Source: Anaerolineae bacterium (GTDB taxonomy: Bacteria; Chloroflexota; Anaerolineae; DUEN01). Taken from it: DNA of 64,000 bases. The stretch's first letter is position 1; each line of letters starts with the position of its first letter. A model generated the notes under the pieces. That model made no database searches, was not told the DNA's origin, and saw nothing but the letters and a program-made list of their open reading frames with translations. The position numbers were made by a program, and so were the translations under genes. Shown one piece after another: positions 1-64,000 of the stretch. Location: assembly GCA_025060615.1 (NCBI GenBank), contig JANXBS010000007.1:1-64000 (forward strand), in the 5' to 3' direction.

Positions 1-1036
1 GAGTTGAGATCGCCACGCTCCGCTCGGCCAGATCCGGCCTCTTAGCTCCCAGCGCCTGCCCGACAATGGTGGTAGTGGCCACAGCTAAGCCCACCCCTGG
101 CATAAAGGAGAGCGACTCTAAGCTGACTGCCACCTGGTGAGCTGCTAGTGCTGTAGTTCCCAGTACGGAAATAATCCGAGTGAAAATGGCAGAGCCAGCC
201 CGTTGCACCAAATGTTCAGCAGCAGCAGGCATTGCTAGCTGCGTCAACGTGCGCAGCAGAGGCGGATCCCAGCGCAGCACAGCTCGCAGCGGCACTTGAA
301 TCGGCGTGCCACCTAATACCAGTAAAAGCAACGCCAAGGTACTACCTAGCGCGCGAGCTGTCCCCACGGCTATCCCTGCCCCCACTACGCCGTAAGCCGG
401 AAACGGACCGATCCCAAACACCAGCAGATAGGCCCCCACGATATTCCAGGCGTTCATGACGAAGGTGATATACATTGGCGTGCGAGTGTCGCCAGCCCCG
501 CGCATGATGCCATTAGAGACGGTGAGGGGAAAGCCGAACAAGGACGCGCCGACAGCCCACCGTAAATACTGATCGCCAAGTTCTGCCACGGCCGGTGCAG
601 CTCCCATCAGCCGCATGTACCGTTCCGTGTTGGGGAAGAGCAGCGCCACCACAACCAAAGAGCCCAGGTAGCTCAGGAGGATCGCCTGGCCAGCGGCTGC
701 CTGAGCCCGCGCGCGATCGCACGCCCCCCATGCTCGCGCCACGACCGCTGTTGCGCCCACCGCTAGCGCCATGAAGAGGGCATCCGCCACCCAGATGAAA
801 ACCCCAGCCAGGCTGACAGCTGCTAGCGACAGCTCGTCTTGCAGCCAGCCGACGATCAGTGTGTCGGCTACAAAGACCACTGTCATCAGCATATTCTCGA
901 TCACGGCCGGCATCGCCAACCGTATGATTGTGCTGCGCAGCGTCCGCTCAGAGAGCGCCAATCCCTCATTGAAAGGGAGCAGCTCCTGGGCAGCGGCCAT
1001 GCCATCGCTTGTCCGCTTGCATCTCCATTGCAGCAT
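1..1036 (-). CDS. MATE family multidrug/solute efflux transporter (partial, 3' end outside window)
   Basis: The gene runs off the left edge, so only the N-terminal ~345 residues are present. Translation gives a polytopic membrane protein beginning MLQWRCKRTSDGMAAAQELL. It contains MATE-like stretches such as IMRGAGDTRTPMY and, near the window edge, VATTTIVGQALGAKRPDLAE. MATE proteins export cationic drugs or metabolites in exchange for Na+ or H+ across the cytoplasmic membrane. I chose the ATG at 1036 because AAAAGG lies just upstream; the ATG at 1000 has no Shine-Dalgarno site. It lies 57 nt after the UbiA gene on the same strand and may share its transcript. The family is clear; the substrate is unknown. 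Confidence 0.85.
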   Translation of the reverse strand, partial: MLQWRCKRTSDGMAAAQELLPFNEGLALSERTLRSTIIRLAMPAVIENMLMTVVFVADTLIVGWLQDELSLAAVSLAGVFIWVADALFMALAVGATAVVARAWGACDRARAQAAAGQAILLSYLGSLVVVALLFPNTERYMRLMGAAPAVAELGDQYLRWAVGASLFGFPLTVSNGIMRGAGDTRTPMYITFVMNAWNIVGAYLLVFGIGPFPAYGVVGAGIAVGTARALGSTLALLLLVLGGTPIQVPLRAVLRWDPPLLRTLTQLAMPAAAEHLVQRAGSAIFTRIISVLGTTALAAHQVAVSLESLSFMPGVGLAVATTTIVGQALGAKRPDLAERSVAIST

Positions 1037-1093
1037 CGCGCGCCTTTTCACCGCTCCATCCCAGAGCCTTCATGGACGAACGTGATCTCTCTG

Positions 1094-1972
1094 CTACGCC
1101 ATCAACAAGGCCAAGAGTCCGAGCGCGTAGCCCACCTTGCTGATCCGCAGCCCCACGCGAGCGTTCGCCGGTGTGGGGGCTCGCCCGACCACCAGGGCGC
1201 TATATGCCAATCCCACATCTATCACCAGCACCATCGTCAGATAAGGGATGGAAAGCCCGGCTCCTCGGCGAACCGTCAACCCTCCATACAAGGGAGCCAG
1301 CGACAGGACAGCGAAACACATCACCACCCCGGCGAAAAGCTGGCCCGCACACCGCACTCCCCACTCCGTGGCCACCGTGCGCACGCCAGCCCTGCGATCC
1401 CCCACCACATCTTCGATCGTCTTCAAAATCTCTCGAGCCAGGATAAAGAGCGAGACCAGGACGCCCGGCCACACAAGTGCCCAGGGCTCTCCTACCGTGT
1501 AACTGCCCACTCCCAACGCCATCCCCGAGAGGATGGCGACGAGCGCGTTGCCAAGCAACACGGTGCTCTTCAAACACACGTTATACAGGACGAGGAGGAG
1601 CAAAGCGAGGATCGCCGCCGACACGGCTAGCCCGTCTATGGCGCTGGCCAACCCTATGGCCAGCCCTGCCAGTACGGCAGCTGCGAGGCGAGCTGAAGAT
1701 GGCCTCACTCGGCCCGAAGGGAGCGGCCGATCCGGCTTGTTCACCCGATCGGCCTCCACGTCGTGCAAATCATTGGTGACATAACCGAAGGAAGTGATCG
1801 CCCACATGGCGCCGGCGGCGATCCACGTCGCCCGAGGCCAGGGCCAACCGCTGGCCAGATAGGCGCCTAGCAAGACAAGTCCCGTCGCTGGCAGGCTGTT
1901 GGTCGGCCGCAACAATCGAAGCCAGGCCCAGAGAGATCCGTGCAGATCCTTCCGCCAGAGAGCAAAAGCCAC
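1094..1972 (-). CDS. UbiA family prenyltransferase
   Basis: A 292-residue integral membrane protein of the UbiA superfamily, which transfers polyprenyl groups from a diphosphate donor to an aromatic or glycerol-phosphate acceptor. The first Asp-rich motif is NDLHDVEADRVNKPDRP at residues 67-83 (N67, D68, D71, D75) and the second is EDVVGDRRAG near residue 187 (D188, D192). These bind Mg-diphosphate. About eight hydrophobic helices follow the usual pattern. The NKPDRPLPSG signature resembles geranylgeranylglyceryl-phosphate and chlorophyll/haem-type members, so the acceptor cannot be fixed from sequence. The start is a GTG with a weak AGGA upstream. A lipid kinase lies immediately upstream, which makes a membrane-lipid role plausible, though inferred. 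Confidence 0.85.
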   Translation of the reverse strand: MAFALWRKDLHGSLWAWLRLLRPTNSLPATGLVLLGAYLASGWPWPRATWIAAGAMWAITSFGYVTNDLHDVEADRVNKPDRPLPSGRVRPSSARLAAAVLAGLAIGLASAIDGLAVSAAILALLLLVLYNVCLKSTVLLGNALVAILSGMALGVGSYTVGEPWALVWPGVLVSLFILAREILKTIEDVVGDRRAGVRTVATEWGVRCAGQLFAGVVMCFAVLSLAPLYGGLTVRRGAGLSIPYLTMVLVIDVGLAYSALVVGRAPTPANARVGLRISKVGYALGLLALLMA

Positions 1973-2023
1973 AGTGGTCCTGTAGATCGCTCAGGATGAT
2001 ACGATGATGAACTCATGAGGAAT

Positions 2024-2953
2024 TCAGGCCAACACCTGCAATCGCTGCCGCCATATATGCACGTCCAGCCGATGAGCTAAGACGCGAAAGACCTCGCCGT
2101 CCACGTGCACGGGCAACCCCTCCTTTGTCTCAATCAAGATGTGGTCCGCGCGCAGCATTCGAATTGGCGGTTGTCCCTCATGGGTGCCGCGCATGAAATA
2201 GGGGATCAACCGCAGGATGCCCAACCGGCTCACCCGGCTTGCCACACATAGGTCCAGTACCCCGTCGTCCACCCGGGCCTTAGGCGCCATCAAGAAGCCT
2301 CCACCAGTACGGGGACCATTGGCGATGGAGGCCATCAGGATCGGCATGTGCAATCTCTCACCCCCCACGGTGATCATCGTCAAAGGCGCGCGATGGTACC
2401 GAAAGAGAGTTCGGATCAACGCGACAAAGTACAGTAGAAAACCTCGTATCCGTTTGAGCTTACGCGCCTCGATGTTCACCGCGGCATCGAATCCCGACCC
2501 CAAGTTGTTACAGAAGTAGAGCTCGACCGGCCGGTCATCCGCTACGTGCGCCACATCCACCAGCCTCGGCTGGCCAGCCACGATGCGCTCACAGGCGTAG
2601 GCGATATCGTGGGCCCGCAGCCCCAACGCAAAAGCGAAGTCATTGCCAGACCCGATAGGGATCACTCCCAACGTGCCGGCCGGGTCACCGTTCTGCCAGC
2701 GGCCATTCGCTTGGGCAGCTGCAATGAGACCATTGGCCACTTCATTTACTGTGCCATCGCCGCCCACCGCGATCACACAATCGAATCCAGCTGACACCGC
2801 TTCCCGTGCTATCTGGACCGCATGTCCTGGCCCCTTCGTGACGCACAGCTCGTGATCGATGCCATGGCGGCGTAGCTCTGATTTCACCTTTGGCATCAGC
2901 CGCGCTCCCTGTCCGCGCCCTGTGATCGGATTCAGAATGACTTTCGCCCTCAT
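2024..2953 (-). CDS. Diacylglycerol kinase family lipid kinase (YegS/DgkB-like)
   Basis: A 309-residue soluble or peripheral lipid kinase with the DAGK catalytic domain. It starts MRAKVILNPITGRGQG, a nucleotide-binding loop, followed by the hallmark GGDGTVNE at residues 64-71 and IPIGSGNDFA near 96-105. The C-terminal beta-sandwich ends in VHVDGEVF, typical of YegS/DgkB/BmrU proteins. These phosphorylate diacylglycerol or related lipids using ATP. The ATG at 2953 is preceded by AGAGGAG and overlaps the TGA of the upstream gene as ATGA, so translational coupling is likely. An earlier in-frame start at 2995 would add 14 non-conserved residues and is rejected. Length matches the family. Confidence 0.9.
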   Translation of the reverse strand: MRAKVILNPITGRGQGARLMPKVKSELRRHGIDHELCVTKGPGHAVQIAREAVSAGFDCVIAVGGDGTVNEVANGLIAAAQANGRWQNGDPAGTLGVIPIGSGNDFAFALGLRAHDIAYACERIVAGQPRLVDVAHVADDRPVELYFCNNLGSGFDAAVNIEARKLKRIRGFLLYFVALIRTLFRYHRAPLTMITVGGERLHMPILMASIANGPRTGGGFLMAPKARVDDGVLDLCVASRVSRLGILRLIPYFMRGTHEGQPPIRMLRADHILIETKEGLPVHVDGEVFRVLAHRLDVHIWRQRLQVLA

Positions 2954-3726
2954 GCTCCTCTTTCCACATCTGAAGATATCTGACCACCATAACACCGCAG
3001 CCCATGAGGAGTAGCGATCCCATCCGTCTGACTGATCTCGTCCTGAGCGCGCAACGCAGCATCATGAGCGATGTCAATCCACACTCGTCGGCGATCCTCC
3101 TCGCTGGCGAAGGATAGATATATTCGCTCTAGTCCCCTTTGAGCCCGGTATATCACGCGTAGAGCGGGGCGCAAGGCGCCATGGAATATCAGGGCGCCAG
3201 GTTCCAGAGAGATCACCTGCTGAGGTGAGAAGAAGATATACCACATCCCCAGCTCATGTTCAGGCCACTGTCCAATCCATAGGAACCGCGAGCGCGGCAC
3301 CAGTGCCATGACAGCATGCTCACGGGTGGCAAACGTGCGAAAGTAGGCTTGGAGCTCTGCGAAGAACTGGCTGCGCCCCTCCACCTCGAACAGCCCAGTG
3401 GCCCGTACCTCCACCTTGTCTTGCGGTTGTAGCTTGGTCTGGTCACTGGAGGGCAGGGGCGCTAGCGATCTATCAGCTATGAATTCGACATAAGCATTTC
3501 GGCCGGCCCAGATGTTTATGGCGAGATGGCCAATTAGCAAGGTCCCGGCTGCCAGCGCGATAAGCCATCCCCCGGGCCTCTCCGTGAGCAAGCTGAGTCC
3601 ACCGATCACGAGCAGCGCGGCTCGCAACCAGCGATCCAACGGCCAGCCATTCCATTGATGTCTATGCAGTTGATAAACCCATCTAAACAGCCGGCCCTTT
3701 CGCATTTTGTCCGCGTTCTTTGGCAA
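2950..3726 (-). CDS. Hypothetical membrane protein with C-terminal soluble domain
   Basis: A 258-residue protein I do not recognise. Residues ~33-72 form two closely spaced hydrophobic segments (LRAALLVIGGLSLL and GWLIALAAGTLLIGHLAINI), preceded by a basic, Trp-rich N-terminus. The remaining ~180 residues look soluble and beta-rich, with no obvious catalytic motif; they read like a PH-like or cytoplasmic sensor fold. Its stop overlaps the start of the lipid kinase (ATGA) and its own start lies inside the 3' end of the EamA transporter (44 nt overlap). The three genes therefore form one transcription unit. A role alongside lipid phosphorylation is only a guess from context. Confidence 0.7.
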   Translation of the reverse strand: MPKNADKMRKGRLFRWVYQLHRHQWNGWPLDRWLRAALLVIGGLSLLTERPGGWLIALAAGTLLIGHLAINIWAGRNAYVEFIADRSLAPLPSSDQTKLQPQDKVEVRATGLFEVEGRSQFFAELQAYFRTFATREHAVMALVPRSRFLWIGQWPEHELGMWYIFFSPQQVISLEPGALIFHGALRPALRVIYRAQRGLERIYLSFASEEDRRRVWIDIAHDAALRAQDEISQTDGIATPHGLRCYGGQISSDVERGA

Positions 3727-4678
3727 TACTTGAAGCTGATGAGGGATTAGAACCGTTGCTCTGGGTCAGTACCAACCCGATCAAAATCACGCCACCACCG
3801 ATGATCTGTAAAACGCCGAAAGGCTCGCGCAGCACCACCCAAGCCAACAGACTGGCTACTACCGGGGTCCCGTTCGAATAGATGGCCGTGCGGGCGTTCC
3901 CCACTCGCTGCACACCGGTAAACCAGATCAAATATGCCAGTGCGATGGAAAACACAGCCGAGTAGATTAGCCCGGCCCAGGCTGCCGGCTCAACGGCCGA
4001 CCAGCGCTGTGACAGCATATCGGGCATCCCTAATAGGGCCAGCGCCGCTGTCCCAGGCACCATGCTGACGGCTGTCAGGCATAGCGGCGAGTAGCGCGTC
4101 AACAGCGGCTTACTCATGACCGTGTAGGTTGCCCAGGTCGCAGCGCTCGCCAGCATCAGTAGATCACCAGTCAAATGCGATGCGCTGAAATGGATCTGTT
4201 GGCCGCTTCCCACGGTGATCAGGAAGATGCCGGCGAAGGAGAGGAAAATCCCAATCCACCGGCGCGGTGTTACCCGCTCGATATGGAACAGGGCGCTGAG
4301 GAGGGCTACAAAGATCGGGACAGTGGCCATTAATAGCGAGGCATTAGCTGCCGTCGTACGGGCCAGCCCTTGAACGAAGAAGACCTGATAAACGCCATGA
4401 CCGATCACCCCTAGAATGGTCACCCGCCAAAGATCTGCGCGGGCGATGTGCACCGGCTGTCCGTGCCATCGTAAAAATCCCAACAGCAAAGTGGTGGCCA
4501 ACAAGAAACGCAGGACATTAAAGGCGAGAGGGGAAAACGTGTGAAACGCGATCTTTAAGACGCTGAAGTTGGCCCCCCACACGAACACCATGCTGATCAG
4601 GAGCAGATCAGTCTGGTGAGCGGCCAAACTCTGTGCCAGCCGGCTGGCTCGATGGCGGCCGACGATTGGTATGCCCAT
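3683..4678 (-). CDS. EamA/DMT family transporter
   Basis: A ~331-residue drug/metabolite transporter with ten predicted membrane helices in two EamA halves. The first opens with LLLISMVFVWGANFSVLKIAF and the second with LLMLASAATWATYTVMSKPLL. The conserved repeats (WGANF, TAANASLL, NGTPVVASLLAW) match the RhaT/YdcZ-like DMT group, which exports amino acids or other small metabolites. The gene is first in a run with the membrane protein and lipid kinase, driven by a TTGCGG-N18-TATAAT promoter 30-60 nt upstream. The start is the GTG-ATG pair at 4681/4678 with no clear Shine-Dalgarno; I chose the ATG. The substrate is unknown. Confidence 0.88.
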   Translation of the reverse strand: MGIPIVGRHRASRLAQSLAAHQTDLLLISMVFVWGANFSVLKIAFHTFSPLAFNVLRFLLATTLLLGFLRWHGQPVHIARADLWRVTILGVIGHGVYQVFFVQGLARTTAANASLLMATVPIFVALLSALFHIERVTPRRWIGIFLSFAGIFLITVGSGQQIHFSASHLTGDLLMLASAATWATYTVMSKPLLTRYSPLCLTAVSMVPGTAALALLGMPDMLSQRWSAVEPAAWAGLIYSAVFSIALAYLIWFTGVQRVGNARTAIYSNGTPVVASLLAWVVLREPFGVLQIIGGGVILIGLVLTQSNGSNPSSASSIAKERGQNAKGPAV

Positions 4679-4707
4679 CACGCGCTCTGTCCGACGGAAA
4701 TCAAGTA

Positions 4708-4737
4708 ATTATACCATCGGATTTCTGTAAACCGCAA
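4708..4737 (-). promoter_or_regulatory. Sigma70-type promoter for the EamA transporter operon
   Basis: Reading the minus strand, TTGCGG (4737-4732) and a perfect TATAAT (4713-4708) are separated by 18 nt. The predicted start of transcription lies about 20 nt before the EamA start codon. It is placed back-to-back with the aldolase promoter at 4750-4778, making this a compact divergent promoter region. Confidence 0.65.
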
Positions 4738-4749
4738 AGCCAACCGGCA

Positions 4750-4778
4750 TTGACACTTCGCCATAGGGTGATTATAAT
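4750..4778 (+). promoter_or_regulatory. Consensus sigma70-type promoter for the aldolase gene
   Basis: TTGACA at 4750-4755 and TATAAT at 4773-4778 with exactly 17 nt between them: both hexamers are perfect matches to the bacterial housekeeping consensus. Transcription should begin near 4785, about 217 nt before the aldolase start codon. Such a strong unadorned promoter suggests high constitutive transcription, with any control acting in the leader. Confidence 0.85.
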
Positions 4779-4784
4779 CCCCCT

Positions 4785-5001
4785 TCGAAGGCAGATTTTA
4801 GATCCTTTGGGAACGGTACGGAGGAGAAAATCCCTAGCAAACTTCCCTCGCTGAGTATGAGTGGAAAGGGTATCCGCTGTTGAAGAGGGTGGATCGAGGA
4901 GGGTATCTTCAACTAAGTCATGTCCCTGGCCGGCGAAAGGTCGGCCAGATTATGGCTTGCCTTAAGATGAGGCAGGCCAGAGTCTAGGAAAGGAGAAGGC
5001 G
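4785..5001 (+). promoter_or_regulatory. Long folded 5' leader of the aldolase mRNA
   Basis: About 217 nt separate the predicted transcription start from the aldolase ATG and hold no convincing coding sequence. Near the 3' end are two adjacent hairpins. One pairs CTGGCCG (4926-4932) with CGGCCAG (4942-4948). The other pairs TGGCTTGCCT (4953-4962) with AGGCAGGCCA (4970-4979), with one G-U. The right arm of the second could also pair with the left arm of the first through GGCC. The Shine-Dalgarno AAAGGAG follows at ~4989. I do not recognise a known riboswitch class; a regulatory leader is inferred from length and pairing only. Confidence 0.4.
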
Positions 5002-6435
5002 ATGATTCATGAGTCGGTATACGAATTGAAAACGTCCTTGAAGAGCATCGTCGCGGTTGCAGACGATGGGAGGCTATCGGTCCTGAGTGAGGAGGCGCTG
5101 CGAAGCCAGGCGATTGATATCCTCGTCCGGGACGCGGTGTTTGGCACGGAGGAGGTGCGCACCTTTGCGCGCTGGCTCATCTGGGAGCTGGGCCAGGCAT
5201 TGGGTGCTCAGCCGGCCTCGATTCATGATCTGTACATGGCCCGCGGCCGAGGCGAGTGCGGCGGCTTCACCGTGCCCGCGATGAACATCCGGGGATTCAC
5301 CTACGACGCCATGCGCGCCGCCTTGCGGGCCGCGCAAAAGACGAATACCGCGGCCATGATCTTTGAGATCGCTCGCTCTGAGATCGGTTACACTGAGCAG
5401 CGGCCGAGCGAATATGCCACCGTGCTCATCGCCGCGGCGATCAAGGAGGGCTATCGCGGGCCGCTCTTTATCCAGGGTGATCATTTCCAGGTCAACGCCA
5501 AGAAATACAAGGCGAATCCTGAGGCCGAAGTGAAGGCGGTGAAGGATCTTGCCCTAGAGGCGCTGGCCGCCGGATTTTATAACATAGACGTGGACACCTC
5601 TACCCTGGTGGATTTGAGCTTTGAAGACCTGGATGCCCAGCAGAGGCTGAATTACCAGCTATCGGCTGAGATGACGCGGTTCATTCGCGAACATGAACCG
5701 AAGGGTGTCACCGTTTCGATCGGTGGCGAGATCGGCGAGGTAGGCGGACATAATTCTACGGAGGAAGAACTGCGCGCTTACATGGATGGCTATCTCCGCA
5801 CGCTGCGAGCGTATGGGGATAGCATGTCCGGCCTGAGCAAGATTAGCGTCCAGACCGGCACTAGCCACGGCGGTATTGTATTGCCCGATGGCTCGATTGC
5901 CCAGGTCGCGTTGGATTTTGACACCTTGGAGCGGCTCTCTCGTGTGGGGCGTGAGGAATATGGGCTAGCGGGCGCTGTGCAACACGGAGCCTCTACGCTG
6001 CCTGAGGAGATGTTTCATCGCTTCCCCGAGACGGAAACCGCCGAGATCCATCTGGCCACCGGCTTCCAGAACATCCTATTTGATCACGAAGCGATGCCGA
6101 CCGAGCTGCGGGACAGGATTTACGCATATCTGGCTGCGCATCACGCGGACGAGCGCAAACCCAACGACACGGATACGCAATTTTACTATCGAACCCGCAA
6201 GCGGGGTTTCGGCCCCTTCAAAGCGGAGTGGTGGGGGTTGCCCGAATCGGTGCGAAAGGCGTTTAGCCAGACTTTGGAAGACAAGTTCGAGTTCTTCTTC
6301 CGGAAGCTGAGCGTGGCCAACACAAGAGATCTGGTGGCCAGATATGTCAAAGCGCCGGAGATCCACAGGCCGATGCCAGGCGCTCCGGCGGCAATGGCTG
6401 CTGAAATGGTCGCCGTCAAGGGGCTGGCCGACTGA
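5002..6435 (+). CDS. Class II (zinc) fructose/tagatose-bisphosphate aldolase-like protein
   Basis: A 477-residue protein of the class II aldolase superfamily, which cleaves or forms ketose bisphosphates with a zinc-bound enediolate. The active-site layout is visible: GDHFQ (H161), the [11 protein letters not shown] block (~242-252), TGTSHGG (H289) and VQHGAST (H328). H161, H289 and H328 are the likely zinc ligands, matching H110/H226/H264 of the E. coli class II enzyme. It is over 100 residues longer than typical FBA, with extra sequence at both ends, including a Trp/Phe-rich tail (~400-440). The start follows AAAGGAGAAGGCG. It sits alone behind a consensus promoter. Central glycolysis/gluconeogenesis is the likely role, but a different ketose or sugar-acid substrate is possible. 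Confidence 0.82.
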
Positions 6436-6482
6436 AGGCTTCCTAGGTGAAAAAGCTTTTCCGAAGAGCAAGGGTAGGCAGG

Positions 6483-6508
6483 TAGGGGCGCAGCATGCTG
6501 CGCCCCTA
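6483..6508. repeat. 26-nt perfect palindrome (REP-like)
   Basis: TAGGGGCGCAGC joined to ATGCTGCGCCCCTA makes an uninterrupted 26-nt inverted repeat, 47 nt after the aldolase stop. A hairpin of 11-12 GC-rich pairs would form in RNA. It is not followed by a T-tract, so it is not a classical terminator; palindromes of this GGGGCGCAGCATGCTGCG type resemble dispersed REP-like elements. Only one copy is present in this window. Confidence 0.6.
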
Positions 6509-6555
6509 TTGCTTATAATGATTCACAGTTATCTTGGTGAGGCGAAGAGCGATTC

Positions 6556-6615
6556 AGAACTTATCTGGAAACCCTGTCGGGTAGGCGAAGGCGTCGCCTT
6601 CGTCTACCTCAAACG
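6556..6615. repeat. 60-nt dispersed hairpin repeat, copy 1
   Basis: This non-coding segment matches positions 60170-60229 at 43 of 60 bases without gaps (my hand alignment). Its core is a 13-pair hairpin: GGTAGGCGAAGGC (6580-6592) pairs with GCCTTCGTCTACC (6596-6608) across a GTC loop. Most differences between the copies are transitions, and one G-C pair here is A-T in the other copy. It lies between the aldolase and the PA14 lipoprotein gene. Confidence 0.6.
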
Positions 6616-6727
6616 CTTCAGATGTGTGCTGCCTTTTTTTAAGGGAACAATCGGCGCTTGCTGTACGTCATGAAAGCAGAACTGGACCACTTTGGAAACC
6701 GACGCTCAAATCGAAGGCGAGGGGTTT

Positions 6728-9700
6728 ATGCAACGGGTAGACGGACTTAGAGAGTGGATCCGACGATCATGGAGGTTGCCGCCTCGTTGGGGTTTTTTGC
6801 TGGCGCTATTAGGCATGCTGACCACCGTCGCCGGCTGTGTCTCTCTGACGGAGCTCTTCCTACAGGCCAGTGGCATCACGCCGACACCGCTGACGACCCC
6901 CACACCTACGCCGGGCCCCACCATTCAGCTTACGCCCTCGGATGGGGGGCCTGGAACGCGCATCACCGTTTCCGGCCAGGGCTGGCGACCAGCCGACACG
7001 GTCTTCATCCGCTTGGGCGATCCCTCGAACGGCGAAGGCCCGCAGACGGCCTACACGGCCAGCATCGTATCCGATGAAGGTACCTTCACCGCCTCATTTG
7101 TGTTCCCCAGCGAAGCGCGATGGGCCAGCCTGCCGAGCGTGCTGGTGATCGCCTGGTCACCCGCCACCGGCCAAGAGGCCTCGGCCGAGTTCCGGGTCTT
7201 AGCTACAGTGCAGCCATCTACACCAACCCTCACCTCCACGCCCACCTCGACCGTCGGCGCTAACGTCGCCACGGTCACAGCCGAGCTGCTCAACGTGCGT
7301 CGCGGCCCCGGTACGTCCTACCCAGTCATCACGACTGTGGCAAAGGAGGTCAAGGTCACCGTCTTAGGGCAGGATCAGGCGGGCAATTGGCTCCTGGTAC
7401 GCTTGTCCGACGGCACAGAGGGATGGATCTCCCGCGCCTACACTGACTTCCGGGGCACCGCGCCGGTCGTCCATGTCTCACCGCCAACGGCCACGCCCAC
7501 CCGTGCGCCGATCATCCCGCCCACGCCTACGCCGACGCCTATGCCGATTCTTCCTGCCTGGCGCGGCGAGTACTACGGTAACCGCAACCTGGTAGGGGCA
7601 CCTCTGTTGGTGCGTAACGATGTCGAGATCAACTTCAACTGGGGCTTAGGGGCTCCGGCGGCGAATCTGCCTGCCGACAATTTCTCCGTTCGCTGGACGC
7701 GCACTCTCTCGCTTTCCCCGGGCACGTACCGCTTTTACGCCCTCAGCGATGATGGCGTACGGGTTTGGCTCGATGGAGAGCTCATCATTGACCAGTGGCA
7801 TGAGGCGCCTGGCGTCACCTATTCGGCGGAGCGCACCCTCAGCACCGAGATGCACACGCTGCGCGTCGAGTTCTTCGAAGCCCAGGGGACGGCGCTGATC
7901 CGCCTCTGGTGGGAGCGCATCAGCGAGTTTCCCCAGTGGCGCGGCGAATACTTTGCCAACATCAGCCTGGCTGGCAGCCCGGCGCTCATCCGCAATGATG
8001 CCGAAATCCATTTCAACTGGGGGCGAGGCGCGCCAGCTCCTGGCCTGCCTGCCGACGGGTTCTCGATCCGGTGGACACGTGCGCTAGCTTTCGATGAAGG
8101 GACATACCGCTTCCATGCGGTCACCGATGACGGCATCCGCCTGTACGTGGACAACGAGTTAGTAATCAACGAGTGGCGCGACGGGAGCCGGCGCGAGCTC
8201 ATCGCTGAGCGCTGGCTTTCCGCCGGCGTTCATACTCTGCGGGTGGAATACTACGAGCGCACGGGTGAAGCGGTCGCCCAGGTATGGTGGGAAAAGATCG
8301 CTCCATACGCTGACTGGCGAGGCGAGTATTGGCCGAACCGCCGGTTGGATAGCCGACCTACACTGGTGCGCAATGATCGCGCCGTGGACTTCAACTGGGG
8401 GTTAGGAGCGCCGGATGCTAGCCTGCCCGCCGATAACTTCTCAGCTCGTTGGAGCCGCGTGGCTGACTTCGAAGCAGGCACATATCGCTTTCATGTGATC
8501 GTAGACGACGGCGCGCGCCTGTGGGTGGATAATCAACTGCTCGTAGACGAATGGCGGGACGGCGGCGAGCGAGAGCTAACGGCTGATCTGTCTCTATCAC
8601 AGGGGCGACACACTGTGCTTGTGGAGTATTACGAACACACTGGCTACGCGCGCATCCGCGTCTGGTGGGAGAGGATCGGCGCTGCTACATACCCCGACTG
8701 GAAAGGGGAGTACTGGGCGAACCGTGGGCTGCAGGGAAGCCCCATCTTCACGCGCAACGATGCGACCATCGACTTCTACTGGGGCGCGGCCGCTCCAGCG
8801 CCTGGGTTGCCCGCCGACAACTTCTCAGTTCGCTGGAGCCGATGGATCACGTTCTCCGATGGCTTCTATCGCTTCTACGCTCAAGCCGATGATGGCATCC
8901 GCTTCTATGTAGACGGCGCGCTGGCCCTGGACGCCTGGCGCGATAGCGGCGGGGAGGAGGTTCACATAGTGGACCTGTACCTCTCCGGCTCGCACCGGTT
9001 GACCGTGGAGTACTATGAGCGCACCGGGATCGCCTGGGTCGTCTTCGGCTGGGGGAGGATCGAAGCACAGCCCACGCCGACGCCCACCCGCACGCTCACC
9101 CCCTCGCCATCGCCCACCTTCACTCCTACGCCGACGGTCATGCCTACACCCACCAGCACGGCAACAAGGCCGGCACAGCCCACGCCAACGGCTACCAGCA
9201 CCCTCACTCCGTCGCCCACCGTCACTCCGACCGCGACCTTGGCGCCATCCACTCCGACCCAGACGCCTACGCCAACGCCCACCCCAACGCCATCGGAGAC
9301 ACCGGTGCCGCCAACGGCTACACCTACTGACACGCCGGTGCCCCCTACACCGACCGCTACCGAGACGTCGACGCCGATGGACACGCCCACGGTCACGTCA
9401 ACGCCTACCGATACGCCAACACCGCTCATGCCAACGCCGACCGTTACCGAGACGCCGATGCCGACGGATACCCCCACGGCCACGCCGACGCCGACCGCAA
9501 TGCTAACGCCTACCGACACGCCAACGCCGACGGTTACACCTACTGGTGCTCCCACACCCCCATCGCCAACCCTGCAGTTGCTGACGCCCAAGGCGGGGCC
9601 GGGAGATGTGGTGCGGGTGACTGGCGCCTTCTGGCCGGCGAGAATGCGCCTGCGCATCGGCCTGCAGGAGCCGAGAAGGCCTGCGAGCTCGGTGGTAGAC

Positions 9701-10282
9701 CTGGTACAGGTGACCACGGACGCCGATGGGCGGTTTAGCGGGGAGTTCACATTCCCCCAGAACGTGGTCTGGCTCCGGAATGCTCAGGTGTTAGTGATAG
9801 CGCGTACCGCCAACAACCGGCTGCGCGCAACAGCGCCTCTCACGGTGGCTGGCGAAGTCCCCTATATGGACCTCGATCGCGGCGAAGGAGGATTGCAGCC
9901 GCAAGCGCAGGAGTTTCTGGTGATCACCAGCCTGCCAGAGTGGCAGGCCTTCCTCCGCCGCGTCCGACCTGGGCCAATGCCAGAGGCCTTGTCTCACGGG
10001 CCGCCATCGTTAGCTCACAACAGCATGCCAGCCGAAGAAGCGTCTGAGCTCGATTGGAGACGAGAGATCGTCGTAGCCGTTATGGCTCAGCCGGGGCAGG
10101 TGATTCGCATCACAGGCATGTATCGCGAAGGCGCGCTGGTGAGAGTGACCGTAGATCAGGCGAGCGGAGGCCCATATCACCTGGTGCGCGTCGCCCGCGA
10201 GCGGCTGCCACGCGGCCTAGTGACGATACTCTTCACCGACGCCGCCGGCCAGCCGCTGGGTGAGATCCCGGTGACGCTATAA
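6728..10282 (+). CDS. Secreted lipoprotein with SH3b domain, four PA14 domains and a Thr-Pro linker
   Basis: A 1184-residue exported protein. The N-terminus has a basic stretch, a hydrophobic helix and lipobox VAGC (Cys ~37), predicting a lipid anchor. In order: a beta-sandwich (~65-165, GPGTRITVSGQGW), a bacterial SH3 domain (~179-243, LLNVRRGPGTSYPV), and four PA14 domains starting near residues 275, 400, 527 and 655. Each PA14 opens W[RK]GEY and contains RNDxxxxFxWGxxAP. A Thr/Pro-rich linker follows (~780-947), then a second copy of the N-terminal sandwich (~950, GPGDVVRVTGAFW) and a C-terminal domain resembling PrcB-like folds. PA14 and SH3b domains bind glycans or peptidoglycan. The ATG at 6728 follows GAGGGG; the in-frame ATG at 6692 has no such site. 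Surface attachment or carbohydrate binding is likely. Confidence 0.85.
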   Translation: MQRVDGLREWIRRSWRLPPRWGFLLALLGMLTTVAGCVSLTELFLQASGITPTPLTTPTPTPGPTIQLTPSDGGPGTRITVSGQGWRPADTVFIRLGDPSNGEGPQTAYTASIVSDEGTFTASFVFPSEARWASLPSVLVIAWSPATGQEASAEFRVLATVQPSTPTLTSTPTSTVGANVATVTAELLNVRRGPGTSYPVITTVAKEVKVTVLGQDQAGNWLLVRLSDGTEGWISRAYTDFRGTAPVVHVSPPTATPTRAPIIPPTPTPTPMPILPAWRGEYYGNRNLVGAPLLVRNDVEINFNWGLGAPAANLPADNFSVRWTRTLSLSPGTYRFYALSDDGVRVWLDGELIIDQWHEAPGVTYSAERTLSTEMHTLRVEFFEAQGTALIRLWWERISEFPQWRGEYFANISLAGSPALIRNDAEIHFNWGRGAPAPGLPADGFSIRWTRALAFDEGTYRFHAVTDDGIRLYVDNELVINEWRDGSRRELIAERWLSAGVHTLRVEYYERTGEAVAQVWWEKIAPYADWRGEYWPNRRLDSRPTLVRNDRAVDFNWGLGAPDASLPADNFSARWSRVADFEAGTYRFHVIVDDGARLWVDNQLLVDEWRDGGERELTADLSLSQGRHTVLVEYYEHTGYARIRVWWERIGAATYPDWKGEYWANRGLQGSPIFTRNDATIDFYWGAAAPAPGLPADNFSVRWSRWITFSDGFYRFYAQADDGIRFYVDGALALDAWRDSGGEEVHIVDLYLSGSHRLTVEYYERTGIAWVVFGWGRIEAQPTPTPTRTLTPSPSPTFTPTPTVMPTPTSTATRPAQPTPTATSTLTPSPTVTPTATLAPSTPTQTPTPTPTPTPSETPVPPTATPTDTPVPPTPTATETSTPMDTPTVTSTPTDTPTPLMPTPTVTETPMPTDTPTATPTPTAMLTPTDTPTPTVTPTGAPTPPSPTLQLLTPKAGPGDVVRVTGAFWPARMRLRIGLQEPRRPASSVVDLVQVTTDADGRFSGEFTFPQNVVWLRNAQVLVIARTANNRLRATAPLTVAGEVPYMDLDRGEGGLQPQAQEFLVITSLPEWQAFLRRVRPGPMPEALSHGPPSLAHNSMPAEEASELDWRREIVVAVMAQPGQVIRITGMYREGALVRVTVDQASGGPYHLVRVARERLPRGLVTILFTDAAGQPLGEIPVTL

Positions 10283-10401
10283 GGGCGGGGGATTACGAGG
10301 ATAGAAGGAACACGGGGCTCGCACGCAGCGTAAGGGGAAGACAGGCCTCGCGGCGAGCCCCTGCATCGCTTCCACACATCACGTCTTCGTGGCTCAATGC
10401 C

Positions 10402-11157
10402 TTATCCGCCTTCTCCAGCAGGGATCAGCTTATCCGTCACCAGGCTGGCCAAGAACGTCCGCTCCCCGGCGGTGACAAACCGAACGGTAATGCGTGCGTC
10501 ATCCCCTTCGGGGACGATCGCGGTGATCGTCCCAGGACCGAAGGTGATGTGTCGAACAGCCATCCCTTCTGCGTATTTCAGAGCGTTCGCATATTTGACC
10601 TTCCCTGGCCCACCGGTCGGCTGAGACTGAAGCGATGTAATCATAGCCGTCTCGCGATCGCGCCATAGCTCCGCGTAGAGCGCCAGGTCTTCTTGGCGAT
10701 GCACACGCTGGATCAGCTCTTCACAAGCCCTGCGTGCTTTTGCCAGCAGAGGCATCAGGCGAAGCTTTTCGGACGGCTCGCGGTCGCCCTGAGCCATGCG
10801 GCGAGTCGCCTGCCCCAACGCGGCGCTTAACGCCCGCAATGCCTCGCCTGGGCGCTCGCTCAGCACAGAGATGGGGACCAGATAAACCCCGTGTTGGCGG
10901 CATAGCTCTGCTCGGATCTCGTCCCGTTGCTCCTCTTCCAGCAGCTCCTCATCGCTGATCGGGCCTTTCCGCTTCCCCTGCAGCCCCACGAAACGAATGG
11001 CAATCCCGATCTCAGGATACCACACGTCCAGCTTCAGCCGTCGGCGGGTGCTCGGATTCACCAGCCAATCCGGGGTCACGTCTTCCTGACGCGCGAACCC
11101 GTCGAAGACGCGGGCTAAGATCTCCCGCCAAGCCATCATACTCAACCCGACAGTCAC
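10402..11157 (-). CDS. Nuclease-fold protein fused to a UvrD/PcrA-type C-terminal domain
   Basis: A 251-residue protein. Residues ~20-100 resemble a Vsr/PD-(D/E)XK nuclease fold: LKLDVWYPEIGIAIRFVG followed by RDEIRAELCRQHGVYLVPI. The usual catalytic Glu of the AIE-x-x-G strand is Arg here, so the site may be dead. The last ~60 residues (GMAVRHITFGPGTITAI ... RTFLASLVTDKLIP) match the Tudor-like tail of PcrA/UvrD helicases, which contacts RNA polymerase. No helicase motifs are present. The start is GTG at 11157 with AGGAGG 6 nt upstream; an ATG at 11319 would extend it through the divergent promoter region. A DNA-repair or transcription-linked role is inferred. Confidence 0.7.
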   Translation of the reverse strand: MTVGLSMMAWREILARVFDGFARQEDVTPDWLVNPSTRRRLKLDVWYPEIGIAIRFVGLQGKRKGPISDEELLEEEQRDEIRAELCRQHGVYLVPISVLSERPGEALRALSAALGQATRRMAQGDREPSEKLRLMPLLAKARRACEELIQRVHRQEDLALYAELWRDRETAMITSLQSQPTGGPGKVKYANALKYAEGMAVRHITFGPGTITAIVPEGDDARITVRFVTAGERTFLASLVTDKLIPAGEGG

Positions 11158-11260
11158 AGCAACCTCCTGAGAGTGAGTCGAACCCTGATCATACCTACGT
11201 CGCAGTCGGGTGTCAAGCGAGGGGAGGGCTCTATGGGAATGGTTACGCGGCCTTCTGGAT

Positions 11261-11289
11261 TTGCAAGTTCTGCGAGTCGAGGCTATACT
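11261..11289 (+). promoter_or_regulatory. Sigma70-type promoter for the glycosyltransferase gene
   Basis: TTGCAA (11261-11266) and TATACT (11284-11289) are separated by 17 nt, placing the transcript start near 11296. This lies inside the longest possible reading frame of the downstream gene, so the real start codon must be later; the GTG at 11324 with AAGGAGG fits. Confidence 0.75.
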
Positions 11290-11323
11290 TGTTTCCTGCG
11301 CACAGCAAGGAGGCATCAAGTTC

Positions 11324-12835
11324 GTGTGGATCGTCGCTGCAATCTACTTAGTCGCGGCGCTCTGGCTGGCGATCTATAGCGGCAATAGCCTATGGCTAAC
11401 CTTCCGTTACTGGCGCACCCGGCGAAAAGGATTGGCCCCGCTTCCGTGCACCACTTTTCCTTGTGTCACTGTCCAGCTACCCGTCTTCAACGAGATCCAC
11501 GTAGTGGAACGCCTGATCGAGGCTGTCGTCTCCCTCGATTACCCTCGCGATCGGCTGCAAATTCAGGTCCTGGATGATTCTACGGACGCGACGACGGCGC
11601 TGTTGCAGACCTTGGTTGCCCGGTATCAGGCTCAAGGGGTGGATATCGAGCTGATCCACCGTGATCAACGGCCGGGCTACAAGGCGGGCGCGCTGACAGA
11701 GGGGCTGGCTACTGCCAAGGGAGAGTTTATCGCCGTCTTCGATGCTGATTTCGTTCCCCCATCTGACTGGCTGAAGCGCACGGTCCCCGTCCTCGTCGCC
11801 CACCCGGAGGCAGCCTTCGTACAGACGCGATGGGGGCACATCAACGCGGCCTACTCACCTCTCACGATGGCGCAGGCGATCATCCTGGACGCTCACTTCG
11901 GCATCGAGCACCCGGCCCGACAGCGTTCCGGCTATTTCATGAACTTCAACGGGACAGCCGGCCTGTGGCGGCGATCCTGTATCGAGGCGGTCGGCGGGTG
12001 GAGAGGAGATACGCTAACGGAGGACTTAGACCTGAGCTATCGCGTGCAGTTGGCGGGCTGGCGTCCCCTCTATCTGCCGGATGTGATCGCGCCGGCAGAG
12101 GTCCCACCGCAGATGGCCGCTTTCAAAAACCAGCAGTTCCGATGGGCCAAGGGCTCGGCCCAGTGTCTGCGACGGCTGGCTGGCTCTATCTGGCGCAGCA
12201 GGTATCCCCTCGAGATGCGCCTGCAAGGCCTCATTCACCTGAGCGGATACTTCACCCATCCACTCATGCTAGTGATCCTGCTGTTGAGCCTGCCCTTGAT
12301 CTGGTATGGATGGCCTACGCGATTGCCGCTAGCCTATCTGAGCTTCGCCAGTTTGGGTCCTCCAATCATCTTCACCGCTTCGCAGTACGTGCTCTACGCG
12401 CGCGCGCCGCAGGGGATCGCGTGGTGGCGGCGGGCGCTTTACGTACCTCTGGTGCTTTTACTGGGGGCCGGCATCGCGCCGAACAACGCCCGAGCTATCG
12501 TGGAGGGCTTGCTGGATCGGCCCAGCCAGTTTCGGCGCACACCCAAGTTTCGGGTTGAGCAGCGCCAGGACCAGTGGGCTGACAAAGCGTATGTACTGAG
12601 GCTATCAGCGGATGTGCTTTTGGACCTGTTTTTCACGCTGTATGCGCTGGTAACGATGGCTGCTGCGTGGTGGCGTGATGAAGTTTGGGCTATGCCTTTT
12701 TTGGCCTTATATGCCGGTGGATTCGGGCTGGTCACGACGATCAGCCTGTGGCAGAACCGCCAGCGCCGTATGCCAGCACGGCCCCAACAGCCTTCTCGGT
12801 GGGTTCCCTCGTCCGAGCGCGCGTTGCCACGTTGA
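11324..12835 (+). CDS. Cellulose-synthase-like family 2 glycosyltransferase
   Basis: A 503-residue membrane glycosyltransferase. Its catalytic GT2 domain carries the D, D, D, QxxRW set: LDDSTDAT, FDADFVPP, LTEDLDLS and QQFRWAKGS. There is one N-terminal helix (IVAAIYLVAALWLAIY) and about four to five helices after the catalytic domain. This architecture is that of processive beta-glycan synthases (CslA glucomannan synthase, BcsA without PilZ). The protein uses NDP-sugars in the cytoplasm and would pass the growing chain across the membrane. The start is GTG with AAGGAGG 9 nt upstream; it lies downstream of the promoter at 11261-11289. No BcsB-like partner is nearby. The product polysaccharide is unknown. 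Confidence 0.88.
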   Translation: MWIVAAIYLVAALWLAIYSGNSLWLTFRYWRTRRKGLAPLPCTTFPCVTVQLPVFNEIHVVERLIEAVVSLDYPRDRLQIQVLDDSTDATTALLQTLVARYQAQGVDIELIHRDQRPGYKAGALTEGLATAKGEFIAVFDADFVPPSDWLKRTVPVLVAHPEAAFVQTRWGHINAAYSPLTMAQAIILDAHFGIEHPARQRSGYFMNFNGTAGLWRRSCIEAVGGWRGDTLTEDLDLSYRVQLAGWRPLYLPDVIAPAEVPPQMAAFKNQQFRWAKGSAQCLRRLAGSIWRSRYPLEMRLQGLIHLSGYFTHPLMLVILLLSLPLIWYGWPTRLPLAYLSFASLGPPIIFTASQYVLYARAPQGIAWWRRALYVPLVLLLGAGIAPNNARAIVEGLLDRPSQFRRTPKFRVEQRQDQWADKAYVLRLSADVLLDLFFTLYALVTMAAAWWRDEVWAMPFLALYAGGFGLVTTISLWQNRQRRMPARPQQPSRWVPSSERALPR

Positions 12836-12874
12836 ACGATGGCTAGTAGTGACCATGAGGGGATCAACCAAAAC

Positions 12875-12899
12875 AGGCTCGCGCTAGCAAGGCGAGCCT
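12875..12899 (+). terminator. Weak hairpin downstream of the glycosyltransferase gene
   Basis: AGGCTCGC (12875-12882) pairs perfectly with GCGAGCCT (12892-12899), 39 nt after the glycosyltransferase stop. It is followed by ATTCTGTCG rather than a clean T-tract, so termination here is uncertain. The rest of 12836-13000, between convergent genes, shows nothing else I can name. Confidence 0.35.
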
Positions 12900-13000
12900 A
12901 TTCTGTCGTTAGCGCCGGGAACAAAAGGGGCTCAGCGGGGTCTCGGGAACCCCATCGGAGCCTTAGTAAAGAGGCCAACGAGGGCTTTTTAGGGGCTCTT

Positions 13001-13429
13001 TCAGTACGAGCGCTCTCCCTCGAAAACGGGAATGGCCATATCTTCTGCCGGCTGTGGGATAATGAAGGGCTCTTCAGGCGGCTCGCCTTGCATGATCAGC
13101 TCGCCGCTGAAGAATCCCCCCTCGTCCAGCAAGAAGGAGGCCACGCGCACGGTGCCCCATATCCGTCCCCCATCGAGCAACTCCACTCGGTCGGCGGTAA
13201 TGGTGCCCTTGACTGCCCCTGAGATGGAGACGATGCGGGCGTAGATATCGGCCATCACACGCCCAGTGGCGGTGATGATCACATTGGCGGGAGTCTCGAT
13301 CACGCCGCCTTCGACCACGCCGTCAATGCGTACACTGCCATCACAGCGCAAATGGCCATTAAAGCTGGCGCGGGGCCCCAACACCACCTCAATCGCATCT
13401 GGCTCCGGTCGTCGTTCTCGATTCAGCAC
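13001..13429 (-). CDS. Bactofilin (polymer-forming cytoskeletal protein)
   Basis: A 142-residue protein with the bactofilin (DUF583) right-handed beta-helix. Its core, residues ~14-105, shows the repeating hydrophobic-Gly pattern (FNGHLRCDGSVRIDGVVEG, ITATGRVMADIYA, SISGAVKGTITAD). Bactofilins self-assemble into nucleotide-free filaments at the membrane that place cell-wall enzymes or shape cells. The C-terminal ~30 residues are Pro/Glu-rich and disordered, as is usual. The GTG start at 13429 follows AGAGG by 6 nt and a strong promoter lies at 13466-13494. It is a single-gene unit, convergent with the glycosyltransferase. Confidence 0.9.
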   Translation of the reverse strand: MLNRERRPEPDAIEVVLGPRASFNGHLRCDGSVRIDGVVEGGVIETPANVIITATGRVMADIYARIVSISGAVKGTITADRVELLDGGRIWGTVRVASFLLDEGGFFSGELIMQGEPPEEPFIIPQPAEDMAIPVFEGERSY

Positions 13430-13465
13430 GGGTAACCTCTTTCTCCGTTGGCCTGTGTCACATAT

Positions 13466-13494
13466 ACTATACCGAGCTAGAGGCCATCTGTCAA
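13466..13494 (-). promoter_or_regulatory. Sigma70-type promoter for the bactofilin gene
   Basis: On the minus strand TTGACA (13494-13489) and TATAGT (13471-13466) are separated by 17 nt. The expected transcript start is about 30 nt before the GTG start codon at 13429. Confidence 0.8.
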
Positions 13495-13521
13495 TCCAAC
13501 ACCGATGGAGGCAACCGAATC

Positions 13522-13884
13522 ATGCTCACCGAGATTCACGATCGACTAGGCAACACCGCGCTGTTGTTCGTCCTGGCCTTGAGCGTTTGGGGATGGTGGC
13601 GTTTCGCTCGGCGACAGGGGATCCCACCAAGCTATTGGGGGGCACTGATCATCGCTGAGCTAGTGATTTTGGCCCAGGGTGCTTTGGGAGCCTATCTCTG
13701 GTTCAGCGGGCTCAGGCCGGCCCGCGATATCCACATCCTGTACGGGATCGTCAGCGCGCTGGCGATCCCCGGCGCCTATGTGTACACCAAGGGCCGTGAG
13801 GGAAGAGCCGAGATGCTGGTCTATAGCGCCGTCACGCTTGTGTTGGCAGGGTTGATCTTGCGCGCCATCACAACGGGAGGATGA
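13522..13884 (+). CDS. Small four-helix membrane protein, function unknown
   Basis: A 120-residue protein with four predicted membrane helices: TALLFVLALSVWGWW, ALIIAELVILAQGALGAYLW, ILYGIVSALAIPGAYVY and YSAVTLVLAGLILRAI. His residues occur at position 6 (EIHDRLG) and in the third helix region (DIHILYG), spaced as haem- or quinone-contacting residues sometimes are, but I see no diagnostic motif. The start has GGAGG 10 nt upstream. It is divergent from bactofilin and convergent with the subtilase; likely monocistronic. A conserved Chloroflexota membrane protein is the safest label. Confidence 0.7.
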   Translation: MLTEIHDRLGNTALLFVLALSVWGWWRFARRQGIPPSYWGALIIAELVILAQGALGAYLWFSGLRPARDIHILYGIVSALAIPGAYVYTKGREGRAEMLVYSAVTLVLAGLILRAITTGG

Positions 13885-13917
13885 GCACATCCACCCCAGC
13901 ATTCAATGCTCTAGCGA

Positions 13918-15489
13918 TTAACGCAAAACAAGGGGCAGGAAAGTATGCCGTGACTGTGGGACGACTTGGAGCTGTACGATGACGTCTAACTGCAGGTTGC
14001 GGCACGGGCTTGTGCCGTTGATCCGCACCAGGCCCTGATACGTGCCCAGGCTGAGTCGAGATGCGTTGATATTCAAAGTGAGGCGAGCCGTCGCCGGATA
14101 CGCTATGCTTCCAGAGGTGGGCGGCTCCAAGGAGAGCCAGAAGCTGCCGGCCAGCACACTCGCCGTCCAGCTCATCGGCTGTTTGCTTGGGTTCGTCAAC
14201 GAGATCGTTCGTGTGATAACAGGCTGATCGAACGATGCTAATTCGCTCAGGTTGGTCGGCGCAGCGCTTAGCCGAGGCGATGCGGCCTGGCAGACGGCTC
14301 TGGCCGCGTGAACGCGGCCGTATCCCAGGTAATGATTGCGTCCTCCCACGTAAGGATAGCGAGAGGCATCCACCTTGTCAGCCGTATCCTCCAGGATCTG
14401 GCGTACTTGATCGCGGGAGAGCGATGGCGCGATGCTCCAGATCAGGACGGCCAGGCCCGACACGTGGGCTGTGGCCATGGAGGTGCCATAGCGAAAGCCA
14501 TATCCACTGGGTAGCGTGTTATACACCTGGGCTCCGGCCTGGCCGCCCGGCGCGGCCAGATCCACCTGGGGGCCGAAGTTGCTGTACGGGGCGTATTGGT
14601 CTTGAGCGGTCGTGGCCCCAACCGCCACCACCTGCGGATAGGCCGCCGGATATCTTACTGATACGTTGCCGTCGTTCCCCGTCGCGGCGACCAGGAGGAT
14701 GCCGGCCTGATAAGCTGAGTTCACAGCGTCGAGCAACGTCTGGCTGTCCTCCTTGCCGCCTAGGCTGAGGTTGATGACGCGGGCGCCTCTTTCCTGAGCG
14801 GAGACGATGGCCGAGGCGATGTCTGCGTATGTGCCCATGCCATACCGGTCGAGCACCTTGTACACGAGCAGCTTGCCCTGCCAGGACATTCCCGCCACGC
14901 CGATGCCGTTGTTGGTGATCGCCCCGATGATCCCGGCTACGTGGGTGCCATGCCCGTACTCATCGTCCGGAGAGGAATCGCGACGCACATAATCCCATCC
15001 GTATACCAGACGATCCTTCAAATCTGGATGGTTGAGGTCCGCACCCGAGTCAATCACCGCCACAATCAGATCAGGGTCTCCGGTTGTCACGTCCCAGGCC
15101 TCCGCCGCGGCCACGCGCTCCAGGTTCCATTGTTGTGCGTATCCTGGATCGTTCGGCACACCAGCTGCTTGCGCAAGATAGTTCGGTTCTGCATAGACCA
15201 CGCGCGAGTCAGCGTTCAGGCGCGCGATGATAGCCAGCTCCCGGCCCACCGGCACGCGCAGGCGATCCACGCGCAACGGCGCGATGGTCTCGATAAACTC
15301 GGCCGCCTCGCCAGCCAGCACGCGTTGTGCCTCAGCGCGTGAGAGGCCAGCCCGCCACCGCACCAGCACCTCGCCCGGCGCAAACTCGCCGACGGCGGCT
15401 AGGGTCGCTGACGTCGTCCCGGGATTTCCCGCCCCTGACCCAACCAACAGCAGGGCCAGGAGAAGCCATGTCCCCAAGAATCGTCGCAT
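13918..15489 (-). CDS. Secreted subtilisin-like serine protease (S8) with inhibitor prodomain and C-terminal beta-sandwich
   Basis: A 523-residue exported protease. A signal peptide (RRFLGTWLLLALLLVGSGA) precedes a fervidolysin/Inhibitor_I9-type prodomain (~35-106, FAPGEVLVRWRAGLS ... EPNYLAQ). The S8 catalytic domain follows with D147 (VIDSGADLNHPDL), H180 (GHGTHVAG), oxyanion Asn ~272 (ATGND) and S337 (YGTSMATAHVSG), so it should be active. Residues ~405-510 form an Ig/BACON-like domain. The protein ends HTFLPLVLR; a similar LPL-[VI]-x-R tail closes the secreted protein at 51694-53646, suggesting a shared sorting or anchoring signal. The start is ATG 15489 with GGGGAGAGAG upstream. It digests extracellular protein or matures cell-surface proteins. 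Confidence 0.93.
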   Translation of the reverse strand: MRRFLGTWLLLALLLVGSGAGNPGTTSATLAAVGEFAPGEVLVRWRAGLSRAEAQRVLAGEAAEFIETIAPLRVDRLRVPVGRELAIIARLNADSRVVYAEPNYLAQAAGVPNDPGYAQQWNLERVAAAEAWDVTTGDPDLIVAVIDSGADLNHPDLKDRLVYGWDYVRRDSSPDDEYGHGTHVAGIIGAITNNGIGVAGMSWQGKLLVYKVLDRYGMGTYADIASAIVSAQERGARVINLSLGGKEDSQTLLDAVNSAYQAGILLVAATGNDGNVSVRYPAAYPQVVAVGATTAQDQYAPYSNFGPQVDLAAPGGQAGAQVYNTLPSGYGFRYGTSMATAHVSGLAVLIWSIAPSLSRDQVRQILEDTADKVDASRYPYVGGRNHYLGYGRVHAARAVCQAASPRLSAAPTNLSELASFDQPVITRTISLTNPSKQPMSWTASVLAGSFWLSLEPPTSGSIAYPATARLTLNINASRLSLGTYQGLVRINGTSPCRNLQLDVIVQLQVVPQSRHTFLPLVLR

Positions 15490-15596
15490 CCTCTCTCCCC
15501 TGATCGGTGAAAAGCCACGGATCCGTCCCTGATAGAAAACGGACGATAACTCGTGCGCTACTCTCTCAGGCGGTATTCCTCTCTAAAGGGAGGGAG

Positions 15597-16244
15597 CTAT
15601 GCCCGCCCCTCCGCCTCCGCTTCCAGCCTTTCGTAAAACGCCTGCATGAAGGCGTGACGATCTGCTGCGATTTGCCGCGCCGTAGGAGTGTAAAGCTGAT
15701 CCTGCAGCCGAGACAGCTTTCGCACAAACTCGTGCACAGGCGTATACTCGGAAGGGGCTGGCTCAGGGCCATCGGGGTCCACACTGGCCAGCGGAACCCA
15801 CAAGCGTTGCCCGTGACGGCCTCCATACGCGAACGCGCGTGCCACGCCGATCGCGCCCATCGCGTCTAGCTTGTCGGCGTCGAACAGACACTGTGCCTCC
15901 AGCGTCTCCGGCGCCGGCCCTGCCCGGAAGCGATGCGCCGCGATGGCATGGGCCACCGCTTCGACGAACGGCTTAGGCCATCCTGTCAGGATCTGGCGCG
16001 CCCGCTCAGCCCCGCGCAGGTGGTGATCGGGGCGATGCCGCTCGATGTCGTGCAGCAGCGCAGCTGTTCGCACCACGGCCAGGTCTGCCCCCTCCGCGCG
16101 GGCGATGCGTTCGGCCAGCGCCAACACGCGCAGCACATGATCGAAGGCATGGGCGGCCTCAGCGCCCTCGTAGAACGCCCGCGCTGCTTCGATGGAGATG
16201 GGGACAGAGCCAACAGATGAGCCCAATTCGGTAGGGCAGGTCAC
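15597..16244 (-). CDS. HD-domain metal-dependent phosphohydrolase
   Basis: A 215-residue HD-superfamily protein. The metal-binding pattern is visible: His in AAHAFDHVLRVL, the HD pair in AALLHDIER, further His in IAAHRF, and Asp in FDADKLDAMGAIG. The last motif (DADKLDA.GA) is typical of YpgQ/YedJ-type HD phosphohydrolases, several of which act on nucleotides or pyrophosphates. The GTG start overlaps the stop of the upstream flippase-like gene (GTGA), so it is last in the ArsR-GT2-flippase operon. The substrate is unknown, and the link to the sugar/lipid functions of the operon is not obvious. Confidence 0.85.
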   Translation of the reverse strand: MTCPTELGSSVGSVPISIEAARAFYEGAEAAHAFDHVLRVLALAERIARAEGADLAVVRTAALLHDIERHRPDHHLRGAERARQILTGWPKPFVEAVAHAIAAHRFRAGPAPETLEAQCLFDADKLDAMGAIGVARAFAYGGRHGQRLWVPLASVDPDGPEPAPSEYTPVHEFVRKLSRLQDQLYTPTARQIAADRHAFMQAFYERLEAEAEGRA

Positions 16245-17242
16245 ACCGAGTCACCGTAGGAGGACTGAGCGAGAGCGGAGGGAGAGCGGATCGCTGCGGC
16301 TCGCCATCGCCACCACAAGGCGCCTCCGGGCAGGCTGGAAACGAGGATCACGGCCTGCATCAGCAGCGACATCGCCAGCGACAGCCCCTGGGGGACGCCT
16401 AGAAGGCCGAAGAAGAAGGGGTAGGCGTTTTGGTTGACGCCGATCCCGCCGATAGAGATAGGGACGAGCAGCACCAGGGCGATTAACGGGTTGAAAAGGC
16501 AGATGTAGAGCAGTGGGATGCCGCCGCCCAGCGATTCCGCCAACAGCCAATTGACTAGGTTGCTGAGCATAAGCCCTCCCAGCGCCACCAGGAAGGCTTG
16601 GCCAAGCGCACCATAGCGAAAGCGATAGGCGCCGAAGGCATCGGAAATGCGGCCGTACACAGGCGCTAACGGCTCCAGCCACGACCATTGGAAGAGCCGC
16701 CCGACCAGAGCTCGTAATCGCCGGCTGAGCAACACGCCAAAGCTGCCAGCGATGGCCGCCAGGGCCAGAAGTGCCACATATTCCACCACCTGCAGATCAT
16801 GATTGCGTTCCACCGTGTTAACTACAACGATGGCGGCCACCACCGCTGCGCTCATGTAGGCGATCAGCCCCACCACCCGATCCACGATCACCGAGACGGC
16901 CGCGTCGGCCAAACGCACAGTATGGCGGGCCAGCCCATAGCCGCGCATAACATCGCCGCCCACGTTGGCCGGCAGAAAGTTGCTGAAGAACACACCGACA
17001 AAGGTGTACTCGAGCAGCGCTCGCAGTGGTACCTGGATGCCTTGCGCTTGCAAGAGGATCTGCCACTTCACCGCGTTGAGCGCAATCGCGCCCAGGTAGA
17101 GGGCCAGCGCCAGGAGTAGATACCATCCATTCGCAGAGGCGAGCATTCGCCCGACCTCAGCCAGATTGACACGGCTGAAAACCCAGACGATCAGCGCTAA
17201 GCTGATAACCGCCTTGGCAAACGTGATCAGCTTATCTTTCAA
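16241..17242 (-). CDS. Flippase-like membrane protein (lysylphosphatidylglycerol synthase TM region family, UPF0104)
   Basis: A 333-residue integral membrane protein with about eight helices. It carries the family signature SNFLPANVGGDVMRGYGLAR (~residues 90-110), followed by DAAVSVIVDRVVGL and, near the C-terminus, PISIGGIGVNQNAYPFFFGL. It lacks the soluble aminoacyl-PG synthase domain of MprF, so it corresponds to the flippase half. Such proteins translocate lipids or glycolipids. It overlaps the upstream GT2 gene by 11 nt and the downstream HD gene by 4 nt. The GT2-flippase pairing suggests synthesis and translocation of a glycolipid; that is inference from gene order. Confidence 0.85.
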   Translation of the reverse strand: MKDKLITFAKAVISLALIVWVFSRVNLAEVGRMLASANGWYLLLALALYLGAIALNAVKWQILLQAQGIQVPLRALLEYTFVGVFFSNFLPANVGGDVMRGYGLARHTVRLADAAVSVIVDRVVGLIAYMSAAVVAAIVVVNTVERNHDLQVVEYVALLALAAIAGSFGVLLSRRLRALVGRLFQWSWLEPLAPVYGRISDAFGAYRFRYGALGQAFLVALGGLMLSNLVNWLLAESLGGGIPLLYICLFNPLIALVLLVPISIGGIGVNQNAYPFFFGLLGVPQGLSLAMSLLMQAVILVSSLPGGALWWRWRAAAIRSPSALAQSSYGDSV

Positions 17243-18212
17243 CAGGTTTTACCTCGTGTGTGGGATTGGCCAGCGGTTCGCGCTCCCACTCGCGCGCGGT
17301 CCACACGCGCTCCGCCTGGGCCAAGTTAGTCTTCTGAGAATAGGCCATATCCCAGACGGTATGCCTTTCGCGTTTGATGGCGAAGTCATACCAGCCCAAC
17401 AGGCGCGCCCACGCCTCCAATAAGGCTAACAATCCCAGGCTATACAACAGGCGAATGGCGCCCCATACCTCCCGCAGGGCGATCTTCAGGACGCGGGTGT
17501 TTTGAATACTGGAAACCTTGTAGCCATATTTGTGTTTTAGGTACAGATGGCCGGCGTGATTGCGCCGCCTTTGTCGGACGAACTCCCGGATGGTGGTGGG
17601 GCCGGAGTTGTAGACCACGGCGTCAGGGGCGTAACGCACTTGAAGTCCACGCTGGATGACCAGCGCCTCCACGAAAGCCTCATCCATCGCCACATCTGGT
17701 GGGATGTGATCGAACACTTTGCGGAAAGCGATCAGCTCGCCCAAGCGCGGGATATCCAGGCACAGCTCGTGTTCCATGCGCAGGCGCAGATGCGTGAACA
17801 GCCCAACCAGGTGGTCAGGGGTGTTCAACGGCACTTTGTGGGCTCCCGTCATGCCCACCTGTGGGTCGGCGAACATGCGCACCAGGTGCTCGATTGCGTC
17901 CTCCCGTGGCAGCGTGTCCCCACTCTCCAGGACGCAGATGTCCTCGCGGGCATGCTGCAGGAACACGTTGACCGCCGAGGTCTTTCCCTCGCGCCGCTCT
18001 TGTACAAAGAGGCGAATGCGGGGATCGCGGGCCATGTACTCCTGCACGATGGGCACCGTGCGATCGGTGCAGCCGGAGGCGACGACGATGATCTCGCTGA
18101 TCTCAACGTCATGCAGATGCTGATCTAGCAACGCGTTCAACAATGCGCCGATGTTCGCCTCTTCGTTATGGGCCGTGATCCCTACGCTGCAGCGGATCTT
18201 CCCTCGGCTCAT
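17232..18212 (-). CDS. Family 2 glycosyltransferase
   Basis: A 326-residue GT-A fold glycosyltransferase. It opens CSVGITAHNEEANIGALLNA, the nucleotide-sugar binding start, with VVASGCTDRT and REGKTSAVNVFL. The DxD position reads LESGDTLP, so the metal-binding motif is altered. A later acidic stretch AMDEAFVEALV and the RQRRRNHAGHLYLKHK segment match the acceptor side. Hydrophobic residues ~255-275 (LLYSLGLLALLEAWARLLG) suggest one membrane-contact helix near the C-terminus. It follows the ArsR gene by 15 nt and overlaps the flippase gene. Dolichyl-phosphate-sugar or glycolipid synthesis is possible; acceptor and sugar are unknown. Confidence 0.85.
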   Translation of the reverse strand: MSRGKIRCSVGITAHNEEANIGALLNALLDQHLHDVEISEIIVVASGCTDRTVPIVQEYMARDPRIRLFVQERREGKTSAVNVFLQHAREDICVLESGDTLPREDAIEHLVRMFADPQVGMTGAHKVPLNTPDHLVGLFTHLRLRMEHELCLDIPRLGELIAFRKVFDHIPPDVAMDEAFVEALVIQRGLQVRYAPDAVVYNSGPTTIREFVRQRRRNHAGHLYLKHKYGYKVSSIQNTRVLKIALREVWGAIRLLYSLGLLALLEAWARLLGWYDFAIKRERHTVWDMAYSQKTNLAQAERVWTAREWEREPLANPTHEVKPVER

Positions 18213-18227
18213 CTCTGTTCTCCGCGC

Positions 18228-18593
18228 TCACCCGTGTCGCACGTGATCCAACCCTTGCAGAAACAGGCCATGGATGTGCTCGTCGTCGAGGGTATAGTAG
18301 ACGTGTCGCCCTTGTCGGCGCGCTCGCACCAGACGCAACTGACGCAACAGCCGCAGTTGATGCGATATGGCCGACTGTTCCATGCCTAGGCAGCGTGCCA
18401 AATCACCCACACATAGCTCAGCCCGGCTTAGCGCTGAGATGATGCGAACTCGCGTGGCGTCGCTCAACGCCTTGAAGGTCTCAGCCAAACGGCTGGCCAT
18501 CTCGTCATCCACTAGATCTCGGATGGCCGCGGAGACGGCAGTCTCTTCCGTGTGCTCATCTTCACACTGCAGGAGGGCATCTGCTTCGGTCAT
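18228..18593 (-). CDS. ArsR/SmtB family transcriptional repressor with an alpha5 zinc-site motif
   Basis: A 121-residue winged-helix metalloregulator. The core KALSDATRVRIISALSRAEL and recognition helix QSAISHQLRLLRQL are typical. The C-terminal helix carries D104-x-H106-x10-H117-x2-H120, which matches the alpha5 DxHx10Hx2[E/H] site of SmtB/CzrA zinc sensors. The alpha3 region reads ELCVGDL, with one of the two ArsR cysteines missing, so Zn(II)/Co(II) rather than arsenite is predicted. An N-terminal Cys-Glu-Asp-Glu-His stretch may add a ligand. ATG 18593 has AGGTGG upstream; a longer start at 18629 falls in the promoter. It heads the operon with GT2, flippase and HD genes, which it may autoregulate. 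Confidence 0.85.
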   Translation of the reverse strand: MTEADALLQCEDEHTEETAVSAAIRDLVDDEMASRLAETFKALSDATRVRIISALSRAELCVGDLARCLGMEQSAISHQLRLLRQLRLVRARRQGRHVYYTLDDEHIHGLFLQGLDHVRHG

Positions 18594-18619
18594 GGCGCTG
18601 CCACCTCGTATGTGGCTCG

Positions 18620-18648
18620 ATAGTAGCACGCTCCTTTTTATCGGTCAA
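18620..18648 (-). promoter_or_regulatory. Sigma70-type promoter for the ArsR-GT2-flippase-HD operon
   Basis: On the minus strand TTGACC (18648-18643) and TACTAT (18625-18620) are separated by 17 nt. Transcription would start about 20 nt before the ArsR ATG at 18593. The -35 box lies inside the last codons of the upstream NYN-TPR gene. I see no clear 12-2-12 ArsR operator in the spacer. Confidence 0.7.
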
Positions 18649-20761
18649 GTAAACCACTAGCTCCCACGTGCGGAGTGGCAGCGCGTCGCTGGCGGTGGAT
18701 TTCAGCCGTCAACCGTTCCACCTGCGCCTGGGCTTCCTCTACCTTGTCGAGACGGTTGAGGCGGGCGTAGACGTTGCGCAGATTGCTGTAGATGATGCGC
18801 AATGTGCCTGGGTTGTCGCAGCGCTGAGCTGCTTTCTCTAGGGCATCGGCGGCCAGCTCCCAGCGTTGCAATGCCTTATATCCTTCGCCCAGCGCATAGT
18901 AGGGGAGATAGCTGATCTCCGGGTCCAGCACGATCGCGCTGGACGCATAATGGATGAGCTCCTCCTCCTCGCCCTCTTTGCCGATCATGCTGGCCGCCCG
19001 TTTAGCCAGCGCCAGCGCCTCGCGTTGATTGGGCGTCATCTCCAGCCATCGTTTTAGCTCTAACAGCCCCTCGTCCTTCGGGTCTATCCGCAACCCATCT
19101 TCGACCACGCGCCGCATCGCCGCCTCGTCTCCCAGATCGCGGTACGTGCGGGCCAACGCGGTCAGGTGTACCAGGTAATCCGGCGAATCCTGCGGACAGC
19201 GTTCCAGTGCGGCCAGGAGGTAAGGCATCGCCTCGGCATAGCGCCCTTGCTGGTAAAGGATCATGCCCAGGGTCGCGCGCGGCCGGTGGTCATCGGGGAA
19301 GCGGGCGATGGTCTCCTGGCAATATTCCTCGGCTGCCTCGATGCGGCCGGCCTGGGCGAGCGTGCGCGCCACGTAGGTGCGATAAATGGGTTCGTTCGGG
19401 GCCAACGCGACCGCTTGCTTTTGATATTCCAGCGCTTCATCGTATCGCTTGAGCTGGAGATAACGACGGGCCACTTGCAGATACGCTTCGGGATCTCTAG
19501 GATTGGCCGCTAGATCTTCCAACGCCTGCTGGAGCGCTGGATCGCGAGGAGGCGCTGAGACACGCTCGGAGACGGCGATGCTACGCGGCTGCTCCAGTGC
19601 CGCGATCACCAGAGGATGTTGGCGATTGAGCTTGATCGTACGGATAGTGATTGGCTCGCCTGTGTTCCGGTCCTGCCAGGGATGTGCCACCCGTAGAAAC
19701 ACGCCCGCATCTATGATCTCGTTGATCCGATCCGCCAGTTGGTTACGTGGCATGCGCCAAAGACCCGCACGCAGGATCTCGTCAAGCAGGAAGTTAAAGG
19801 AGACATGATCATTGCCCAGTTCCAGATGGTGAGCGAAGCGGATCAGCTCAGCCAATCGCTGCGCCTCCTCGGCATTGCCGTTGGCGGAGAGGATAGCCTC
19901 AGTCTCGCGGGCATCCGATGGGCGATCCTGCTCGGAAATGGGGAATACGGCGTTGGGCAAGTAAGCCCAGTCTACCAGGCCGTAGGTGACCACCTTGATG
20001 TAGCCACGGCGCTCGGCCTCCAGCATGAGTGACTTAAACTTAGGGAACCCATAGCGCATCGGGTCAAACCCGCCTAGGCGCTGAGCTAGCTCATCTTTGA
20101 TCCAGGTGAGCAGTGCCCGATCTTTGAGTCGGCCTTCGCGGATGATCTCCACCACGAGGGCGAAGATGCGATCTAGCTCACCATTGCCGTCTGCGGTCTG
20201 TGGGAGGACGGTTGGGGTGTTGATCGGCTCCACATCTCGATCGTAGTACAACACCTGGTCTACGCTATCCCGCAGATAAGCAGAGAAGCTCCAAGAGGCA
20301 CCGATGACCACCACGCGCTTGCCATACGGCCGCAGAATGTTGACCACATGCACGAAGTCGCCATCACCAGAGGCCAGGATGTAGGTGTTGATGTGCGGAT
20401 AAGTGTGACAACATTCGATGCAATCGGCGGCTAGCTTGACGTCCACGCTGTTCTTGCGTCGCTCGGGCAGGATGGTGCCGCGAGCGCCGAAGATGCGCGT
20501 AGGCACATATACCGGTTCAATGCCGGCTGTGTACAGGTTGGGTGGGTCGCCGCGCAGCCAGGCGTCCTGCCAATCCGCGTATGCCCGAGCGATCACTAGC
20601 CGTCCAAACCCCTCTGCCGTCTCCCGCAACGAGGACACGTTCGGCGTCAACCCGCGATCAGATAAGCTGCTCTTAATGTTCTCCCAGTCAATAAACAAAG
20701 CCACATCCCCACCCATTCCTTCAGAGAATGGACGGGTTGTCCGATGATTTTCCTTGAACAT
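18638..20761 (-). CDS. NYN (PIN-like) nuclease domain, LOTUS/OST-HTH-like domain and TPR repeats
   Basis: A ~707-residue three-part protein. The N-terminal NYN domain (LabA/MARF1-like PIN fold) shows the acidic catalytic set: FIDWENIK (D25), KNSVDVKLAADC (D107, D113) and SGDGDF (D133, D135). A winged-helix OST-HTH/LOTUS-like segment follows (~195-265, FPKFKSLMLEAERRGYIKV), and another helical segment (~300-390). From ~415 to ~690 are TPR repeats (e.g. ALEYQKQAVALAPNEPIYRT). NYN proteins are RNA endonucleases, LOTUS domains bind RNA, and TPRs bind protein. The ATG at 20761 follows CGAGGT; an in-frame TTG at 20833 is unlikely. It probably acts in RNA decay or processing; the combination is notable. 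Confidence 0.85.
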   Translation of the reverse strand: MFKENHRTTRPFSEGMGGDVALFIDWENIKSSLSDRGLTPNVSSLRETAEGFGRLVIARAYADWQDAWLRGDPPNLYTAGIEPVYVPTRIFGARGTILPERRKNSVDVKLAADCIECCHTYPHINTYILASGDGDFVHVVNILRPYGKRVVVIGASWSFSAYLRDSVDQVLYYDRDVEPINTPTVLPQTADGNGELDRIFALVVEIIREGRLKDRALLTWIKDELAQRLGGFDPMRYGFPKFKSLMLEAERRGYIKVVTYGLVDWAYLPNAVFPISEQDRPSDARETEAILSANGNAEEAQRLAELIRFAHHLELGNDHVSFNFLLDEILRAGLWRMPRNQLADRINEIIDAGVFLRVAHPWQDRNTGEPITIRTIKLNRQHPLVIAALEQPRSIAVSERVSAPPRDPALQQALEDLAANPRDPEAYLQVARRYLQLKRYDEALEYQKQAVALAPNEPIYRTYVARTLAQAGRIEAAEEYCQETIARFPDDHRPRATLGMILYQQGRYAEAMPYLLAALERCPQDSPDYLVHLTALARTYRDLGDEAAMRRVVEDGLRIDPKDEGLLELKRWLEMTPNQREALALAKRAASMIGKEGEEEELIHYASSAIVLDPEISYLPYYALGEGYKALQRWELAADALEKAAQRCDNPGTLRIIYSNLRNVYARLNRLDKVEEAQAQVERLTAEIHRQRRAATPHVGASGLLDR

Positions 20762-20795
20762 ACGAGACCTCGTGGACCGATCCAATGGCAGGATT

Positions 20796-20815
20796 CTGAA
20801 ATGATCTGAAGTGAT
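20796..20815. repeat. Tandem 10-bp direct repeat upstream of the NYN-TPR gene
   Basis: CTGAAATGAT and CTGAAGTGAT lie head to tail, differing at one base. They end 35 nt upstream of the preferred NYN gene start at 20761. Placement one helical turn apart would suit a dimeric regulator, but no partner is known and chance cannot be excluded. Confidence 0.35.
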
Positions 20816-21034
20816 TTCCGCAGAGCTTTGCAACTCGCGATGTCATCTCTGGATCACCGGATAGGAGAGACGGGGGAGAAATCAAATAAGGAGGGGGCGA
20901 TGACGATTTAGACCCTGCGCCCCCTTGCCCGCTCGGACGGAGTATACCAAAGGAGACACGATTTGGCAATCGTGATACTGTCAGGGCGGCGAATCTAACA
21001 CCAAGGAGGCTGTGACTACCGTTTTTCCGAAGCA

Positions 21035-21062
21035 CACGGGCGAGAGCATGCCCTCGCCCGTG
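21035..21062 (-). terminator. Hairpin downstream of the exported helical-repeat protein gene
   Basis: CACGGGCGAG (21035-21044) pairs perfectly with CTCGCCCGTG (21053-21062), a 10-bp GC-rich stem with an 8-nt loop. It lies 55 nt beyond the stop codon of the minus-strand gene ending at 21117. There is no T-tract directly after it on that strand (TGCTTCGG), so it may stabilise the mRNA end rather than terminate efficiently. A second small hairpin, CACGATT/AATCGTG, lies at about 20958-20975. Confidence 0.4.
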
Positions 21063-21116
21063 GCTTACTGATCCAGCGATCGAATCCAAGTTGGTGCAGG
21101 CCCCTATCCTACCGGA

Positions 21117-21824
21117 TCACCAACCCCAATGGCCGCCTCGATGGCCGTGAGGCCCCATCATGCCCCAGCCCTTGCCCCAACCCCAAGGGCCATATGGCTG
21201 GTTCAGGCGATCGGTGATCTGAGGCCGCAATGTGGCGAGGATCGCGTCCACGATGGCGTCCAGGTTCACACCCTTTTCCTTTGCCAGGGCCGCAATGGTC
21301 TTGCCGCTCTGTAGCTCTTTGATCAGATCAGCGGGCGCTATACCCAACTTCTCCGCCGTTGCCGTGATAAATGGGCTGAGGAAGGACTGGCTCAGGCGAT
21401 CGGTAACGGTAGACCGGGCTAGCGCCAGCAAGGCATCAGCCTGTTCCTGAGTGAGCCGGCCAGCCTGGACCAGGGCGTTCAGCCTCGTCTGCTGTGGGGC
21501 GATGACCGCGTCTACGATGGTGTTTAGATTAACGCCCTTCTCTTCCGCCAGGGCTGCAATGGTCTTACCGTTCTGTAGTTCTTGGATTAGCTCGCTTTGG
21601 CTCATCCCTAGCTTTTCCGCTGCGGTGGCGATCAACGAGCCGGCCGGCCCACCCCATCCCCAGCGTCCCATCATGCCAAACCCCGGGCCGCCATATCCAA
21701 AGGATGGCCCGTTCCATCCGAGGCTCGCTGGCCCCTTAGCGAAGACGGCGCTGCTGAAGACGAAAAGACCCACCAAGGCCAATACGGCTGTCACTAATCC
21801 AAGCCGCTTCCAGTTGAGCTTCAT
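21117..21824 (-). CDS. Exported protein with duplicated helical domain
   Basis: A 235-residue exported protein. A signal peptide (LVTAVLALVGLFVFSSAVFA) is followed by a Gly/Trp/Phe-rich stretch. Two copies of a ~40-residue helical unit follow: AAEKLGMSQSELIQELQNGK (~67-86) and TAEKLGIAPADLIKELQSGK (~152-171), each continued by TIAALA[EK]EKGVNL. Between them is LTQEQADALLALA, a segment seen in DUF2680-like secreted proteins. The C-terminus is Gly/Trp/His-rich (HGHRGGHWGW) and may bind metal. I do not know the function. It is a single gene with its start at ATG 21824, divergent from the second ArsR gene 393 nt away, which could regulate it. Confidence 0.75.
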   Translation of the reverse strand: MKLNWKRLGLVTAVLALVGLFVFSSAVFAKGPASLGWNGPSFGYGGPGFGMMGRWGWGGPAGSLIATAAEKLGMSQSELIQELQNGKTIAALAEEKGVNLNTIVDAVIAPQQTRLNALVQAGRLTQEQADALLALARSTVTDRLSQSFLSPFITATAEKLGIAPADLIKELQSGKTIAALAKEKGVNLDAIVDAILATLRPQITDRLNQPYGPWGWGKGWGMMGPHGHRGGHWGW

Positions 21825-22217
21825 CTGACACCTCCGAAGATTTGTTAAGGTTTTTAGATCGTGCGGGATACCTGCTTCTCGTCACTTCCCTCCGATCCAG
21901 CCCTATCATAGCCGACGATTGTGGAAAACTTGTGGAAGGAAGATGGACGGGCCATGGCGGCAATGACAAGCTGCCAGCGTCGGCGTGGCCGGTCAAGGTT
22001 GGGGAACACAACAGTAATGACGCTCATTCGTCGCGCACAGCCATTATGCAAGCGCAGACATGTCTATCCAACCCGCCAGCATCATGCGTTTCAACGCGTC
22101 CGTGCTCATGCGCAGAAGGTTGCCCGGCTCATGTGATTACGCCGGTTGGCCTACTGGCAGTGATCTATGTCATCCCACTAGGATGATGGAATGAGTAGAA
22201 TACATGCAGTTCTTTGA
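21825..22217. other. Intergenic region between divergent genes
   Basis: This 393-nt stretch separates the minus-strand exported helical protein from the plus-strand ArsR gene. It has no supported gene. It holds a CATCC-5-GGATG inverted repeat near 22172-22186 and an AGTTC-8-GAACT inverted repeat (about 22205-22222) that spans the ArsR start codon. The second is a plausible self-operator, but unproven. I could not assign clear -35/-10 boxes. Confidence 0.3.
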
Positions 22218-22607
22218 ATGGAACTAGAGATGGTTGATCGCTGTTATGAAGAGATGGCTCGTTTTTTGAAGGCGCTAGCCCATCCGGCCCGTTTGCAGAT
22301 TTTGAGTGCCCTGCGCCAGGAGGAGGTGTGCGTCTGTCATTTGGAAGCGTTACTGAGCAAGCCACAGGCCTATGTTTCCCAGCAGTTGGCGCTGTTGCGC
22401 GAGGCCGGCCTTGTGCAGTATCGCAAGGATGGGCAGCGGGTGTACTATGCCATCGCAAATGATCGCCTGTCGCCTCTACTGGATGAGCTTCTGGGACAGC
22501 CAACGATAGCGACTCAGCTTGATCGCTGTCGGTGTCCGGCGTGTCAGGCTCTGCGGTCAGCGCACAAGCCGGGGCAGTCTTCATGTCACGACGTGTTGGG
22601 AACTTGA
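22218..22607 (+). CDS. ArsR family transcriptional regulator with Cys metal sites
   Basis: A 129-residue winged-helix regulator. The start of the fold reads FLKALAHPARLQILSALRQ, with the alpha3 metal site EVCVCHLE (C38, C40), matching the ELCVCDL arsenite/antimonite or cadmium site of ArsR proteins. The recognition helix is AYVSQQLALLREAGLV. A C-terminal Cys cluster (C104, C106, C109, and C123) may form an additional thiolate site. Soft-metal sensing is therefore likely; no arsenite pump or reductase is adjacent. The next gene on the strand is a hydantoinase/oxoprolinase family protein 110 nt on. Shine-Dalgarno evidence is weak, so ATG 22218 or 22230 may be used. Confidence 0.85.
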   Translation: MELEMVDRCYEEMARFLKALAHPARLQILSALRQEEVCVCHLEALLSKPQAYVSQQLALLREAGLVQYRKDGQRVYYAIANDRLSPLLDELLGQPTIATQLDRCRCPACQALRSAHKPGQSSCHDVLGT

Positions 22608-22717
22608 TATTGAGCCCGATCTGCGCTGCTGTGTTGGCGTGGCTGGCCGCGTAGTGCATCTGGATCCTGCTGACCTGAACCCTGCGAGCCATTGTTTCCC
22701 GCTGGAGGAAGAAGCCT

Positions 22718-24733
22718 GTGTCGTACATGCTAGGCATTGATACCGGTGGTACCTACACCGATGCCGTCATCATAGACCTGGAGAGCGATCGCGTCCTGGC
22801 TAGCGCGAAAGCGTTGACCACCCATGACGACCTCAGCCGTGGGATTGACACTGCCATCGCCGCTTTGTCTGGAGTGGATCTAACCCAGATCCGGTTGGTG
22901 GGGCTTTCGACCACCCTGGCCACCAATGCGCTGGTAGAAGGGAGAGGTGGGCGCGTCGGGCTGATTTTGATCGGTTACGATCCTCAGCTAATCGAGCGGT
23001 GGGGATTTCAGCGTGAGCTGGTCACTGATCAGGTGATTTTCGTGCGGGGTGGCCATGATCTGGCCGGACGCGAAGCGGCTCCCCTGGATGAGGTGGCAAT
23101 TCACAACGCCATAGAGCGCTATCGCGGGCAAGTGGACGCTTGGGCTATCTCGGCCTACTTTGGCGTGCGCAATCCTGAGCATGAGCAACGAGCGCGCGAG
23201 CTCGTGCATGCCTGTTGCGACCTCCCCGTCACCTGTGCCTATGAGCTGACAGGCGAGCTGAACTCGATCCGACGTGCCACCACTGCGGCGCTCAATGCGC
23301 GACTGATACCGCTTATTCAGCGTCTGATCCAGGCGGTACGGAGTTCCCTGATGCGCCATCACATCTCAGCCACTTTGATGGTCGTACGCGGCGATGGGGC
23401 GTTGTTGCGGGCAGAGGTGGCACTGGAACATCCGGTGGAGACGATCCTCTCTGGCCCTGCGGCCAGCATTGTGGGAGCCCATCACCTGACCGGATTGGAC
23501 AATGCCATCGTTGTGGATATGGGGGGTACTACTACCGATACCGCGGTGCTGGTGAGAGGGCGACCGGGCATCCGAGATGATGGGGCGCAGGTGGGAGGAT
23601 GGCGCACGCTGGTACGGGCTGTGGATGTGCAGACAACTGGGCTGGGCGGCGATAGCCTGATCCAAATCGCCGGACGGCAGATGCAGATCGGCCCTGAGCG
23701 CGCCATCCCGTTCTGCATGATGGCTGCGCTGCATCCGCATGCTAGGCGCGAAATCGAGCGGAGCTTGCGTCGCAACTGGGCTAGGGAGATCCCCTGTCTC
23801 TTCGCTCTTGTCAGCCCTCTCCAGGACTGGGAGTTGACAGAAACCGAGCGCCAGATCGTCAGCGCGCTGGCAGAAGGGCCCCTTTCGCTGGATCGTCTGA
23901 TCGAGCTGGCCCCGCGTGCTCGCCTATATCTGAGCCGGCCGAACCGTCTGGAGCAGCATGGACTCCTACGACGCGTGAGCTTTACTCCCACCGATGCTCT
24001 ACACGTTGAAGGACGTTATCGAGCGTGGGATGTAGCGGTGGCACAGCGCGTAGCCGCTTATCTAGGCGAGCGCATGGGGCTCTCAGCCGTTCAAGTCAGC
24101 CAGACGGTGCGAGAGGCTGTGATCCGGCGGCTGGCTGTGGCCATTCTCAATCGGCTGCTCTCGCTACATGGGGGATCGGTTGATGCATACCAGGAGCCCA
24201 TCGCCCGTCGGCTGATAGAGAGTGCTCTAGGAGACGGCGATTTGCCGGAGCTGGACGTACGCTTTCGGCTTCGACGGCCGATTGTGGCGCTGGGCGCGCC
24301 GGCCCAGGCGTATTTCGATCAGGTAGCAGCGTGGTTGCATGCGGAATTGATCCTCCCGGAATATGCGCCGGTAGCCAATGCGATAGGAGCCGCCTCCGGG
24401 AGTGTAATGCACACATGCGAAATGCGCGTGATAGCTCACTATGATGTCACCGGCATCACGGGATATACGCTGCATTCGCCGACCGGGTTATGGGAGTTCT
24501 CGGAGTTGGAAGAGGCTTTGGCATTCGCCCGCGAGCAGGGGCGGGAACTGGCGATCCGGGGTGCGCGGGCTGCTGGTGCGGCAATGGTTCAGGTGGAGGA
24601 AGAGTCTACTGAAGAGTGTGCGACGACGGCCCTGGACGAAAAGCCGCTTTACTTAGGCACGCGACTGCGCTTCACCGGCGTGGGGCGACCCGATTGGAGG
24701 CAAGCGGGTCCGTCTTCAAGGTTGCTAGCTTAA
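22718..24733 (+). CDS. Hydantoinase/oxoprolinase family ATPase
   Basis: A 671-residue protein of the HyuA/oxoprolinase superfamily with an actin-like ATPase fold. The N-terminal phosphate loop is MLGIDTGGTYTDAVIIDLES and the second is IVVDMGGTTTDTAVLV (~265-280), with LSGPAASIVGA nearby. These enzymes use ATP to open hydantoin, oxoproline or lactam rings, or activate acetone carboxylases; the substrate here is open. Residues ~370-440 contain a winged-helix-like stretch (LSLDRLIELAPRARLYLSRP), not usual for HyuA and worth noting. The GTG start at 22718 has GGAGG 9 nt upstream. No HyuB partner gene is adjacent, so it may be a stand-alone subfamily. Confidence 0.82.
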   Translation: MSYMLGIDTGGTYTDAVIIDLESDRVLASAKALTTHDDLSRGIDTAIAALSGVDLTQIRLVGLSTTLATNALVEGRGGRVGLILIGYDPQLIERWGFQRELVTDQVIFVRGGHDLAGREAAPLDEVAIHNAIERYRGQVDAWAISAYFGVRNPEHEQRARELVHACCDLPVTCAYELTGELNSIRRATTAALNARLIPLIQRLIQAVRSSLMRHHISATLMVVRGDGALLRAEVALEHPVETILSGPAASIVGAHHLTGLDNAIVVDMGGTTTDTAVLVRGRPGIRDDGAQVGGWRTLVRAVDVQTTGLGGDSLIQIAGRQMQIGPERAIPFCMMAALHPHARREIERSLRRNWAREIPCLFALVSPLQDWELTETERQIVSALAEGPLSLDRLIELAPRARLYLSRPNRLEQHGLLRRVSFTPTDALHVEGRYRAWDVAVAQRVAAYLGERMGLSAVQVSQTVREAVIRRLAVAILNRLLSLHGGSVDAYQEPIARRLIESALGDGDLPELDVRFRLRRPIVALGAPAQAYFDQVAAWLHAELILPEYAPVANAIGAASGSVMHTCEMRVIAHYDVTGITGYTLHSPTGLWEFSELEEALAFAREQGRELAIRGARAAGAAMVQVEEESTEECATTALDEKPLYLGTRLRFTGVGRPDWRQAGPSSRLLA

Positions 24734-24757
24734 GGCTTCAGGACCTTGTTCGAGAGG

Positions 24758-25264
24758 TCAGAAGGCCGAGGGGGTGTCGTGAGGAGAAAGGTGGTGGGAG
24801 GGGTTCTCGGTGGGAAGGCCCTCGGCCTGGGCAGCGGCCAGGAGGGTGTGGTCGCTGCTGACGAAGGTGAGGGTAAAGCGATGAGCGGCCAACGTTCGGC
24901 CGTGACGCAAGGCCACCGCCAGTTGCACAGCATCGTAAGCCTTCAGGGGATGCTGTTGCGTCAGATCGGCTGCCTGTTCAATATCGGCTGTCGTTAACGG
25001 TATAGCAGCATAGCGATAGGTGAACTGGCTGATGAAGCGCCGATACTCACGCTCACGTTGCGGCTTTTTGATCCGACCTATTCGCTCGATCACGGCTAGC
25101 CCGGCGGCCACTTCGACGCGCGTGATCTCAGCAATGAAAATGAGGTGACGTCACCAAGCGATCTCTGGATCCCAGTCCTCAATGAGCTGACGTACCCAAG
25201 TGCTGCCGGGTTCAGTGACGTAGTATTTGATCAGGGCGCTGGTATCGAAGTAGTAGAAGGCCAC
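24758..25264 (-). pseudogene. PIN-domain (VapC-like) nuclease interrupted by an in-frame stop
   Basis: Reading from GTG 25264, one frame gives a PIN-domain start (FYYFDTSALIKYYVTEPGS), then TGA as codon 38 (25153-25151). It then continues in the same frame with the middle and end of the domain (LIFIAEITRVEVAAGL, HPLKAYDAVQLAVAL, FVSSDHTLLAAA). Expected acidic residues are present: D in FDTSAL, E in RVEV, D in AYDAV and D in SSDHT. Only one nonsense codon separates an intact toxin from this copy, so the inactivation is recent, or it is a sequencing error or read through. The GTG begins one base after the stop of the partner gene. Confidence 0.75.
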
Positions 25265-25265
25265 G

Positions 25266-25577
25266 TCAACGGCAGTTTTCGGCGATAATCTGGCTCAGAG
25301 GCTGGTCTAGGACCAGGCTGTGCATGGAACGGATATGGGCTTGTTTCTCTTCCTCGGGGAGGGCATCCCACTCAGCAGCCAGCTGGCGCTCTTCGGGCGT
25401 AGGCTCACGGACCAGCCCTTGGGCCTTGAGCCAGGCGATGAGCTGTTGGGGGGTCAGGGGCTCGTCGGGCGCCGGAGGGGGCACCTCTGGCTCTTGGCCG
25501 GCGAGCCGGCGCACCTGCTGTTCCAGCCGCTCGAGGCGGGCCTTGAGCTCCACCAACTCCAGTTCTAAGCTGGTCAT
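25266..25577 (-). CDS. Small coiled-coil protein, putative antitoxin partner of the PIN protein
   Basis: A 103-residue protein. The N-terminal ~28 residues form a heptad coiled coil (LELELVELKARLERLEQQVR), followed by a Pro-rich spacer (EVPPPAPDEPLTPQQL) and a helical, acidic C-terminus (PTPEERQLAAEWDALPEEEK). It has no clear AbrB, RHH or Phd fold. It ends one base before the GTG of the PIN gene, starts after AAGGAGG, and has its own promoter at 25599-25627. This is the classical antitoxin-toxin order. The C-terminal segment may wrap around the PIN domain. Its assignment as antitoxin rests on context, not on homology I can name. Confidence 0.65.
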   Translation of the reverse strand: MTSLELELVELKARLERLEQQVRRLAGQEPEVPPPAPDEPLTPQQLIAWLKAQGLVREPTPEERQLAAEWDALPEEEKQAHIRSMHSLVLDQPLSQIIAENCR

Positions 25578-25598
25578 CTCGCTTGCCTCCTTAGGGAG

Positions 25599-25627
25599 AT
25601 TATAACATTAGGTGATCCAGTGGACAA
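25599..25627 (-). promoter_or_regulatory. Sigma70-type promoter for the antitoxin-PIN pair
   Basis: On the minus strand TTGTCC (25627-25622) and a perfect TATAAT (25604-25599) are separated by 17 nt. The start codon at 25577 follows closely, leaving a leader of about 15 nt. Confidence 0.75.
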
Positions 25628-25758
25628 GGGAATTAGGAAGGCAGAGTCACGGACAGGCGTTTCAGGCGGACGTAGGGAGCTGAGCGGGCATTCGCCCCCT
25701 GTTACCTGAAGATCGAATCCCTTCGCTTAATGGGAAGATGCCGAGTCGGAGGTACCGA

Positions 25759-26295
25759 ATGCTAATCGAAACGTACGATCTGGAGGTCTTCACCCCCCCA
25801 TGCGAGCCGGGCGCCGAACGTTTCAGCGCTATCGCTCGGCTAACAGCCGATATTCGAGAAGTATTTCCCTACTTGAATGCGACCCTGCGTGGCGCCATCT
25901 ACGAACCCGCCGTGCCTGCTCTGAGATGGACAAAGGGCGGGCGCTACGTCACCTTCCAACCGTACCAGATCGCCGTGAGCGATATAGAAGATCGTGACGC
26001 AGCCATTAAGGAGGTGGAAAGGCTAGTCAAGCTGGTCAACCGCACTTGGGAACAGCGGGCTGAGATCGAGCCGAGCTACGAGACACGCCACCGGCCGATG
26101 CCGCTAGAGGTGCACAGGCTGCTGCCGCAGACCAACTGCAAGCAGTGCGGCCAGCCCACCTGTTTTATCTTCGCCCTGAAATTGGTGATAGCCCAGGCTA
26201 AGCTGGAGGAGTGTCCGCTCTTATTCGAGCCGCAGTATGCTGAGCAATTGGCCAAACTTCAGCATCTCATCGTTGAGGTGCCGGCCATCGGATGA
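25759..26295 (+). CDS. 4Fe-4S domain protein (ACS/CODH-type Fe-S domain)
   Basis: A 178-residue protein. The N-terminal ~110 residues form an unrecognised alpha/beta domain (RFSAIARLTADIREVFPYLNA). The C-terminal part carries C127-x2-C130-G-x3-C135-x16-C152-P (TNCKQCGQPTCFIFALKLV), the pattern of the Fe-S domain found in the CODH/ACS corrinoid subunit, RnfB and related proteins. It binds one [4Fe-4S] cluster and probably transfers electrons or assembles a corrinoid/metal protein. ATG 25759 follows GGAGGT by 7 nt, so the earlier in-frame ATG at 25738 is rejected. The downstream gene is a flavin nitroreductase, a possible redox partner. Confidence 0.8.
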   Translation: MLIETYDLEVFTPPCEPGAERFSAIARLTADIREVFPYLNATLRGAIYEPAVPALRWTKGGRYVTFQPYQIAVSDIEDRDAAIKEVERLVKLVNRTWEQRAEIEPSYETRHRPMPLEVHRLLPQTNCKQCGQPTCFIFALKLVIAQAKLEECPLLFEPQYAEQLAKLQHLIVEVPAIG

Positions 26296-26393
26296 TCGAG
26301 AACTTGACTGCATCAACCGTAGTAACCGTGCTAATAGAGCCGGCCGTGAAATCAAAGCTTAACGGGCGATCTGGAGAATCAGGAGGGTGAGAT

Positions 26394-26897
26394 ATGGACG
26401 CGCGTTTGTCCTTTATCTTCGCTCGGCGTAGTATCCGGGAATACACCACAGAGCCGCTAAGTGATGCCGATGTGCAGGCATTGTTGGAGGCTGGTATGGC
26501 TGCCCCCTCGGCCAGCAATATCAAGCCATGGCATTTTATAGTGGTGCGCCGGCGGGAAACCTTGAACCGCCTAGCGAAGGCTCATCAGTTCGCAGACCCG
26601 CTAGAGCGGGCCCCGCTGGGCTTAGTTGTATGTGGCATACCGGCCGCATCGGCTTATTGGGAGCAGGATACCAGCGCAGCCACTGAGAACATCCTGCTGG
26701 CCGCAACCGCGTTGGGATTGGGAGCAGTCTGGATCGGCATCCATCCGAACCCGGATCGCGTGGCGTATGTGCGTCATGTATTGGGTATCCCTGACGAGAT
26801 CGTCCCTCTCAACCTGATCGCGATAGGGCATCCGGCGGAGGAGAAGCCAGCGCGTACGCAATTCGACCCCTCTCGTGTACACTACGAGCGGTTTTGA
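26394..26897 (+). CDS. Nitroreductase family FMN protein
   Basis: A 167-residue flavoprotein of the nitroreductase superfamily. FMN-binding features are RRSIREYTTEPLSD at residues 11-24, MAAPSASNIKPWHF (~37-50) and the C-terminal GLGAVWIGIHP and IAIGHPAEEKPART. The length is that of short single-domain members that act as homodimers and reduce nitroaromatics, quinones or iodotyrosine-type substrates with NAD(P)H. The start has GAGGGTGAG directly upstream. It follows the Fe-S protein gene by 98 nt in the same direction, and the two may work together. The physiological substrate is unknown. Confidence 0.9.
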   Translation: MDARLSFIFARRSIREYTTEPLSDADVQALLEAGMAAPSASNIKPWHFIVVRRRETLNRLAKAHQFADPLERAPLGLVVCGIPAASAYWEQDTSAATENILLAATALGLGAVWIGIHPNPDRVAYVRHVLGIPDEIVPLNLIAIGHPAEEKPARTQFDPSRVHYERF

Positions 26898-26915
26898 GCG
26901 CATATTATGAGCACT

Positions 26916-27228
26916 GCCCAAGCGGGCTTTGCAGTCTTCGAGGAGCGTCTCGATGTCCCAATGCTGGGCCAGGATGGCTATTGCACTCTGAGCCTTGGCG
27001 GATCTTCGCCAGGCTGCCACACACCCTCCCATGTAATCGTTTGCGCCCCCAGGTCCGTATGGTGTGGACGTAGACCTCATGCCCACCCTTCTAGGGAGGC
27101 CAGGTAGCCCTCACCCAGGCCTCTGCTATCCCTGTTGGAAATCGGCTTGCTAGGTCTAGAGAGTGCCGTCTATCGTGCTCCACAAGCCCCAGCAATACGG
27201 TCACAAAGCACTTCCACTGGCGGCTGCT
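26916..27228 (-). pseudogene. Degenerate, internally deleted transposase remnant
   Basis: The 744-nt gap between the nitroreductase and the CNNM protein holds broken transposase sequence on the minus strand. Near its start (27228-27172) a frame reads SSRQWKCFVTVLLGLVEH, the N-terminal helix of IS4/IS701-like DDE transposases. Near its end (26978-26916) another frame reads ILAQHWDIETLLEDCKARLG, the W-x-I-E-x4-D-x-K-x2-LG motif around the last catalytic Glu. The ~250 residues expected between them are missing. No terminal inverted repeats were found. The rest of the gap (27230-27641) shows no gene I can support. Confidence 0.6.
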
Positions 27229-27641
27229 GAAGCACGAGCGGAACAATGCCAGGCACTTGCGTCGCACGTCAGAAAGGCATATCATAGGCTTGGATGTGGT
27301 CTTCCTTCTAGACAACGGTTTGTTGGCGCACACTGTATCCACGGAGAAGGCTATGCCTGCTACTGCAAGTTGTCAAAGTGCAAAGATAGTGGTGACTTTT
27401 ATGCCTTCCGTTAGCCACCACAATTCCCCCTCAAGAGTGATTTCCCGCCTCCGAATTCGAGGGTGGGGCTGGCGGATAAGCATCCGGCTTTCGGGCTTGC
27501 TCTGCGGTTAAGTGTAAACCTATCGCTGTCCCGCTTTCGCCAGCGGATGGACTCCGCCTGTTTTGAATATGCACCAAAATTAGAGGTTCGGGAGATAGTA
27601 GGTGGCTTGACTCAGCGTTGTTGGAGGGGAGTGATGAACGT

Positions 27642-29021
27642 ATGAGTGAATCTGCAGCAATGGAAGATTTACTACAGTTTTTACCTCGCCTGTTAGCTGT
27701 CCTCGTCCTGGTGGGGGCGAATGGCTTCTACGTAGCCGCGGAATTCGCCTTGGTAAGCGTCCGCCGCACACGTGTGGAAGAGCTGATCGCCCAGGGGAAC
27801 GTCGCTGCACGAGCCGTTCGACGTGCCATAGATGATCCCGATCGCTTTATCGCCGCGACACAGCTCGGCATCACCATCGCCAGCCTGGCTCTGGGATGGA
27901 TAGGTGAGCCGGCTTTGGCCGAGTTGTTAGAGCCTCTCTTCTATCGGCTGGAGGTCCCTTGGGCTGGGATCACAGCCCACTCTCTGTCCATTGTACTTGG
28001 CTTCAGCCTCATCACCTTCCTGCATGTCGTCCTGGGTGAGCTAGCGCCCAAGTCGGTGGCTCTAGCATACCCAGAGGCAACTGCTTTCATCGTGGCTCGC
28101 CCGACGATATGGACGGAAAACCTCTTCCGCCCATTTATCTGGCTGCTTAACGGTGCGGGGAACCTGGTCTTGCGGCTGATTGGCCTCGAACGCCCCAGAG
28201 GCCATCAACTGGTACACTCCGTTGCGGAGTTGAAAATGCTGGTTCAGGCCTCGGAAGAAGGGGGAGTGCTGGAGAAAGAAGAGGTAGAGATGTTGGAACG
28301 TGTATTCGACTTTAGCGATCGTTATGTGCGCGAGGTGATGATCCCACGTACAGAGGTGGTCGCCATCGAGCGCACAGCAACTCTAGGCGAGTTCCTTACC
28401 ACTTTTGCCCGCTCTCAGCATTCCCGGTTCCCTGTTTACACCGAGGACCTGGATCACGTGGATGGCATTATCTCTATCAAAGACGTACTGACGTTGCTGG
28501 CCCAGCGTGACATGGATCGCTCGCTGACGCTGGAACAGTTGAATGTGATCCGCCCGGTTTTGATGGTCCCGGAAAGCCGTCGCATCGGCGATTTATTCCA
28601 GGAAATGCGCCGCACCCGGACACAGATGGCCGTCGTGATTGACGAATATGGCGGCACTGCTGGCCTGGTCACTCTGGAGGAGTTGGCAGAGGAAATCATC
28701 GGCCGCATGAGTGATGAGTGGGTGGAAGAAGAGACGGAAGTTGAGCCGATCGGCGAAGGCCAGTTTGAAGTGGACGCGATGCTTCACATCGACGAGATCA
28801 ACGCCGAACTGGGACTGGGATTGCCGGAGTCATCCGAGTACGAGACGCTGGCGGGCTTTCTCTTATACCTTCTGCGTCGCATCCCGAAGGTGAAAGATGA
28901 AGTCAGCTGGCGTGATCTGCGCTTTACAGTTTTAGAGATGAAAGGGCCAAAGATCGAGCGTGTGCTTATCAGCCGCATGTCGACAGACCGACCTGAGACC
29001 ATCTTGCCATCTGGAGGATAG
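27642..29021 (+). CDS. Hemolysin-family CNNM/CorC transporter with CBS domains
   Basis: A 459-residue membrane protein of the TlyC/CorC/CNNM family. Domains in order: CNNM/DUF21 membrane domain (~10-195, GANGFYVAAEFALVSVRRTR, TQLGITIASLALGWIGEP, VVLGELAPKSVAL), a CBS pair (~205-335, VREVMIPRTEVVAIER, FPVYTEDLDHVDGIISIKDV, VVIDEYGGTAGLVTLEELAE), and a C-terminal CorC/HlyC domain (~350-430). These proteins export Mg2+/Na+ or protect against cation stress and bind adenosine nucleotides through CBS domains. The ATG at 27642 lies 12 nt after GGAGGGG. A four-codon frame ATG-AAC-GTA-TGA overlaps the start, its TGA sharing bases with the ATG, and may act in translational coupling. Confidence 0.9.
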   Translation: MSESAAMEDLLQFLPRLLAVLVLVGANGFYVAAEFALVSVRRTRVEELIAQGNVAARAVRRAIDDPDRFIAATQLGITIASLALGWIGEPALAELLEPLFYRLEVPWAGITAHSLSIVLGFSLITFLHVVLGELAPKSVALAYPEATAFIVARPTIWTENLFRPFIWLLNGAGNLVLRLIGLERPRGHQLVHSVAELKMLVQASEEGGVLEKEEVEMLERVFDFSDRYVREVMIPRTEVVAIERTATLGEFLTTFARSQHSRFPVYTEDLDHVDGIISIKDVLTLLAQRDMDRSLTLEQLNVIRPVLMVPESRRIGDLFQEMRRTRTQMAVVIDEYGGTAGLVTLEELAEEIIGRMSDEWVEEETEVEPIGEGQFEVDAMLHIDEINAELGLGLPESSEYETLAGFLLYLLRRIPKVKDEVSWRDLRFTVLEMKGPKIERVLISRMSTDRPETILPSGG

Positions 29022-29164
29022 CGGCTTAATGGCCGGAATTTTGCGAGATTGAGGACATTCCCCAGTCGACAGGTGAGGAAGTTGTGAGTTCCTCTGTTTT
29101 GCTTACAAGTTGTGACTGTGGGAGACCGATACTCGTCGAATTGCTAGCGAAAGCGAGATAGGCC

Positions 29165-30304
29165 ATGTATACGGCTTATTTCGCTGTGTTTGCTATTGCT
29201 TTCCTGCTGGCGATCGTATGCACGCCGATCGCTGGCCGGCTAGGCCATCGTCTGGGTTGGGTGGATCAGCCCGATGGACGTCGCCGACATCATGGAAACG
29301 TCCCGCGCCTAGGGGGGATCGCGCTCTATGCAGCGTTTGTGGGAGCGCTGCTGATGTCGCTGATATTGCCAGCCACCTGGCTGCCCCCTCGTCTGGATCC
29401 TAAGGAGTTGACGCGACTGGCCGGGCTGCTGGTGGGGACAACGTTCGTCTTCATCGCCGGCCTCGTAGACGATCGTTATGAGCTGAGCCCTGCGGTGCAA
29501 TTGGCTATTCAGGTGATGGCCGGCCTGATCGCGATTGCCTTTATCATCCATATCAAGCACGTCAACAACCCGTTTACCTCGCAGCTCTTCTTCGGCCCGG
29601 ATGGGTTTCCCGCGCCGATCGTCTGGGCGTTGACCATCTTCTGGTTCGCAGGCATGATGAACACGGTCAACTGGCTGGACGGACTCGATGGGCTGGCAGC
29701 CGGGGTTGGGGCGATCCTGTGCGCCGTGCTAGCTCTGCATATGTTCCGCGAGGGGCAGTACAGCGTCGTAATGCAGCCTCTGGCCCTACTGGGAGCTACA
29801 TTGGGCTTTCTACCTTTCAACTTCCACCCGGCACGCGTCTTCATGGGGAGCGCCGGCTCATATGTGCTGGGATTTGCTTTGGCCGCGCTAGGCATCATCG
29901 GCGGGGCCAAGATGGCTACCGTCCTGCTAGTGATGGGGCTCCCCATTCTAGATGTGGCCTGGCTGATCTTGCGACGCTGGCATCAAGGGCGATCCCCAGG
30001 CCAAGGGGCTCGCGATCACCTGCACTTTCGGTTAGTAGATAAGGGGCTGGGACAGCGCACGATCGTGTTGGGGTACTATGTCTTCTCGGCTGGGTTCGGC
30101 GCGCTAGCGCTGGCGATCGGGCCGCGCCTGTACAAGCTGATTGCGCTCATGCTGCTAGGAGCGATTGGGCTCGGCGTGTTGTGGTGGGCTAATCGAGGGG
30201 AACCACCTGCCATCCCTCATCCGCGGGAGCCAGATGCCCTACGTCTATTCGAGGATCGTGCTGGAAGATCAGCCAGGCGCGATGATGAGCAGCCCAGGCG
30301 ATGA
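29165..30304 (+). CDS. Undecaprenyl-phosphate sugar-1-phosphate transferase (WecA/TagO/MraY family)
   Basis: A 379-residue membrane enzyme that joins a sugar-1-phosphate from a UDP-sugar to undecaprenyl phosphate, starting cell-wall polymer or O-antigen synthesis. Key motifs: GRRRHHGNVPRLGGIALY (~38-55), VDDRYELSP (~100-108), MNTVNWLDGLDGLAAG (~164-179) and the HxH motif ARDHLHFRL. About eleven helices are predicted. The MNxxNxxDGLDGL signature favours WecA/TagO over MraY. The C-terminal ~40 residues are hydrophilic and their coding region overlaps the convergent MBL gene by ~116 nt. The Shine-Dalgarno site is weak (GAGATAGG). Confidence 0.9.
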   Translation: MYTAYFAVFAIAFLLAIVCTPIAGRLGHRLGWVDQPDGRRRHHGNVPRLGGIALYAAFVGALLMSLILPATWLPPRLDPKELTRLAGLLVGTTFVFIAGLVDDRYELSPAVQLAIQVMAGLIAIAFIIHIKHVNNPFTSQLFFGPDGFPAPIVWALTIFWFAGMMNTVNWLDGLDGLAAGVGAILCAVLALHMFREGQYSVVMQPLALLGATLGFLPFNFHPARVFMGSAGSYVLGFALAALGIIGGAKMATVLLVMGLPILDVAWLILRRWHQGRSPGQGARDHLHFRLVDKGLGQRTIVLGYYVFSAGFGALALAIGPRLYKLIALMLLGAIGLGVLWWANRGEPPAIPHPREPDALRLFEDRAGRSARRDDEQPRR

Positions 30305-31055
30305 TCTGCTTTTTGGTCTGAATGCTCACCAATGGCTCTATGTCATAAGCTGGCACCCAAGCCAGCCTTTCCAGATTCACTGCCCATGGGGCTGCATCAG
30401 CTAGGAAGATAGCCGCCTCTCTCTCGCTCTCGATCACCACGCATTGATGTGCTCGCGTGTGGCCGGGCGTGATCCAGGTGTGCACCTCATCGGTTAGCCA
30501 GACATCGCCATCTATCATGTGAAGGCGATTGGCCTGTTGCAGGGGCTGAAAATTCTCAGCGAAGTAGGCTCCGCGCGTGCGCTCATTGGGAAACGAGGCA
30601 TCCGCTAGCTCTAGCCGCTGTACCCAGTACACGGCGCGTGGAAACGTAGGGATCACAGGAGAGCCAGGCCCGTCAGTCCAGCGGGTATTGCCGCCGCAGT
30701 GGTCGCCATGTAGGTGGGTGTTGAGGACGATGTCCACATCATCTGGGCCGAAGCCAGCCGCACCTAACGAGCGCAACAGGCGATCCCGATCATCTGGTTC
30801 AAAACCGAGGATCTCGCGCACGCGCGGCGTTAGTTTGTCACCGTAGCCGGTATCTACCAGGATGCGCCGTCCCTGCGATTCGATCAGCAAGCAACGCAGT
30901 GCCAAGGGGACCCGGTTCTCGGCATCTGCGGTAGTGATTTGGCTCCACAGCCGTTTGGGCACCACTCCGAACATCCCACCGGCATCCATCCACATTTGTC
31001 CGTCATCCACAATGTGAACCAAAGCACGGCCCACTTTCAGCCTGCGACAAGCCAT
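30189..31055 (-). CDS. MBL-fold metallo-hydrolase
   Basis: A 288-residue metallo-beta-lactamase fold protein. The binuclear metal motif is TGYGD upstream and NTHLHGDHCGG (HxHxDH), with further ligands in TPGHTRAHQ, in FLADAAPWAVN and in the C-terminal FQHDP. This pattern and length match the quorum-quenching lactonase-like/PP-type MBL subgroup (COG0491). The ATG at 31055 is preceded by GCGAGGTG; a GTG two codons upstream is the alternative. Its 3' end overlaps the WecA-type gene on the other strand, so transcripts from both may interfere. The substrate is unknown. Confidence 0.88.
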   Translation of the reverse strand: MACRRLKVGRALVHIVDDGQMWMDAGGMFGVVPKRLWSQITTADAENRVPLALRCLLIESQGRRILVDTGYGDKLTPRVREILGFEPDDRDRLLRSLGAAGFGPDDVDIVLNTHLHGDHCGGNTRWTDGPGSPVIPTFPRAVYWVQRLELADASFPNERTRGAYFAENFQPLQQANRLHMIDGDVWLTDEVHTWITPGHTRAHQCVVIESEREAAIFLADAAPWAVNLERLAWVPAYDIEPLVSIQTKKQIIAWAAHHRAWLIFQHDPRIDVGHLAPADEGWQVVPLD

Positions 31056-31083
31056 GCTCACCTCGCTAGAATAGTGGCCATTG

Positions 31084-31998
31084 TCAGCGCTCCATGGTTT
31101 GTGGTCTCAATCGGATTAGCCGCCGACTCCGCAAAGCCGCGTTGATCTGTGTCAGCGCCTGAACTGCGGCCTCACCTACCAGGCCGAAGCCGGCATCCGC
31201 TCCATCCTTCCAAAGCTGGCTCAGGGCTTCACGGGCGCGCGCGACCAGCTCATGGTCGGCCTGCCTGGCTCGCAACGCAGCTTGTATCACGTTTCCTATG
31301 CCCAGGCAGGCATGCCAGCGCACCTGAGGGTCGGGATCGCTCAGCGCGGCCAGTAAGCCTTCGACCGCCCCGGCGTCCCATCCCAGTTGCCCGAGGGCCC
31401 AAGCAGCGCTTCGGCGGACTGGCGCCGGCTCCCATAGAGCAGCTAAGCATTGACGCAGTGGGGAGACGGCCGCTGGGTCGCCGATCATCCCCAGCGCGCG
31501 GGCAATGACCCAACGCACTCCGGCCGATGGCTCTCGCTCCAGGCAAGCCGCTAAATGGGGGATGCCGAGGGGATGTCCAATCCGCCCAATGGCTAGCGCG
31601 GCCGCTACGCGCACGCCGGGATCGCGATCCACCAGTACTGCGGTCAGAAGGGGAAGGACCTGAACCCAGCCGGGCTGCCCTAGCGCCTCGGCAGCGGCGG
31701 CCCGTCGCCGCGGGGAGGGATCGCGCAGAGACTCGCTGAGGGCCTGTATCGCCTCTTCTGTGCCGAGCGCAATTAGGGACTGGCCGGCCTCCCAGCGCAC
31801 AAACGGTTCTGGGTCGGCCAGCGCCTGAGTCAGCGCAATGATGGCCTGTTCAGCCAGGGATTGGTCGCGCAGTGCGGCAGCCGCCTCCCAACGGCGTCGC
31901 GGCCGCGTATCGGCCAGCGCGGCGAAAGGATCTCCCTCGAAAGAGGGAGCGACAGAACGATTACGGCGCCAGTTGCGTAAGCGAGTGATCAATCCCAT
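31084..31998 (-). CDS. HEAT-repeat protein (PBS lyase HEAT-like)
   Basis: A 304-residue protein made almost entirely of HEAT-like repeats of ~31 residues, such as ALADPEPFVRWEAGQSLIAL, SLRDPSPRRRAAAAEALGQ, VLVDRDPGVRVAAALAIGRI and ALSDPDPQVRWHACLGIGNV. These build a curved helical solenoid for binding other proteins; some relatives are bilin lyases or scaffold proteins. There is no signal peptide; the basic N-terminus (LRNWRRNRS) is cytoplasmic. The gene is 28 nt upstream of the MBL gene and probably co-transcribed. No enzymatic motif is visible, so a scaffolding role is the best guess. Confidence 0.85.
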   Translation of the reverse strand: MGLITRLRNWRRNRSVAPSFEGDPFAALADTRPRRRWEAAAALRDQSLAEQAIIALTQALADPEPFVRWEAGQSLIALGTEEAIQALSESLRDPSPRRRAAAAEALGQPGWVQVLPLLTAVLVDRDPGVRVAAALAIGRIGHPLGIPHLAACLEREPSAGVRWVIARALGMIGDPAAVSPLRQCLAALWEPAPVRRSAAWALGQLGWDAGAVEGLLAALSDPDPQVRWHACLGIGNVIQAALRARQADHELVARAREALSQLWKDGADAGFGLVGEAAVQALTQINAALRSRRLIRLRPQTMER

Positions 31999-32205
31999 AG
32001 GGAATGCTCCGGTCTATCAGGTAACATGCCGGGCGGCAGTATAACACAGCCTGGGATGACGGCCAAGCGCAAAGATCAGCTTTAGCCGGCCAATGGCGGC
32101 CTGGACCTTTCAGGCATGGGGGCTCATTAGCCGATCTCTCGTGAAACCGGTATAATCGAGATGACCAGACGCCTGAATCCCAAGGGCAGTGGGGAGGTAA
32201 TTCAC

Positions 32206-32538
32206 ATGAGCTTCTGGAGGAAACTGGCATCGCTCCTGAGGAGTGGCAGACCACGAGAGGCCGATGAGAACGCCTACTGGGTTTACGTCCGCTGCAACCG
32301 CTGTGCCGAAGTGATGGCCACACGCATCAATCTGGCCAACGATCTCAGCGTGGAGTACGATGAGAACGATCGTCCCAGCGGATATCACGTCCGCAAGTTG
32401 CTCACGGGTACCGGCGCGCGCCGCTGCTACCAGCAAGTAGAGGTGGAGATTGACTTCGATGCCCATAAGCGCCCCGTCTCTCAGGTCGCCCGCGGCGGCA
32501 TAATCATCACCCGTGAGGAATACGAAGCTGCACGATGA
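32206..32538 (+). CDS. Conserved hypothetical small protein
   Basis: A 110-residue protein I do not recognise. It starts MSFWRKLASLL, has a CNRCAEVMATRIN segment (two Cys, C-x2-C) and a beta-rich C-terminus (VEIDFDAHKRPVSQVARG). The CxxC pair could bind zinc, but only two Cys are adjacent; a third Cys lies in ARRCYQQVE. The start at 32206 follows GGGGAGG by 8 nt; a start at 32161 would lack a ribosome-binding site. Its stop overlaps the start of the PHP gene (ATGA), showing translational coupling and suggesting a shared pathway. Confidence 0.7.
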   Translation: MSFWRKLASLLRSGRPREADENAYWVYVRCNRCAEVMATRINLANDLSVEYDENDRPSGYHVRKLLTGTGARRCYQQVEVEIDFDAHKRPVSQVARGGIIITREEYEAAR

Positions 32539-33230
32539 CGCTTCGATTCGATCTGCACCTTCACTCCCATTATTCGTACGATTGCCTGGTGCCTCTGGAG
32601 CAGGTAGCCGACGCCGCTCGCCGTGCCGGGCTGGACGGCGTTGCCCTCACCGATCACAACGAGATCGTCGGCTCCTTGCGGCTAGCGTCGTCGCTCGCCG
32701 ATGGCGACCTGCGCGTCATCCCGGCGGAGGAGATCACCACGGCCGAAGGGGACCTGATTGGCCTCTTTCTGAGCGAGCGGATCCCACCAGGCCTATCCGC
32801 CCGTGAGACGGTTGCGCGGATCAAGGAGCAGGGCGGCCTGGTCTACGTGCCTCATCCGCTGGCACGAGGGGTGCCGCCCCGCTTACGTTGGCCTGTGTTG
32901 CTGGAGTTACTACCAGATGTGGACATCATCGAAGGGGTCAACGCTCGCTCGCCTTTCGCCGCTGACAACCGCAGGGCGGAGGAGCTGGCCCTAGTTTACG
33001 ATAAAGCCATCGGTGCAGGCAGTGATGCGCACTTTCCATTCGAGTATGGGAGGTGCTGGGTGGAGATCGAGAACTTCGACTCCCCGCAGCAGTTCCTGGA
33101 GAACTTGCGCCGAGGACGCGCGTTCGGGCCTCGCAAAACGGCTTTTTGGCTCTCCGGCATCTCGTTGATGATCAAACGAGTCCGTCTAGCCTGGTGGCGA
33201 CTACATGGCTTCCGCGGGTTTCAGCGGTAA
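32535..33230 (+). CDS. PHP-domain metal-dependent phosphoesterase
   Basis: A 231-residue PHP-superfamily protein. Metal-site motifs are FDLHLHSHYSYD (residues 5-16), LTDHNEI (~38-44), VYVPHPLARG (~108-117) and the C-terminal GAGSDAHFPFEYG (~166-178). This matches the small TrpH/YciV-like phosphoesterases, which hydrolyse phosphate esters such as 3',5'-bisphosphonucleotides or RNA 5' ends. The gene is translationally coupled to the upstream small protein (ATGA) and converges with the LysM protein gene, overlapping it by 10 nt. The exact substrate is open. Confidence 0.88.
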   Translation: MTLRFDLHLHSHYSYDCLVPLEQVADAARRAGLDGVALTDHNEIVGSLRLASSLADGDLRVIPAEEITTAEGDLIGLFLSERIPPGLSARETVARIKEQGGLVYVPHPLARGVPPRLRWPVLLELLPDVDIIEGVNARSPFAADNRRAEELALVYDKAIGAGSDAHFPFEYGRCWVEIENFDSPQQFLENLRRGRAFGPRKTAFWLSGISLMIKRVRLAWWRLHGFRGFQR

Positions 33231-34537
33231 TCTACCAGCCTAGTAGGCACGTAAAGCAATCCGCCCCAGAACGCCCGGCCGTTCCGTTCCATGATCAACA
33301 GGAAGGCATCGTCCTTCCCATCCTTCCCCCATCCGGTGGAGTAGGCAACCCAGCGCACGTCTGCTGGCAATACTACTCGATCCTTGAGTAGCTCGCGTCC
33401 GTTGACGGAGAGGTCCACCTTTACTCGGCCGGGGCCAAGGTAGTTTTCTCGCAATGATTGAATGGCGGCGTCGGGTGACAGCACCTGACCTTCACCGCGG
33501 TAGAAGCCGATGGAGAAACTGTCCGGCGGCATAAAACTCCGCAGCTCCTCGTAGTTTTTGGCTTCGATGGCCTCCCGCAGCAGGTCGAGCATCGGCTCTA
33601 GATCAAGCCCTTGCAGCCGTATGGTCACCGAGCTCAGGTGCTCCACAGCCCCGTCGCGTGGGCTGACGCTATAGACCTGGATGCGCCCAAACTGGGTGTT
33701 GAGCGGCACGGCAAATGGCACAGTGGCCGTGAACGGACCCCGCTGTCCCATGTCCGCATCGATGAACCCCACGCCCAATCCTACCTCTGCGCCTGACTCA
33801 TCTAGAATGCGCACGGTGATCTGTTGCTCAAATGCCGAGGCCAGACCTGTCACTACGACTGGGCTGACAACGGTCTGATTAGGTGCGGGGCTAAGGATAG
33901 AGATCACCTCATCGCACGCGCACGGCCCGGGCGGCGGCACGGCGATAGGGGCGGTCACCTGGGTCACAGCCTCCGGTTGCGGCCTTGGCGTTGTGGGCAG
34001 GGCCATACCTGGCGTCGGGGTTGGGGTACTAACAGCCAGCGTAGGGGTCGGCATTGCTGGCGCCGCTTCCGGGGGCAGCGCCGTAGGAGCGGCCACACTG
34101 GGAATCACCAGCCGCTGGCCGGGATAGATCAGGTTGGGATTGCGCAAGTTGTTCGCCCGCATCAGCTCCCCTACCGTCACGTTATAGCGCAGCGCGATGG
34201 AGAAGAGGGTCTGTCCTCGCGCCACGATGTGGACGCGCTCTCCCACCGGCGTGGTGGGGGCAGAAGCAGGGGCCTCAGCATTGGCAGGGATAACTAGCTC
34301 CTGCCCTACGTAGATGACATTGGGGTTGCGCAGGCCATTGGCCTGCATGATCGCGCGCACGGTTACGTTATAGCGGGCCGCGATCAGGTAGAGGGTTTCC
34401 CCTGGCCGGACGACATGGATCACCGGCCCTTCCTGGGCTGACGCGATTGGCATCAGCGTCAGGCCGAACAGCAGCAGGACCAGCAAGCCCAGAGACACGA
34501 GTTTCCTCGGCATAGGGAAGAGGTGACATGTGGACAT
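33221..34537 (-). CDS. Secreted LysM (x2) protein with Thr-Pro linker and Gmad2 domain
   Basis: A 438-residue exported protein. The signal peptide (LVSLGLLVLLLFGLTLMPIASA) is followed by two LysM domains (~40-85, HVVRPGETLYLIAARYNVTV; ~102-147, HIVARGQTLFSIALRYNVTV), which bind peptidoglycan or chitin-type glycans. A Pro/Thr linker (~150-205) leads to a Gmad2 Ig-like domain (~210-310, ISILSPAPNQTVVSPVVVTG), seen in spore-germination-type proteins. A final ~120-residue domain resembles a NTF2-like/lumazine-type fold (LREAIEAKNYEELRSFM). GGAGG lies 9 nt before the ATG. It probably sits in the cell wall as a structural or hydrolase-targeting protein. Confidence 0.88.
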   Translation of the reverse strand: MSTCHLFPMPRKLVSLGLLVLLLFGLTLMPIASAQEGPVIHVVRPGETLYLIAARYNVTVRAIMQANGLRNPNVIYVGQELVIPANAEAPASAPTTPVGERVHIVARGQTLFSIALRYNVTVGELMRANNLRNPNLIYPGQRLVIPSVAAPTALPPEAAPAMPTPTLAVSTPTPTPGMALPTTPRPQPEAVTQVTAPIAVPPPGPCACDEVISILSPAPNQTVVSPVVVTGLASAFEQQITVRILDESGAEVGLGVGFIDADMGQRGPFTATVPFAVPLNTQFGRIQVYSVSPRDGAVEHLSSVTIRLQGLDLEPMLDLLREAIEAKNYEELRSFMPPDSFSIGFYRGEGQVLSPDAAIQSLRENYLGPGRVKVDLSVNGRELLKDRVVLPADVRWVAYSTGWGKDGKDDAFLLIMERNGRAFWGGLLYVPTRLVDYR

Positions 34538-34625
34538 AAGCTATTTCCTCCGATTTGTCAGGTGCTGTAAGCCACTTCGCCGCTGGCTTGTCAGCCAGTG
34601 TAGCACGAGGCGGGGTCTGTTATCA

Positions 34626-35240
34626 TCACGTGTTTAACGTGTTTACTGAATTCTGCGCTAGCCGGCCATCTAATCCCAGCTCAGAGGCGATCCCTTGCAT
34701 GGCTTCCAGGACCAGCGCAATGTGCGCGTCCAAGTCCTCACCCAGCTCGGCTGTAAAGCGCTCGATGTCTTGACGGTTGATTGCGGCGGCGAACGCTTTA
34801 TCCTTCCACTTGTTACGTACCGATTTGACGGTGACATCGCGCAGGTCCTTAGTAGGGCGGACGTATCCCACGGCCATGATCAGACCAGTGAGCTCGTCCA
34901 CGGCCATCAGCGCCTTATCCAGCCGGCTTTCGCGCGGCACACCCAGGTACTCCGCGTGTCCCTCGATCGCGTGGATAAGCTCTGTCGGCCATCCCAGCTC
35001 GCGAAACAGCCGCAACTCCGTGCGCGGGTGACCGTTCACCGGGTCCGTCATATCAGGGTACCGCTCGAAATCCAGATCGTGCACCAAGCCTGTGATTCCC
35101 CACAGCTCCTCATCCTCGCCGTACTTGCGGGCATAAGCGCGCAGCGCGGCTTCCACCGCCAGCATGTGTTTACGCAGACTTTCGGATGAGACCCACTCAC
35201 AGACCAGATTCCAAGCTTCTGTCCGCGTCGGCAGCCCCAT
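34626..35240 (-). CDS. HD-domain hydrolase
   Basis: A 204-residue HD-superfamily protein. The metal motif is visible as RKHMLAVEAALRAYA, ITGLVHDLDFERYPD (HD pair), NGHPRTELRLF and IEGHAEYLG, with Asp in AVDELTGLIMAV. This belongs to the HDIG-like group that includes predicted metal-dependent phosphohydrolases next to tRNA or nucleotide genes. No signal peptide. The gene is followed upstream on the strand by RNase J (ending 156 nt away), but a hairpin separates them. Function and substrate are unknown. Confidence 0.85.
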   Translation of the reverse strand: MGLPTRTEAWNLVCEWVSSESLRKHMLAVEAALRAYARKYGEDEELWGITGLVHDLDFERYPDMTDPVNGHPRTELRLFRELGWPTELIHAIEGHAEYLGVPRESRLDKALMAVDELTGLIMAVGYVRPTKDLRDVTVKSVRNKWKDKAFAAAINRQDIERFTAELGEDLDAHIALVLEAMQGIASELGLDGRLAQNSVNTLNT

Positions 35241-35329
35241 AGGTCACTCCCTTTGACGATGTGTGCCCGATGATAGCACAGAGGGGCCGGCCGGGCAAGC
35301 TGTTAGATCAACCTAACACTACGCGACAA

Positions 35330-35351
35330 GGCCGCCGAGGCTTCGGCGGCC
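35330..35351 (-). terminator. Possible terminator after RNase J
   Basis: GGCCGCCGA (35330-35338) and TCGGCGGCC (35343-35351) form a perfect 9-bp GC stem with a 4-nt loop, 45 nt beyond the RNase J stop. On the minus strand it is followed by TTGTCGCG, a weak T-tract, so termination may be partial. Confidence 0.45.
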
Positions 35352-35396
35352 CTGCCAAAAGCTAAGCGCCTTCCAACGCGCTCCAAGTCAGCTGGC

Positions 35397-37052
35397 CTAT
35401 ATCTGCACTTGGGTTACCACCGGCAATATCATCGGCCGACGGCGGGTTTCATCATAGAGGTACTTGCTTACCACCTCCTTGATGGTGGCCTCCAACGCTC
35501 GCGTTGAGCGGTGGCCGTTGCTGTTGACCGCCTTGACTACTCGGCGCGCCGCCTCGTCCAGTAACTCGCTCGATTCTCTCAGATAGACGAAGCCACGGCT
35601 CACCAGCTCCGGCTGTCCGATTAAGGTGCCGGTGCTCTGGTTGATGGTCACTACCACGATGACAAACCCATCGCGCGCCAGGGCCTCGCGATCCCGCAAC
35701 ACGGCCGGGCCGATGTCGCCCACGCCGGAACCGTCCACAAACACATAGCCGCCGGGCACTCGCTCGCCAATGTGGCCCACGCCGTCTTCGAATTCGATCA
35801 CCATGCCGTTTTCCACGATGAAAATGCGCTCAGGAGGGATCCCCAGCGCTCGTGCCGTCCGGGCGTGGGCGTGCAGATGTCGCAATTCGCCATGAATAGG
35901 GATGAAGTAACGAGGTCGGGTCAGTGCCAATAGCAGCTTCTGTTCTTCTTGACTAGCGTGGCCGGAGACATGCACCTGAGCCAGCGGTGGATAGATCACC
36001 TCAGCGCCGCGCTGAATCAGCTTGTTGATGACTCGGTAGACTTCCTCCTCATTGCCCGGGATTGGGTTCGCCGAGAGGATGACCGTATCGCCGGGGATGA
36101 TCTCAATATCTCGATGCTGGCCACGGGCGATGCGAGCTAAGGCCGCTCCGGGTTCGCCCTGGCTGCCGGTAACGAGGAAGACCACTTGGTTCAACGATAG
36201 ACGACGCGCAGCTTCTGTTGAGATCAGAATCCCCGCAGGAACTTGTAGATAGCCCAACTCCTGAGCGATACGGACGTTCTCTTGGATGGAATACCCAGCC
36301 AGCACCATTTTACGACCGTGGCGGCTTGCACAGCGGATCACTTGTTGCATGCGTGAGAGAAGCGAGGCAAACGTGGCCACGATAATACGCCCAGGCGCCT
36401 GTCGAAAGATCTCGTCAAAGACGGGTTCAATCACCTGTTCAGATGGGGTGAACCCTGGGCGTTCCGCGCCTGTAGAGTCGGCCAACAGTGCCAGCACGCC
36501 TTCGCGCCCTAACTCGGCCAGCCGGCCAAAGTCCGGCCCCAGGCCCTGGGCTGGCGTGTAATCAAACTTAAAATCGCCCGTGTGGATTAGAAGGCCGGCT
36601 GGCGTGCGGATCGCCAGCCCAACGCCGTCTGGGATGGAGTGGTTCATCGCCAGGCATTCGATCTCAAAGGGGCCCACTGTGAAGCGGTCGCCCACCCGGA
36701 TCGCATGGAACTCGGCGACGTCAGCTACTCCCTGCCGCCTTAGCTTGCCTTCGATTAGGCCAAAGGCAAGCCGGGTGGCATAGATAGGCGCGCGCATCTC
36801 CATTAGCAGGTATGGCAGCGCGCCGATGTGGTCCTCATGTCCGTGGGTGATTACAATCCCTATCACGCGATCGAACTTGTCGCGCAAGTATGACCAGTCT
36901 GGGATGACTAGATCCACGCCCCACATATCATTTTCGGGGAACATCACACCCACATCTATGATCAGGATGTCCTGACCGAACTCAATGGCCATCATATTTT
37001 TGCCGATTTCCCCTAGGCCTCCTAGGGGGATGATACGCAGGCGTTTGCTCAC
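35397..37052 (-). CDS. rnj: Ribonuclease J
   Basis: A 551-residue metallo-beta-lactamase/beta-CASP ribonuclease, with 5'-3' exonuclease and endonuclease activity in mRNA decay and rRNA maturation. MBL motifs: ITHGHEDHIGALP (H70, H72, D74, H75) and HTGDFKFD (~157); the beta-CASP portion shows IVATFASLLSRMQQVI and VSGHASQEEQ; HGELRHL completes the metal site. The C-terminal ~100 residues include VFVDGSGVGDIG and the dimerisation domain. The GTG start follows AGGAGGGT by 8 nt. The leader contains an intrinsic terminator between promoter (37143-37171) and start, pointing to attenuation or autoregulation. Confidence 0.95.
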   Translation of the reverse strand: MSKRLRIIPLGGLGEIGKNMMAIEFGQDILIIDVGVMFPENDMWGVDLVIPDWSYLRDKFDRVIGIVITHGHEDHIGALPYLLMEMRAPIYATRLAFGLIEGKLRRQGVADVAEFHAIRVGDRFTVGPFEIECLAMNHSIPDGVGLAIRTPAGLLIHTGDFKFDYTPAQGLGPDFGRLAELGREGVLALLADSTGAERPGFTPSEQVIEPVFDEIFRQAPGRIIVATFASLLSRMQQVIRCASRHGRKMVLAGYSIQENVRIAQELGYLQVPAGILISTEAARRLSLNQVVFLVTGSQGEPGAALARIARGQHRDIEIIPGDTVILSANPIPGNEEEVYRVINKLIQRGAEVIYPPLAQVHVSGHASQEEQKLLLALTRPRYFIPIHGELRHLHAHARTARALGIPPERIFIVENGMVIEFEDGVGHIGERVPGGYVFVDGSGVGDIGPAVLRDREALARDGFVIVVVTINQSTGTLIGQPELVSRGFVYLRESSELLDEAARRVVKAVNSNGHRSTRALEATIKEVVSKYLYDETRRRPMILPVVTQVQI

Positions 37053-37076
37053 AAATCTTCACCCTCCTAATACAAC

Positions 37077-37107
37077 AAAAACCGCGAAGCTACAGTTCTT
37101 CGCGGTT
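37077..37107 (-). terminator. Intrinsic terminator inside the RNase J leader (attenuator candidate)
   Basis: On the minus strand AACCGCGAAG (37107-37098) pairs perfectly with CTTCGCGGTT (37089-37080), loop AACTGTAG, and is followed immediately by TTTTTGTTG. That is a textbook intrinsic terminator. It lies downstream of the promoter at 37143-37171 and about 10 nt before the Shine-Dalgarno site of the RNase J gene, so it would stop transcripts of this gene itself unless disrupted. Confidence 0.85.
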
Positions 37108-37142
37108 GGTTACCTTCACACTGCGTTTGCTTCTTGTCGGCT

Positions 37143-37171
37143 AGTATAGCGCGGATTGTATTTTACGTCAA
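37143..37171 (-). promoter_or_regulatory. Sigma70-type promoter for RNase J
   Basis: On the minus strand TTGACG (37171-37166) and TATACT (37148-37143) are separated by exactly 17 nt. The predicted transcript start is near 37136, giving a leader of about 84 nt that contains the terminator hairpin at 37080-37107. Confidence 0.85.
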
Positions 37172-37373
37172 GTTTTAGCCCGGTATATGAGCGCGTATGT
37201 GATTGGTCGGTGAGGTCACAAGGGCCTCTTTTATCCGTGCTGACAGGAGAGAAAGGATAGCACTCCGCTGTGACCTCCCTTTCTCAGCCTTTTTACCTGC
37301 CTGATTCAACCTTGAGGGCGAAAGCCGAGGCCGAGCAGAGGTGGGCAGAGGGCCTCTGAGGGGGCCAATTACA

Positions 37374-37661
37374 TCATTCCCTGAGGTGAGTTCCCTGAGG
37401 TGTGATATGGCTCCAGAGGATGAATCCTAGGGTGGAAAGGAGTAGGATGTAGAAGCCGATTCGGTACCCTGCCTGCACCCATGGCTGAAACATGCCGACA
37501 ACACCCAACAGGATGCCGGCAATGAGGACTCCTTCGATGGCTTGGTACAGAGGTTGCGGGACGTTCCCACTGAGGGTGCGAGCCGAGAACACGATGAGAC
37601 AGATGAAAGCCACCACTAGAGCGATGAAGCCAATAGAGAAGTAGACGAACTGGGCGGTCAT
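37374..37661 (-). CDS. Small three-helix membrane protein of the ABC importer operon
   Basis: A 95-residue protein with three predicted membrane helices (FVYFSIGFIALVVAFICLIV, AIEGVLIAGILLGVVGMF, RIGFYILLLSTLGFILW). It lies 45 nt after the last ATPase gene and closes the six-gene importer operon. Small membrane proteins (DUF2160-type) accompany two-ATPase importers of the rhizobial glycerol (GlpSTPQV) kind; this protein may be the counterpart, though I cannot confirm homology by eye. The ~200 nt beyond its stop hold no gene; a GAGAAAGG/CCTTTCTC inverted repeat with a ~20-nt loop lies near 37250-37287. Confidence 0.65.
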   Translation of the reverse strand: MTAQFVYFSIGFIALVVAFICLIVFSARTLSGNVPQPLYQAIEGVLIAGILLGVVGMFQPWVQAGYRIGFYILLLSTLGFILWSHITPQGTHLRE

Positions 37662-37706
37662 GGGTTACCTCTATCTCGATGTCAGCCGCTGCATAGAGGC
37701 CTGTTT

Positions 37707-38768
37707 CTATGCGGCAATGCGCATCCCATCGGAACGGAAATAGTGTAGTCGCTCGCGAAGGATGCTGAATCTCACCGGATCCCCCACCCGCAAGGGGGTC
37801 ATCCCAGGCGCAATACTCAGCAAGGTTTGCTTTCCCGCTTTGATGTGCAAGATCGTCTCCACGCCCAGCGGCTCTATGAGCGCAATCTCGCCGGAGAACT
37901 CGCCGTCGTGGCACACCTGCACGTCCTCAGGCCGCACGCCCAGGAGAAAGATGGGAGGAAGCTCGCTCCCGGCCGGCGCGGGCAGGCGGAGGGTGCTGTT
38001 GACCACCCATAGTGTGTCATCCTCTCGCCTGGCTTCGAACAGGTTGATCCTGGGGGTGCCGACCAGTTGGGCTACAAACGTCGTCGCCGGCCGGTCGTAG
38101 ATGTCCTCCGGCGTGCCAATCTGTACAATGCAGCCTTTGTTTAAGACGGCGATGCGATCGCTCATGGTCAAAGCCTCGATTTGGTCATGGGTGACAAACA
38201 GCGTGGTGTTCCCTTCTGTCTTCTGGAGGTGTTTGAGCTCGATGCGAAGGGCCTCACGCAGCTTGGCATCTAGGTTGGAGAGCGGCTCGTCCATCAGGAA
38301 GATCCGCGGCTCGCGCACGAGGGCCCGTCCCAGTGACACCCGTTGCATCTCGCCGCCGGAGAGGTGGGCCGTGGTGCGATCCAGCAGATGGCTGATACGC
38401 AGTTTCTCCGCTACCGCCGTTACCCGCCGGCGGATATCCGGTTCAGACATCCGGCGTAGGGGAGAGCGCAGAGGAAAGGCCAGATTCTCATACACCGTCA
38501 TGGTGGGATACAGCGAGTACTGCTCGAAGACGAAGGCCACGTCTCGCTCCGAGGGGGTAAGGTGGTCCACCGGCTGGCCATCGAACAGCACATGCCCCTC
38601 GTCTTGGCGTTCCAGCCCAGCGATCACCCGCAGGGTTGTGGTCTTGCCGGCGCCGGTTGGTCCAAGCAGCACGAAGAACTCGCCATCGTTGATCTCGAAG
38701 GAGATGCCCCTCAAGGCCGTGACGGTTTTAAAGCGCTTGACCACGTTCTGCACGGTCACACGGGCCAT
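37707..38768 (-). CDS. ABC importer ATPase, MalK/UgpC type (second of two)
   Basis: A 353-residue ABC ATPase energising a carbohydrate-type importer. Walker A is LLGPTGAGKTTT (~36-47), the Q-loop region has VAFVFEQYSLYPTMTVYEN, the signature is canonical LSGGEMQR (~135) and Walker B IFLMDEPLSNLD, then TLFVTHDQIEALTM. The C-terminal ~110 residues form the TOBE/OB regulatory domain (LLGVRPEDVQV). The start is ATG 38768, preceded by GGAGGG at 6 nt, sharing one base with the TGA of the upstream ATPase. The pair should form a heterodimer because the partner has an altered signature motif. Confidence 0.9.
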   Translation of the reverse strand: MARVTVQNVVKRFKTVTALRGISFEINDGEFFVLLGPTGAGKTTTLRVIAGLERQDEGHVLFDGQPVDHLTPSERDVAFVFEQYSLYPTMTVYENLAFPLRSPLRRMSEPDIRRRVTAVAEKLRISHLLDRTTAHLSGGEMQRVSLGRALVREPRIFLMDEPLSNLDAKLREALRIELKHLQKTEGNTTLFVTHDQIEALTMSDRIAVLNKGCIVQIGTPEDIYDRPATTFVAQLVGTPRINLFEARREDDTLWVVNSTLRLPAPAGSELPPIFLLGVRPEDVQVCHDGEFSGEIALIEPLGVETILHIKAGKQTLLSIAPGMTPLRVGDPVRFSILRERLHYFRSDGMRIAA

Positions 38769-39856
38769 CAGCATCCCTCCAACGCCAGCGCCATCTCCGT
38801 ATTGGGGTCGAAGAAGCGCACCATCTCCGGGTCAAGGTCGAATCGCACGCTCGCGCCGATGGGATAGGCGGCTCCTCGGCTGACGCGCAGATGGACTAGC
38901 TCATCATTTAGGCTCAGATGGAGCATCACGTAAGAACCGTGCAGGTCGGAGGCGTAAACCTCGGCGGCTAACGGTCCGTCTTGGACGAGCTGGCCCGCCT
39001 CCGGGCGGAAGCCCAAGATCACGTCGCCTTCACGGCCCAGCTTCCGTTGCAAGGCCGCTACCCAAGCAGGAGGCGGGGTGTAGCGGTTTCCTCCTGGCAG
39101 ATAGATCACTCCATCAGCAAAGTGGCCGCGGAGCAAGTTCATGCCGGGGCTGCCGATAAAGCGTGCCACGAACAGGTTGGCCGGGTTGAAGTACACCTCT
39201 GCCGGCGTACCCACCTGTTGCACAACCGCCTCTGACATCACTACAATACGATCTCCCATGGCCATGGCTTCAATTTGATCATGAGTCACGTATACTGTCG
39301 TAGCGTGTTGGGAGATGTGAAGGCGTTTGATCTCCGCCCGCATCGCCTCGCGGGCATCAGCGTCCAGCGCGCCCAGCGGCTCGTCCATGAGAAAGGCGGC
39401 TGGCCGTCGCACCAATGCCCGTGCCAGGGCCACCCGTTGCTGATCGCCTAGGCTTAAGGCGCCTGGACGCAGATGGAGAAAGGGCTCGATCTGCAGGAGG
39501 CGCGCCACCTCCTCTACCCGCTGTTTGACAACCGTCTTGGGCGTCCGCTGAGCCTGAAGGGGGAAGGCGATGTTCTGCCATACCGTCATATGGGGGTATA
39601 AGGCGAAGAGTTGAAAGACGAAGGCGATATCTCGCTCACTGGGATGCGCCCAGGTGACATCCCGCCCGTTGATCAGGATCTGTCCGCCGCTGACCGTCTC
39701 CAGCCCTGAGATCATCCGCAGTGTGGTGGTCTTACCACACCCTGAGGGGCCCAACAGGACCACGAACTCGCCATCGTGGATGACCAGGTTCATCGGTTTA
39801 ACGGCGTGAACGTCGCCGAATCGCTTTTCAACGTTGCGCAGCTCGATGGTCGCCAT
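38768..39856 (-). CDS. ABC importer ATPase, MalK type with altered signature (first of two)
   Basis: A 362-residue ABC ATPase. Walker A is canonical (LLGPSGCGKTTT, ~35-46) and Walker B is AAFLMDEPLGALD, but the ABC signature reads LSLGDQQR instead of LSGGQQQR. The TOBE region follows (VILGFRPEAGQL). With its neighbour (canonical LSGGE) it should make a heterodimer with one consensus and one degenerate site. The start at 39856 begins MATIELRNVEKRFGDV, the conserved N-terminus; an earlier in-frame start at 39997 adds 47 unrelated residues that overlap the permease gene. Only a weak GGGAT precedes the ATG. Confidence 0.88.
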   Translation of the reverse strand: MATIELRNVEKRFGDVHAVKPMNLVIHDGEFVVLLGPSGCGKTTTLRMISGLETVSGGQILINGRDVTWAHPSERDIAFVFQLFALYPHMTVWQNIAFPLQAQRTPKTVVKQRVEEVARLLQIEPFLHLRPGALSLGDQQRVALARALVRRPAAFLMDEPLGALDADAREAMRAEIKRLHISQHATTVYVTHDQIEAMAMGDRIVVMSEAVVQQVGTPAEVYFNPANLFVARFIGSPGMNLLRGHFADGVIYLPGGNRYTPPPAWVAALQRKLGREGDVILGFRPEAGQLVQDGPLAAEVYASDLHGSYVMLHLSLNDELVHLRVSRGAAYPIGASVRFDLDPEMVRFFDPNTEMALALEGC

Positions 39857-39882
39857 GCGTTCATCCCGTCGGAGTGGGCTTT

Positions 39883-40875
39883 TTACTGACGGATAGCGCC
39901 AAAGGTCACGCCCCGTAGCAGATAGCGCCGCAAGGCAAAGGTGACGATCATGACCGGGATCAGGAACCCCAGCGAGCCTGCCGCAATGGCCGCCCACTCA
40001 ATACCTCCTCGCCCCAGCACCGCCGGGATACTGGGTGGCGCCGTGCGAGCCTTCTCCGTGGTCAACATTAGGGCAAAGGCGTACTCGTTCCAGGCGAAGA
40101 TAAGACAGAAGACGGTGGTAGTGGCGATACCGGTGAGAGCCTGTGGTAGCACCACCTTCCTAAAAGCCTGGAAGCGGGTGTAACCGTCCACCAAGGCCGC
40201 CTCTTCGTATTCCCGCGGGATCTCGTCAATGAAGCCCTTGAGCAACCACACCGAGAGGGAGAGATTAAAGACGGTGTAGAGGAGAATTAACCCCAGATGC
40301 GTGTCGTGGAGCCCTAACGCCCGGTACATTAAAAAGATGGGGATCGTGACCACGACGGCCGGCAACATCCGGGTGCTGAGGATGAAGAAAAGCAAATCCG
40401 CTTTACCCGGCACATTGAAACGGCTGAAGGCGTAGCCCGCTAGTAGGCCCAACGTGACTGCGGCCACGGTGGAGCCGGTGGCGACGATCAGCGAGTTCCG
40501 CAGACGGTGCACATATTCGCTCAGGCCCATGATCTCTTGCCCCTGGTTCAGGGCGATGCGCTCATACCACTTTAGGTCCGTGCGTTGACGAGCGGCTTCC
40601 AGCAGGGCTTGGGTCAAGACGGAACGCTCTGTCAAGAGGTTGACGAAGCCCTCGAGGGTGGGCTTGAAGAAGATCTTAGGCGGCACGGACACCACGTCCG
40701 CCCGGGATTTAAAGGCCGTGGTGCCCATCCAGAACACTGGGATGAGGAAGATCAGGGCGATCACCACGGCGAGAAAGGCCCGGATGACGCGAATTAGCTG
40801 CGCACGGCGGCCGATTTTGTCAACGCGGACGGCATAAACGATGGACGCTGGCCTGCCGGTTCCCCCTTTTCCCAT
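39883..40875 (-). CDS. Carbohydrate-type ABC importer permease (MalG-like)
   Basis: A 330-residue permease with six helices. The EAA loop that docks to the ATPase is EYEEAALVDGYTRFQAFRKV (~215-234). The first helix (LAVVIALIFLIPVFWMGTTAF) is followed by an unusually long periplasmic stretch (~60-125, TLEGFVNLLTERSVLTQALL and onward). The C-terminal end reads RYLLRGVTFGAIR, typical of MalG/UgpE proteins. It begins 3 nt after the MalF-type permease stop and precedes the first ATPase gene by 26 nt. Substrate specificity is not evident; glycerol, a glycerophosphodiester or an oligosaccharide would fit the family. Confidence 0.88.
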   Translation of the reverse strand: MGKGGTGRPASIVYAVRVDKIGRRAQLIRVIRAFLAVVIALIFLIPVFWMGTTAFKSRADVVSVPPKIFFKPTLEGFVNLLTERSVLTQALLEAARQRTDLKWYERIALNQGQEIMGLSEYVHRLRNSLIVATGSTVAAVTLGLLAGYAFSRFNVPGKADLLFFILSTRMLPAVVVTIPIFLMYRALGLHDTHLGLILLYTVFNLSLSVWLLKGFIDEIPREYEEAALVDGYTRFQAFRKVVLPQALTGIATTTVFCLIFAWNEYAFALMLTTEKARTAPPSIPAVLGRGGIEWAAIAAGSLGFLIPVMIVTFALRRYLLRGVTFGAIRQ

Positions 40876-40877
40876 CT

Positions 40878-41810
40878 TTACCCCTCTCCTCTCAGCTTGT
40901 TCAGGTATCGGATGTACACATTGCTAACGCCGATGATAATGACTAGGATGATGTAAGCCAGCGCGCTGGATCGGCCAGTCCGCCACTGGCCTAAGAAGGC
41001 CTGACGATAGAGGTTGACTGCGATCAGCTCGGTCGCATCGCCTGGGCCACCGCCGGTCAGCCCCATCACCAGATCGAAGGCTTTAAAGGCCTCGATTGTG
41101 CGGAACAACACGGCGATCAGAAGCAGTGGCGCCACCTGCGGCAGGGTGATACGCCAGAATTGAAACCAAGGGCTGGCGCGATCAATCACCGCCGCCTCAT
41201 ATAGGTACTCGGGGATGGCATTCAACCCTGACAGGCATAGCAACATTACGAAGGGGCTCCACATCCACACGTCTACGATCACCACGGCCCATAGGGCCAG
41301 CTTGGGGTTGGCCAGCCAGTCAGGCGCCTTGGAGGGATCGGAGAAGCCCAACAGATAGTTGAAGATACCGAAGCTGGGATTATAGATCAGCTTCCAGAAT
41401 AGCCCCACCACCACTGGCGAGAGCATCATGGGGATCAGGATTAGGGTGGTGATCACTCCGCTGCCCTTAAACCGCTCGCGCAGCAGCATCGCTAGACCGA
41501 AGCCGATGACCATCTCCAACGTGACGGAGAAGAGAGCATACCGGCCCGTGGTGGCGAAGTAAACCCATAGCTGTTTGTCATTAAGGATGCTGCGATAGTT
41601 TTGAAGCCCGACCCATACTGGCGGCTTGCGAGCGATGGCTGAGTAATCGGTGAAGCTCAGATAAAGGCTGTAAAAGAGAGGGAAGATGTTCATGGCGATT
41701 AGCAGAGCCAATGTGGGAAAGATGAAAAGCCGCCAGAGGGCATCATCGCTGAGCTGTCGGCGGGGGTGAAATGGGACTTCACGGCGCTGAACAGTTCCCA
41801 TGTTATGCAT
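40878..41810 (-). CDS. Carbohydrate-type ABC importer permease (MalF-like)
   Basis: A ~310-residue permease with six helices, starting LFIFPTLALLIAMNIFPLFY. The EAA motif is EYLYEAAVIDRASPWFQFWR, followed by LLLIAVLFRTIEAFKAFDLV. The C-terminal end TNVYIRYLNKLR-like sequence (SNVYIRYLNKLRGEG) is usual. The long frame begins at 41900 inside a hairpin between this gene and the binding-protein gene; the ATG at 41810, 9 nt after AAGGA, is a better start. The 115-nt gap and hairpin upstream would lower permease expression relative to the binding protein. Confidence 0.86.
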   Translation of the reverse strand: MHNMGTVQRREVPFHPRRQLSDDALWRLFIFPTLALLIAMNIFPLFYSLYLSFTDYSAIARKPPVWVGLQNYRSILNDKQLWVYFATTGRYALFSVTLEMVIGFGLAMLLRERFKGSGVITTLILIPMMLSPVVVGLFWKLIYNPSFGIFNYLLGFSDPSKAPDWLANPKLALWAVVIVDVWMWSPFVMLLCLSGLNAIPEYLYEAAVIDRASPWFQFWRITLPQVAPLLLIAVLFRTIEAFKAFDLVMGLTGGGPGDATELIAVNLYRQAFLGQWRTGRSSALAYIILVIIIGVSNVYIRYLNKLRGEG

Positions 41811-41871
41811 AACACGCAAGTCCTTGGTTTGTGGCTTTGATGAAAGGGGGCAGCGCCTCTCACTAGCCTGA

Positions 41872-41902
41872 GGGTGAGCGAAGACATTGTCTTCGCTCAC
41901 CC
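41872..41902 (-). promoter_or_regulatory. Stable intercistronic hairpin between binding-protein and permease genes
   Basis: GGGTGAGCGAAGACA (41872-41886) pairs perfectly with TGTCTTCGCTCACCC (41888-41902), a 15-bp stem with a minimal loop, 23 nt after the binding-protein stop. No T-tract follows, so it most likely protects the binding-protein mRNA from 3' decay, as in malE-malF REP hairpins. Its CGAAG/CTTCG core resembles that of the 60-nt dispersed hairpin, but the flanks do not match. Confidence 0.65.
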
Positions 41903-41925
41903 CTGGCGTTGGTCGCCTTCGGTCG

Positions 41926-43329
41926 CTATTCCTTGATGAAGCCGGCCTCTCTCAGGATCTTATCGTGCTCCTCAGCGATGCGGTTCAGGGTCTCCTCGGC
42001 GGTGCCCTCGCCGGCGACTACATGCCTGTGCAGCTCCCGCTGGGTGACCTCCAGCAGTTGGGCGTAGACCGGCACGTTCCAGAAGTCCATTACCATCTCC
42101 ATGGTCTCGGCGAAGGCCGGGTTGAAAGGCGTGGCCTTCAGGAAGGTATCCGAGGCTAAGACATTCTTATTGCAGGTATAGCCGCCCAGCTCCGCCCATT
42201 TGGCCTGGATCTCCTCCTTCGCAAACCAGCGGATGAAATCCTTGGCGGCTTCTTGGCGTTCCGGGCTGATATAGGAGACGATGCTTAGCCCCTGGCCACC
42301 CAGGGCGGCATGGCGATCGCCGTACGGCCCGGCGGGGTTGGCGAAGAAACCAGTATTCGCAGCGTAAGGGTTGATGGCCGGGCTGGCCAAAGCGGGAAAG
42401 AAGGCGAAGTAGTTCATGGCCATCACCGCCTGGCCGCTGATGAAGGCGTCGTTCGTTTCGTTGAAGAAGGCGTTGCTCATCCCCGGCGGCTGGCAGCAGT
42501 CGTACAGTTCCTTGTATACCTGGAGAGCCTCGATGGCCTTAGGCGAGTTCACCCAGCCGATGACTTCGTTAGTCTCGGGATTCTGCCAGCGCGCGCCATA
42601 GGTGAACATGGTGTTCTCATAGCCCATGGTGATGGCGTCATAGTCCTTCTGGGTGTAGATGGCTACGCCATAGAGGCCCTTGTCCGGGCGAGTGAAGAAC
42701 TTGGCGATGTCCATCAACTCCTTGTAGGTTTTCGGCACGCTGAGCTCATAGCCGTACTGCTGCTGGAACGCCGCCCTCTCCGCCGGATCTTCAAATAGAT
42801 CCTTGCGGTAAGCCCAACCGATCGCATCGCCCTCTGTAGGGAAGGCCCAATAACGGCCGGAGCCCGTGGGATATTCCCCATAGTAGGTCAAAGTGGCCTC
42901 CGTCACTGTGTCGGCGATCCCCTCGCCCACCAGGAAGTCGGTCAGCTCGATGTAATGTCCTTGGGTTGCTCCCTGGCCCAGCCATTGGCTGTCGCCCACG
43001 ATCATGTCGAAGGTAGCGCCGCCCGCGGCGAACTCGGTGAAGGCTCGATCGTAGAAGCTCCCCCACGGCTCCTGAACGACCGTGACCTTGATGCCCGTCT
43101 CCGCCTCATACAGGTTCCCGATTTGCTGTAGATAGTCGGCGGGATCCCATTCGGCCCAGAGGATTTTCAGCTCCTGAACAGCCGGCTTGGCTGGCGGCTG
43201 CTCAGCGGGCTTCTCCACGGCTGGCGGTTGAGTCGGTGGAGCTGCGGGAGCCGGTGTCGCGGCTGGGACACAAGCCGTCAGCATCAAAGCAATGACAAGG
43301 GTGAGCAGCAAGCTTTTATATCCGGACAT
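41926..43329 (-). CDS. Carbohydrate-type ABC importer substrate-binding lipoprotein
   Basis: A 467-residue extracellular binding protein. The signal peptide ends in lipobox LTAC (Cys ~20), followed by a Pro/Ala-rich tether (PAAPPTQPPAVEKPAE). The mature domain has the family-1 fold: ELKILWAEWDPADYLQQI, then FDMIVGDSQWLGQGATQGHY and, further on, AVMAMNYFAFFPALASPAIN. The many Trp/Tyr residues fit sugar or polyol binding. ATG 43329 follows GAGGAGGAG; an upstream frame to 43398 is not conserved. It is first in the operon with two permeases, two ATPases and a small membrane protein. The ligand is unknown; glycerol-type importers share the gene set. Confidence 0.9.
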   Translation of the reverse strand: MSGYKSLLLTLVIALMLTACVPAATPAPAAPPTQPPAVEKPAEQPPAKPAVQELKILWAEWDPADYLQQIGNLYEAETGIKVTVVQEPWGSFYDRAFTEFAAGGATFDMIVGDSQWLGQGATQGHYIELTDFLVGEGIADTVTEATLTYYGEYPTGSGRYWAFPTEGDAIGWAYRKDLFEDPAERAAFQQQYGYELSVPKTYKELMDIAKFFTRPDKGLYGVAIYTQKDYDAITMGYENTMFTYGARWQNPETNEVIGWVNSPKAIEALQVYKELYDCCQPPGMSNAFFNETNDAFISGQAVMAMNYFAFFPALASPAINPYAANTGFFANPAGPYGDRHAALGGQGLSIVSYISPERQEAAKDFIRWFAKEEIQAKWAELGGYTCNKNVLASDTFLKATPFNPAFAETMEMVMDFWNVPVYAQLLEVTQRELHRHVVAGEGTAEETLNRIAEEHDKILREAGFIKE

Positions 43330-44046
43330 TTTGTACTCCTCCTCGATTCGTGAAAACGCAGAAGGCCTGTTCGCTGAGCTGCTAGGCGGCTCAATCACCT
43401 CGCTTAATCACCTCCTCTCTGTCTAGCTGTCATGCTGATTAGAAGACCATCGTCTCCCTGCCATCACCGGACTTTGGCCTAGCGGACATGGATTCAGCTG
43501 GCTAAAGCATCTATCGCTTTTGGTTGGGCTTCCAATCCGGCGATCTCAGCTTCCAGGCTTGCCCGTGTGGATTCAAGCAGGCTACACGTCCAGATTACAA
43601 AACAAAAGAGAGGAGAAAGGCGTTAGAGATGGACCGTGGGAACGTTATGGTATTTGTTTACATATCATATTTTCAACAGCGTGTCAAGCCGATTTTGGCG
43701 CATGTTCAAGCAGGTACGACTTGCTCACTACCCGCAGCAGGCTGCTAAGCGAGAAGCCTAAGCCAGTTGAAAGCAGCTATCCTAAGACGATAGTACTCTA
43801 TTATACAGGGGGATACGGCGCTACTCCCAAAGCTGGATGTCCATCCCTATCCCCCTAGCCCGGCCTCCGCATGCAAGACTGGATTTTCTCTGGAGAGCAT
43901 TCCCCTCCCTTCAACCTGTTTTCGATTTGGACCTTGAGAAGTGACTATCGAAATGGCTGCTAGACGATCCCTATGGCTCTCACCAGCGATAGCTACATTG
44001 AAGCTGGGATCGGACTTGCCATGAATCACTTCTCAGTTTGGGACAG
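43330..44046. other. Gene-free stretch between two operons
   Basis: This 717-nt region separates the importer operon from the ferredoxin gene and is more AT-rich than its surroundings. I see no supported gene; a 112-codon plus-strand frame at 43520-43858 has no family resemblance. On the minus strand TTGACA at 43687-43682, with TATGTA 17 nt downstream, is a possible but weak promoter for the importer, with a TGTAAAC half-site, as bound by LacI-type regulators, overlapping the -10. The part near 43860-44046 downstream of the ferredoxin gene shows no terminator. Confidence 0.3.
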
Positions 44047-44337
44047 CTATGGAAGATCTGAGCTTTCGGAGGGCGAACACAACATCTTCTCTTGCAGATC
44101 GAGCGAAAAAACAGGCGATCCCATCGCATGCAGGGGGCTTCGCTCTGGGCCAACATAGATAGCATCCGTTGGACAATAGATCTCGCACAGAAAACAACTC
44201 TGGCACTCTTCCCGATAAACGATCACCGCTTTCGACCTGCCAGCCCCATCGGGCTTCATGCGCAAAATATCCAGCGGGCATACCTTCACGCATAGCTTAC
44301 AGCCTATACATCGTTGTGGATCAATATTGTCGATCAT
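44047..44337 (-). CDS. Two-cluster [4Fe-4S] ferredoxin (AprB-like)
   Basis: A 96-residue ferredoxin with two complete cluster motifs: C10-x2-C13-x2-C16-x3-C20-P (CIGCKLCVKVCP) and C45-x2-C48-x2-C51-x3-C55-P (CQSCFLCEIYCP). The 24-residue spacing and the short tail resemble the ferredoxin domain of adenylylsulfate reductase beta subunits more than simple clostridial ferredoxins. Its ATG overlaps the stop of the flavoprotein gene (ATGA), so the two are made together and probably form a complex in which the ferredoxin passes electrons to or from FAD. It is the last gene of the operon. Confidence 0.88.
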   Translation of the reverse strand: MIDNIDPQRCIGCKLCVKVCPLDILRMKPDGAGRSKAVIVYREECQSCFLCEIYCPTDAIYVGPERSPLHAMGSPVFSLDLQEKMLCSPSESSDLP

Positions 44338-46082
44338 CCTTCGTTCTCCTGAGGAGACCAGATCTGGAAAGTCTGTGGATCGCTCAGCGATAGGGATGTG
44401 ATCCTAAAGGAAGGCGAAGTCGCACGCTCCTCCGGCCGCGTGATCAACCAGATGTCCTCATACCGCGGATCCGGCCGAGGATGATCCAGGCGGCGATGCC
44501 AGCCCCGCGTTTCCGGACGTGCCTTGGCGCTCTGGAACATAGCCTGGGCGATCCGAATGGCGCTCTGCAACTCATGCCAGCGTACCAGATCATGCCAGCT
44601 TCCAACCCGGATGGTGTGCAAATGTTCCCAGAGAGCCGCTACGCCCGCCTCGGCCTCCGCCAGCCCCGAGGAGGTTCGGAAGAAGTTATACGCCGGATCT
44701 GCGACGAAGCGCTGCAGGGATTTCAACACATCATCCAGAGAGGTCCGACTTCGCTCAGGGTCGCCTAGGTCCAGAGGGGCCAACATGGCGCAAAGCAGCG
44801 GCGCAAATGTCTCCTCCTCCCAAGAGCTATCGCCAGGTTCGGCCTGCTCGACGGCTTGGATGGCGGCTCGCCCGGCCCAGTGTCCGCTTGCTAGTGCCCA
44901 TGCCAGGTTCATAAAGGTGATCCCGCTGCCGGCGCCGACCAGCGGCAGGCGTGTCGCCGTATCGCCCGCTGCAAAAAGGCCAGGAACCCCGGTCGCCCCC
45001 GCTAGGTTTCGGATATAAATCCCTCCCCCTCCGGCAATCGATCCGACGAAACCCGGGATCCAGGGGATAGGCTCGTTGAACACATCTACGCCGGTGCGGC
45101 GCAATCCCCGAGCGACGACGGGGAACTGGTTCTCCCACTCCTGTCGCGCCCGGGCCGGGATCGCTCGAAGGTCCATGACGATGGGATCGTGCCCGGCCCG
45201 AAGCTCGCTTAGCATGGCTAGGGCGGTCAGATGAGGCGGAGCTGGGCATGGAAACCCGTGTCGCGCTAGGATGTCCTCGCCCCACCGGTTCCGCAGACGC
45301 CCTCCGAGTCCCATAAGCACATCCTGTCCATGGGTGTCGAAGAGCGCGCAGGTGGCTAGATAGCTTGTGCAGAATTCCATTCCCGCCAGCTCAGCCCCGG
45401 CTTCCAGCCCCAGAGTCAATCCCTCCCCCATCGCGGAATGCAATCCCATATGGGCCCCTCGCCACGCGCAGCCCCCGGCTGCCAGCACCACAGCCCGAGC
45501 CCGCAACGCCACTAGCATGCCCTGCTGACGGCGAATCCCGACCGCCCAGAAGCCACCCTTTTGCGCGGAACGGAGCTTTAGAATGACCGTTTGATCCAGG
45601 ATCCGGGCACCAGCCCGCAGGGCCTCCTGACGGAGAAACCGGGCGAACTCCACACTGGAAAGCCCAAGCCGAGGGACATGTTGGCGTCCGGCCGCGGGCA
45701 TCCATCGTCGATGCAACGATCCATCCTCGGAGCGCTCGACCGGAGCCCCTTTCGCTGCCAGCCGCTCAATTAGGTATGCGCACATCTCTATCGTTCGGCG
45801 AACCGCTTCGGGATGCGAAAGCCCCTCGGAGAGCTGGGCATGCTCCGCCCAGAAGGCCCCCCAATCATCCTCGGGCCGCAGGTAGATTACAACGCCCCCA
45901 GCAAAGGGGCTGACTCCATCGGCTCCGGCAAACCCCTTGGCCACCAGAAGGGTTCGAGCATGCGGCGCTGCGGCCCGGGCGGCCATCAGACCGGCAATCC
46001 CGCCGCCAATCACTAAGACATCCCATTCCCCCCAGTATATGGAGTAATCCTGCCAGCGCTCGAGCTGGAATCCCCGCTTCAT
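44334..46082 (-). CDS. FAD-dependent oxidoreductase, fumarate reductase/AprA-like
   Basis: A 582-residue flavoprotein of the succinate dehydrogenase/fumarate reductase/adenylylsulfate reductase alpha family. The dinucleotide-binding motif is VLVIGGGIAGLMAARAAAP (23-41); later FAD motifs are VVLAAGG (~205) and GLFAAGDTATRLPLVGAGSG (~390-410). The C-terminal helical domain is present. The capping domain has HGFPCPAPPHLTALAMLSEL. It lacks a signal peptide, so it acts in the cytoplasm with the adjacent ferredoxin. The gene overlaps its neighbours on both sides (ATGA each), within an operon encoding a sulfonate/nitrate-type importer. The substrate is unknown; an imported organosulfur compound or oxyanion is a reasonable hypothesis. 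Confidence 0.85.
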   Translation of the reverse strand: MKRGFQLERWQDYSIYWGEWDVLVIGGGIAGLMAARAAAPHARTLLVAKGFAGADGVSPFAGGVVIYLRPEDDWGAFWAEHAQLSEGLSHPEAVRRTIEMCAYLIERLAAKGAPVERSEDGSLHRRWMPAAGRQHVPRLGLSSVEFARFLRQEALRAGARILDQTVILKLRSAQKGGFWAVGIRRQQGMLVALRARAVVLAAGGCAWRGAHMGLHSAMGEGLTLGLEAGAELAGMEFCTSYLATCALFDTHGQDVLMGLGGRLRNRWGEDILARHGFPCPAPPHLTALAMLSELRAGHDPIVMDLRAIPARARQEWENQFPVVARGLRRTGVDVFNEPIPWIPGFVGSIAGGGGIYIRNLAGATGVPGLFAAGDTATRLPLVGAGSGITFMNLAWALASGHWAGRAAIQAVEQAEPGDSSWEEETFAPLLCAMLAPLDLGDPERSRTSLDDVLKSLQRFVADPAYNFFRTSSGLAEAEAGVAALWEHLHTIRVGSWHDLVRWHELQSAIRIAQAMFQSAKARPETRGWHRRLDHPRPDPRYEDIWLITRPEERATSPSFRITSLSLSDPQTFQIWSPQENEG

Positions 46083-46885
46083 CGCCTCGCTCCTGGAAGG
46101 GCCTTGGTGATCTGTCGAACTCCTGCATCCAGGCCCAGCCCGATCATGCCAATGGCCAGGATCGTTGCCATCAGCTCAGGATAGGCCAGCCGATCCCGGG
46201 TGTTCAACAGGAAGTAACCAAGCCCGCTGCTGACCCCCAGCATCTCGGCCGGGACCAGCACCACCCACGCCAGGCCCACGGCCAAGCGGATACCTCCAAC
46301 GATCTGCGGGAGAATCGCGGGAAGGATCACATGGGCCAGAAGATGGAGGCCTCGCGCCCCGACGCTCCGAGCCATCAGCAGCCACCCTGGCTCCAACTGC
46401 CGGATCCCGGCTGCGGTACCGAAGAGGATCGGCCAAATCGTGGCAACGACGATCAGAGAGATCACCGCCAGATCTCCGACTCCTAGGAGAATAATCGCCA
46501 GAGGCGCCCATGAAAGCGGGGACATGGTTCGCAGAATATGAATCGGGATCAGAAAGGCCTGTTCGACCGAGGGACGGAGCCCAAGGATCAGTCCGATGGA
46601 CGTGCCCATCCCGATGGCCAGAGATAGACCGATCAGGACCCGCTTGAGGCTCAGGAGCCCATGGGCGATCAGCACTCCGCTGCTCATCAGATGCCAGAGG
46701 GCGGGCAGGGTTTCAAAGGGCGAGAAGCTGGTCAGAAGGGCATGCGAACCAGGCCAGGATGGATGGGTGACACCCCACCACAATCCACCCATGAAAGCCA
46801 CCCCCAACACGGGACGCAACATCTTCCGCTTTCGGCTCACCGGTTGGGCTCGAACCGCGCCGGTGGAGATCCGGGCTTCAAGCAT
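46079..46885 (-). CDS. Nitrate/sulfonate/taurine-type ABC importer permease (SsuC/TauC-like)
   Basis: A 268-residue permease with six helices and the SsuC/TauC-type EAA loop region (ARSVGARGLHLLAHVILPAI), preceded by FETLPALWHLMSSGVL and SLAIGMGTSIGLILGL. ATG 46885 follows AGGAGGAG and overlaps the end of the binding-protein gene by 8 nt (ATGCTTGA). A longer frame to 46993 lies entirely within the binding-protein gene and is rejected. Together with the ATPase and binding protein it completes an importer for small anions such as sulfonates, nitrate, or thiamine precursors. Strong overlap with the flavoprotein gene links uptake to redox chemistry. Confidence 0.88.
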   Translation of the reverse strand: MLEARISTGAVRAQPVSRKRKMLRPVLGVAFMGGLWWGVTHPSWPGSHALLTSFSPFETLPALWHLMSSGVLIAHGLLSLKRVLIGLSLAIGMGTSIGLILGLRPSVEQAFLIPIHILRTMSPLSWAPLAIILLGVGDLAVISLIVVATIWPILFGTAAGIRQLEPGWLLMARSVGARGLHLLAHVILPAILPQIVGGIRLAVGLAWVVLVPAEMLGVSSGLGYFLLNTRDRLAYPELMATILAIGMIGLGLDAGVRQITKALPGARR

Positions 46886-48068
46886 CGATCTCCTCCTGAC
46901 GTTCCCAGGATGCGGGTTGATCGAAAGCTGATGGCCCTCCAACCTGCTCCAACGCCTGGCGAACGAAGCGCTCTTCCACCAGATCCTGGGCAACCCATTC
47001 CGGATCTAGGCCTTTCAGAAACTCCACGTCTCCCTCCACAGCAGTTTGCTGAAGCGCCCGGACCAGCGCTGCGGTATATGATGGATACGGATAAGGCTGG
47101 AAGTCGATCCAGCGAGGCTGCCATTCGATGTGCCGGATAGCTCCCGTGGCGGCGTATGACTCCAAGGGAGCGTTAAAGACCTTATCAATTGCCTCGACGG
47201 GATGAGGCAGATAACGGGCGAGCACCTGCGGCGCTTCCTTTCGGTTCGCCCGCAGCCAGAGCTGAGCCTGCACGACAGCACGGATCACCGCCTGTGCCCA
47301 TTCCGGCCGCTCCTCCAGGTCCTCTTCCCGCATCGCGACCACGCAACAGGCATGATCGCGCCAGACATCGCCGGTGAACCGAAACACGCGTCCTGTGCCC
47401 CTGATCTCCGCCAGAGCATTAAAAGGATCCGCGACGATGTAACCAGCAATCTGTCCGGCGGCTAAGGCGGGCAACATGTCCGGCGGATTTATTACAAGCA
47501 ACCGCACCTGACGCTCACCGAGCGTGCCCATGCCGCCGAGAACAGGCTCAAGGCTCGCTTTCCGAAAAAGCATCTGCAATACCACGTTGTGAATGGAATA
47601 CCAGAACGGGATAGCCACCGCTTGGCCAGCCATCTCCTCAAGGCTTTGAAGGTCATGCTTCACAGTGAACGCTGAGCCGTTGACATGATTCCAGGCCACC
47701 ACTTTGACCGGGAAGCGGCGGAAATATCTCATCCAGATGGCGGCAGGCATCAAAATATGGATCGCATCGACCTGTCCGGCTTGGAAGGCCTCTGCGATCT
47801 GAGACCAGCCCCGGAACAGGATGGGCGGTTCGGGCTGAAGGCCTTCCAACTTGTAATATCCCAGGGCATCGGCGATCAGCAGGGCCGAGGCATCAGTGAT
47901 CGGGAGATAGCCGATCCGCAGCCGTTCATCTTTGGGCCGTGGAGAGGGGCGCGGAGCCTTCTCCGTCACGGGTGGAGGGAAAGAGAAAGATTGACCGCAC
48001 CCTAGGAGGCTCAGGCCAAGGAACGCCGCTCCACCTCGCAAAAAGTTTCGACGCGTCAGATGGTTCAT
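46878..48068 (-). CDS. SsuA/TauA/NMT1-like ABC importer binding lipoprotein (Tat signal)
   Basis: A 396-residue substrate-binding protein. The N-terminus has a twin-arginine motif (TRRNFLRGGAAF) and lipobox LLGC (Cys 24), so it is exported folded and lipid-anchored. The mature domain matches SsuA/TauA/NMT1: RIGYLPITDASALLIADALG, then AFQAGQVDAIHILMPAAIW and GQAVAIPFWYSIHNVVLQML. Tat export of such a protein suggests a bound cofactor or quick folding. It lies 27 nt after the ATPase gene and overlaps the permease gene. The ligand is unknown, but this class binds alkanesulfonates, taurine, nitrate or pyrimidine precursors. Confidence 0.9.
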   Translation of the reverse strand: MNHLTRRNFLRGGAAFLGLSLLGCGQSFSFPPPVTEKAPRPSPRPKDERLRIGYLPITDASALLIADALGYYKLEGLQPEPPILFRGWSQIAEAFQAGQVDAIHILMPAAIWMRYFRRFPVKVVAWNHVNGSAFTVKHDLQSLEEMAGQAVAIPFWYSIHNVVLQMLFRKASLEPVLGGMGTLGERQVRLLVINPPDMLPALAAGQIAGYIVADPFNALAEIRGTGRVFRFTGDVWRDHACCVVAMREEDLEERPEWAQAVIRAVVQAQLWLRANRKEAPQVLARYLPHPVEAIDKVFNAPLESYAATGAIRHIEWQPRWIDFQPYPYPSYTAALVRALQQTAVEGDVEFLKGLDPEWVAQDLVEERFVRQALEQVGGPSAFDQPASWERQEEIDA

Positions 48069-48095
48069 GTTGCTCTTCTCCTCCTCTTAGGCTAT

Positions 48096-48860
48096 TTATC
48101 CTAGCAGCTTATGGTTTGTTGTTTGAAGCCGAGCCCGCCGCAGGGCATCTACAATGAACTCCTGTAGCTGAGGCCGCGCATCAGCATATGTTCGAAGATC
48201 TAGCTTCCAGACGAAGGTGCCCGTCTGGGGGGAAAGAAGCAGGATGTGATCCCCTACTTCCATGGCTTCGTCCACATCATGGGTGACCCAGAGGATGCCG
48301 ATCCCATCGGATCGGGCCAGCTGGCGAATCTCCACCCTCAGTTCCCGTCGTGTCGGCGCGTCAAGGGCGCTCAGGGGCTCGTCCAGGAGAAGGAAGGCGG
48401 ATTGCCGCACCAGAGCCCGAGCCAGCGCCACCCGCTGGGCCTGTCCCCCCGACAGCCCGGCCACCGAACGGTCCGCTTGGTCGACCAGCCCGACTCGTTC
48501 CAGGGCTCTCTCCACCCGCTCCCAGGCCGTTGACCCGTTCAGCCCTTTCAGAAAGCGTAGGCCAAAGAAGACGTTCTCCCGAACCGTGAGCCAGGGCAAC
48601 AGCAACGGGGTCTGGAACATGACGGCCAACTTCGGGCTCCCTGCTTGCACGGGCACTCCATCCAGCGTAACCTGTCCAGCATCTGGTCGGTCCAGGCCAG
48701 CCAGCAAGCGCAAGAGGGTGCTTTTGCCCGCACCGCTTGGGCCTATCACACAAACTACCTCCCCGTCCCGGACCTCCAGGTGGAGATCCCTAAGCACAGG
48801 AACTGGACGGCGCTGTTGCATGAAGCTCTTACAGAGCCCTTCCGCTCGCAACACGCTCAT
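48096..48860 (-). CDS. Nitrate/sulfonate/taurine-type ABC importer ATPase (SsuB/TauB-like)
   Basis: A 254-residue ABC ATPase. Walker A is VIGPSGAGKSTLLRLLAGLD (~38-57), the Q-loop is MFQTPLLLPWLTVREN, the signature is LSGGQAQR (~140) and Walker B reads AFLLLDEPLSALD, then GILWVTHDVDEAMEVGDH. No TOBE domain, as usual for the SsuB/TauB group. It begins 175 nt after the DUF4242 gene and opens the overlapping ABC-flavoprotein-ferredoxin cluster. Codons here favour CCC/GGG more than flanking genes do, which may mark a transferred block. Confidence 0.9.
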   Translation of the reverse strand: MSVLRAEGLCKSFMQQRRPVPVLRDLHLEVRDGEVVCVIGPSGAGKSTLLRLLAGLDRPDAGQVTLDGVPVQAGSPKLAVMFQTPLLLPWLTVRENVFFGLRFLKGLNGSTAWERVERALERVGLVDQADRSVAGLSGGQAQRVALARALVRQSAFLLLDEPLSALDAPTRRELRVEIRQLARSDGIGILWVTHDVDEAMEVGDHILLLSPQTGTFVWKLDLRTYADARPQLQEFIVDALRRARLQTTNHKLLG

Positions 48861-49035
48861 CGACTCATGCTCCTCCTCAGGCTGATCGAAGTTTTGTCTC
48901 AGGGGGGGCAGGGCAGAAAGCCTTCGGTCCTTCGCGCCGCACCCCAGGTTTCTCTCCCCAGGTATCTCAGAAATGTGGGACTAGTGGCCAGGGGCCTATG
49001 ACTTTCACCCCGATCCCCGTTGCATCAGCGAAACG

Positions 49036-49569
49036 CTAAGCATCGAGGCTCTCGACCCGGGTCACTGCGTCTACCGGGGCCTCCACCACCTGTCGAGCCC
49101 TCAGGACATCCTCCACGGTCTCTGCGTCGTAAAAGCACAGGCACTTGCTCATATCCTCACAGACATACGTGCGCAGGAACCGGACCTCCGGGACCATTGC
49201 ATATCGGGGACTATTTGCCATCTTGCGCTGGAGATAGGCCTCCATGCTCAGACCCGGAGGGAAATTCCACTCCACCACGTAATCTACCGTTGTGCGGGTA
49301 GCGCGGGCCTCCTCCAGCCCCTGGCCGACCAGGCGAACAGACTTGATCAGGGTGGTCGCAAGGTCAGCCTCCTGGGCGGCCTGGCGAACGCTCTCCTCCG
49401 CAGGAGCCTCCAGGATGGCGAAGAGCCGGGAGTTGTCTCCGGCCACCTGCGCCTCAACCAGTGCCGCGTTCCACCTCCGGGCCGCCTGGGCCAGCCGATC
49501 CAGGGCGGCCCGAATCTCCGCCCGCTCCACACCGTTTGGCAAGGCGCTTTCCAGAAGAAAAATCAGCAT
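49036..49569 (-). CDS. DUF4242-like small protein heading the ABC-flavoprotein operon
   Basis: A 177-residue protein. The C-terminal ~45 residues (LRTYVCEDMSKCLCFYDA ... VVEAPVDAVTRVESL) match the DUF4242/SCO4226-type nickel-binding fold, a small ferredoxin-like domain. The N-terminal half (MLIFLLESALPNGVERAEI) looks like a second, diverged copy. Three Cys (VCEDMSKCLC) sit close together and could bind metal. ATG 49569 follows AAGGAGG; the reading frame continues upstream to 49794 but that part coincides with a decayed rhodanese gene. It is 175 nt before the ATPase gene and probably co-transcribed. Function unknown; a metal or sulfur role is suggested by context. Confidence 0.72.
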   Translation of the reverse strand: MLIFLLESALPNGVERAEIRAALDRLAQAARRWNAALVEAQVAGDNSRLFAILEAPAEESVRQAAQEADLATTLIKSVRLVGQGLEEARATRTTVDYVVEWNFPPGLSMEAYLQRKMANSPRYAMVPEVRFLRTYVCEDMSKCLCFYDAETVEDVLRARQVVEAPVDAVTRVESLDA

Positions 49570-49624
49570 CGTTACACCTCCTTGAGTTAATTTAATAGAC
49601 GTATTCTCCTGCTTTGAGCAGGCA

Positions 49625-49895
49625 TTATCATCGTTGAGGGCTTGTGATCGTAGCCACAGAGCTCGTAAATCCAGAAGGCGAGCACAGTGCATCAGTTCCG
49701 GAAGTCGCATAGAGCACCAAGATAACTTCTTTCGAGACCTCAGCCCAGCTGTGAAGGCCTCGAAGGGTGCTTTACCCAGGACGTCACGCTGCACCGGGTT
49801 GTTCAGATTTTTACGCCATTCGAAGAGGACTGCGCCGGGTAGGTGGCCCAGATGACAGGTGCTGCTCGGATCATTATGAATCTGCCATCGTTATA
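49625..49895 (-). pseudogene. Decayed rhodanese (thiosulfate sulfurtransferase) remnant
   Basis: Minus-strand translation of this stretch gives, in one frame, CHLGHLPGAVLFEWRKNLNN, continued by PVQRDVLGKAPFEAF. After a frameshift the next block reads GALCDFRN, a stop, then CTVLAFWIYELCGYDH. These are the conserved GHIPGAV-x-(F/W)-W-x3-L and YGD-x-RN-W-x4-AFW-x5-YGYD blocks of thiosulfate sulfurtransferases. The active-site Cys segment is missing. At least one frameshift and one stop break it, and no start is evident. It lies just upstream of the DUF4242 gene and the sulfonate-type ABC/flavoprotein operon, so a sulfur enzyme once stood at the head of this unit. Confidence 0.65.
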
Positions 49896-50234
49896 TCTCC
49901 ATCCCCTGGACTGGAGTAAAGGGAAAGGCCAATGAAATTCCAGCCAGACGGAGGATCAGCGAGAGCAGACTACCGGAAGCATGACGCAAGCGTAGATTTC
50001 CAAACTAGAGGAGAAGCGGAGGCAGAAGGAGGTCAGTTCCACTTAGCGGGGCGCGCGTCCTAAGCGGGCGGCCGCCTTCTGCCCCCGCTCAGGACAGATA
50101 CAGGTGTTTACCGAGCACATCAAATCCACCCCCTGCGCGATCTGCCGTCGTGGAGCGCCCTTCGCGCCAGTGGGTGGGGCGAACCATACCACAGCCATGG
50201 TCCTTGGCAGCTCCGTAAGTTCACGATTGTATGA

Positions 50235-50264
50235 TATATATAGCACATTCCTGATTTTTGTCAA
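50235..50264 (-). promoter_or_regulatory. Strong minus-strand promoter 660 nt upstream of the DUF4242 gene
   Basis: TTGACA (minus strand, 50264-50259) with TATATA at a spacing of 16 or 18 nt (50242-50235, in a TA-repeat). No supported intact gene follows for about 660 nt; the transcript would cross a GC-rich stretch (50040-50200), then the rhodanese remnant, and reach the DUF4242-ABC-flavoprotein operon. It probably drove the rhodanese gene and now supplies a long leader. The gap 49896-50437 otherwise holds no gene I can support. Confidence 0.55.
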
Positions 50265-50437
50265 GAAGATCAGCAGATGGGGATGCCTTTACACCCGACG
50301 GCTCGCCGTCTCCGGAGAATTCTTCGCCTCTATAGCTATAACTGTATCTAGGCCGGCCGACGCCTTGCCCCTTCTGCGGTTTCTATCGTATATTTCTCAT
50401 GGGTCAATCACCCCGATCGCGTAGCAGGAGGAATAGC

Positions 50438-51301
50438 ATGGATGAACGCAAAAAGATAACCTTGCCTGATCTGTTCAGCAAAATGCAACAAGGCGTTCCT
50501 ATCACAATGATCACTTGCTATGACTATCCGATGGCGTATCTGGTAGAACAGGCGGGCATAGACATCGTGCTGGTAGGCGATAGCCTAGGGATGACGGTGC
50601 TCGGCTACGATTCGACGCTGCCTGTCACGATGGATGACATGATCCGTCACGCTCAAGCGGTACGTCGCGGCACACCCAACTCGTGGCTGATCGGCGATAT
50701 GCCTTTTATGAGCTATCAGCCATCCGATGAACTGGCCGTGATGAACGCCGGTCGCTTCATGGCTGAGGCCGCCTGCGATGGCGTTAAACTGGAGGGCGGG
50801 CGCGAGGTGCTTTCGCGCGTGCGTGCCATCGTCAACGCTGGCATTCCTGTGATGGGGCATTTGGGGCTCACGCCGCAGAGCGCTTCCGCCCTAGGAGGGT
50901 TTCGGCTTCAGGGGCGGACCGCTGCACAGGCCAAGAAGATCATCGACGATGCCCAGGCGCTAGAAGAGGCTGGCGCCATGGCGATTTTGCTGGAGTTAGT
51001 GCCTGATCAGGTGTGTCAGCTCATTGCTGAACGGGCGAGTATCCCCATCATCAGCCTGGGCTCCGGCCCCCACGCGCATGGTCAGTTGCTCATCTTTCAC
51101 GATATGTTCGGCCTCTATCCTAAGTTCACCCCGAAGATGGCAAAGCAGTATGGGGATGTCGGAAAGCTTATCCGTGATGGGCTGAAACAGTATGTCTACG
51201 AAGTCACAAACCGCATCTTTCCGGAGCCGGAACGCTACTTTCGCATGAAAGAGGATGCCTATCAGGAGCTACAGGAGATGTTGAGAGTGAAAGCATCCTG
51301 A
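50438..51301 (+). CDS. panB: 3-methyl-2-oxobutanoate hydroxymethyltransferase
   Basis: A 287-residue enzyme of pantothenate/CoA synthesis: it transfers a hydroxymethyl group from methylenetetrahydrofolate to 3-methyl-2-oxobutanoate, giving ketopantoate. Motifs: MITCYDYPMAYLVEQAGIDI, VGDSLGMTVLGYDSTLPVTM (Mg-binding Asp), MPFMSYQ, DGVKLEGG, IPVMGHLGLTPQSASALGG and IISLGSGPHAHGQLLIFHDM. Length and motif order match PanB. ATG 50438 follows AGGAGGAATAGC; an earlier in-frame ATG at 50399 is not preceded by a ribosome-binding site. It stands alone here, without panC or panD. Confidence 0.96.
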   Translation: MDERKKITLPDLFSKMQQGVPITMITCYDYPMAYLVEQAGIDIVLVGDSLGMTVLGYDSTLPVTMDDMIRHAQAVRRGTPNSWLIGDMPFMSYQPSDELAVMNAGRFMAEAACDGVKLEGGREVLSRVRAIVNAGIPVMGHLGLTPQSASALGGFRLQGRTAAQAKKIIDDAQALEEAGAMAILLELVPDQVCQLIAERASIPIISLGSGPHAHGQLLIFHDMFGLYPKFTPKMAKQYGDVGKLIRDGLKQYVYEVTNRIFPEPERYFRMKEDAYQELQEMLRVKAS

Positions 51302-51557
51302 GCCGCATATCCGGGTTGGGTGAAATTGGCTCAGATAACAAATGGCCACTGCCGGGTTGTTTGATCGGGCGAGCTGGATTAGCTTGCCCAGCAAGCCATA
51401 TCACAAGCCATATCAACATGATTAGGCAAACCGAGCACGTGAAATGCCCTCGTTTTCTCGTGAGGCTCCGCTTAATAACATGGCCTTTACCCGCGTCTGC
51501 CGGGTTTACACAAAAACAGCAACCTCACCGAGATCGTAGGAGAGAGCCTGCGCAGAT

Positions 51558-51653
51558 ATGGGACGGCTGGTGGAATTTCACACCACTGAGACGATCTTTA
51601 CCCGCCCGGCGCAAAAGCTCACCGAGGATTACATCACTGGCCGGGCGGGATGA
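51558..51653 (+). pseudogene. 3' fragment of a phosphate importer ATPase gene (pstB remnant)
   Basis: An isolated 31-codon frame starts [14 protein letters not shown] and ends [10 protein letters not shown] before TGA. This is the extreme C-terminus of PstB, where the usual text is G-x-LVE-x-G-x-T-x2-IF ... TEDY[IV]TGR-x-G. The preceding ~220 residues of an ABC ATPase are absent. It lies in the otherwise empty 392-nt gap between panB and the secreted HExxH protein gene, alongside a GGGCGAGCT/AGCTTGCCC hairpin near 51368-51390. No other pst genes occur in the window. Confidence 0.6.
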
Positions 51654-51693
51654 TCGGACCTCTACAGCCTGGGGTTGGAGCTGAATGGCTGCT

Positions 51694-53646
51694 TTATCTC
51701 CTAAAGATCAGCGGCAGATAGACCTTCGGCGGCAGGAACAGGAAGATCTCAACAGTCTCTCGTCGCGAGCCTTCGCCTTGTAGCGCTGTCAGCTCAAAGA
51801 CCATCTGCACCACCCCTGGACCAGGGGCCCCGGGGAGAGCATTTGCGACGTCAAAAGCCACCTGGACCATTCCTTGCCCACCGGCAGGGATCGAGCTGGG
51901 CGTGGTGACCTGGAGATTTGCGATAGGCAGGCTGGGTGGTGGCATGACATGATCGTCACCCTGGGGCGACGAATTCAGCGTGCCATTAGGCCCTGCCCCG
52001 ATGGCCAGCGGCATGAACGTCGTAGAGGTGTACCCCATGCCGACCGGAATGACCTGCACATCATCCCCTTGGGCCGCAGTTTGCACCACGCCATCGGCGC
52101 CTGAAGTGATGTGCTCCTCCGAAGAGAATAGCGTATCATCGCCGCTAGGGATGGTATCGAGTCGGCCATTTGGGCCGGGTTGGATGACGATGGCGTGAGG
52201 CCGTCCTTGGCCCACCGGGATCAGTGGAACGTCGTCCCCTGCTGCGGGCGTATCTGCCAAGCCGTTAGGCCCCACGGTGATCCCGCCACCGAGGGTCTCG
52301 TCGGTGGCGTACTGGCCGCCGGAGCTCATAATCGACTTCAGGCGGAATTGAAGGTTCTCTAGCGGATAACTGGTGTTCGTGTTGGTGAAAACGAGCGTCC
52401 AGGTCACGCGTGAGCCCCACCGGACGTTAAAGGTTATCGGCGGCCCGATAGGCGGGTCCATCTGCTCGAAGATGTTTTCATCTTCGTCTGTCCAACATTG
52501 CTCAGGGTCCAACGGATGCTGCATCCAGCACAAGAGCAACCCGCACAGCCACCCAAATCGCTCCACATCCTTGTGATCCTGGTGCCGCCCCACGATCTTC
52601 TCATCCCACCAATGCTTCATCTCATGGCAGAGGGTCACCTTGGGCTGCAGAGGAGTCACAAAGGCTTTGGGGCAAAACTGAATATCGTTGACTAGGCTCC
52701 CATTCCACTGATAATAACCGAAAGTGCAGGGCTCGCAGTTCGGATCGAAGGTCAGCTCTGGGAAAGGCCAGAACGGGTTACGGAACATCAAGGCCGCAAG
52801 CGCCTTCAAAGCCCGCCACGGATCCCCGGAGGGCGGCACCAGGGGCAGCTCGCGTAGAGTATCTAGAGCCTTCTCGTACTCGCGATCCACCAGGTCGGGT
52901 ATGCCATTGCGATTTCTATCGTAGGAGAAGGGCACACGCATCACTTCGACTACTGGAAATACGTCGTAGAAGAAGACCGGCTCAGACGTCCACTTGTACC
53001 GAGCTTGAGCCGTTAGAGATATTGGTACGAAGGCTTCGGTATTCGTGAAGATGATGCTTGGAGTGATGACTTCTGTCACTAGTTGCCAGTATTGGGGCAG
53101 GGCGTGTTCCAGGGTGATCGTGACCTGGTCGCCGGGCTCCGGGAAGGGCTTGCCGCCGAAATGGAGGGTGAAGTTGCGGATGTAGGGCAGATGGCTCTCG
53201 GTTTCGTCCAACGGAATGGACAACGTGTCCGTGACGATGGAACCTACAGCTTGGTATTCAACGCCGATCACGATACCAGGGGTGTCATGAGAAGTGGAGC
53301 CGGGATGAAACAGGGTCACGCGTGCCCTGTCACAGGGGCCTGTAAGGCAACCCACTGTTCCATGGCCGCTTGCGATAAACCATCTAAGGGTGGCTCCGGT
53401 CATCCGGGCGATCGGTGGGGCGGTACGGGCGGTCACTGTAATCGTCTCTCCCACGGCCAGCCCATCCGGGCTCAAGCGAAGGGGGAGGATTTCCACATCA
53501 ATAGGAGGCAGGACATGGCTGGTGCTCACTTGTTGCCCAGAAGTTAGTCCCTGAGCATGTATGGCTATCATCCCGCCGAGCCAAGCCGCCAGCAGCAAGG
53601 CTATACCCAACGACAGGAGCCAAAGCGAAAGCATTTGCGCTCTCAT
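51694..53646 (-). CDS. Secreted HExxH protein with GDD repeats (putative metallopeptidase)
   Basis: A 650-residue exported protein with an N-terminal signal sequence (LSLWLLSLGIALLLAAWLGG). The centre contains LCHEMKHWWDEKIVGRHQ (~residues 339-356), an HExxH zinc motif with further His/Glu (DHKDVERFG) downstream, so a zinc peptidase is possible. Before it is YDRNRNGIPDLVDREY, a dockerin/EF-hand-like Asp/Asn loop. Residues ~455-575 hold four repeats of ~30 residues with GPNGxxDTxPxGDD cores. It ends VYLPLIFRR, like the subtilase tail. GGGAGG precedes ATG 53646. Cell-surface calcium-binding protease is a hypothesis; the family is unknown to me. Confidence 0.72.
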   Translation of the reverse strand: MRAQMLSLWLLSLGIALLLAAWLGGMIAIHAQGLTSGQQVSTSHVLPPIDVEILPLRLSPDGLAVGETITVTARTAPPIARMTGATLRWFIASGHGTVGCLTGPCDRARVTLFHPGSTSHDTPGIVIGVEYQAVGSIVTDTLSIPLDETESHLPYIRNFTLHFGGKPFPEPGDQVTITLEHALPQYWQLVTEVITPSIIFTNTEAFVPISLTAQARYKWTSEPVFFYDVFPVVEVMRVPFSYDRNRNGIPDLVDREYEKALDTLRELPLVPPSGDPWRALKALAALMFRNPFWPFPELTFDPNCEPCTFGYYQWNGSLVNDIQFCPKAFVTPLQPKVTLCHEMKHWWDEKIVGRHQDHKDVERFGWLCGLLLCWMQHPLDPEQCWTDEDENIFEQMDPPIGPPITFNVRWGSRVTWTLVFTNTNTSYPLENLQFRLKSIMSSGGQYATDETLGGGITVGPNGLADTPAAGDDVPLIPVGQGRPHAIVIQPGPNGRLDTIPSGDDTLFSSEEHITSGADGVVQTAAQGDDVQVIPVGMGYTSTTFMPLAIGAGPNGTLNSSPQGDDHVMPPPSLPIANLQVTTPSSIPAGGQGMVQVAFDVANALPGAPGPGVVQMVFELTALQGEGSRRETVEIFLFLPPKVYLPLIFRR

Positions 53647-53807
53647 AGTTTACCTCCCTAAAAAAAGGGGCTCTGTCCTCCGATGGACCCGGCCATCTAA
53701 GCACCAGGCCATCAGAGAGCGGTTGGGGGAGCGCTTTTTCAAAGGATCCGCCCCCTTTCAGCAGGGGCAGCCGTCCTACATCAAGTCTGGGGTCCCGGTT
53801 CGGAGGT

Positions 53808-54986
53808 TTACAGCGCGCGGCGGAGCACCTCAACCAGTGCTTCGTCGGATAGGGTCACGGGGTTGTAGCGCATCGAGCTGGCCTGCTTCGCTCGCTCGAT
53901 CAGGTCGGGGATGTGTGCCTCTGTGAGGCCGAACTGGGACAGACGGGGGATACGTAATTCCTGCACCAACTCCTCAACGAAGGCGATGCCTGCCTCAATC
54001 GTCGCCTCGTCTGTAGAGAGCCGGCGCCCTAACAGTGCTTCGCCGATATCGGCATAGCGAGTTAAAGTTGGGCTGGTCGGGTCTTGCGCCCGCAATGCAG
54101 CAACATTAGCCGCCATCACATGCGGTAACAGGGCAGCACAGATTACGCCGTGCGGGATGGGGAAAGCAGCTCCCAACGGGGAGGCAAATCCATGCACAGC
54201 CCCCAACCCTGCGTTCGCCAGGCAAATGCCGCCCATAAGGGCGGCCAAAGCCATGTCGTCGCGGGCGGCAGCATCTTCTCCATCGCGATACGCCCGGCGC
54301 AACGAACGCGCGACCATACGGATGCCTGTGAGGGCCATGCCATCTGTCAGCGGCTGTGCCCGGTTAGAGACATATGGCTCGATCAACTGAGTGAGCGCGT
54401 CAAGTCCAGTGCTGGCGGTGATCTCAGGCGGCATGGAGTGAGTCAAGGCTGGATCCACAAGCGCCACACGCGGCAGAAGGTAAGGGCTGCGGATACTGGC
54501 TTTGAAGGCCTTTTCTTTGTAACCGATGACGGCATTGCGCGTGACCTCGGTACCGGTACCAGCCGTCGTGGGCACGGCGATCAGGGGAGCAGCCGGCTTA
54601 GTCAGCGATTTGCCCAGACCCACCACTTCCATATAGTCCAGCGCGGTACCGCCGTTGGTCAGCAGGCCGGAGACCGCCTTGGCTGTGTCTATAGCGCTGC
54701 CGCCTCCCAACCCGATCACCATATCACAGCCGCCATCGCGAGCTTCGTGTAACGCTTCCTCTACCGTGGAGATCTCCGGTTCCCCCTCAACGACATAGTA
54801 AGCTCGCGCAATTTTGTACGAATCCAGAAGGGCAGCCAACTGATCAATGAGGTCCGTCTTGCGCACATGCCGCCCCATCACTACCATCGCCTTGTGGCCC
54901 AGACTGGCCGTCAATTCGCCGATGCGTGCGAACTCCCCTCGTCCATAGATGATGCGCCCCGCTGTATAGAATTCAAACCTCGCCAT
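53808..54986 (-). CDS. Iron-containing alcohol dehydrogenase
   Basis: A 392-residue group III alcohol dehydrogenase. The NAD(P)-binding part shows GLGGGSAIDTAKAVSGLL (~94-111) and AVPTTAGTGTEVTRNAVI (~137-154). The iron ligands lie in STGLDALTQLIEPYVS (Asp, ~191), and in AVHGFASPLGAAFPIPHGVI (two His, ~260-280). It oxidises alcohols or reduces aldehydes, often 1,3-propanediol, butanol or lactaldehyde. Length is normal. It starts at ATG 54986, 60 nt after the LsrG-like monooxygenase gene, with which it is probably co-transcribed. The substrate is not determined by sequence. Confidence 0.94.
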   Translation of the reverse strand: MARFEFYTAGRIIYGRGEFARIGELTASLGHKAMVVMGRHVRKTDLIDQLAALLDSYKIARAYYVVEGEPEISTVEEALHEARDGGCDMVIGLGGGSAIDTAKAVSGLLTNGGTALDYMEVVGLGKSLTKPAAPLIAVPTTAGTGTEVTRNAVIGYKEKAFKASIRSPYLLPRVALVDPALTHSMPPEITASTGLDALTQLIEPYVSNRAQPLTDGMALTGIRMVARSLRRAYRDGEDAAARDDMALAALMGGICLANAGLGAVHGFASPLGAAFPIPHGVICAALLPHVMAANVAALRAQDPTSPTLTRYADIGEALLGRRLSTDEATIEAGIAFVEELVQELRIPRLSQFGLTEAHIPDLIERAKQASSMRYNPVTLSDEALVEVLRRAL

Positions 54987-55046
54987 GTCTCCTCCTCGGT
55001 GCCGCCATGGGCGAGCGCTCCAACGATCGTCTGCTCTTTGCCCAGC

Positions 55047-55352
55047 TTACCAGGCTTCATCCGGCGGAAATAAGCTGTAGTGGCGAACACCCTGTCGCGG
55101 TTGCGCCATCCAATCGGCCACTGTCTCTCGCCAGCGCAGATAGTGAGGGGTCTGTTGGTGGCGAGTGAAATCCTCCTTGGTGCGATACACCTCGTAAAGG
55201 AAAAAGCGAGAGGGATCATCCTCGGCCTGGAGCACATCGAAGCGAACATTTCCGGGCTCCTGACGGGTGTGGATATGGTTTTCTTGCGTGGCCGCAATAA
55301 ACTGATCCACGTATTCCGGCTTTACCCAGACGGTCACGCAGACGACGTACAT
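55047..55352 (-). CDS. Antibiotic biosynthesis monooxygenase (LsrG-like) small protein
   Basis: A 101-residue ferredoxin-like ABM-fold protein. The start MYVVCVTVWVKPEYVDQFIA, middle NVRFDVLQAEDDPSRFFLYE and end FTRHQQTPHYLRWRET follow the LsrG/YgiN family pattern. LsrG isomerises phospho-AI-2; YgiN-type proteins act on quinones. The ATG at 55352 follows AAGGAGGGG. It lies upstream of the iron alcohol dehydrogenase on the same strand, so the pair could process a small carbonyl compound. No lsrABCD or lsrK genes are here, so an AI-2 role is not supported. Confidence 0.88.
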   Translation of the reverse strand: MYVVCVTVWVKPEYVDQFIAATQENHIHTRQEPGNVRFDVLQAEDDPSRFFLYEVYRTKEDFTRHQQTPHYLRWRETVADWMAQPRQGVRHYSLFPPDEAW

Positions 55353-55524
55353 GGGAGCCCCTCCTTCATGTGGGATGGATGATCAGCAGCTGATAATTAT
55401 TTTACCACCCATTCCAGATACCTACAAGCCCTTCATGCAGAGACCATTTAACAGCTTCTCATTCTGCCTAATGGTCATGTTCCTCACGGCAAACCGGCTG
55501 AAGGAGTGATATCTATTTTACGCG

Positions 55525-56100
55525 ATGATATCCGAGCGGTTTATCGAGGCGTTGGCCTTCGCCTTTCAACTGCACGCCGGCCAGCTCCGCAAGGGCACCT
55601 CTATTCCGTACATAGCCCACCTATTGGGAGTGGTTAGCTTGGTGCTGGAGCAGGGCGCCGACGAGGACACGGCGATCGCCGCGCTGCTCCATGATGCTAT
55701 CGAAGACGCTGGTGGGGCAGCTACCCGAGAGGAAATCCGCCGCCGATTTGGCTCTAAAGTCGTCGAGATCGTGGCGAGTTGCACGGACGCCGAGACCTTT
55801 CCTAAGCCTGCCTGGCGAGAGCGCAAGGAGGCGTATATCGCCCATATCCGAGAGGCCTCGCCAGCAGCCCGCCTGGTGACAGCCGCTGACAAACTGCACA
55901 ATGCCCGCGCGATCCTTGCGGATTACCGGGCCATTGGTGAGGAGCTGTGGAGCCGCTTTAACGGTGGTAAGGAGGGGACCTTGTGGTATTACCGCGCGCT
56001 GGTGAAGGCTCTCCAAGAGGCTGGTCCTAACCCTTTGGTCGAGGAGCTGGATCGAGTGGTGGCTGAGATCGAGCGTTTAACAGCTCAGGAGACTTCCTAA
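55525..56100 (+). CDS. HD-domain (p)ppGpp hydrolase-like protein (MESH1/SpoT-type)
   Basis: A 191-residue HD protein related to the hydrolase domain of SpoT/RelA and metazoan MESH1. Key blocks are HAGQLRKGTSIPYIAHLLGV (residues ~17-36), AIAALLHDAIEDAG (HD pair, ~58-71) and LVTAADKLHNARAIL (~115-129), matching the metal and guanosine-tetraphosphate sites. There is no synthetase domain. It probably degrades (p)ppGpp or a related pyrophosphate nucleotide. The stop shares one base with the ATG of the following YgfZ gene (TAATG). The only clear AAGGAG lies 18 nt before ATG 55525, so the start is not fully secure. Confidence 0.85.
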   Translation: MISERFIEALAFAFQLHAGQLRKGTSIPYIAHLLGVVSLVLEQGADEDTAIAALLHDAIEDAGGAATREEIRRRFGSKVVEIVASCTDAETFPKPAWRERKEAYIAHIREASPAARLVTAADKLHNARAILADYRAIGEELWSRFNGGKEGTLWYYRALVKALQEAGPNPLVEELDRVVAEIERLTAQETS

Positions 56101-57080
56101 TGACCTCGATGTCTTGGAACCTATCAGGCTATGAGGCGGCGTATCAACGTGCTGCCTTTTTCATCTGGCCCGATGCCGGCTATCTGCAGATCGGCGGAGA
56201 GGATCGCGCTGCATTTCTGCAGCGACAGACGACCAATGATGTCCGCTTGCTCAGCCCCGAGCGTGCCATCGTCACCGTGCTCACATCTCCTACCGCGCGT
56301 ATCCTCGACGTGTTTTTGCTGTTGCAGGAGCCAGAGACGATCGGGGTGATCACCTTGCCTGGGCGTGGAACAACCACGGGGCGCTACCTGCGCGGCCGGA
56401 TCTTTTTCATGGACCGGGTCACCGTGACCGACGCAAGCTCCGCCATCGCTCAGATAGACTTAGAGGGCCCCAGGGCGGCCGATGTCCTACGCGCGCTGGG
56501 CGTTGCCCTAGCGCCGGCTTTAGACCAAGTCGTACATGTTACGATCGGTGGCGCTCCGGCGCGCGTGATCGGCCGTAAGGGGCTGGCAGGGCTTGGGTAT
56601 CGGCTACTGGTACCGGCAGAGGCGTTGGAGAGGCTCATCAAGGCGTTAGAGGCAAGCGGTGCCGAGTCACTCACAGCCGAGAGCTATGAGGCGTTACGGG
56701 TCGAATCCGGGCTGCCCGGCCCTCGCGGCGAGCTGACCGAGGAGTATACGCCGCTAGAGGTTCATCTACAGGATGCGATTTCCGATCGTAAGGGATGTTA
56801 CACTGGCCAAGAGATCATCGCACGCCAGATCACGTATGATAAGGTGACACGCCATCTGGTTGGGCTACAAGCGGAGGCGCCTGTTGCTATTGGAGATCAG
56901 GTGCTGGCTGAGGACAGGCAGGTGGGCGTGATCACTTCGGCGGCCGTCTCTCCTCGCTTCGGCCCAATCGCCTTGGCCGTCCTCAAGCGGCCTTATGACC
57001 AACCGGGCACGGTGGTAACGGCCGTCGGGGAGAACGTTTCTGCTCGCGCAACGGTTACATCGCTGCCATTCTCCCGTTAA
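56100..57080 (+). CDS. ygfZ: YgfZ/GcvT-domain folate-binding protein
   Basis: A 326-residue protein of the YgfZ/IBA57 family, which helps assemble or repair Fe-S clusters in enzymes such as MiaB, using folate. The fold is that of GcvT: FLQRQTTNDVRLLSPER near the start, IDLEGPRAADVLRALG in the middle, and the diagnostic KGCYTGQEIIARQITY (~residues 225-240), which contains the conserved Cys. The C-terminal barrel is present. The ATG overlaps the stop of the MESH1-like gene. The context (stress nucleotide hydrolase plus Fe-S repair) is suggestive but not diagnostic. Confidence 0.88.
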   Translation: MTSMSWNLSGYEAAYQRAAFFIWPDAGYLQIGGEDRAAFLQRQTTNDVRLLSPERAIVTVLTSPTARILDVFLLLQEPETIGVITLPGRGTTTGRYLRGRIFFMDRVTVTDASSAIAQIDLEGPRAADVLRALGVALAPALDQVVHVTIGGAPARVIGRKGLAGLGYRLLVPAEALERLIKALEASGAESLTAESYEALRVESGLPGPRGELTEEYTPLEVHLQDAISDRKGCYTGQEIIARQITYDKVTRHLVGLQAEAPVAIGDQVLAEDRQVGVITSAAVSPRFGPIALAVLKRPYDQPGTVVTAVGENVSARATVTSLPFSR

Positions 57081-57133
57081 CGAGCTGCTTAAAGAGCATG
57101 GCTCTCGACCCTTGCGAGCAGGTGTTGATGACG

Positions 57134-57502
57134 TCACCCCGCAAGCTGATCTTCTACTTCAATGTGGAAAGGGCCAATCTCTTTCAGATGTGCGTTGATC
57201 ACCACGGTATGTTGGCCTGGCGCCAGAAAGGCCCCTATGACGCGTAGACGAATTTGGCCGTTGACCGGGAAGGACACCGGTCCTCGTTCGCTAATGCGAT
57301 CGGCCAGACGTTCCGAGCGGCCCGCCGCAACGATGATCTGTTCCGGTGTAAACACCCGCTGGTCCACTTGGATGGGCCCCAGCCCGATGACGGTGCCTGG
57401 TGCCAGCGTATTGACGAGCACCATCTCAAAGCCCTCTTCAGTATTCCGAAGGCTTCCCTTCTGATACAGTTGCCGAAGCATTTCGGCAGGCATCCCAGGC
57501 AT
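57134..57502 (-). CDS. Hypothetical beta-sandwich protein (DUF6379-like)
   Basis: A ~122-residue protein. The pattern GFEMVLVNTLAPGTVIGLGP, IQVDQRVFTPEQIIVAAGR and FLAPGQHTVVINAHLKEIGP resembles DUF6379 proteins, the beta subunits that accompany C-glycoside deglycosidases, though I cannot confirm this by eye. The start is uncertain: GTG 57517 or ATG 57502 (GGGGGAT upstream); I chose the ATG. There is no signal peptide. It is a lone gene between convergent YgfZ and the divergently placed Xaa-Pro peptidase gene. No sugar isomerase partner is present nearby. Confidence 0.6.
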   Translation of the reverse strand: MPGMPAEMLRQLYQKGSLRNTEEGFEMVLVNTLAPGTVIGLGPIQVDQRVFTPEQIIVAAGRSERLADRISERGPVSFPVNGQIRLRVIGAFLAPGQHTVVINAHLKEIGPFHIEVEDQLAG

Positions 57503-57716
57503 CCGATCCCCCGGCACAGATCCATAAGGCCGCTCAAGCGCTGATTCATTCTACCTGTTCATGCGGATAGTGGCAAATAGACCTGAAACTTAAGCCCGCT
57601 AACCCCTTTGCTCTTTCGGCCCAACGATCGCTAGGTGGGCCTAACATATCTGGCAACTCTGCACCTCTAAAAGCAGGTCTTGCCGGATCAGCCTTTTAGC
57701 CACTACTGGAGGGACT

Positions 57717-58856
57717 ATGCATGAGGAACAGCGTCAGCGAGCTCATGAACATCTAAAAGCGCGAGGAATCGAACGGGCGCTTTTGGCCAGCCTGTCCAGC
57801 GTCAAATGGCTAACCGGCTTCTCGCCGCCGATCCAGCTCGGTCCTAATGTCTTCGCAGGAGGCCCTCCGCTGGTTTGGTATGAAGGGGGCGAGTTCACGT
57901 TGTTCGTGCTGGACGCGTACGAGGCTGACACCGCCACGTTCAACGCCCAGCCGGGATGCGCCGTAGTCAGCTATCCTGGCTACACCATCGAACGGCCTAT
58001 CACCAGCGCAGAGCACTTAACGACGGCACTACGCTGGAAGCTGAGCGGCCCTCACGCCCGCGGCAGCAAAATCGGTGTGGAAGAGCGAGAGCTACCGGCC
58101 TTCCTATGGAAAACCCTCCGTGACACTTTCGGTGAGGCGGACCTGGTACCTATAGATGGCTGGCTGGACCCATTGCGCCGCGTGAAAACGGCCGAAGAGC
58201 TCGCCAAGTTGAAGGAAAACTTCGCGCTCACGGATATCGGCCATGCCGCCGCGCGTCAGGCCGTGCAGGCCGGCCAGCGCGAGATAGACGTCTGGACAGC
58301 TGTGCATACTGCTATCCAACGGGCTGCTGGCCGGCGCGTCCCCCTGGGTAACGATTGCCTCGTCGGGTACCGCCAAGCCAACATCAGCGGCTGGCCGCTG
58401 GACCTGGGGCTCCGCCCACACGATTCGCTCATCGTGGACCTGAGCACAGTCCTACATGGATACTGGAGCGATAGCTGCGCTACCTACTACGCCGTCGAGC
58501 CGACGCCGCAGCAGATCGCCATGCACCGTACAGTGGAGCGCGCGCTGGAGTTCGCCATCTCGCTCGTCCGCCCTGGCGCGGTGGCTCGCGAGATTGACCG
58601 GCAAGTGCGCCAGTTCATCGCCGATGCCGGCTATCCCGTCTACCCCCATCACACTGGACATGGCATTGGCGTGACCAGCCATGAGGCGCCACGGATTGTG
58701 CCATACAACGACGAGGTGCTGGAAGAGGGCATGGTTATCCTGTTAGAGCCGGGCATCTATCTGCCAGGGGAGACCGCCGTCCGCCTGGAAGATGCCGTCC
58801 TGGTCACAGCCGACGGGGCAGAGCTGCTCACCCACCATGACAAAGGGTTGCCCTGA
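57717..58856 (+). CDS. M24 family metallopeptidase (Xaa-Pro aminopeptidase/dipeptidase-like)
   Basis: A 379-residue pita-bread peptidase that removes N-terminal residues next to proline or cleaves X-Pro dipeptides. The N-terminal creatinase-like domain covers ~1-165. The catalytic domain has all five metal ligands: D241 (IVDLST), D252 (YWSDSC), H315 (HHTGHGIG), E344 (LLEPGIY) and E358 (VRLEDAV). ATG 57717 follows TGGAGGG. The membrane-dipeptidase-like gene 36 nt downstream on the same strand suggests a peptide-scavenging pair. Confidence 0.94.
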
Positions 58857-58892
58857 GGTGCGCCGTCGGTTAGAGCTGGAAAGGAGCTTTCG

Positions 58893-59975
58893 ATGTTGAT
58901 CGTAGATGCCCATCTCGATCTGGCTTGGAACGCGCTGCAGGGAAATCGAGACCTGTTGCGCTCCGTCTACACGATCCGCACCCAGGAGGCTAGGACCCCA
59001 GGCCCCGGCCGCGCCCAGGGGACGGTCGCTCTGCCCGAGATGCGCCAGGGGCGCATCGCCATCTGCTTCGCCACCTTGCTGGCGCGATCCACAGGCAACG
59101 TCGTGCCGCACTTGGATTATCCCTCGCCGGCGCAGGCTTACGGCGTGGCCCGCGGCCAATTGGCTTACTATCGGGCGCTGGAACGGCAAGGGCACATCCG
59201 CATCCTCACCGATCGAGCTGGGCTCGACCGTCACATCGGCGAGTGGCAGGCCTGGGATGCGACGGACTCCATCGATGGGAGCCATAGCCCGCCCCTGGGC
59301 TTCGTCCTCAGCATGGAGAGCGCTGATCCCATCCTCAGCCCTGACCAGTTGTCAGAGTGGTGGGAGGCTGGGCTGCGCGTGGTGGGGCCGGCTCACTATG
59401 GGCCGGGCCGCTATGCCGGTGGGACGGGCACCGAGCTTGGCCTGACTCAGGCCGGTGTAGCCCTACTGGCCGAGATGGAGCGGCTTGGTATGATGCTCGA
59501 TCTGACCCATTTTTCCGATCAGGCCTTCTGGCAGGCTCTAGAGCGCTACCATGGGCCGGTGCTGGCCAGCCATAGCAATTGCCGCGTCTTGGTCCCGCAT
59601 CAGCGCCAGCTCAGCGATGCGCAACTGAAGGCTATCTTCGAGCGGGATGGCGTGATCGGCGTCGTATTAGACGCATGGATGTTGCAGCCCGGCTGGATCG
59701 TCGGACAGAGCACCAATGAGCGCGTCACCCTGGAAAACGTGGTGGATCACATGGATCACATCTGCCAGTTAGTGGGCAATGCCCGGCACGTAGGACTTGG
59801 CAGCGACCTTGATGGCCTCTTCGGCCGCGAGCAATCGCCATGCGACTTAGACACCATCGCCGACCTCCAGAAGCTGGCCGACTTACTCATGCGGCGGGGA
59901 TACGGCGAGGCGGACGTGGCAGCGATCTTGCACGGCAACTGGCTACGGCTGCTACGTCAGGCCTGGAGCCGTTAA
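58893..59975 (+). CDS. M19 family (renal) dipeptidase
   Basis: A 360-residue TIM-barrel zinc dipeptidase of the membrane dipeptidase family, though without a signal peptide or anchor. Metal ligands are visible: H7-x-D9 (VDAHLDLAW), E142 (SMESADP), His in LDLTHFSDQAFW and in ASHSNCR, and Asp in GLGSDLDGLFG. It hydrolyses L- and D-containing dipeptides, and some members act on beta-lactams. AAAGGAG precedes the ATG. It follows the M24 peptidase gene by 36 nt, so both are probably made together for intracellular dipeptide breakdown. Confidence 0.94.
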   Translation: MLIVDAHLDLAWNALQGNRDLLRSVYTIRTQEARTPGPGRAQGTVALPEMRQGRIAICFATLLARSTGNVVPHLDYPSPAQAYGVARGQLAYYRALERQGHIRILTDRAGLDRHIGEWQAWDATDSIDGSHSPPLGFVLSMESADPILSPDQLSEWWEAGLRVVGPAHYGPGRYAGGTGTELGLTQAGVALLAEMERLGMMLDLTHFSDQAFWQALERYHGPVLASHSNCRVLVPHQRQLSDAQLKAIFERDGVIGVVLDAWMLQPGWIVGQSTNERVTLENVVDHMDHICQLVGNARHVGLGSDLDGLFGREQSPCDLDTIADLQKLADLLMRRGYGEADVAAILHGNWLRLLRQAWSR

Positions 59976-60047
59976 GGCGGTAAAGCGCTTGGGTTAGTGT
60001 GAAGTGCCGGCTTCAGGTCAGCGTTCACATAAGCTATGAGAAGCCGT

Positions 60048-60140
60048 TCAATTACGCTTATGAAGCCTGCTCGGCAGCACAACCCACAGCAAAAACATTG
60101 CGCTGAAAGCCGCTACTCCTAAGAACGCCTCGAGTGTCAT
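60048..60140 (-). CDS. 30-residue single-helix membrane peptide downstream of amtB
   Basis: A short frame too small for routine calling: ATG at 60140, TGA ending 60048. The product is hydrophobic (TLEAFLGVAAFSAMFLLWVV), followed by a basic tail (LPSRLHKRN), typical of a single-pass small membrane protein with a cytoplasmic C-terminus. AGGGAGGG lies 8 nt upstream of the ATG, a strong ribosome-binding site. It is on the same strand as amtB and begins 95 nt after its stop, across the 60-nt hairpin repeat. Small peptides of this kind (KdpF, CydX, AcrZ) regulate or stabilise transporters, so a link to AmtB is reasonable but unproven. The rest of the 59976-60234 gap holds no other gene. Confidence 0.6.
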   Translation of the reverse strand: MTLEAFLGVAAFSAMFLLWVVLPSRLHKRN

Positions 60141-60169
60141 GGTTCAAGCCCTCCCTTTTGGGTTTTAAT

Positions 60170-60229
60170 AGAACTCGTCCGAAAACCCCATTGGATAGGC
60201 GAAGGGATTGCCTTCGCCTATCCGTAAAG
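60170..60229. repeat. 60-nt dispersed hairpin repeat, copy 2
   Basis: Matches positions 6556-6615 at 43 of 60 bases. The core stem pairs GGATAGGCGAAGG (60194-60206) with CCTTCGCCTATCC (60211-60223), loop GATT. An A-T pair here replaces the G-C pair of copy 1, so base pairing is conserved while sequence changes. It sits just after the amtB stop codon and before the 30-residue peptide gene, on the minus-strand transcript, where it may act as an mRNA-end or processing element. Confidence 0.6.
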
Positions 60230-60234
60230 TTGCA

Positions 60235-61653
60235 CTAGGCAGTGGAGGTCGCCGCAATACCAGGCTGCAGCAGCCCCGCCTCTTGCGGGTAAGCAGCGGT
60301 CCCATGCTCGGTCACGTCCAGCCCAGCCAGCTCTTCCTCACGCGACACTCGTAGCCCCATGGTCTGCTTGAGCAGCCAGAAGACTAGGAAGCCCGTCACG
60401 AGGCTCCAGATCACCACGACGACCATGCTAATGAGCTGCGCGATGAGCTGGCCTACCTCTCCTACGATCAGCCCGCGAACGCCGCCATAGGTTCCATCAG
60501 CGAAGATGCCCACGGCTAACAGCCCCCACAGGCCGCCAAAGCCGTGCACAGCAATGGCGCCGACCACATCATCCACCTTCAGCGTGCGCTCGACGAAGCC
60601 CAACGCCCAGATCATCACCAGGGCGGCGATGGCGCCGATCACCACTGCAGCCCAGGGAGCGACATAGGCGCAGGGTGCAGTGATGCCTACTAGCCCGGCC
60701 AGGCTGCCGTTGCATGCCAAGGTGAGGTCCAGCCGCCCGGTGCGGAGGAGGCTGTAGTAAATCGCCACCACTGCGCCGGTCGCGCCAGCGAGAAAGGTAT
60801 TGACAGCGATCACAGAGATGCGTAGGTCGGTGGCTGCCAGCGTGGAGCCGGCATTAAATCCAAACCAGCCGAAAAACAGAATGAAGGTGCCTAGGACTAC
60901 GTAAGCTAGGTTGTGTCCGGGAATGGAATTCGGGCTTCCATCCGCGTTGTACTTGCCGATGCGAGGGCCTACCAGGGCGGCGCCAGCAAGGGCGACGAAA
61001 CCGCCAACCGCGTGCACAACGCCCGACCCCGCGAAGTCACGAGCGCCTACGCCGAAAGGCAACGTAGAAAGCCAGCCGCCACCCCAAACCCAATGGCCGT
61101 AAATCGGATAAATGATGGCGGATACCAGGAAGCTGTAAGCCAAGTAGGCCGGGACCTTGGTCCGCTCCGCCAGGGCGCCTGAAACGATAGTAGCCGCAGT
61201 GGCAGCGAAGACCAGTTGGAAGAACCACAGCTCCATCGTGGTGACGTCATAGGCGTCGCCGCTGAGTAGAAACCCTGACAGCCCGATCAGTGGATTCCCG
61301 ATGCCTAGACCTGAGGCGAGGGCAGAGCCGCCGAACATGAAGGCGAAACCGAACGCCCAGAAGGCCAGCCCACCGATCATACAATCCATGAAGTTCTTGG
61401 TGAGCACAGCCACGACGTTCTTAGCTCGAGAGAGCCCCGCCTCCACGAAGGCGAACCCAGCCTGCATGAAGAAGACCAAAAAGCCGGCCATTAAGGTCCA
61501 GGCGAAGTTGACCGCCCGATTCGGGTCGGCCGCCAGGCTGGCTGCTCCCGTCGGATCTGGACCATCGGCGAAGGCTGGGGTTGCCGCTATAAGGAGCATC
61601 CCCAGCCCTAGAACTACGCCTACTCGCCGCAGGATTCGATCATGTCTTGTCAT
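60235..61653 (-). CDS. amtB: Ammonium transporter
   Basis: A 472-residue Amt/MEP/Rh channel with a signal-like first helix (VGVVLGLGMLLIAATPAFA) and eleven further helices. The pore twin-His sites are visible: VVHAVGG (first His) and AIAVHGFGGLWG (second His). Other family blocks are QAGFAFVEAGLSRAKN, GNSLAGLVGITAPCAY-like CNGSLAGLVGITAPCA, and FGWFGFNAGSTLAA. It conducts ammonium into the cell for nitrogen assimilation. ATG 61653 follows GAGGTGAGC; an upstream frame to 61761 lies within the antiporter gene. No glnK gene is adjacent, which is unusual. A short membrane peptide is encoded downstream. Confidence 0.95.
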   Translation of the reverse strand: MTRHDRILRRVGVVLGLGMLLIAATPAFADGPDPTGAASLAADPNRAVNFAWTLMAGFLVFFMQAGFAFVEAGLSRAKNVVAVLTKNFMDCMIGGLAFWAFGFAFMFGGSALASGLGIGNPLIGLSGFLLSGDAYDVTTMELWFFQLVFAATAATIVSGALAERTKVPAYLAYSFLVSAIIYPIYGHWVWGGGWLSTLPFGVGARDFAGSGVVHAVGGFVALAGAALVGPRIGKYNADGSPNSIPGHNLAYVVLGTFILFFGWFGFNAGSTLAATDLRISVIAVNTFLAGATGAVVAIYYSLLRTGRLDLTLACNGSLAGLVGITAPCAYVAPWAAVVIGAIAALVMIWALGFVERTLKVDDVVGAIAVHGFGGLWGLLAVGIFADGTYGGVRGLIVGEVGQLIAQLISMVVVVIWSLVTGFLVFWLLKQTMGLRVSREEELAGLDVTEHGTAAYPQEAGLLQPGIAATSTA

Positions 61654-61688
61654 AAGCTCACCTCTTCCGTTAGGTTTTAAACTTCGTG

Positions 61689-62900
61689 TTAATCTGCTAA
61701 GGCTTCCGCTCCCATGGACAGGACGCCTGTCTCCACGCTCGCATTTCGATCCGATACGCAAACCGCCCTCAGCAGCGGTGGAGTGATTAGCGTCGTCGCC
61801 AGCGTCACGATGATAAGCACCGCGAACAGCGTGCTATCCAGCAGCCCCGCTGAAAGGCCGGCCCCTGCGATTACCAGGGCAACCTCACCACGGGAGACCA
61901 TACCGCATCCGACTTGGAGCGCGGACCTTCGGCTCAGGCCCCCTAGCCAGGCACCGAATCCACAACCGACGACTTTGCTGAAGATCGCCAGCCCAATTAG
62001 CACTATGGTAAGCAGGGGAGCCGCCAGCAATCCAGTAATACGAGCTTGCAATCCCACGTTGATGAAAAAGATCGGGATGAAGAAGGCATAGCCGATCGCG
62101 GCTGTCCCTTGATGAACGATGTGGCTAGTGTTCGAGTACCTGGCTATTAGGAGTCCCAATAGATAAGCGCCGGTGATAGTCGCGACGTGGCCCAATGCTT
62201 CGGCCGCCCAGGCATATATCAGCACCAGCCCCAGCAACACCGCCAAGCTGGCCTCGCGATGATACAAGCGAGGTTCCCAGCGCATCCACAACGGAATGAG
62301 TCGGTTGCCGACCACCCAGGCGATGGGGAAGAACAAGACCATCTTGCCCAGTGTGAGAAGCACCTTTCCCTCACCGATGCTTCCGGCCAGGCTCATTATC
62401 ACCACGAAGGTCAGCACGCCCAACACGTCGTCTATGACCGCTGCTCCCAGGATGGTAGTCCCCTCGCGAGAGCGTAGCTGCCCCAGTTCTCGCAGTGTTT
62501 GCGCCGAGATGCTAACGCTAGTCGCTGTCAGCACTGCGCCCAGGAACAGCGCATGGGACCATGGCAGGCCGAAGGCTATGCCAGCTGCCAATCCTCCCCC
62601 GAGCGGCAGCAACACACCGCCGACGGCCGTTAGAAACGAGGCCTTTCCCACCTGTCGCATCGCGGCCAAGTCGGTCTCAAGTCCGGCCATAAACATCAGC
62701 AGGATTACGCCGATATCGGCCAGCAGTTGCAGGGTCTCGCTCGGATCCAGCCAGCTAAGCAATGAGGGGCCTAGCACCAGGCCCAGCGTCAGCTCACCGA
62801 AGACGGCCGGCAGCCCCAGTGAGCTGCTGAGCTGTGCCGCTGCCTTCGCGCCGAGGAGGATCCCTGCCAGGGGCAGCAGCATGTGAACAGTGGCGTTCAT
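61689..62900 (-). CDS. CPA2 family Na+/H+ or K+/H+ antiporter (Kef/NapA-like)
   Basis: A 403-residue membrane protein with about 12-13 helices. Characteristic segments are LGLPAVFGELTLGLVLGPSL, FMAGLETDLAAMRQVGKASF, the transport-site pair AAVIDDVLGVLTFV (IDD, ~159-161) and GCGMVSRGEVALVIAGAGL. The DD site suggests an electrogenic antiporter like NapA, rather than KefB, and there is no TrkA domain. The long frame begins at GTG 62948 inside a terminator T-tract; ATG 62900, with weak GGCAAG, is a better start. Its leader has an intrinsic terminator, so expression is probably attenuated. It precedes amtB on the same strand by 35 nt. Confidence 0.9.
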   Translation of the reverse strand: MNATVHMLLPLAGILLGAKAAAQLSSSLGLPAVFGELTLGLVLGPSLLSWLDPSETLQLLADIGVILLMFMAGLETDLAAMRQVGKASFLTAVGGVLLPLGGGLAAGIAFGLPWSHALFLGAVLTATSVSISAQTLRELGQLRSREGTTILGAAVIDDVLGVLTFVVIMSLAGSIGEGKVLLTLGKMVLFFPIAWVVGNRLIPLWMRWEPRLYHREASLAVLLGLVLIYAWAAEALGHVATITGAYLLGLLIARYSNTSHIVHQGTAAIGYAFFIPIFFINVGLQARITGLLAAPLLTIVLIGLAIFSKVVGCGFGAWLGGLSRRSALQVGCGMVSRGEVALVIAGAGLSAGLLDSTLFAVLIIVTLATTLITPPLLRAVCVSDRNASVETGVLSMGAEALAD

Positions 62901-62937
62901 CTTGCCAATCCTGTCCCGATGAACTCTTGGATACTTT

Positions 62938-62971
62938 AAAAAAAGCACCCTGCTCTTTAATAGCAGGGTGC
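62938..62971 (-). terminator. Intrinsic terminator inside the antiporter leader (attenuator candidate)
   Basis: On the minus strand GCACCCTGCT (62971-62962) pairs perfectly with AGCAGGGTGC (62954-62945), loop ATTAAAG, followed by TTTTTTT (62944-62938). It lies between the predicted promoter (63008-63037) and the antiporter start at 62900. Just upstream on the transcript AGGGT (62981-62977) can pair with ACCCT of the terminator's first arm, giving a competing antiterminator. Confidence 0.85.
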
Positions 62972-63007
62972 CATACCCTATATACGCCGCCTTTGCCAGA
63001 CGTGCCT

Positions 63008-63037
63008 ATCATAGCCAACTCCAAGGGCTTTAGTCAT
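63008..63037 (-). promoter_or_regulatory. Probable promoter for the antiporter-amtB operon
   Basis: On the minus strand ATGACT (63037-63032) and TATGAT (63013-63008) are separated by 18 nt; both are 4-5 of 6 matches to consensus. Transcription would begin near 63001 and give a ~30-nt segment before the terminator hairpin at 62945-62971. Confidence 0.5.
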
Positions 63038-63105
63038 TGTGCAATTCTCATGAGGTTGTGGTAGGATCGTATGGAAGGTTTATCCAACGGAACGGGGTGA
63101 AATCC

Positions 63106-64000
63106 ATGATGCAGCCTCGATTGACCTTTTTCTGCGAGCTAGAAGCGGATGCGCTACAGAGGTTGTTCGCCGATCCGGCCGTGGTGAATGACTTGGCCGC
63201 GCTGGGAGCCAGCGTCAGCCTGGGCATCCTAGACCTTAGCCCCGAGCGCGCTGCTGTCGTGCAGCGCCTGAATCAGGCTGGCATTTCCGTTATCGCCTGG
63301 CAATTGCTACCCAAGTCGCAAGGGTATTGGTATAATGCAGGAAACGCAGCGCAGGCAGCCGCGCGCTACTTGGCCTTCAGAGCCTGGACCGCTGAACATG
63401 GCCTGCGCTGGGCGGGCATCGGCATTGACATCGAGCTAGACATCCGCGAGGTGCAGCAACTACTGATCAACAAGTGGCATTTGCTCCCCACGATATTGCG
63501 GAGGGCCTTCGACAGCGAGCGGCTACGTCGCGCGCAAGCAGAGTACAGCGCGCTAGTGCAGCAGATGCGCGCTGACGGATATCGTGTGGACAGCTATCTG
63601 CTTCCCTGGGTCCTGGACGAGCGCAAGGCCGGCTCGACGCTGTTACAGCGCATCGGCGGGCTGGTGGATGTCCCAGCCGATCGCGAGGTGCCGATGTTGT
63701 ATAGCAGCTTCATGCGACCGCGCGGCCCCGGCATGCTATGGAGTTACGCCCAGGATGTGCCATCGGTGGGGCTGGGCAGCACAGGCGGGGGGGTCTGCCT
63801 AGAGGGGATGCCGGAGATCCGCCCTTTGGATTGGAACGAGTTTTCCCGTGATCTACGGCTGGCTCGGCGCTGGACTAACGATATCCATGTGTTTAGCTTG
63901 GAAGGGTGCGTACAGCAGGGCTTCTTGGCTAGGCTGAAGGACTTTGACTGGAATCAGCCTATCACTCCGCCGCTGGAGATGGCTGAGCAAGTGGAACGGT
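63106..64000 (+). CDS. Hypothetical protein, TIM-barrel-like (partial, runs off right edge)
   Basis: The first 298 residues of a protein that continues beyond the window. It begins MMQPRLTFFCELEADALQRL. It alternates hydrophobic strands and helices in a TIM-barrel-like way: VSLGILDLS, ISVIAWQLLPK, WAGIGIDIELD, VDSYLLPWVLDERKAG. The IDIELD and WVLDE acidic stretches could be catalytic, recalling glycoside hydrolases of the GH18/GH25 type, but I cannot assign a family. GGGGTGA lies 6 nt upstream of the ATG pair at 63106/63109. The gene is divergent from the antiporter. No signal peptide is seen. Confidence 0.65.
   Translation, partial: MMQPRLTFFCELEADALQRLFADPAVVNDLAALGASVSLGILDLSPERAAVVQRLNQAGISVIAWQLLPKSQGYWYNAGNAAQAAARYLAFRAWTAEHGLRWAGIGIDIELDIREVQQLLINKWHLLPTILRRAFDSERLRRAQAEYSALVQQMRADGYRVDSYLLPWVLDERKAGSTLLQRIGGLVDVPADREVPMLYSSFMRPRGPGMLWSYAQDVPSVGLGSTGGGVCLEGMPEIRPLDWNEFSRDLRLARRWTNDIHVFSLEGCVQQGFLARLKDFDWNQPITPPLEMAEQVER

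Follow-up and report, generated by a model that had tools for sequence, protein, structure and literature searches.

A six-gene operon of a heat-loving Anaerolineae bacterium is a variant of a little-characterised importer cassette; new is the swap of an acyl-CoA-dehydrogenase-fold enzyme for a flavoprotein/ferredoxin pair. The operon lies on the minus strand (44047–49569) of the analysed 64,000-nucleotide stretch of DNA (the window). We propose, with a probability of about 0.58, that it is a self-contained sulfur-scavenging cassette in which an imported sulfur molecule is processed by the exchanged FAD/Fe-S pair.

Gene organization and integrity of the operon

All genes were found where a sequence-only reading of the same DNA had placed them. 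The head gene (49036..49569, minus strand) encodes a two-domain DUF4242/SCO4226-like protein of the SrpF type (PF14026, E 4e-25), and a KCxC motif is conserved in the alignment across cassettes. It is followed on the same strand by an SsuB/TauB/NtrC-like ABC transporter ATPase (48096..48860; PF00005, E 6e-36), which scores under all NCBIfam equivalog cut-offs, a Tat-type lipoprotein substrate-binding protein (SBP) of the NMT1_2 family (46878..48068; PF13379, E 3e-42), and an ABC transporter permease (46079..46885; PF00528, E 3e-18). The last two genes encode an FAD flavoprotein of the SDH/FRD/AprA superfamily (44334..46082; PF00890 and PF02910) and a two-[4Fe-4S] ferredoxin (44047..44337; PF12838) with two CxxCxxCxxxC patterns (eight Cys). 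The stop/start overlaps reported for the last four genes are present at all three junctions: ATGCTTGA at SBP/permease, where the permease start codon (ATG, 46885) overlaps with the stop codon of the SBP gene, and ATGA at both permease/flavoprotein and flavoprotein/ferredoxin. A purine-rich, ribosome-binding-like motif precedes every operon gene on the 5' side.

Comparison with the Thermoflexus operon gave dN/dS values of 0.11–0.19 for 6/6 genes, indicating purifying selection, and decay of the operon was therefore ruled out. The importer–flavoprotein–ferredoxin string also occurs in nine other genomes. Because it repeats across several families and two phyla, chance co-occurrence of these genes was dismissed. 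Upstream of the operon lies a remnant of a two-domain rhodanese of the 3-mercaptopyruvate sulfurtransferase type (49650..49884, minus strand), confirming the dead gene suspected there: a tblastn search with the intact Thermoflexus gene (L009, 3447–4376; E 9e-17) paired it with two pieces of that gene, the remnant being split over two reading frames and containing a stop codon. A TusA-like gene is present in Thermoflexus and missing at the window locus.

The importer and its alternative partner enzymes

The SBP starts with RRNFLRG and carries the lipobox LLGC, while the Pfam TAT_signal match reached just E 0.03. The importer is part of a discrete family. NCBIfam Ssu/Tau equivalogs were not reached by the SBP (93.9, cut-off 163.5) or the permease (113.7, cut-off 347). 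The best PDB match to the SBP profile was 3UN6, an SBP of Staphylococcus aureus, and the next nearest known structures are nitrate/bicarbonate binders. An AlphaFold2 model of the SBP, built from two sequences, had a pLDDT of 34 and was too poor for a fold search or pocket analysis.

The same importer family is accompanied by an acyl-CoA-dehydrogenase-fold flavoprotein in 24 other loci and by the flavoprotein and ferredoxin in 10 loci, window included; some of these cassettes are close kin, so the number of independent events is smaller than these totals. No complete locus of the family has both enzyme types, and none has neither. All ten flavoprotein-type loci lack the acyl-CoA-dehydrogenase-fold gene and have the flavoprotein/ferredoxin genes in its place. 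SBPs are 39–66% identical between the two types; that of the window is 47–60% identical to those of acyl-CoA-dehydrogenase-type cassettes, with invariant residues in common. A two-domain DUF4242 protein heads the window cassette as in SrpF/DUF4242-type cassettes, of which it is a variant rather than the same system, because the acyl-CoA-dehydrogenase-fold flavoprotein is replaced. A transporter tree (three proteins, without outgroups; when NrtA and 3UN6 served as outgroups, an SBP tree gave branches of length 10) rejected a single clade for the flavoprotein-type importers (AU p 0.009). This rejection together with a single flavoprotein clade is the pattern expected for enzyme exchange. The acyl-CoA-dehydrogenase-like partner shows weak matches to SfnB, but also to a desulfinase and acyl-CoA enzymes, and judging from these matches it need not be an oxygenase.

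The Cys241-Cys242 signature of the window SBP is an invariant feature shared, in the alignments, with SBPs of Bacillota loci encoding Ni-CODH and cysteine synthase, the next-closest SBPs at 30–40% identity. It is conceivable, at somewhat less than even odds, that three redox enzymes (the acyl-CoA-dehydrogenase-fold enzyme, the FAD/Fe-S pair, and Ni-CODH) can stand in for one another on one Cys-Cys-marked importer superfamily, and that the FAD/Fe-S pair represents a previously unrecognised oxygen-independent enzyme freeing sulfur from an imported organosulfur compound or C1-sulfur anion.

Identity of the flavoprotein and ferredoxin

The flavoprotein belongs to its own clade (clade F, support 100/100; 75/77 once two distant relatives were added). 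True AprA, AprA-like proteins, and the PAPS reductase of Methanothermococcus thermolithotrophicus form a group separate from clade F (100/100), and the AprA substrate-site motifs (ERF..RFKD and EPYxIGSH) are absent from the flavoprotein alignment. The label "AprA-like" given in the sequence-only reading is thus not supported. In E. coli SdhA numbering, His242, Arg286, His354, and Arg399 are replaced by Tyr, Pro/Thr/Ile, Val/Ile/Thr/Asn, and Ser, respectively, in 11/11 clade F sequences; the controls in this check (L020 and L021) keep Arg286, His354, and Arg399. Accordingly, a dissimilatory-type APS/PAPS reductase, a fumarate reductase, or an L-aspartate oxidase placed beside the importer by coincidence is highly improbable. 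Sequence matches to NadB, SdhA, and PAPS reductase alpha speak for such an identity, but all scores are far under every NCBIfam cut-off; the tree and the missing AprA motifs rule out AprAB/PAPS reductase, and the tree and the four replaced catalytic residues rule out SDH, fumarate reductase, and L-aspartate oxidase. Grouping with the latter two, which would have spoken against the initial interpretation, was not observed. An AlphaFold2 model of the flavoprotein (three sequences, pLDDT 42) was too poor for a fold search or pocket analysis.

AprAB and the M. thermolithotrophicus PAPS reductase (8a8o; PMC10322725) also combine a fumarate-reductase-superfamily FAD subunit with a two-[4Fe-4S] ferredoxin-like subunit. 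In contrast to them, the window operon has its own importer and no ATP sulfurylase gene. A search of plasmids with the flavoprotein gave no match at 1e-30 and three at 1e-12. Beyond the cassette, the pair has its closest relatives on plasmids of Nostoc, in a sulfonate cluster beside ssuD, and Haematobacter, beside an SsuA-type importer; they are ~33% identical to the window pair, with other importers and no DUF4242 protein. In a broader sister group, flavoprotein/ferredoxin pairs have UbiD, MmgE, and carboxylate-transporter genes as neighbours.

Evidence for a role in sulfur acquisition

Two homologous cassettes are reported to be under sulfur control. The Synechococcus elongatus cassette (DUF4242, acyl-CoA-dehydrogenase-like enzyme, ATPase, SBP, permease, in this order) is on a plasmid with many sulfur-starvation genes, in a sulfur-regulated region (PMC8049743). 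It shares with the window the importer family (SBP 50% identical), the DUF4242 protein, and the cassette layout. S. aureus SA0165–SA0169, whose fifth gene is annotated differently between papers, belongs to the CymR (cysteine/sulfur) regulon and is repressed 11–34-fold by sulfide (PMC5480029); its importer is of the same family, and its SBP also has the Cys-Cys signature. Both cassettes share the DUF4242 protein and the layout with the window but have an acyl-CoA-dehydrogenase-fold enzyme and no ferredoxin, whereas the window has the FAD/Fe-S flavoprotein and ferredoxin. Induction by limiting sulfur is reported for the S. elongatus plasmid genes and the S. aureus homologues, which are of the other enzyme type. 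Rhodanese, TusA-like, and sulfurtransferase genes repeatedly neighbour the cassettes. The shared importer, the either/or enzymes, and the sulfur-regulated homologues point to a cassette for acquiring sulfur whose enzyme has been exchanged. This agrees with the earlier proposal, in which the importer supplies a possibly organosulfur molecule to a cytoplasmic flavin/Fe-S system.

No report naming the substrate of the importer family was found in the literature. Thiamine-precursor binders are known within the NMT1/THI5 superfamily, a hydroxyethylthiazole kinase gene adjoins one Pseudonocardia cassette, and the sister pairs near UbiD, MmgE, and carboxylate-transporter genes would fit a non-sulfur substrate (thiamine precursor, nitrate, or unsaturated carboxylate) with coincidental sulfur neighbours. 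However, the kinase occurs at one cassette only, Rfam gave no match in the window and no riboswitch, thiamine-type included, in seven related loci, no nitrate pathway was found, and homologues are sulfur-regulated in two phyla with recurring rhodanese/sulfurtransferase genes; we regard this explanation as quite unlikely.

An ordinary sulfonate or sulfone, from which the pair would free sulfite reductively as an oxygen-free counterpart of SsuD/TauD, is suggested by the SsuA/TauA-like importer and by the ssuD and SsuA-type genes beside the closest flavoprotein relatives. SsuABC/TauABC with SsuD or TauD share the ABC importer superfamily and the organosulfur theme with the window, but the window proteins are under every curated cut-off, the operon has no SsuD/TauD, and the SBP signature differs in the alignment from those of SsuA and TauA-like proteins. 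Moreover, siroheme sulfite reductase is found in 2/20 cassette genomes versus 84/201 in the phylum sample. Sulfite would then lead nowhere in most cassette genomes, and we consider this substrate class rather doubtful. Oxygen-free assimilation of imported organosulfur through an Ssu-type importer has a parallel in Rhodobacter capsulatus IsrBHDK and SsuCAB, where the isethionate reductase, a nitrogenase-like enzyme with a radical SAM protein, is unrelated to the window flavoprotein and releases sulfite (PMC11423573).

A C1 sulfur anion (thiocyanate or thiocarbonate/COS-related) might instead be oxidised or reduced by the pair, passing sulfane sulfur to rhodanese/TusA and leaving cyanate or CO2-level carbon. 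This would agree with the rhodanese partners, the nitrate/bicarbonate binders next to 3UN6, beta-carbonic-anhydrase-like genes near two cassettes, the Ni-CODH and cysteine synthase of the next-closest SBPs, and a Marinobacter cyanase gene adjoining the acyl-CoA-dehydrogenase-like gene. Cyanase is limited to that single cassette, though, the CODH-type SBPs are distant enough that they may bind another ligand, and none of the genes seen beside the cassettes is a known one for thiocyanate dehydrogenase or hydrolase, making this possibility unlikely.

Proposed mechanism and implications

Here, we propose a scheme for the sulfur-scavenging cassette. The lipoprotein SBP, permease, and ATPase would import a small sulfur-bearing molecule. 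The cytoplasmic flavoprotein, wired via the ferredoxin, would carry out a redox reaction on it and free usable sulfur. The DUF4242 protein, with rhodanese/TusA-like carriers in relatives, may take over the sulfur or product. Most bacteria with this importer would use it with an acyl-CoA-dehydrogenase-fold flavoprotein, and the exchange of that enzyme for the flavoprotein/ferredoxin pair would, as the cofactor type suggests, remove any need for oxygen.

Besides S. aureus, many bacteria of soil and sea as well as phototrophs carry the importer, and it lies within sulfur-controlled gene sets in S. aureus and a cyanobacterium. The natural enzyme-exchanged variants narrow the possible chemistry of its substrate, which must therefore suit both acyl-CoA-dehydrogenase-fold and fumarate-reductase-fold FAD/Fe-S enzymes, and perhaps Ni-CODH.

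Organization and origin of the operon

The six genes placed at 44047–49569 by the sequence-only reading proved to be positioned exactly, all on the minus strand, with the stop/start overlaps present as described, and they are accompanied by ribosome-binding-like motifs. In gene order, the Pfam families are PF14026 (DUF4242), ABC_tran, NMT1_2 (the substrate-binding protein, SBP), BPD_transp_1, FAD_binding_2 with Succ_DH_flav_C, and a Fer4 dicluster; none of the six genes reached an NCBIfam equivalog cut-off. The dead rhodanese gene noticed at the operon head is a 235-base remnant in two frames with a stop (49650–49884). The order is intact in Thermoflexus (locus L009): rhodanese, TusA-like, DUF4242, ATPase, SBP, permease, flavoprotein, and ferredoxin. 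Further out, a 170-base stretch upstream of the remnant (50010–50178) is 87.6% identical to the matching Thermoflexus place (L009 3000–3169), which is above the identity of the genes.

Between the window and Thermoflexus, the operon DNA is 82.7% identical across 5.5 kb, compared with just 52–53% for the flanking panB gene, and the operon proteins are 78–86% identical (dN/dS 0.11–0.19). The two genomes are assigned to different families, and a flavoprotein match was absent from all three sampled genomes of the window's own family. The simplest reading of the origin is horizontal transfer followed by purifying selection. The operon is real, under selection, and mobile.

Relatives of the flavoprotein and ferredoxin

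Flavoprotein members (39–86% identity) were found in ten genomes including that of the window. Nine of these are Chloroflexota; the tenth, a Bacillota MAG, has two copies. The ferredoxin adjoins the flavoprotein in every member, and the importer lies directly upstream in all members whose contig extends far enough; the contig of the shorter Bacillota copy ends within the permease. The two Bacillota copies (L010, identical to L023, and L030) encode 89% identical flavoproteins on separate short contigs and could represent strain variants within the assembly.

The members form a single clade (support 100/100, or 75/77 once two distant plasmid relatives are included). The label "AprA-like" holds at the superfamily level only, since the clade is separate from AprA and AprA-like/PAPS reductase. 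Grouping with aspartate oxidase or fumarate reductase had also been considered; the tree sets the clade apart from SdhA/FrdA/NadB, and the four catalytic residues of SDH/FRD/NadB are substituted in all members; that identity was rejected on both grounds. The clade is likewise apart from flavoprotein/ferredoxin pairs neighboring UbiD, MmgE, and carboxylate-transporter genes. Such sister pairs (loci L053–L055 and L031–L033), found with UbiD-like decarboxylases, MmgE/PrpD, aconitase, or tripartite carboxylate transporters, probably act on carboxylates. The closest noncassette relatives (joined at 92/97) are two plasmid-borne pairs: that of Nostoc lies within a cluster holding ssuD, LLM monooxygenases, and an SsuA-type SBP, and that of Haematobacter adjoins an SsuA-type importer.

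Probable enzyme exchange around the importer

When DUF4242 and the SBP were used as queries, the same importer family also turned up with a different, acyl-CoA-dehydrogenase-like enzyme. Cassettes ordered DUF4242, acyl-CoA-dehydrogenase-like enzyme, ATPase, SBP, and permease are plasmid-borne in S. elongatus, T. roseum, and Pseudonocardia, and cassettes with this enzyme occur in nine further Chloroflexota. In the sets of Proteobacteria, Deinococcus, and Corynebacterium, AhpD-like or OsmC replaces DUF4242 wherever a small partner is annotated, and some include a sulfurtransferase. The SBP family on plasmids is mostly at least 46% identical versus ~28% for CmpA/NrtA, a clear gap, with one Corynebacterium member at ~34%.

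Among loci with complete context (leaving out L082, cut by a contig end), 24 carry the acyl-CoA-dehydrogenase-like enzyme and 10 the flavoprotein and ferredoxin; none carries both or neither. Because several loci are close relatives (four of one genus, three of another), independent events are fewer than these counts. In the tree of joined transporter proteins, the flavoprotein type is split, the cyanobacterial cassette grouping with one half (97/100), and a single flavoprotein-type transporter clade was rejected (AU p = 0.009). This pattern probably reflects more than one replacement of the enzyme, with the importer conserved.

Candidate substrates

The next-closest SBPs (30–40% identity) belong to Bacillota operons ordered cysteine synthase, Ni-CODH, SBP, permease, and ATPase. 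In loci L129 and L131–L138 of this phylum, these SBPs lie beside a Ni-containing CO dehydrogenase (TIGR01702), preceded in most by a cysteine synthase gene; the presence of a CO dehydrogenase in an apparent sulfur-acquisition operon is puzzling. The 17 SBPs aligned from the three types all share Trp88, Ser158, His160, Met198, and the Cys241–Cys242 pair, and the Cys pair and His160 are missing from nitrate, sulfonate, and taurine-like SBPs in the same alignment. Cyanase was found in one cassette, on a Marinobacter plasmid (L114 15530–18480), where its gene follows those of the acyl-CoA-dehydrogenase-like enzyme and an FAD oxidoreductase, a hint of a cyanate-yielding substrate there. Because of the Ni-CODH/cysteine synthase kinship, the common SBP signature, and the one cyanase, one-carbon sulfur anions such as thiocyanate are worth testing beside sulfonates as candidates, neither of which is claimed.

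Siroheme sulfite reductase occurs in 2 of 20 cassette genomes versus 84 of 201 sampled Chloroflexota. This scarcity is significant by genome (p = 0.005) and not by genus (p = 0.21), so a product more reduced than sulfite is only mildly favored. In the window's own genome (contig C6, L102 5860–8393), an in-frame TAA interrupts the sulfite-reductase gene, next to a truncated PAPS-reductase-like gene; the pattern resembles decay of classical sulfate assimilation, or may be an assembly error.

Sulfur link and proposed mechanism

Many sulfur-related genes of the S. elongatus plasmid are induced by starvation (PMC8049743), and its cassette is positioned after cysK and gamma-glutamyltransferase genes. 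In S. aureus, SA0165–SA0169 belong to the CymR regulon and are repressed 11–34-fold by sulfide (PMC5480029). They comprise DUF4242, a transporter, an SBP solved as 3UN6, a permease, and an enzyme described as an acyl-CoA dehydrogenase in PMC9440087 and labeled differently in PMC5480029; we matched SA to SAOUHSC numbers ourselves, from gene order. Rhodanese, TusA-like, and sulfurtransferase genes neighbor cassettes, and one flavoprotein locus (L017) has methanethiol-oxidase-family and β-carbonic-anhydrase neighbors. The latter genes (β-carbonic-anhydrase-like and SBP56/methanethiol-oxidase-family) lie downstream of the ferredoxin at L017 11163–13096 in overlapping reading order, and the plasmid region of S. 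elongatus encodes a related carbonic anhydrase (L043 5452–6030).

In the most likely scheme, the substrate would be imported, a flavin-mediated redox reaction would follow with electrons passing via the two [4Fe-4S] clusters, and sulfur would be handed on to carriers of the rhodanese/TusA type or feed cysteine synthesis. Oxygen independence of the flavoprotein/ferredoxin pair is plausible.

Given the regulation of homologues in two distant phyla, the rhodanese, TusA-like, and sulfurtransferase genes, and the neighbors in L017, sulfur acquisition is the best reading of the cassette's role, the sulfur regulation being that of homologues and extended to the window by analogy. On that reading, the window differs in its enzyme and keeps the same role; its operon is a novel version of an importer cassette, sulfur-regulated and so far barely characterized.
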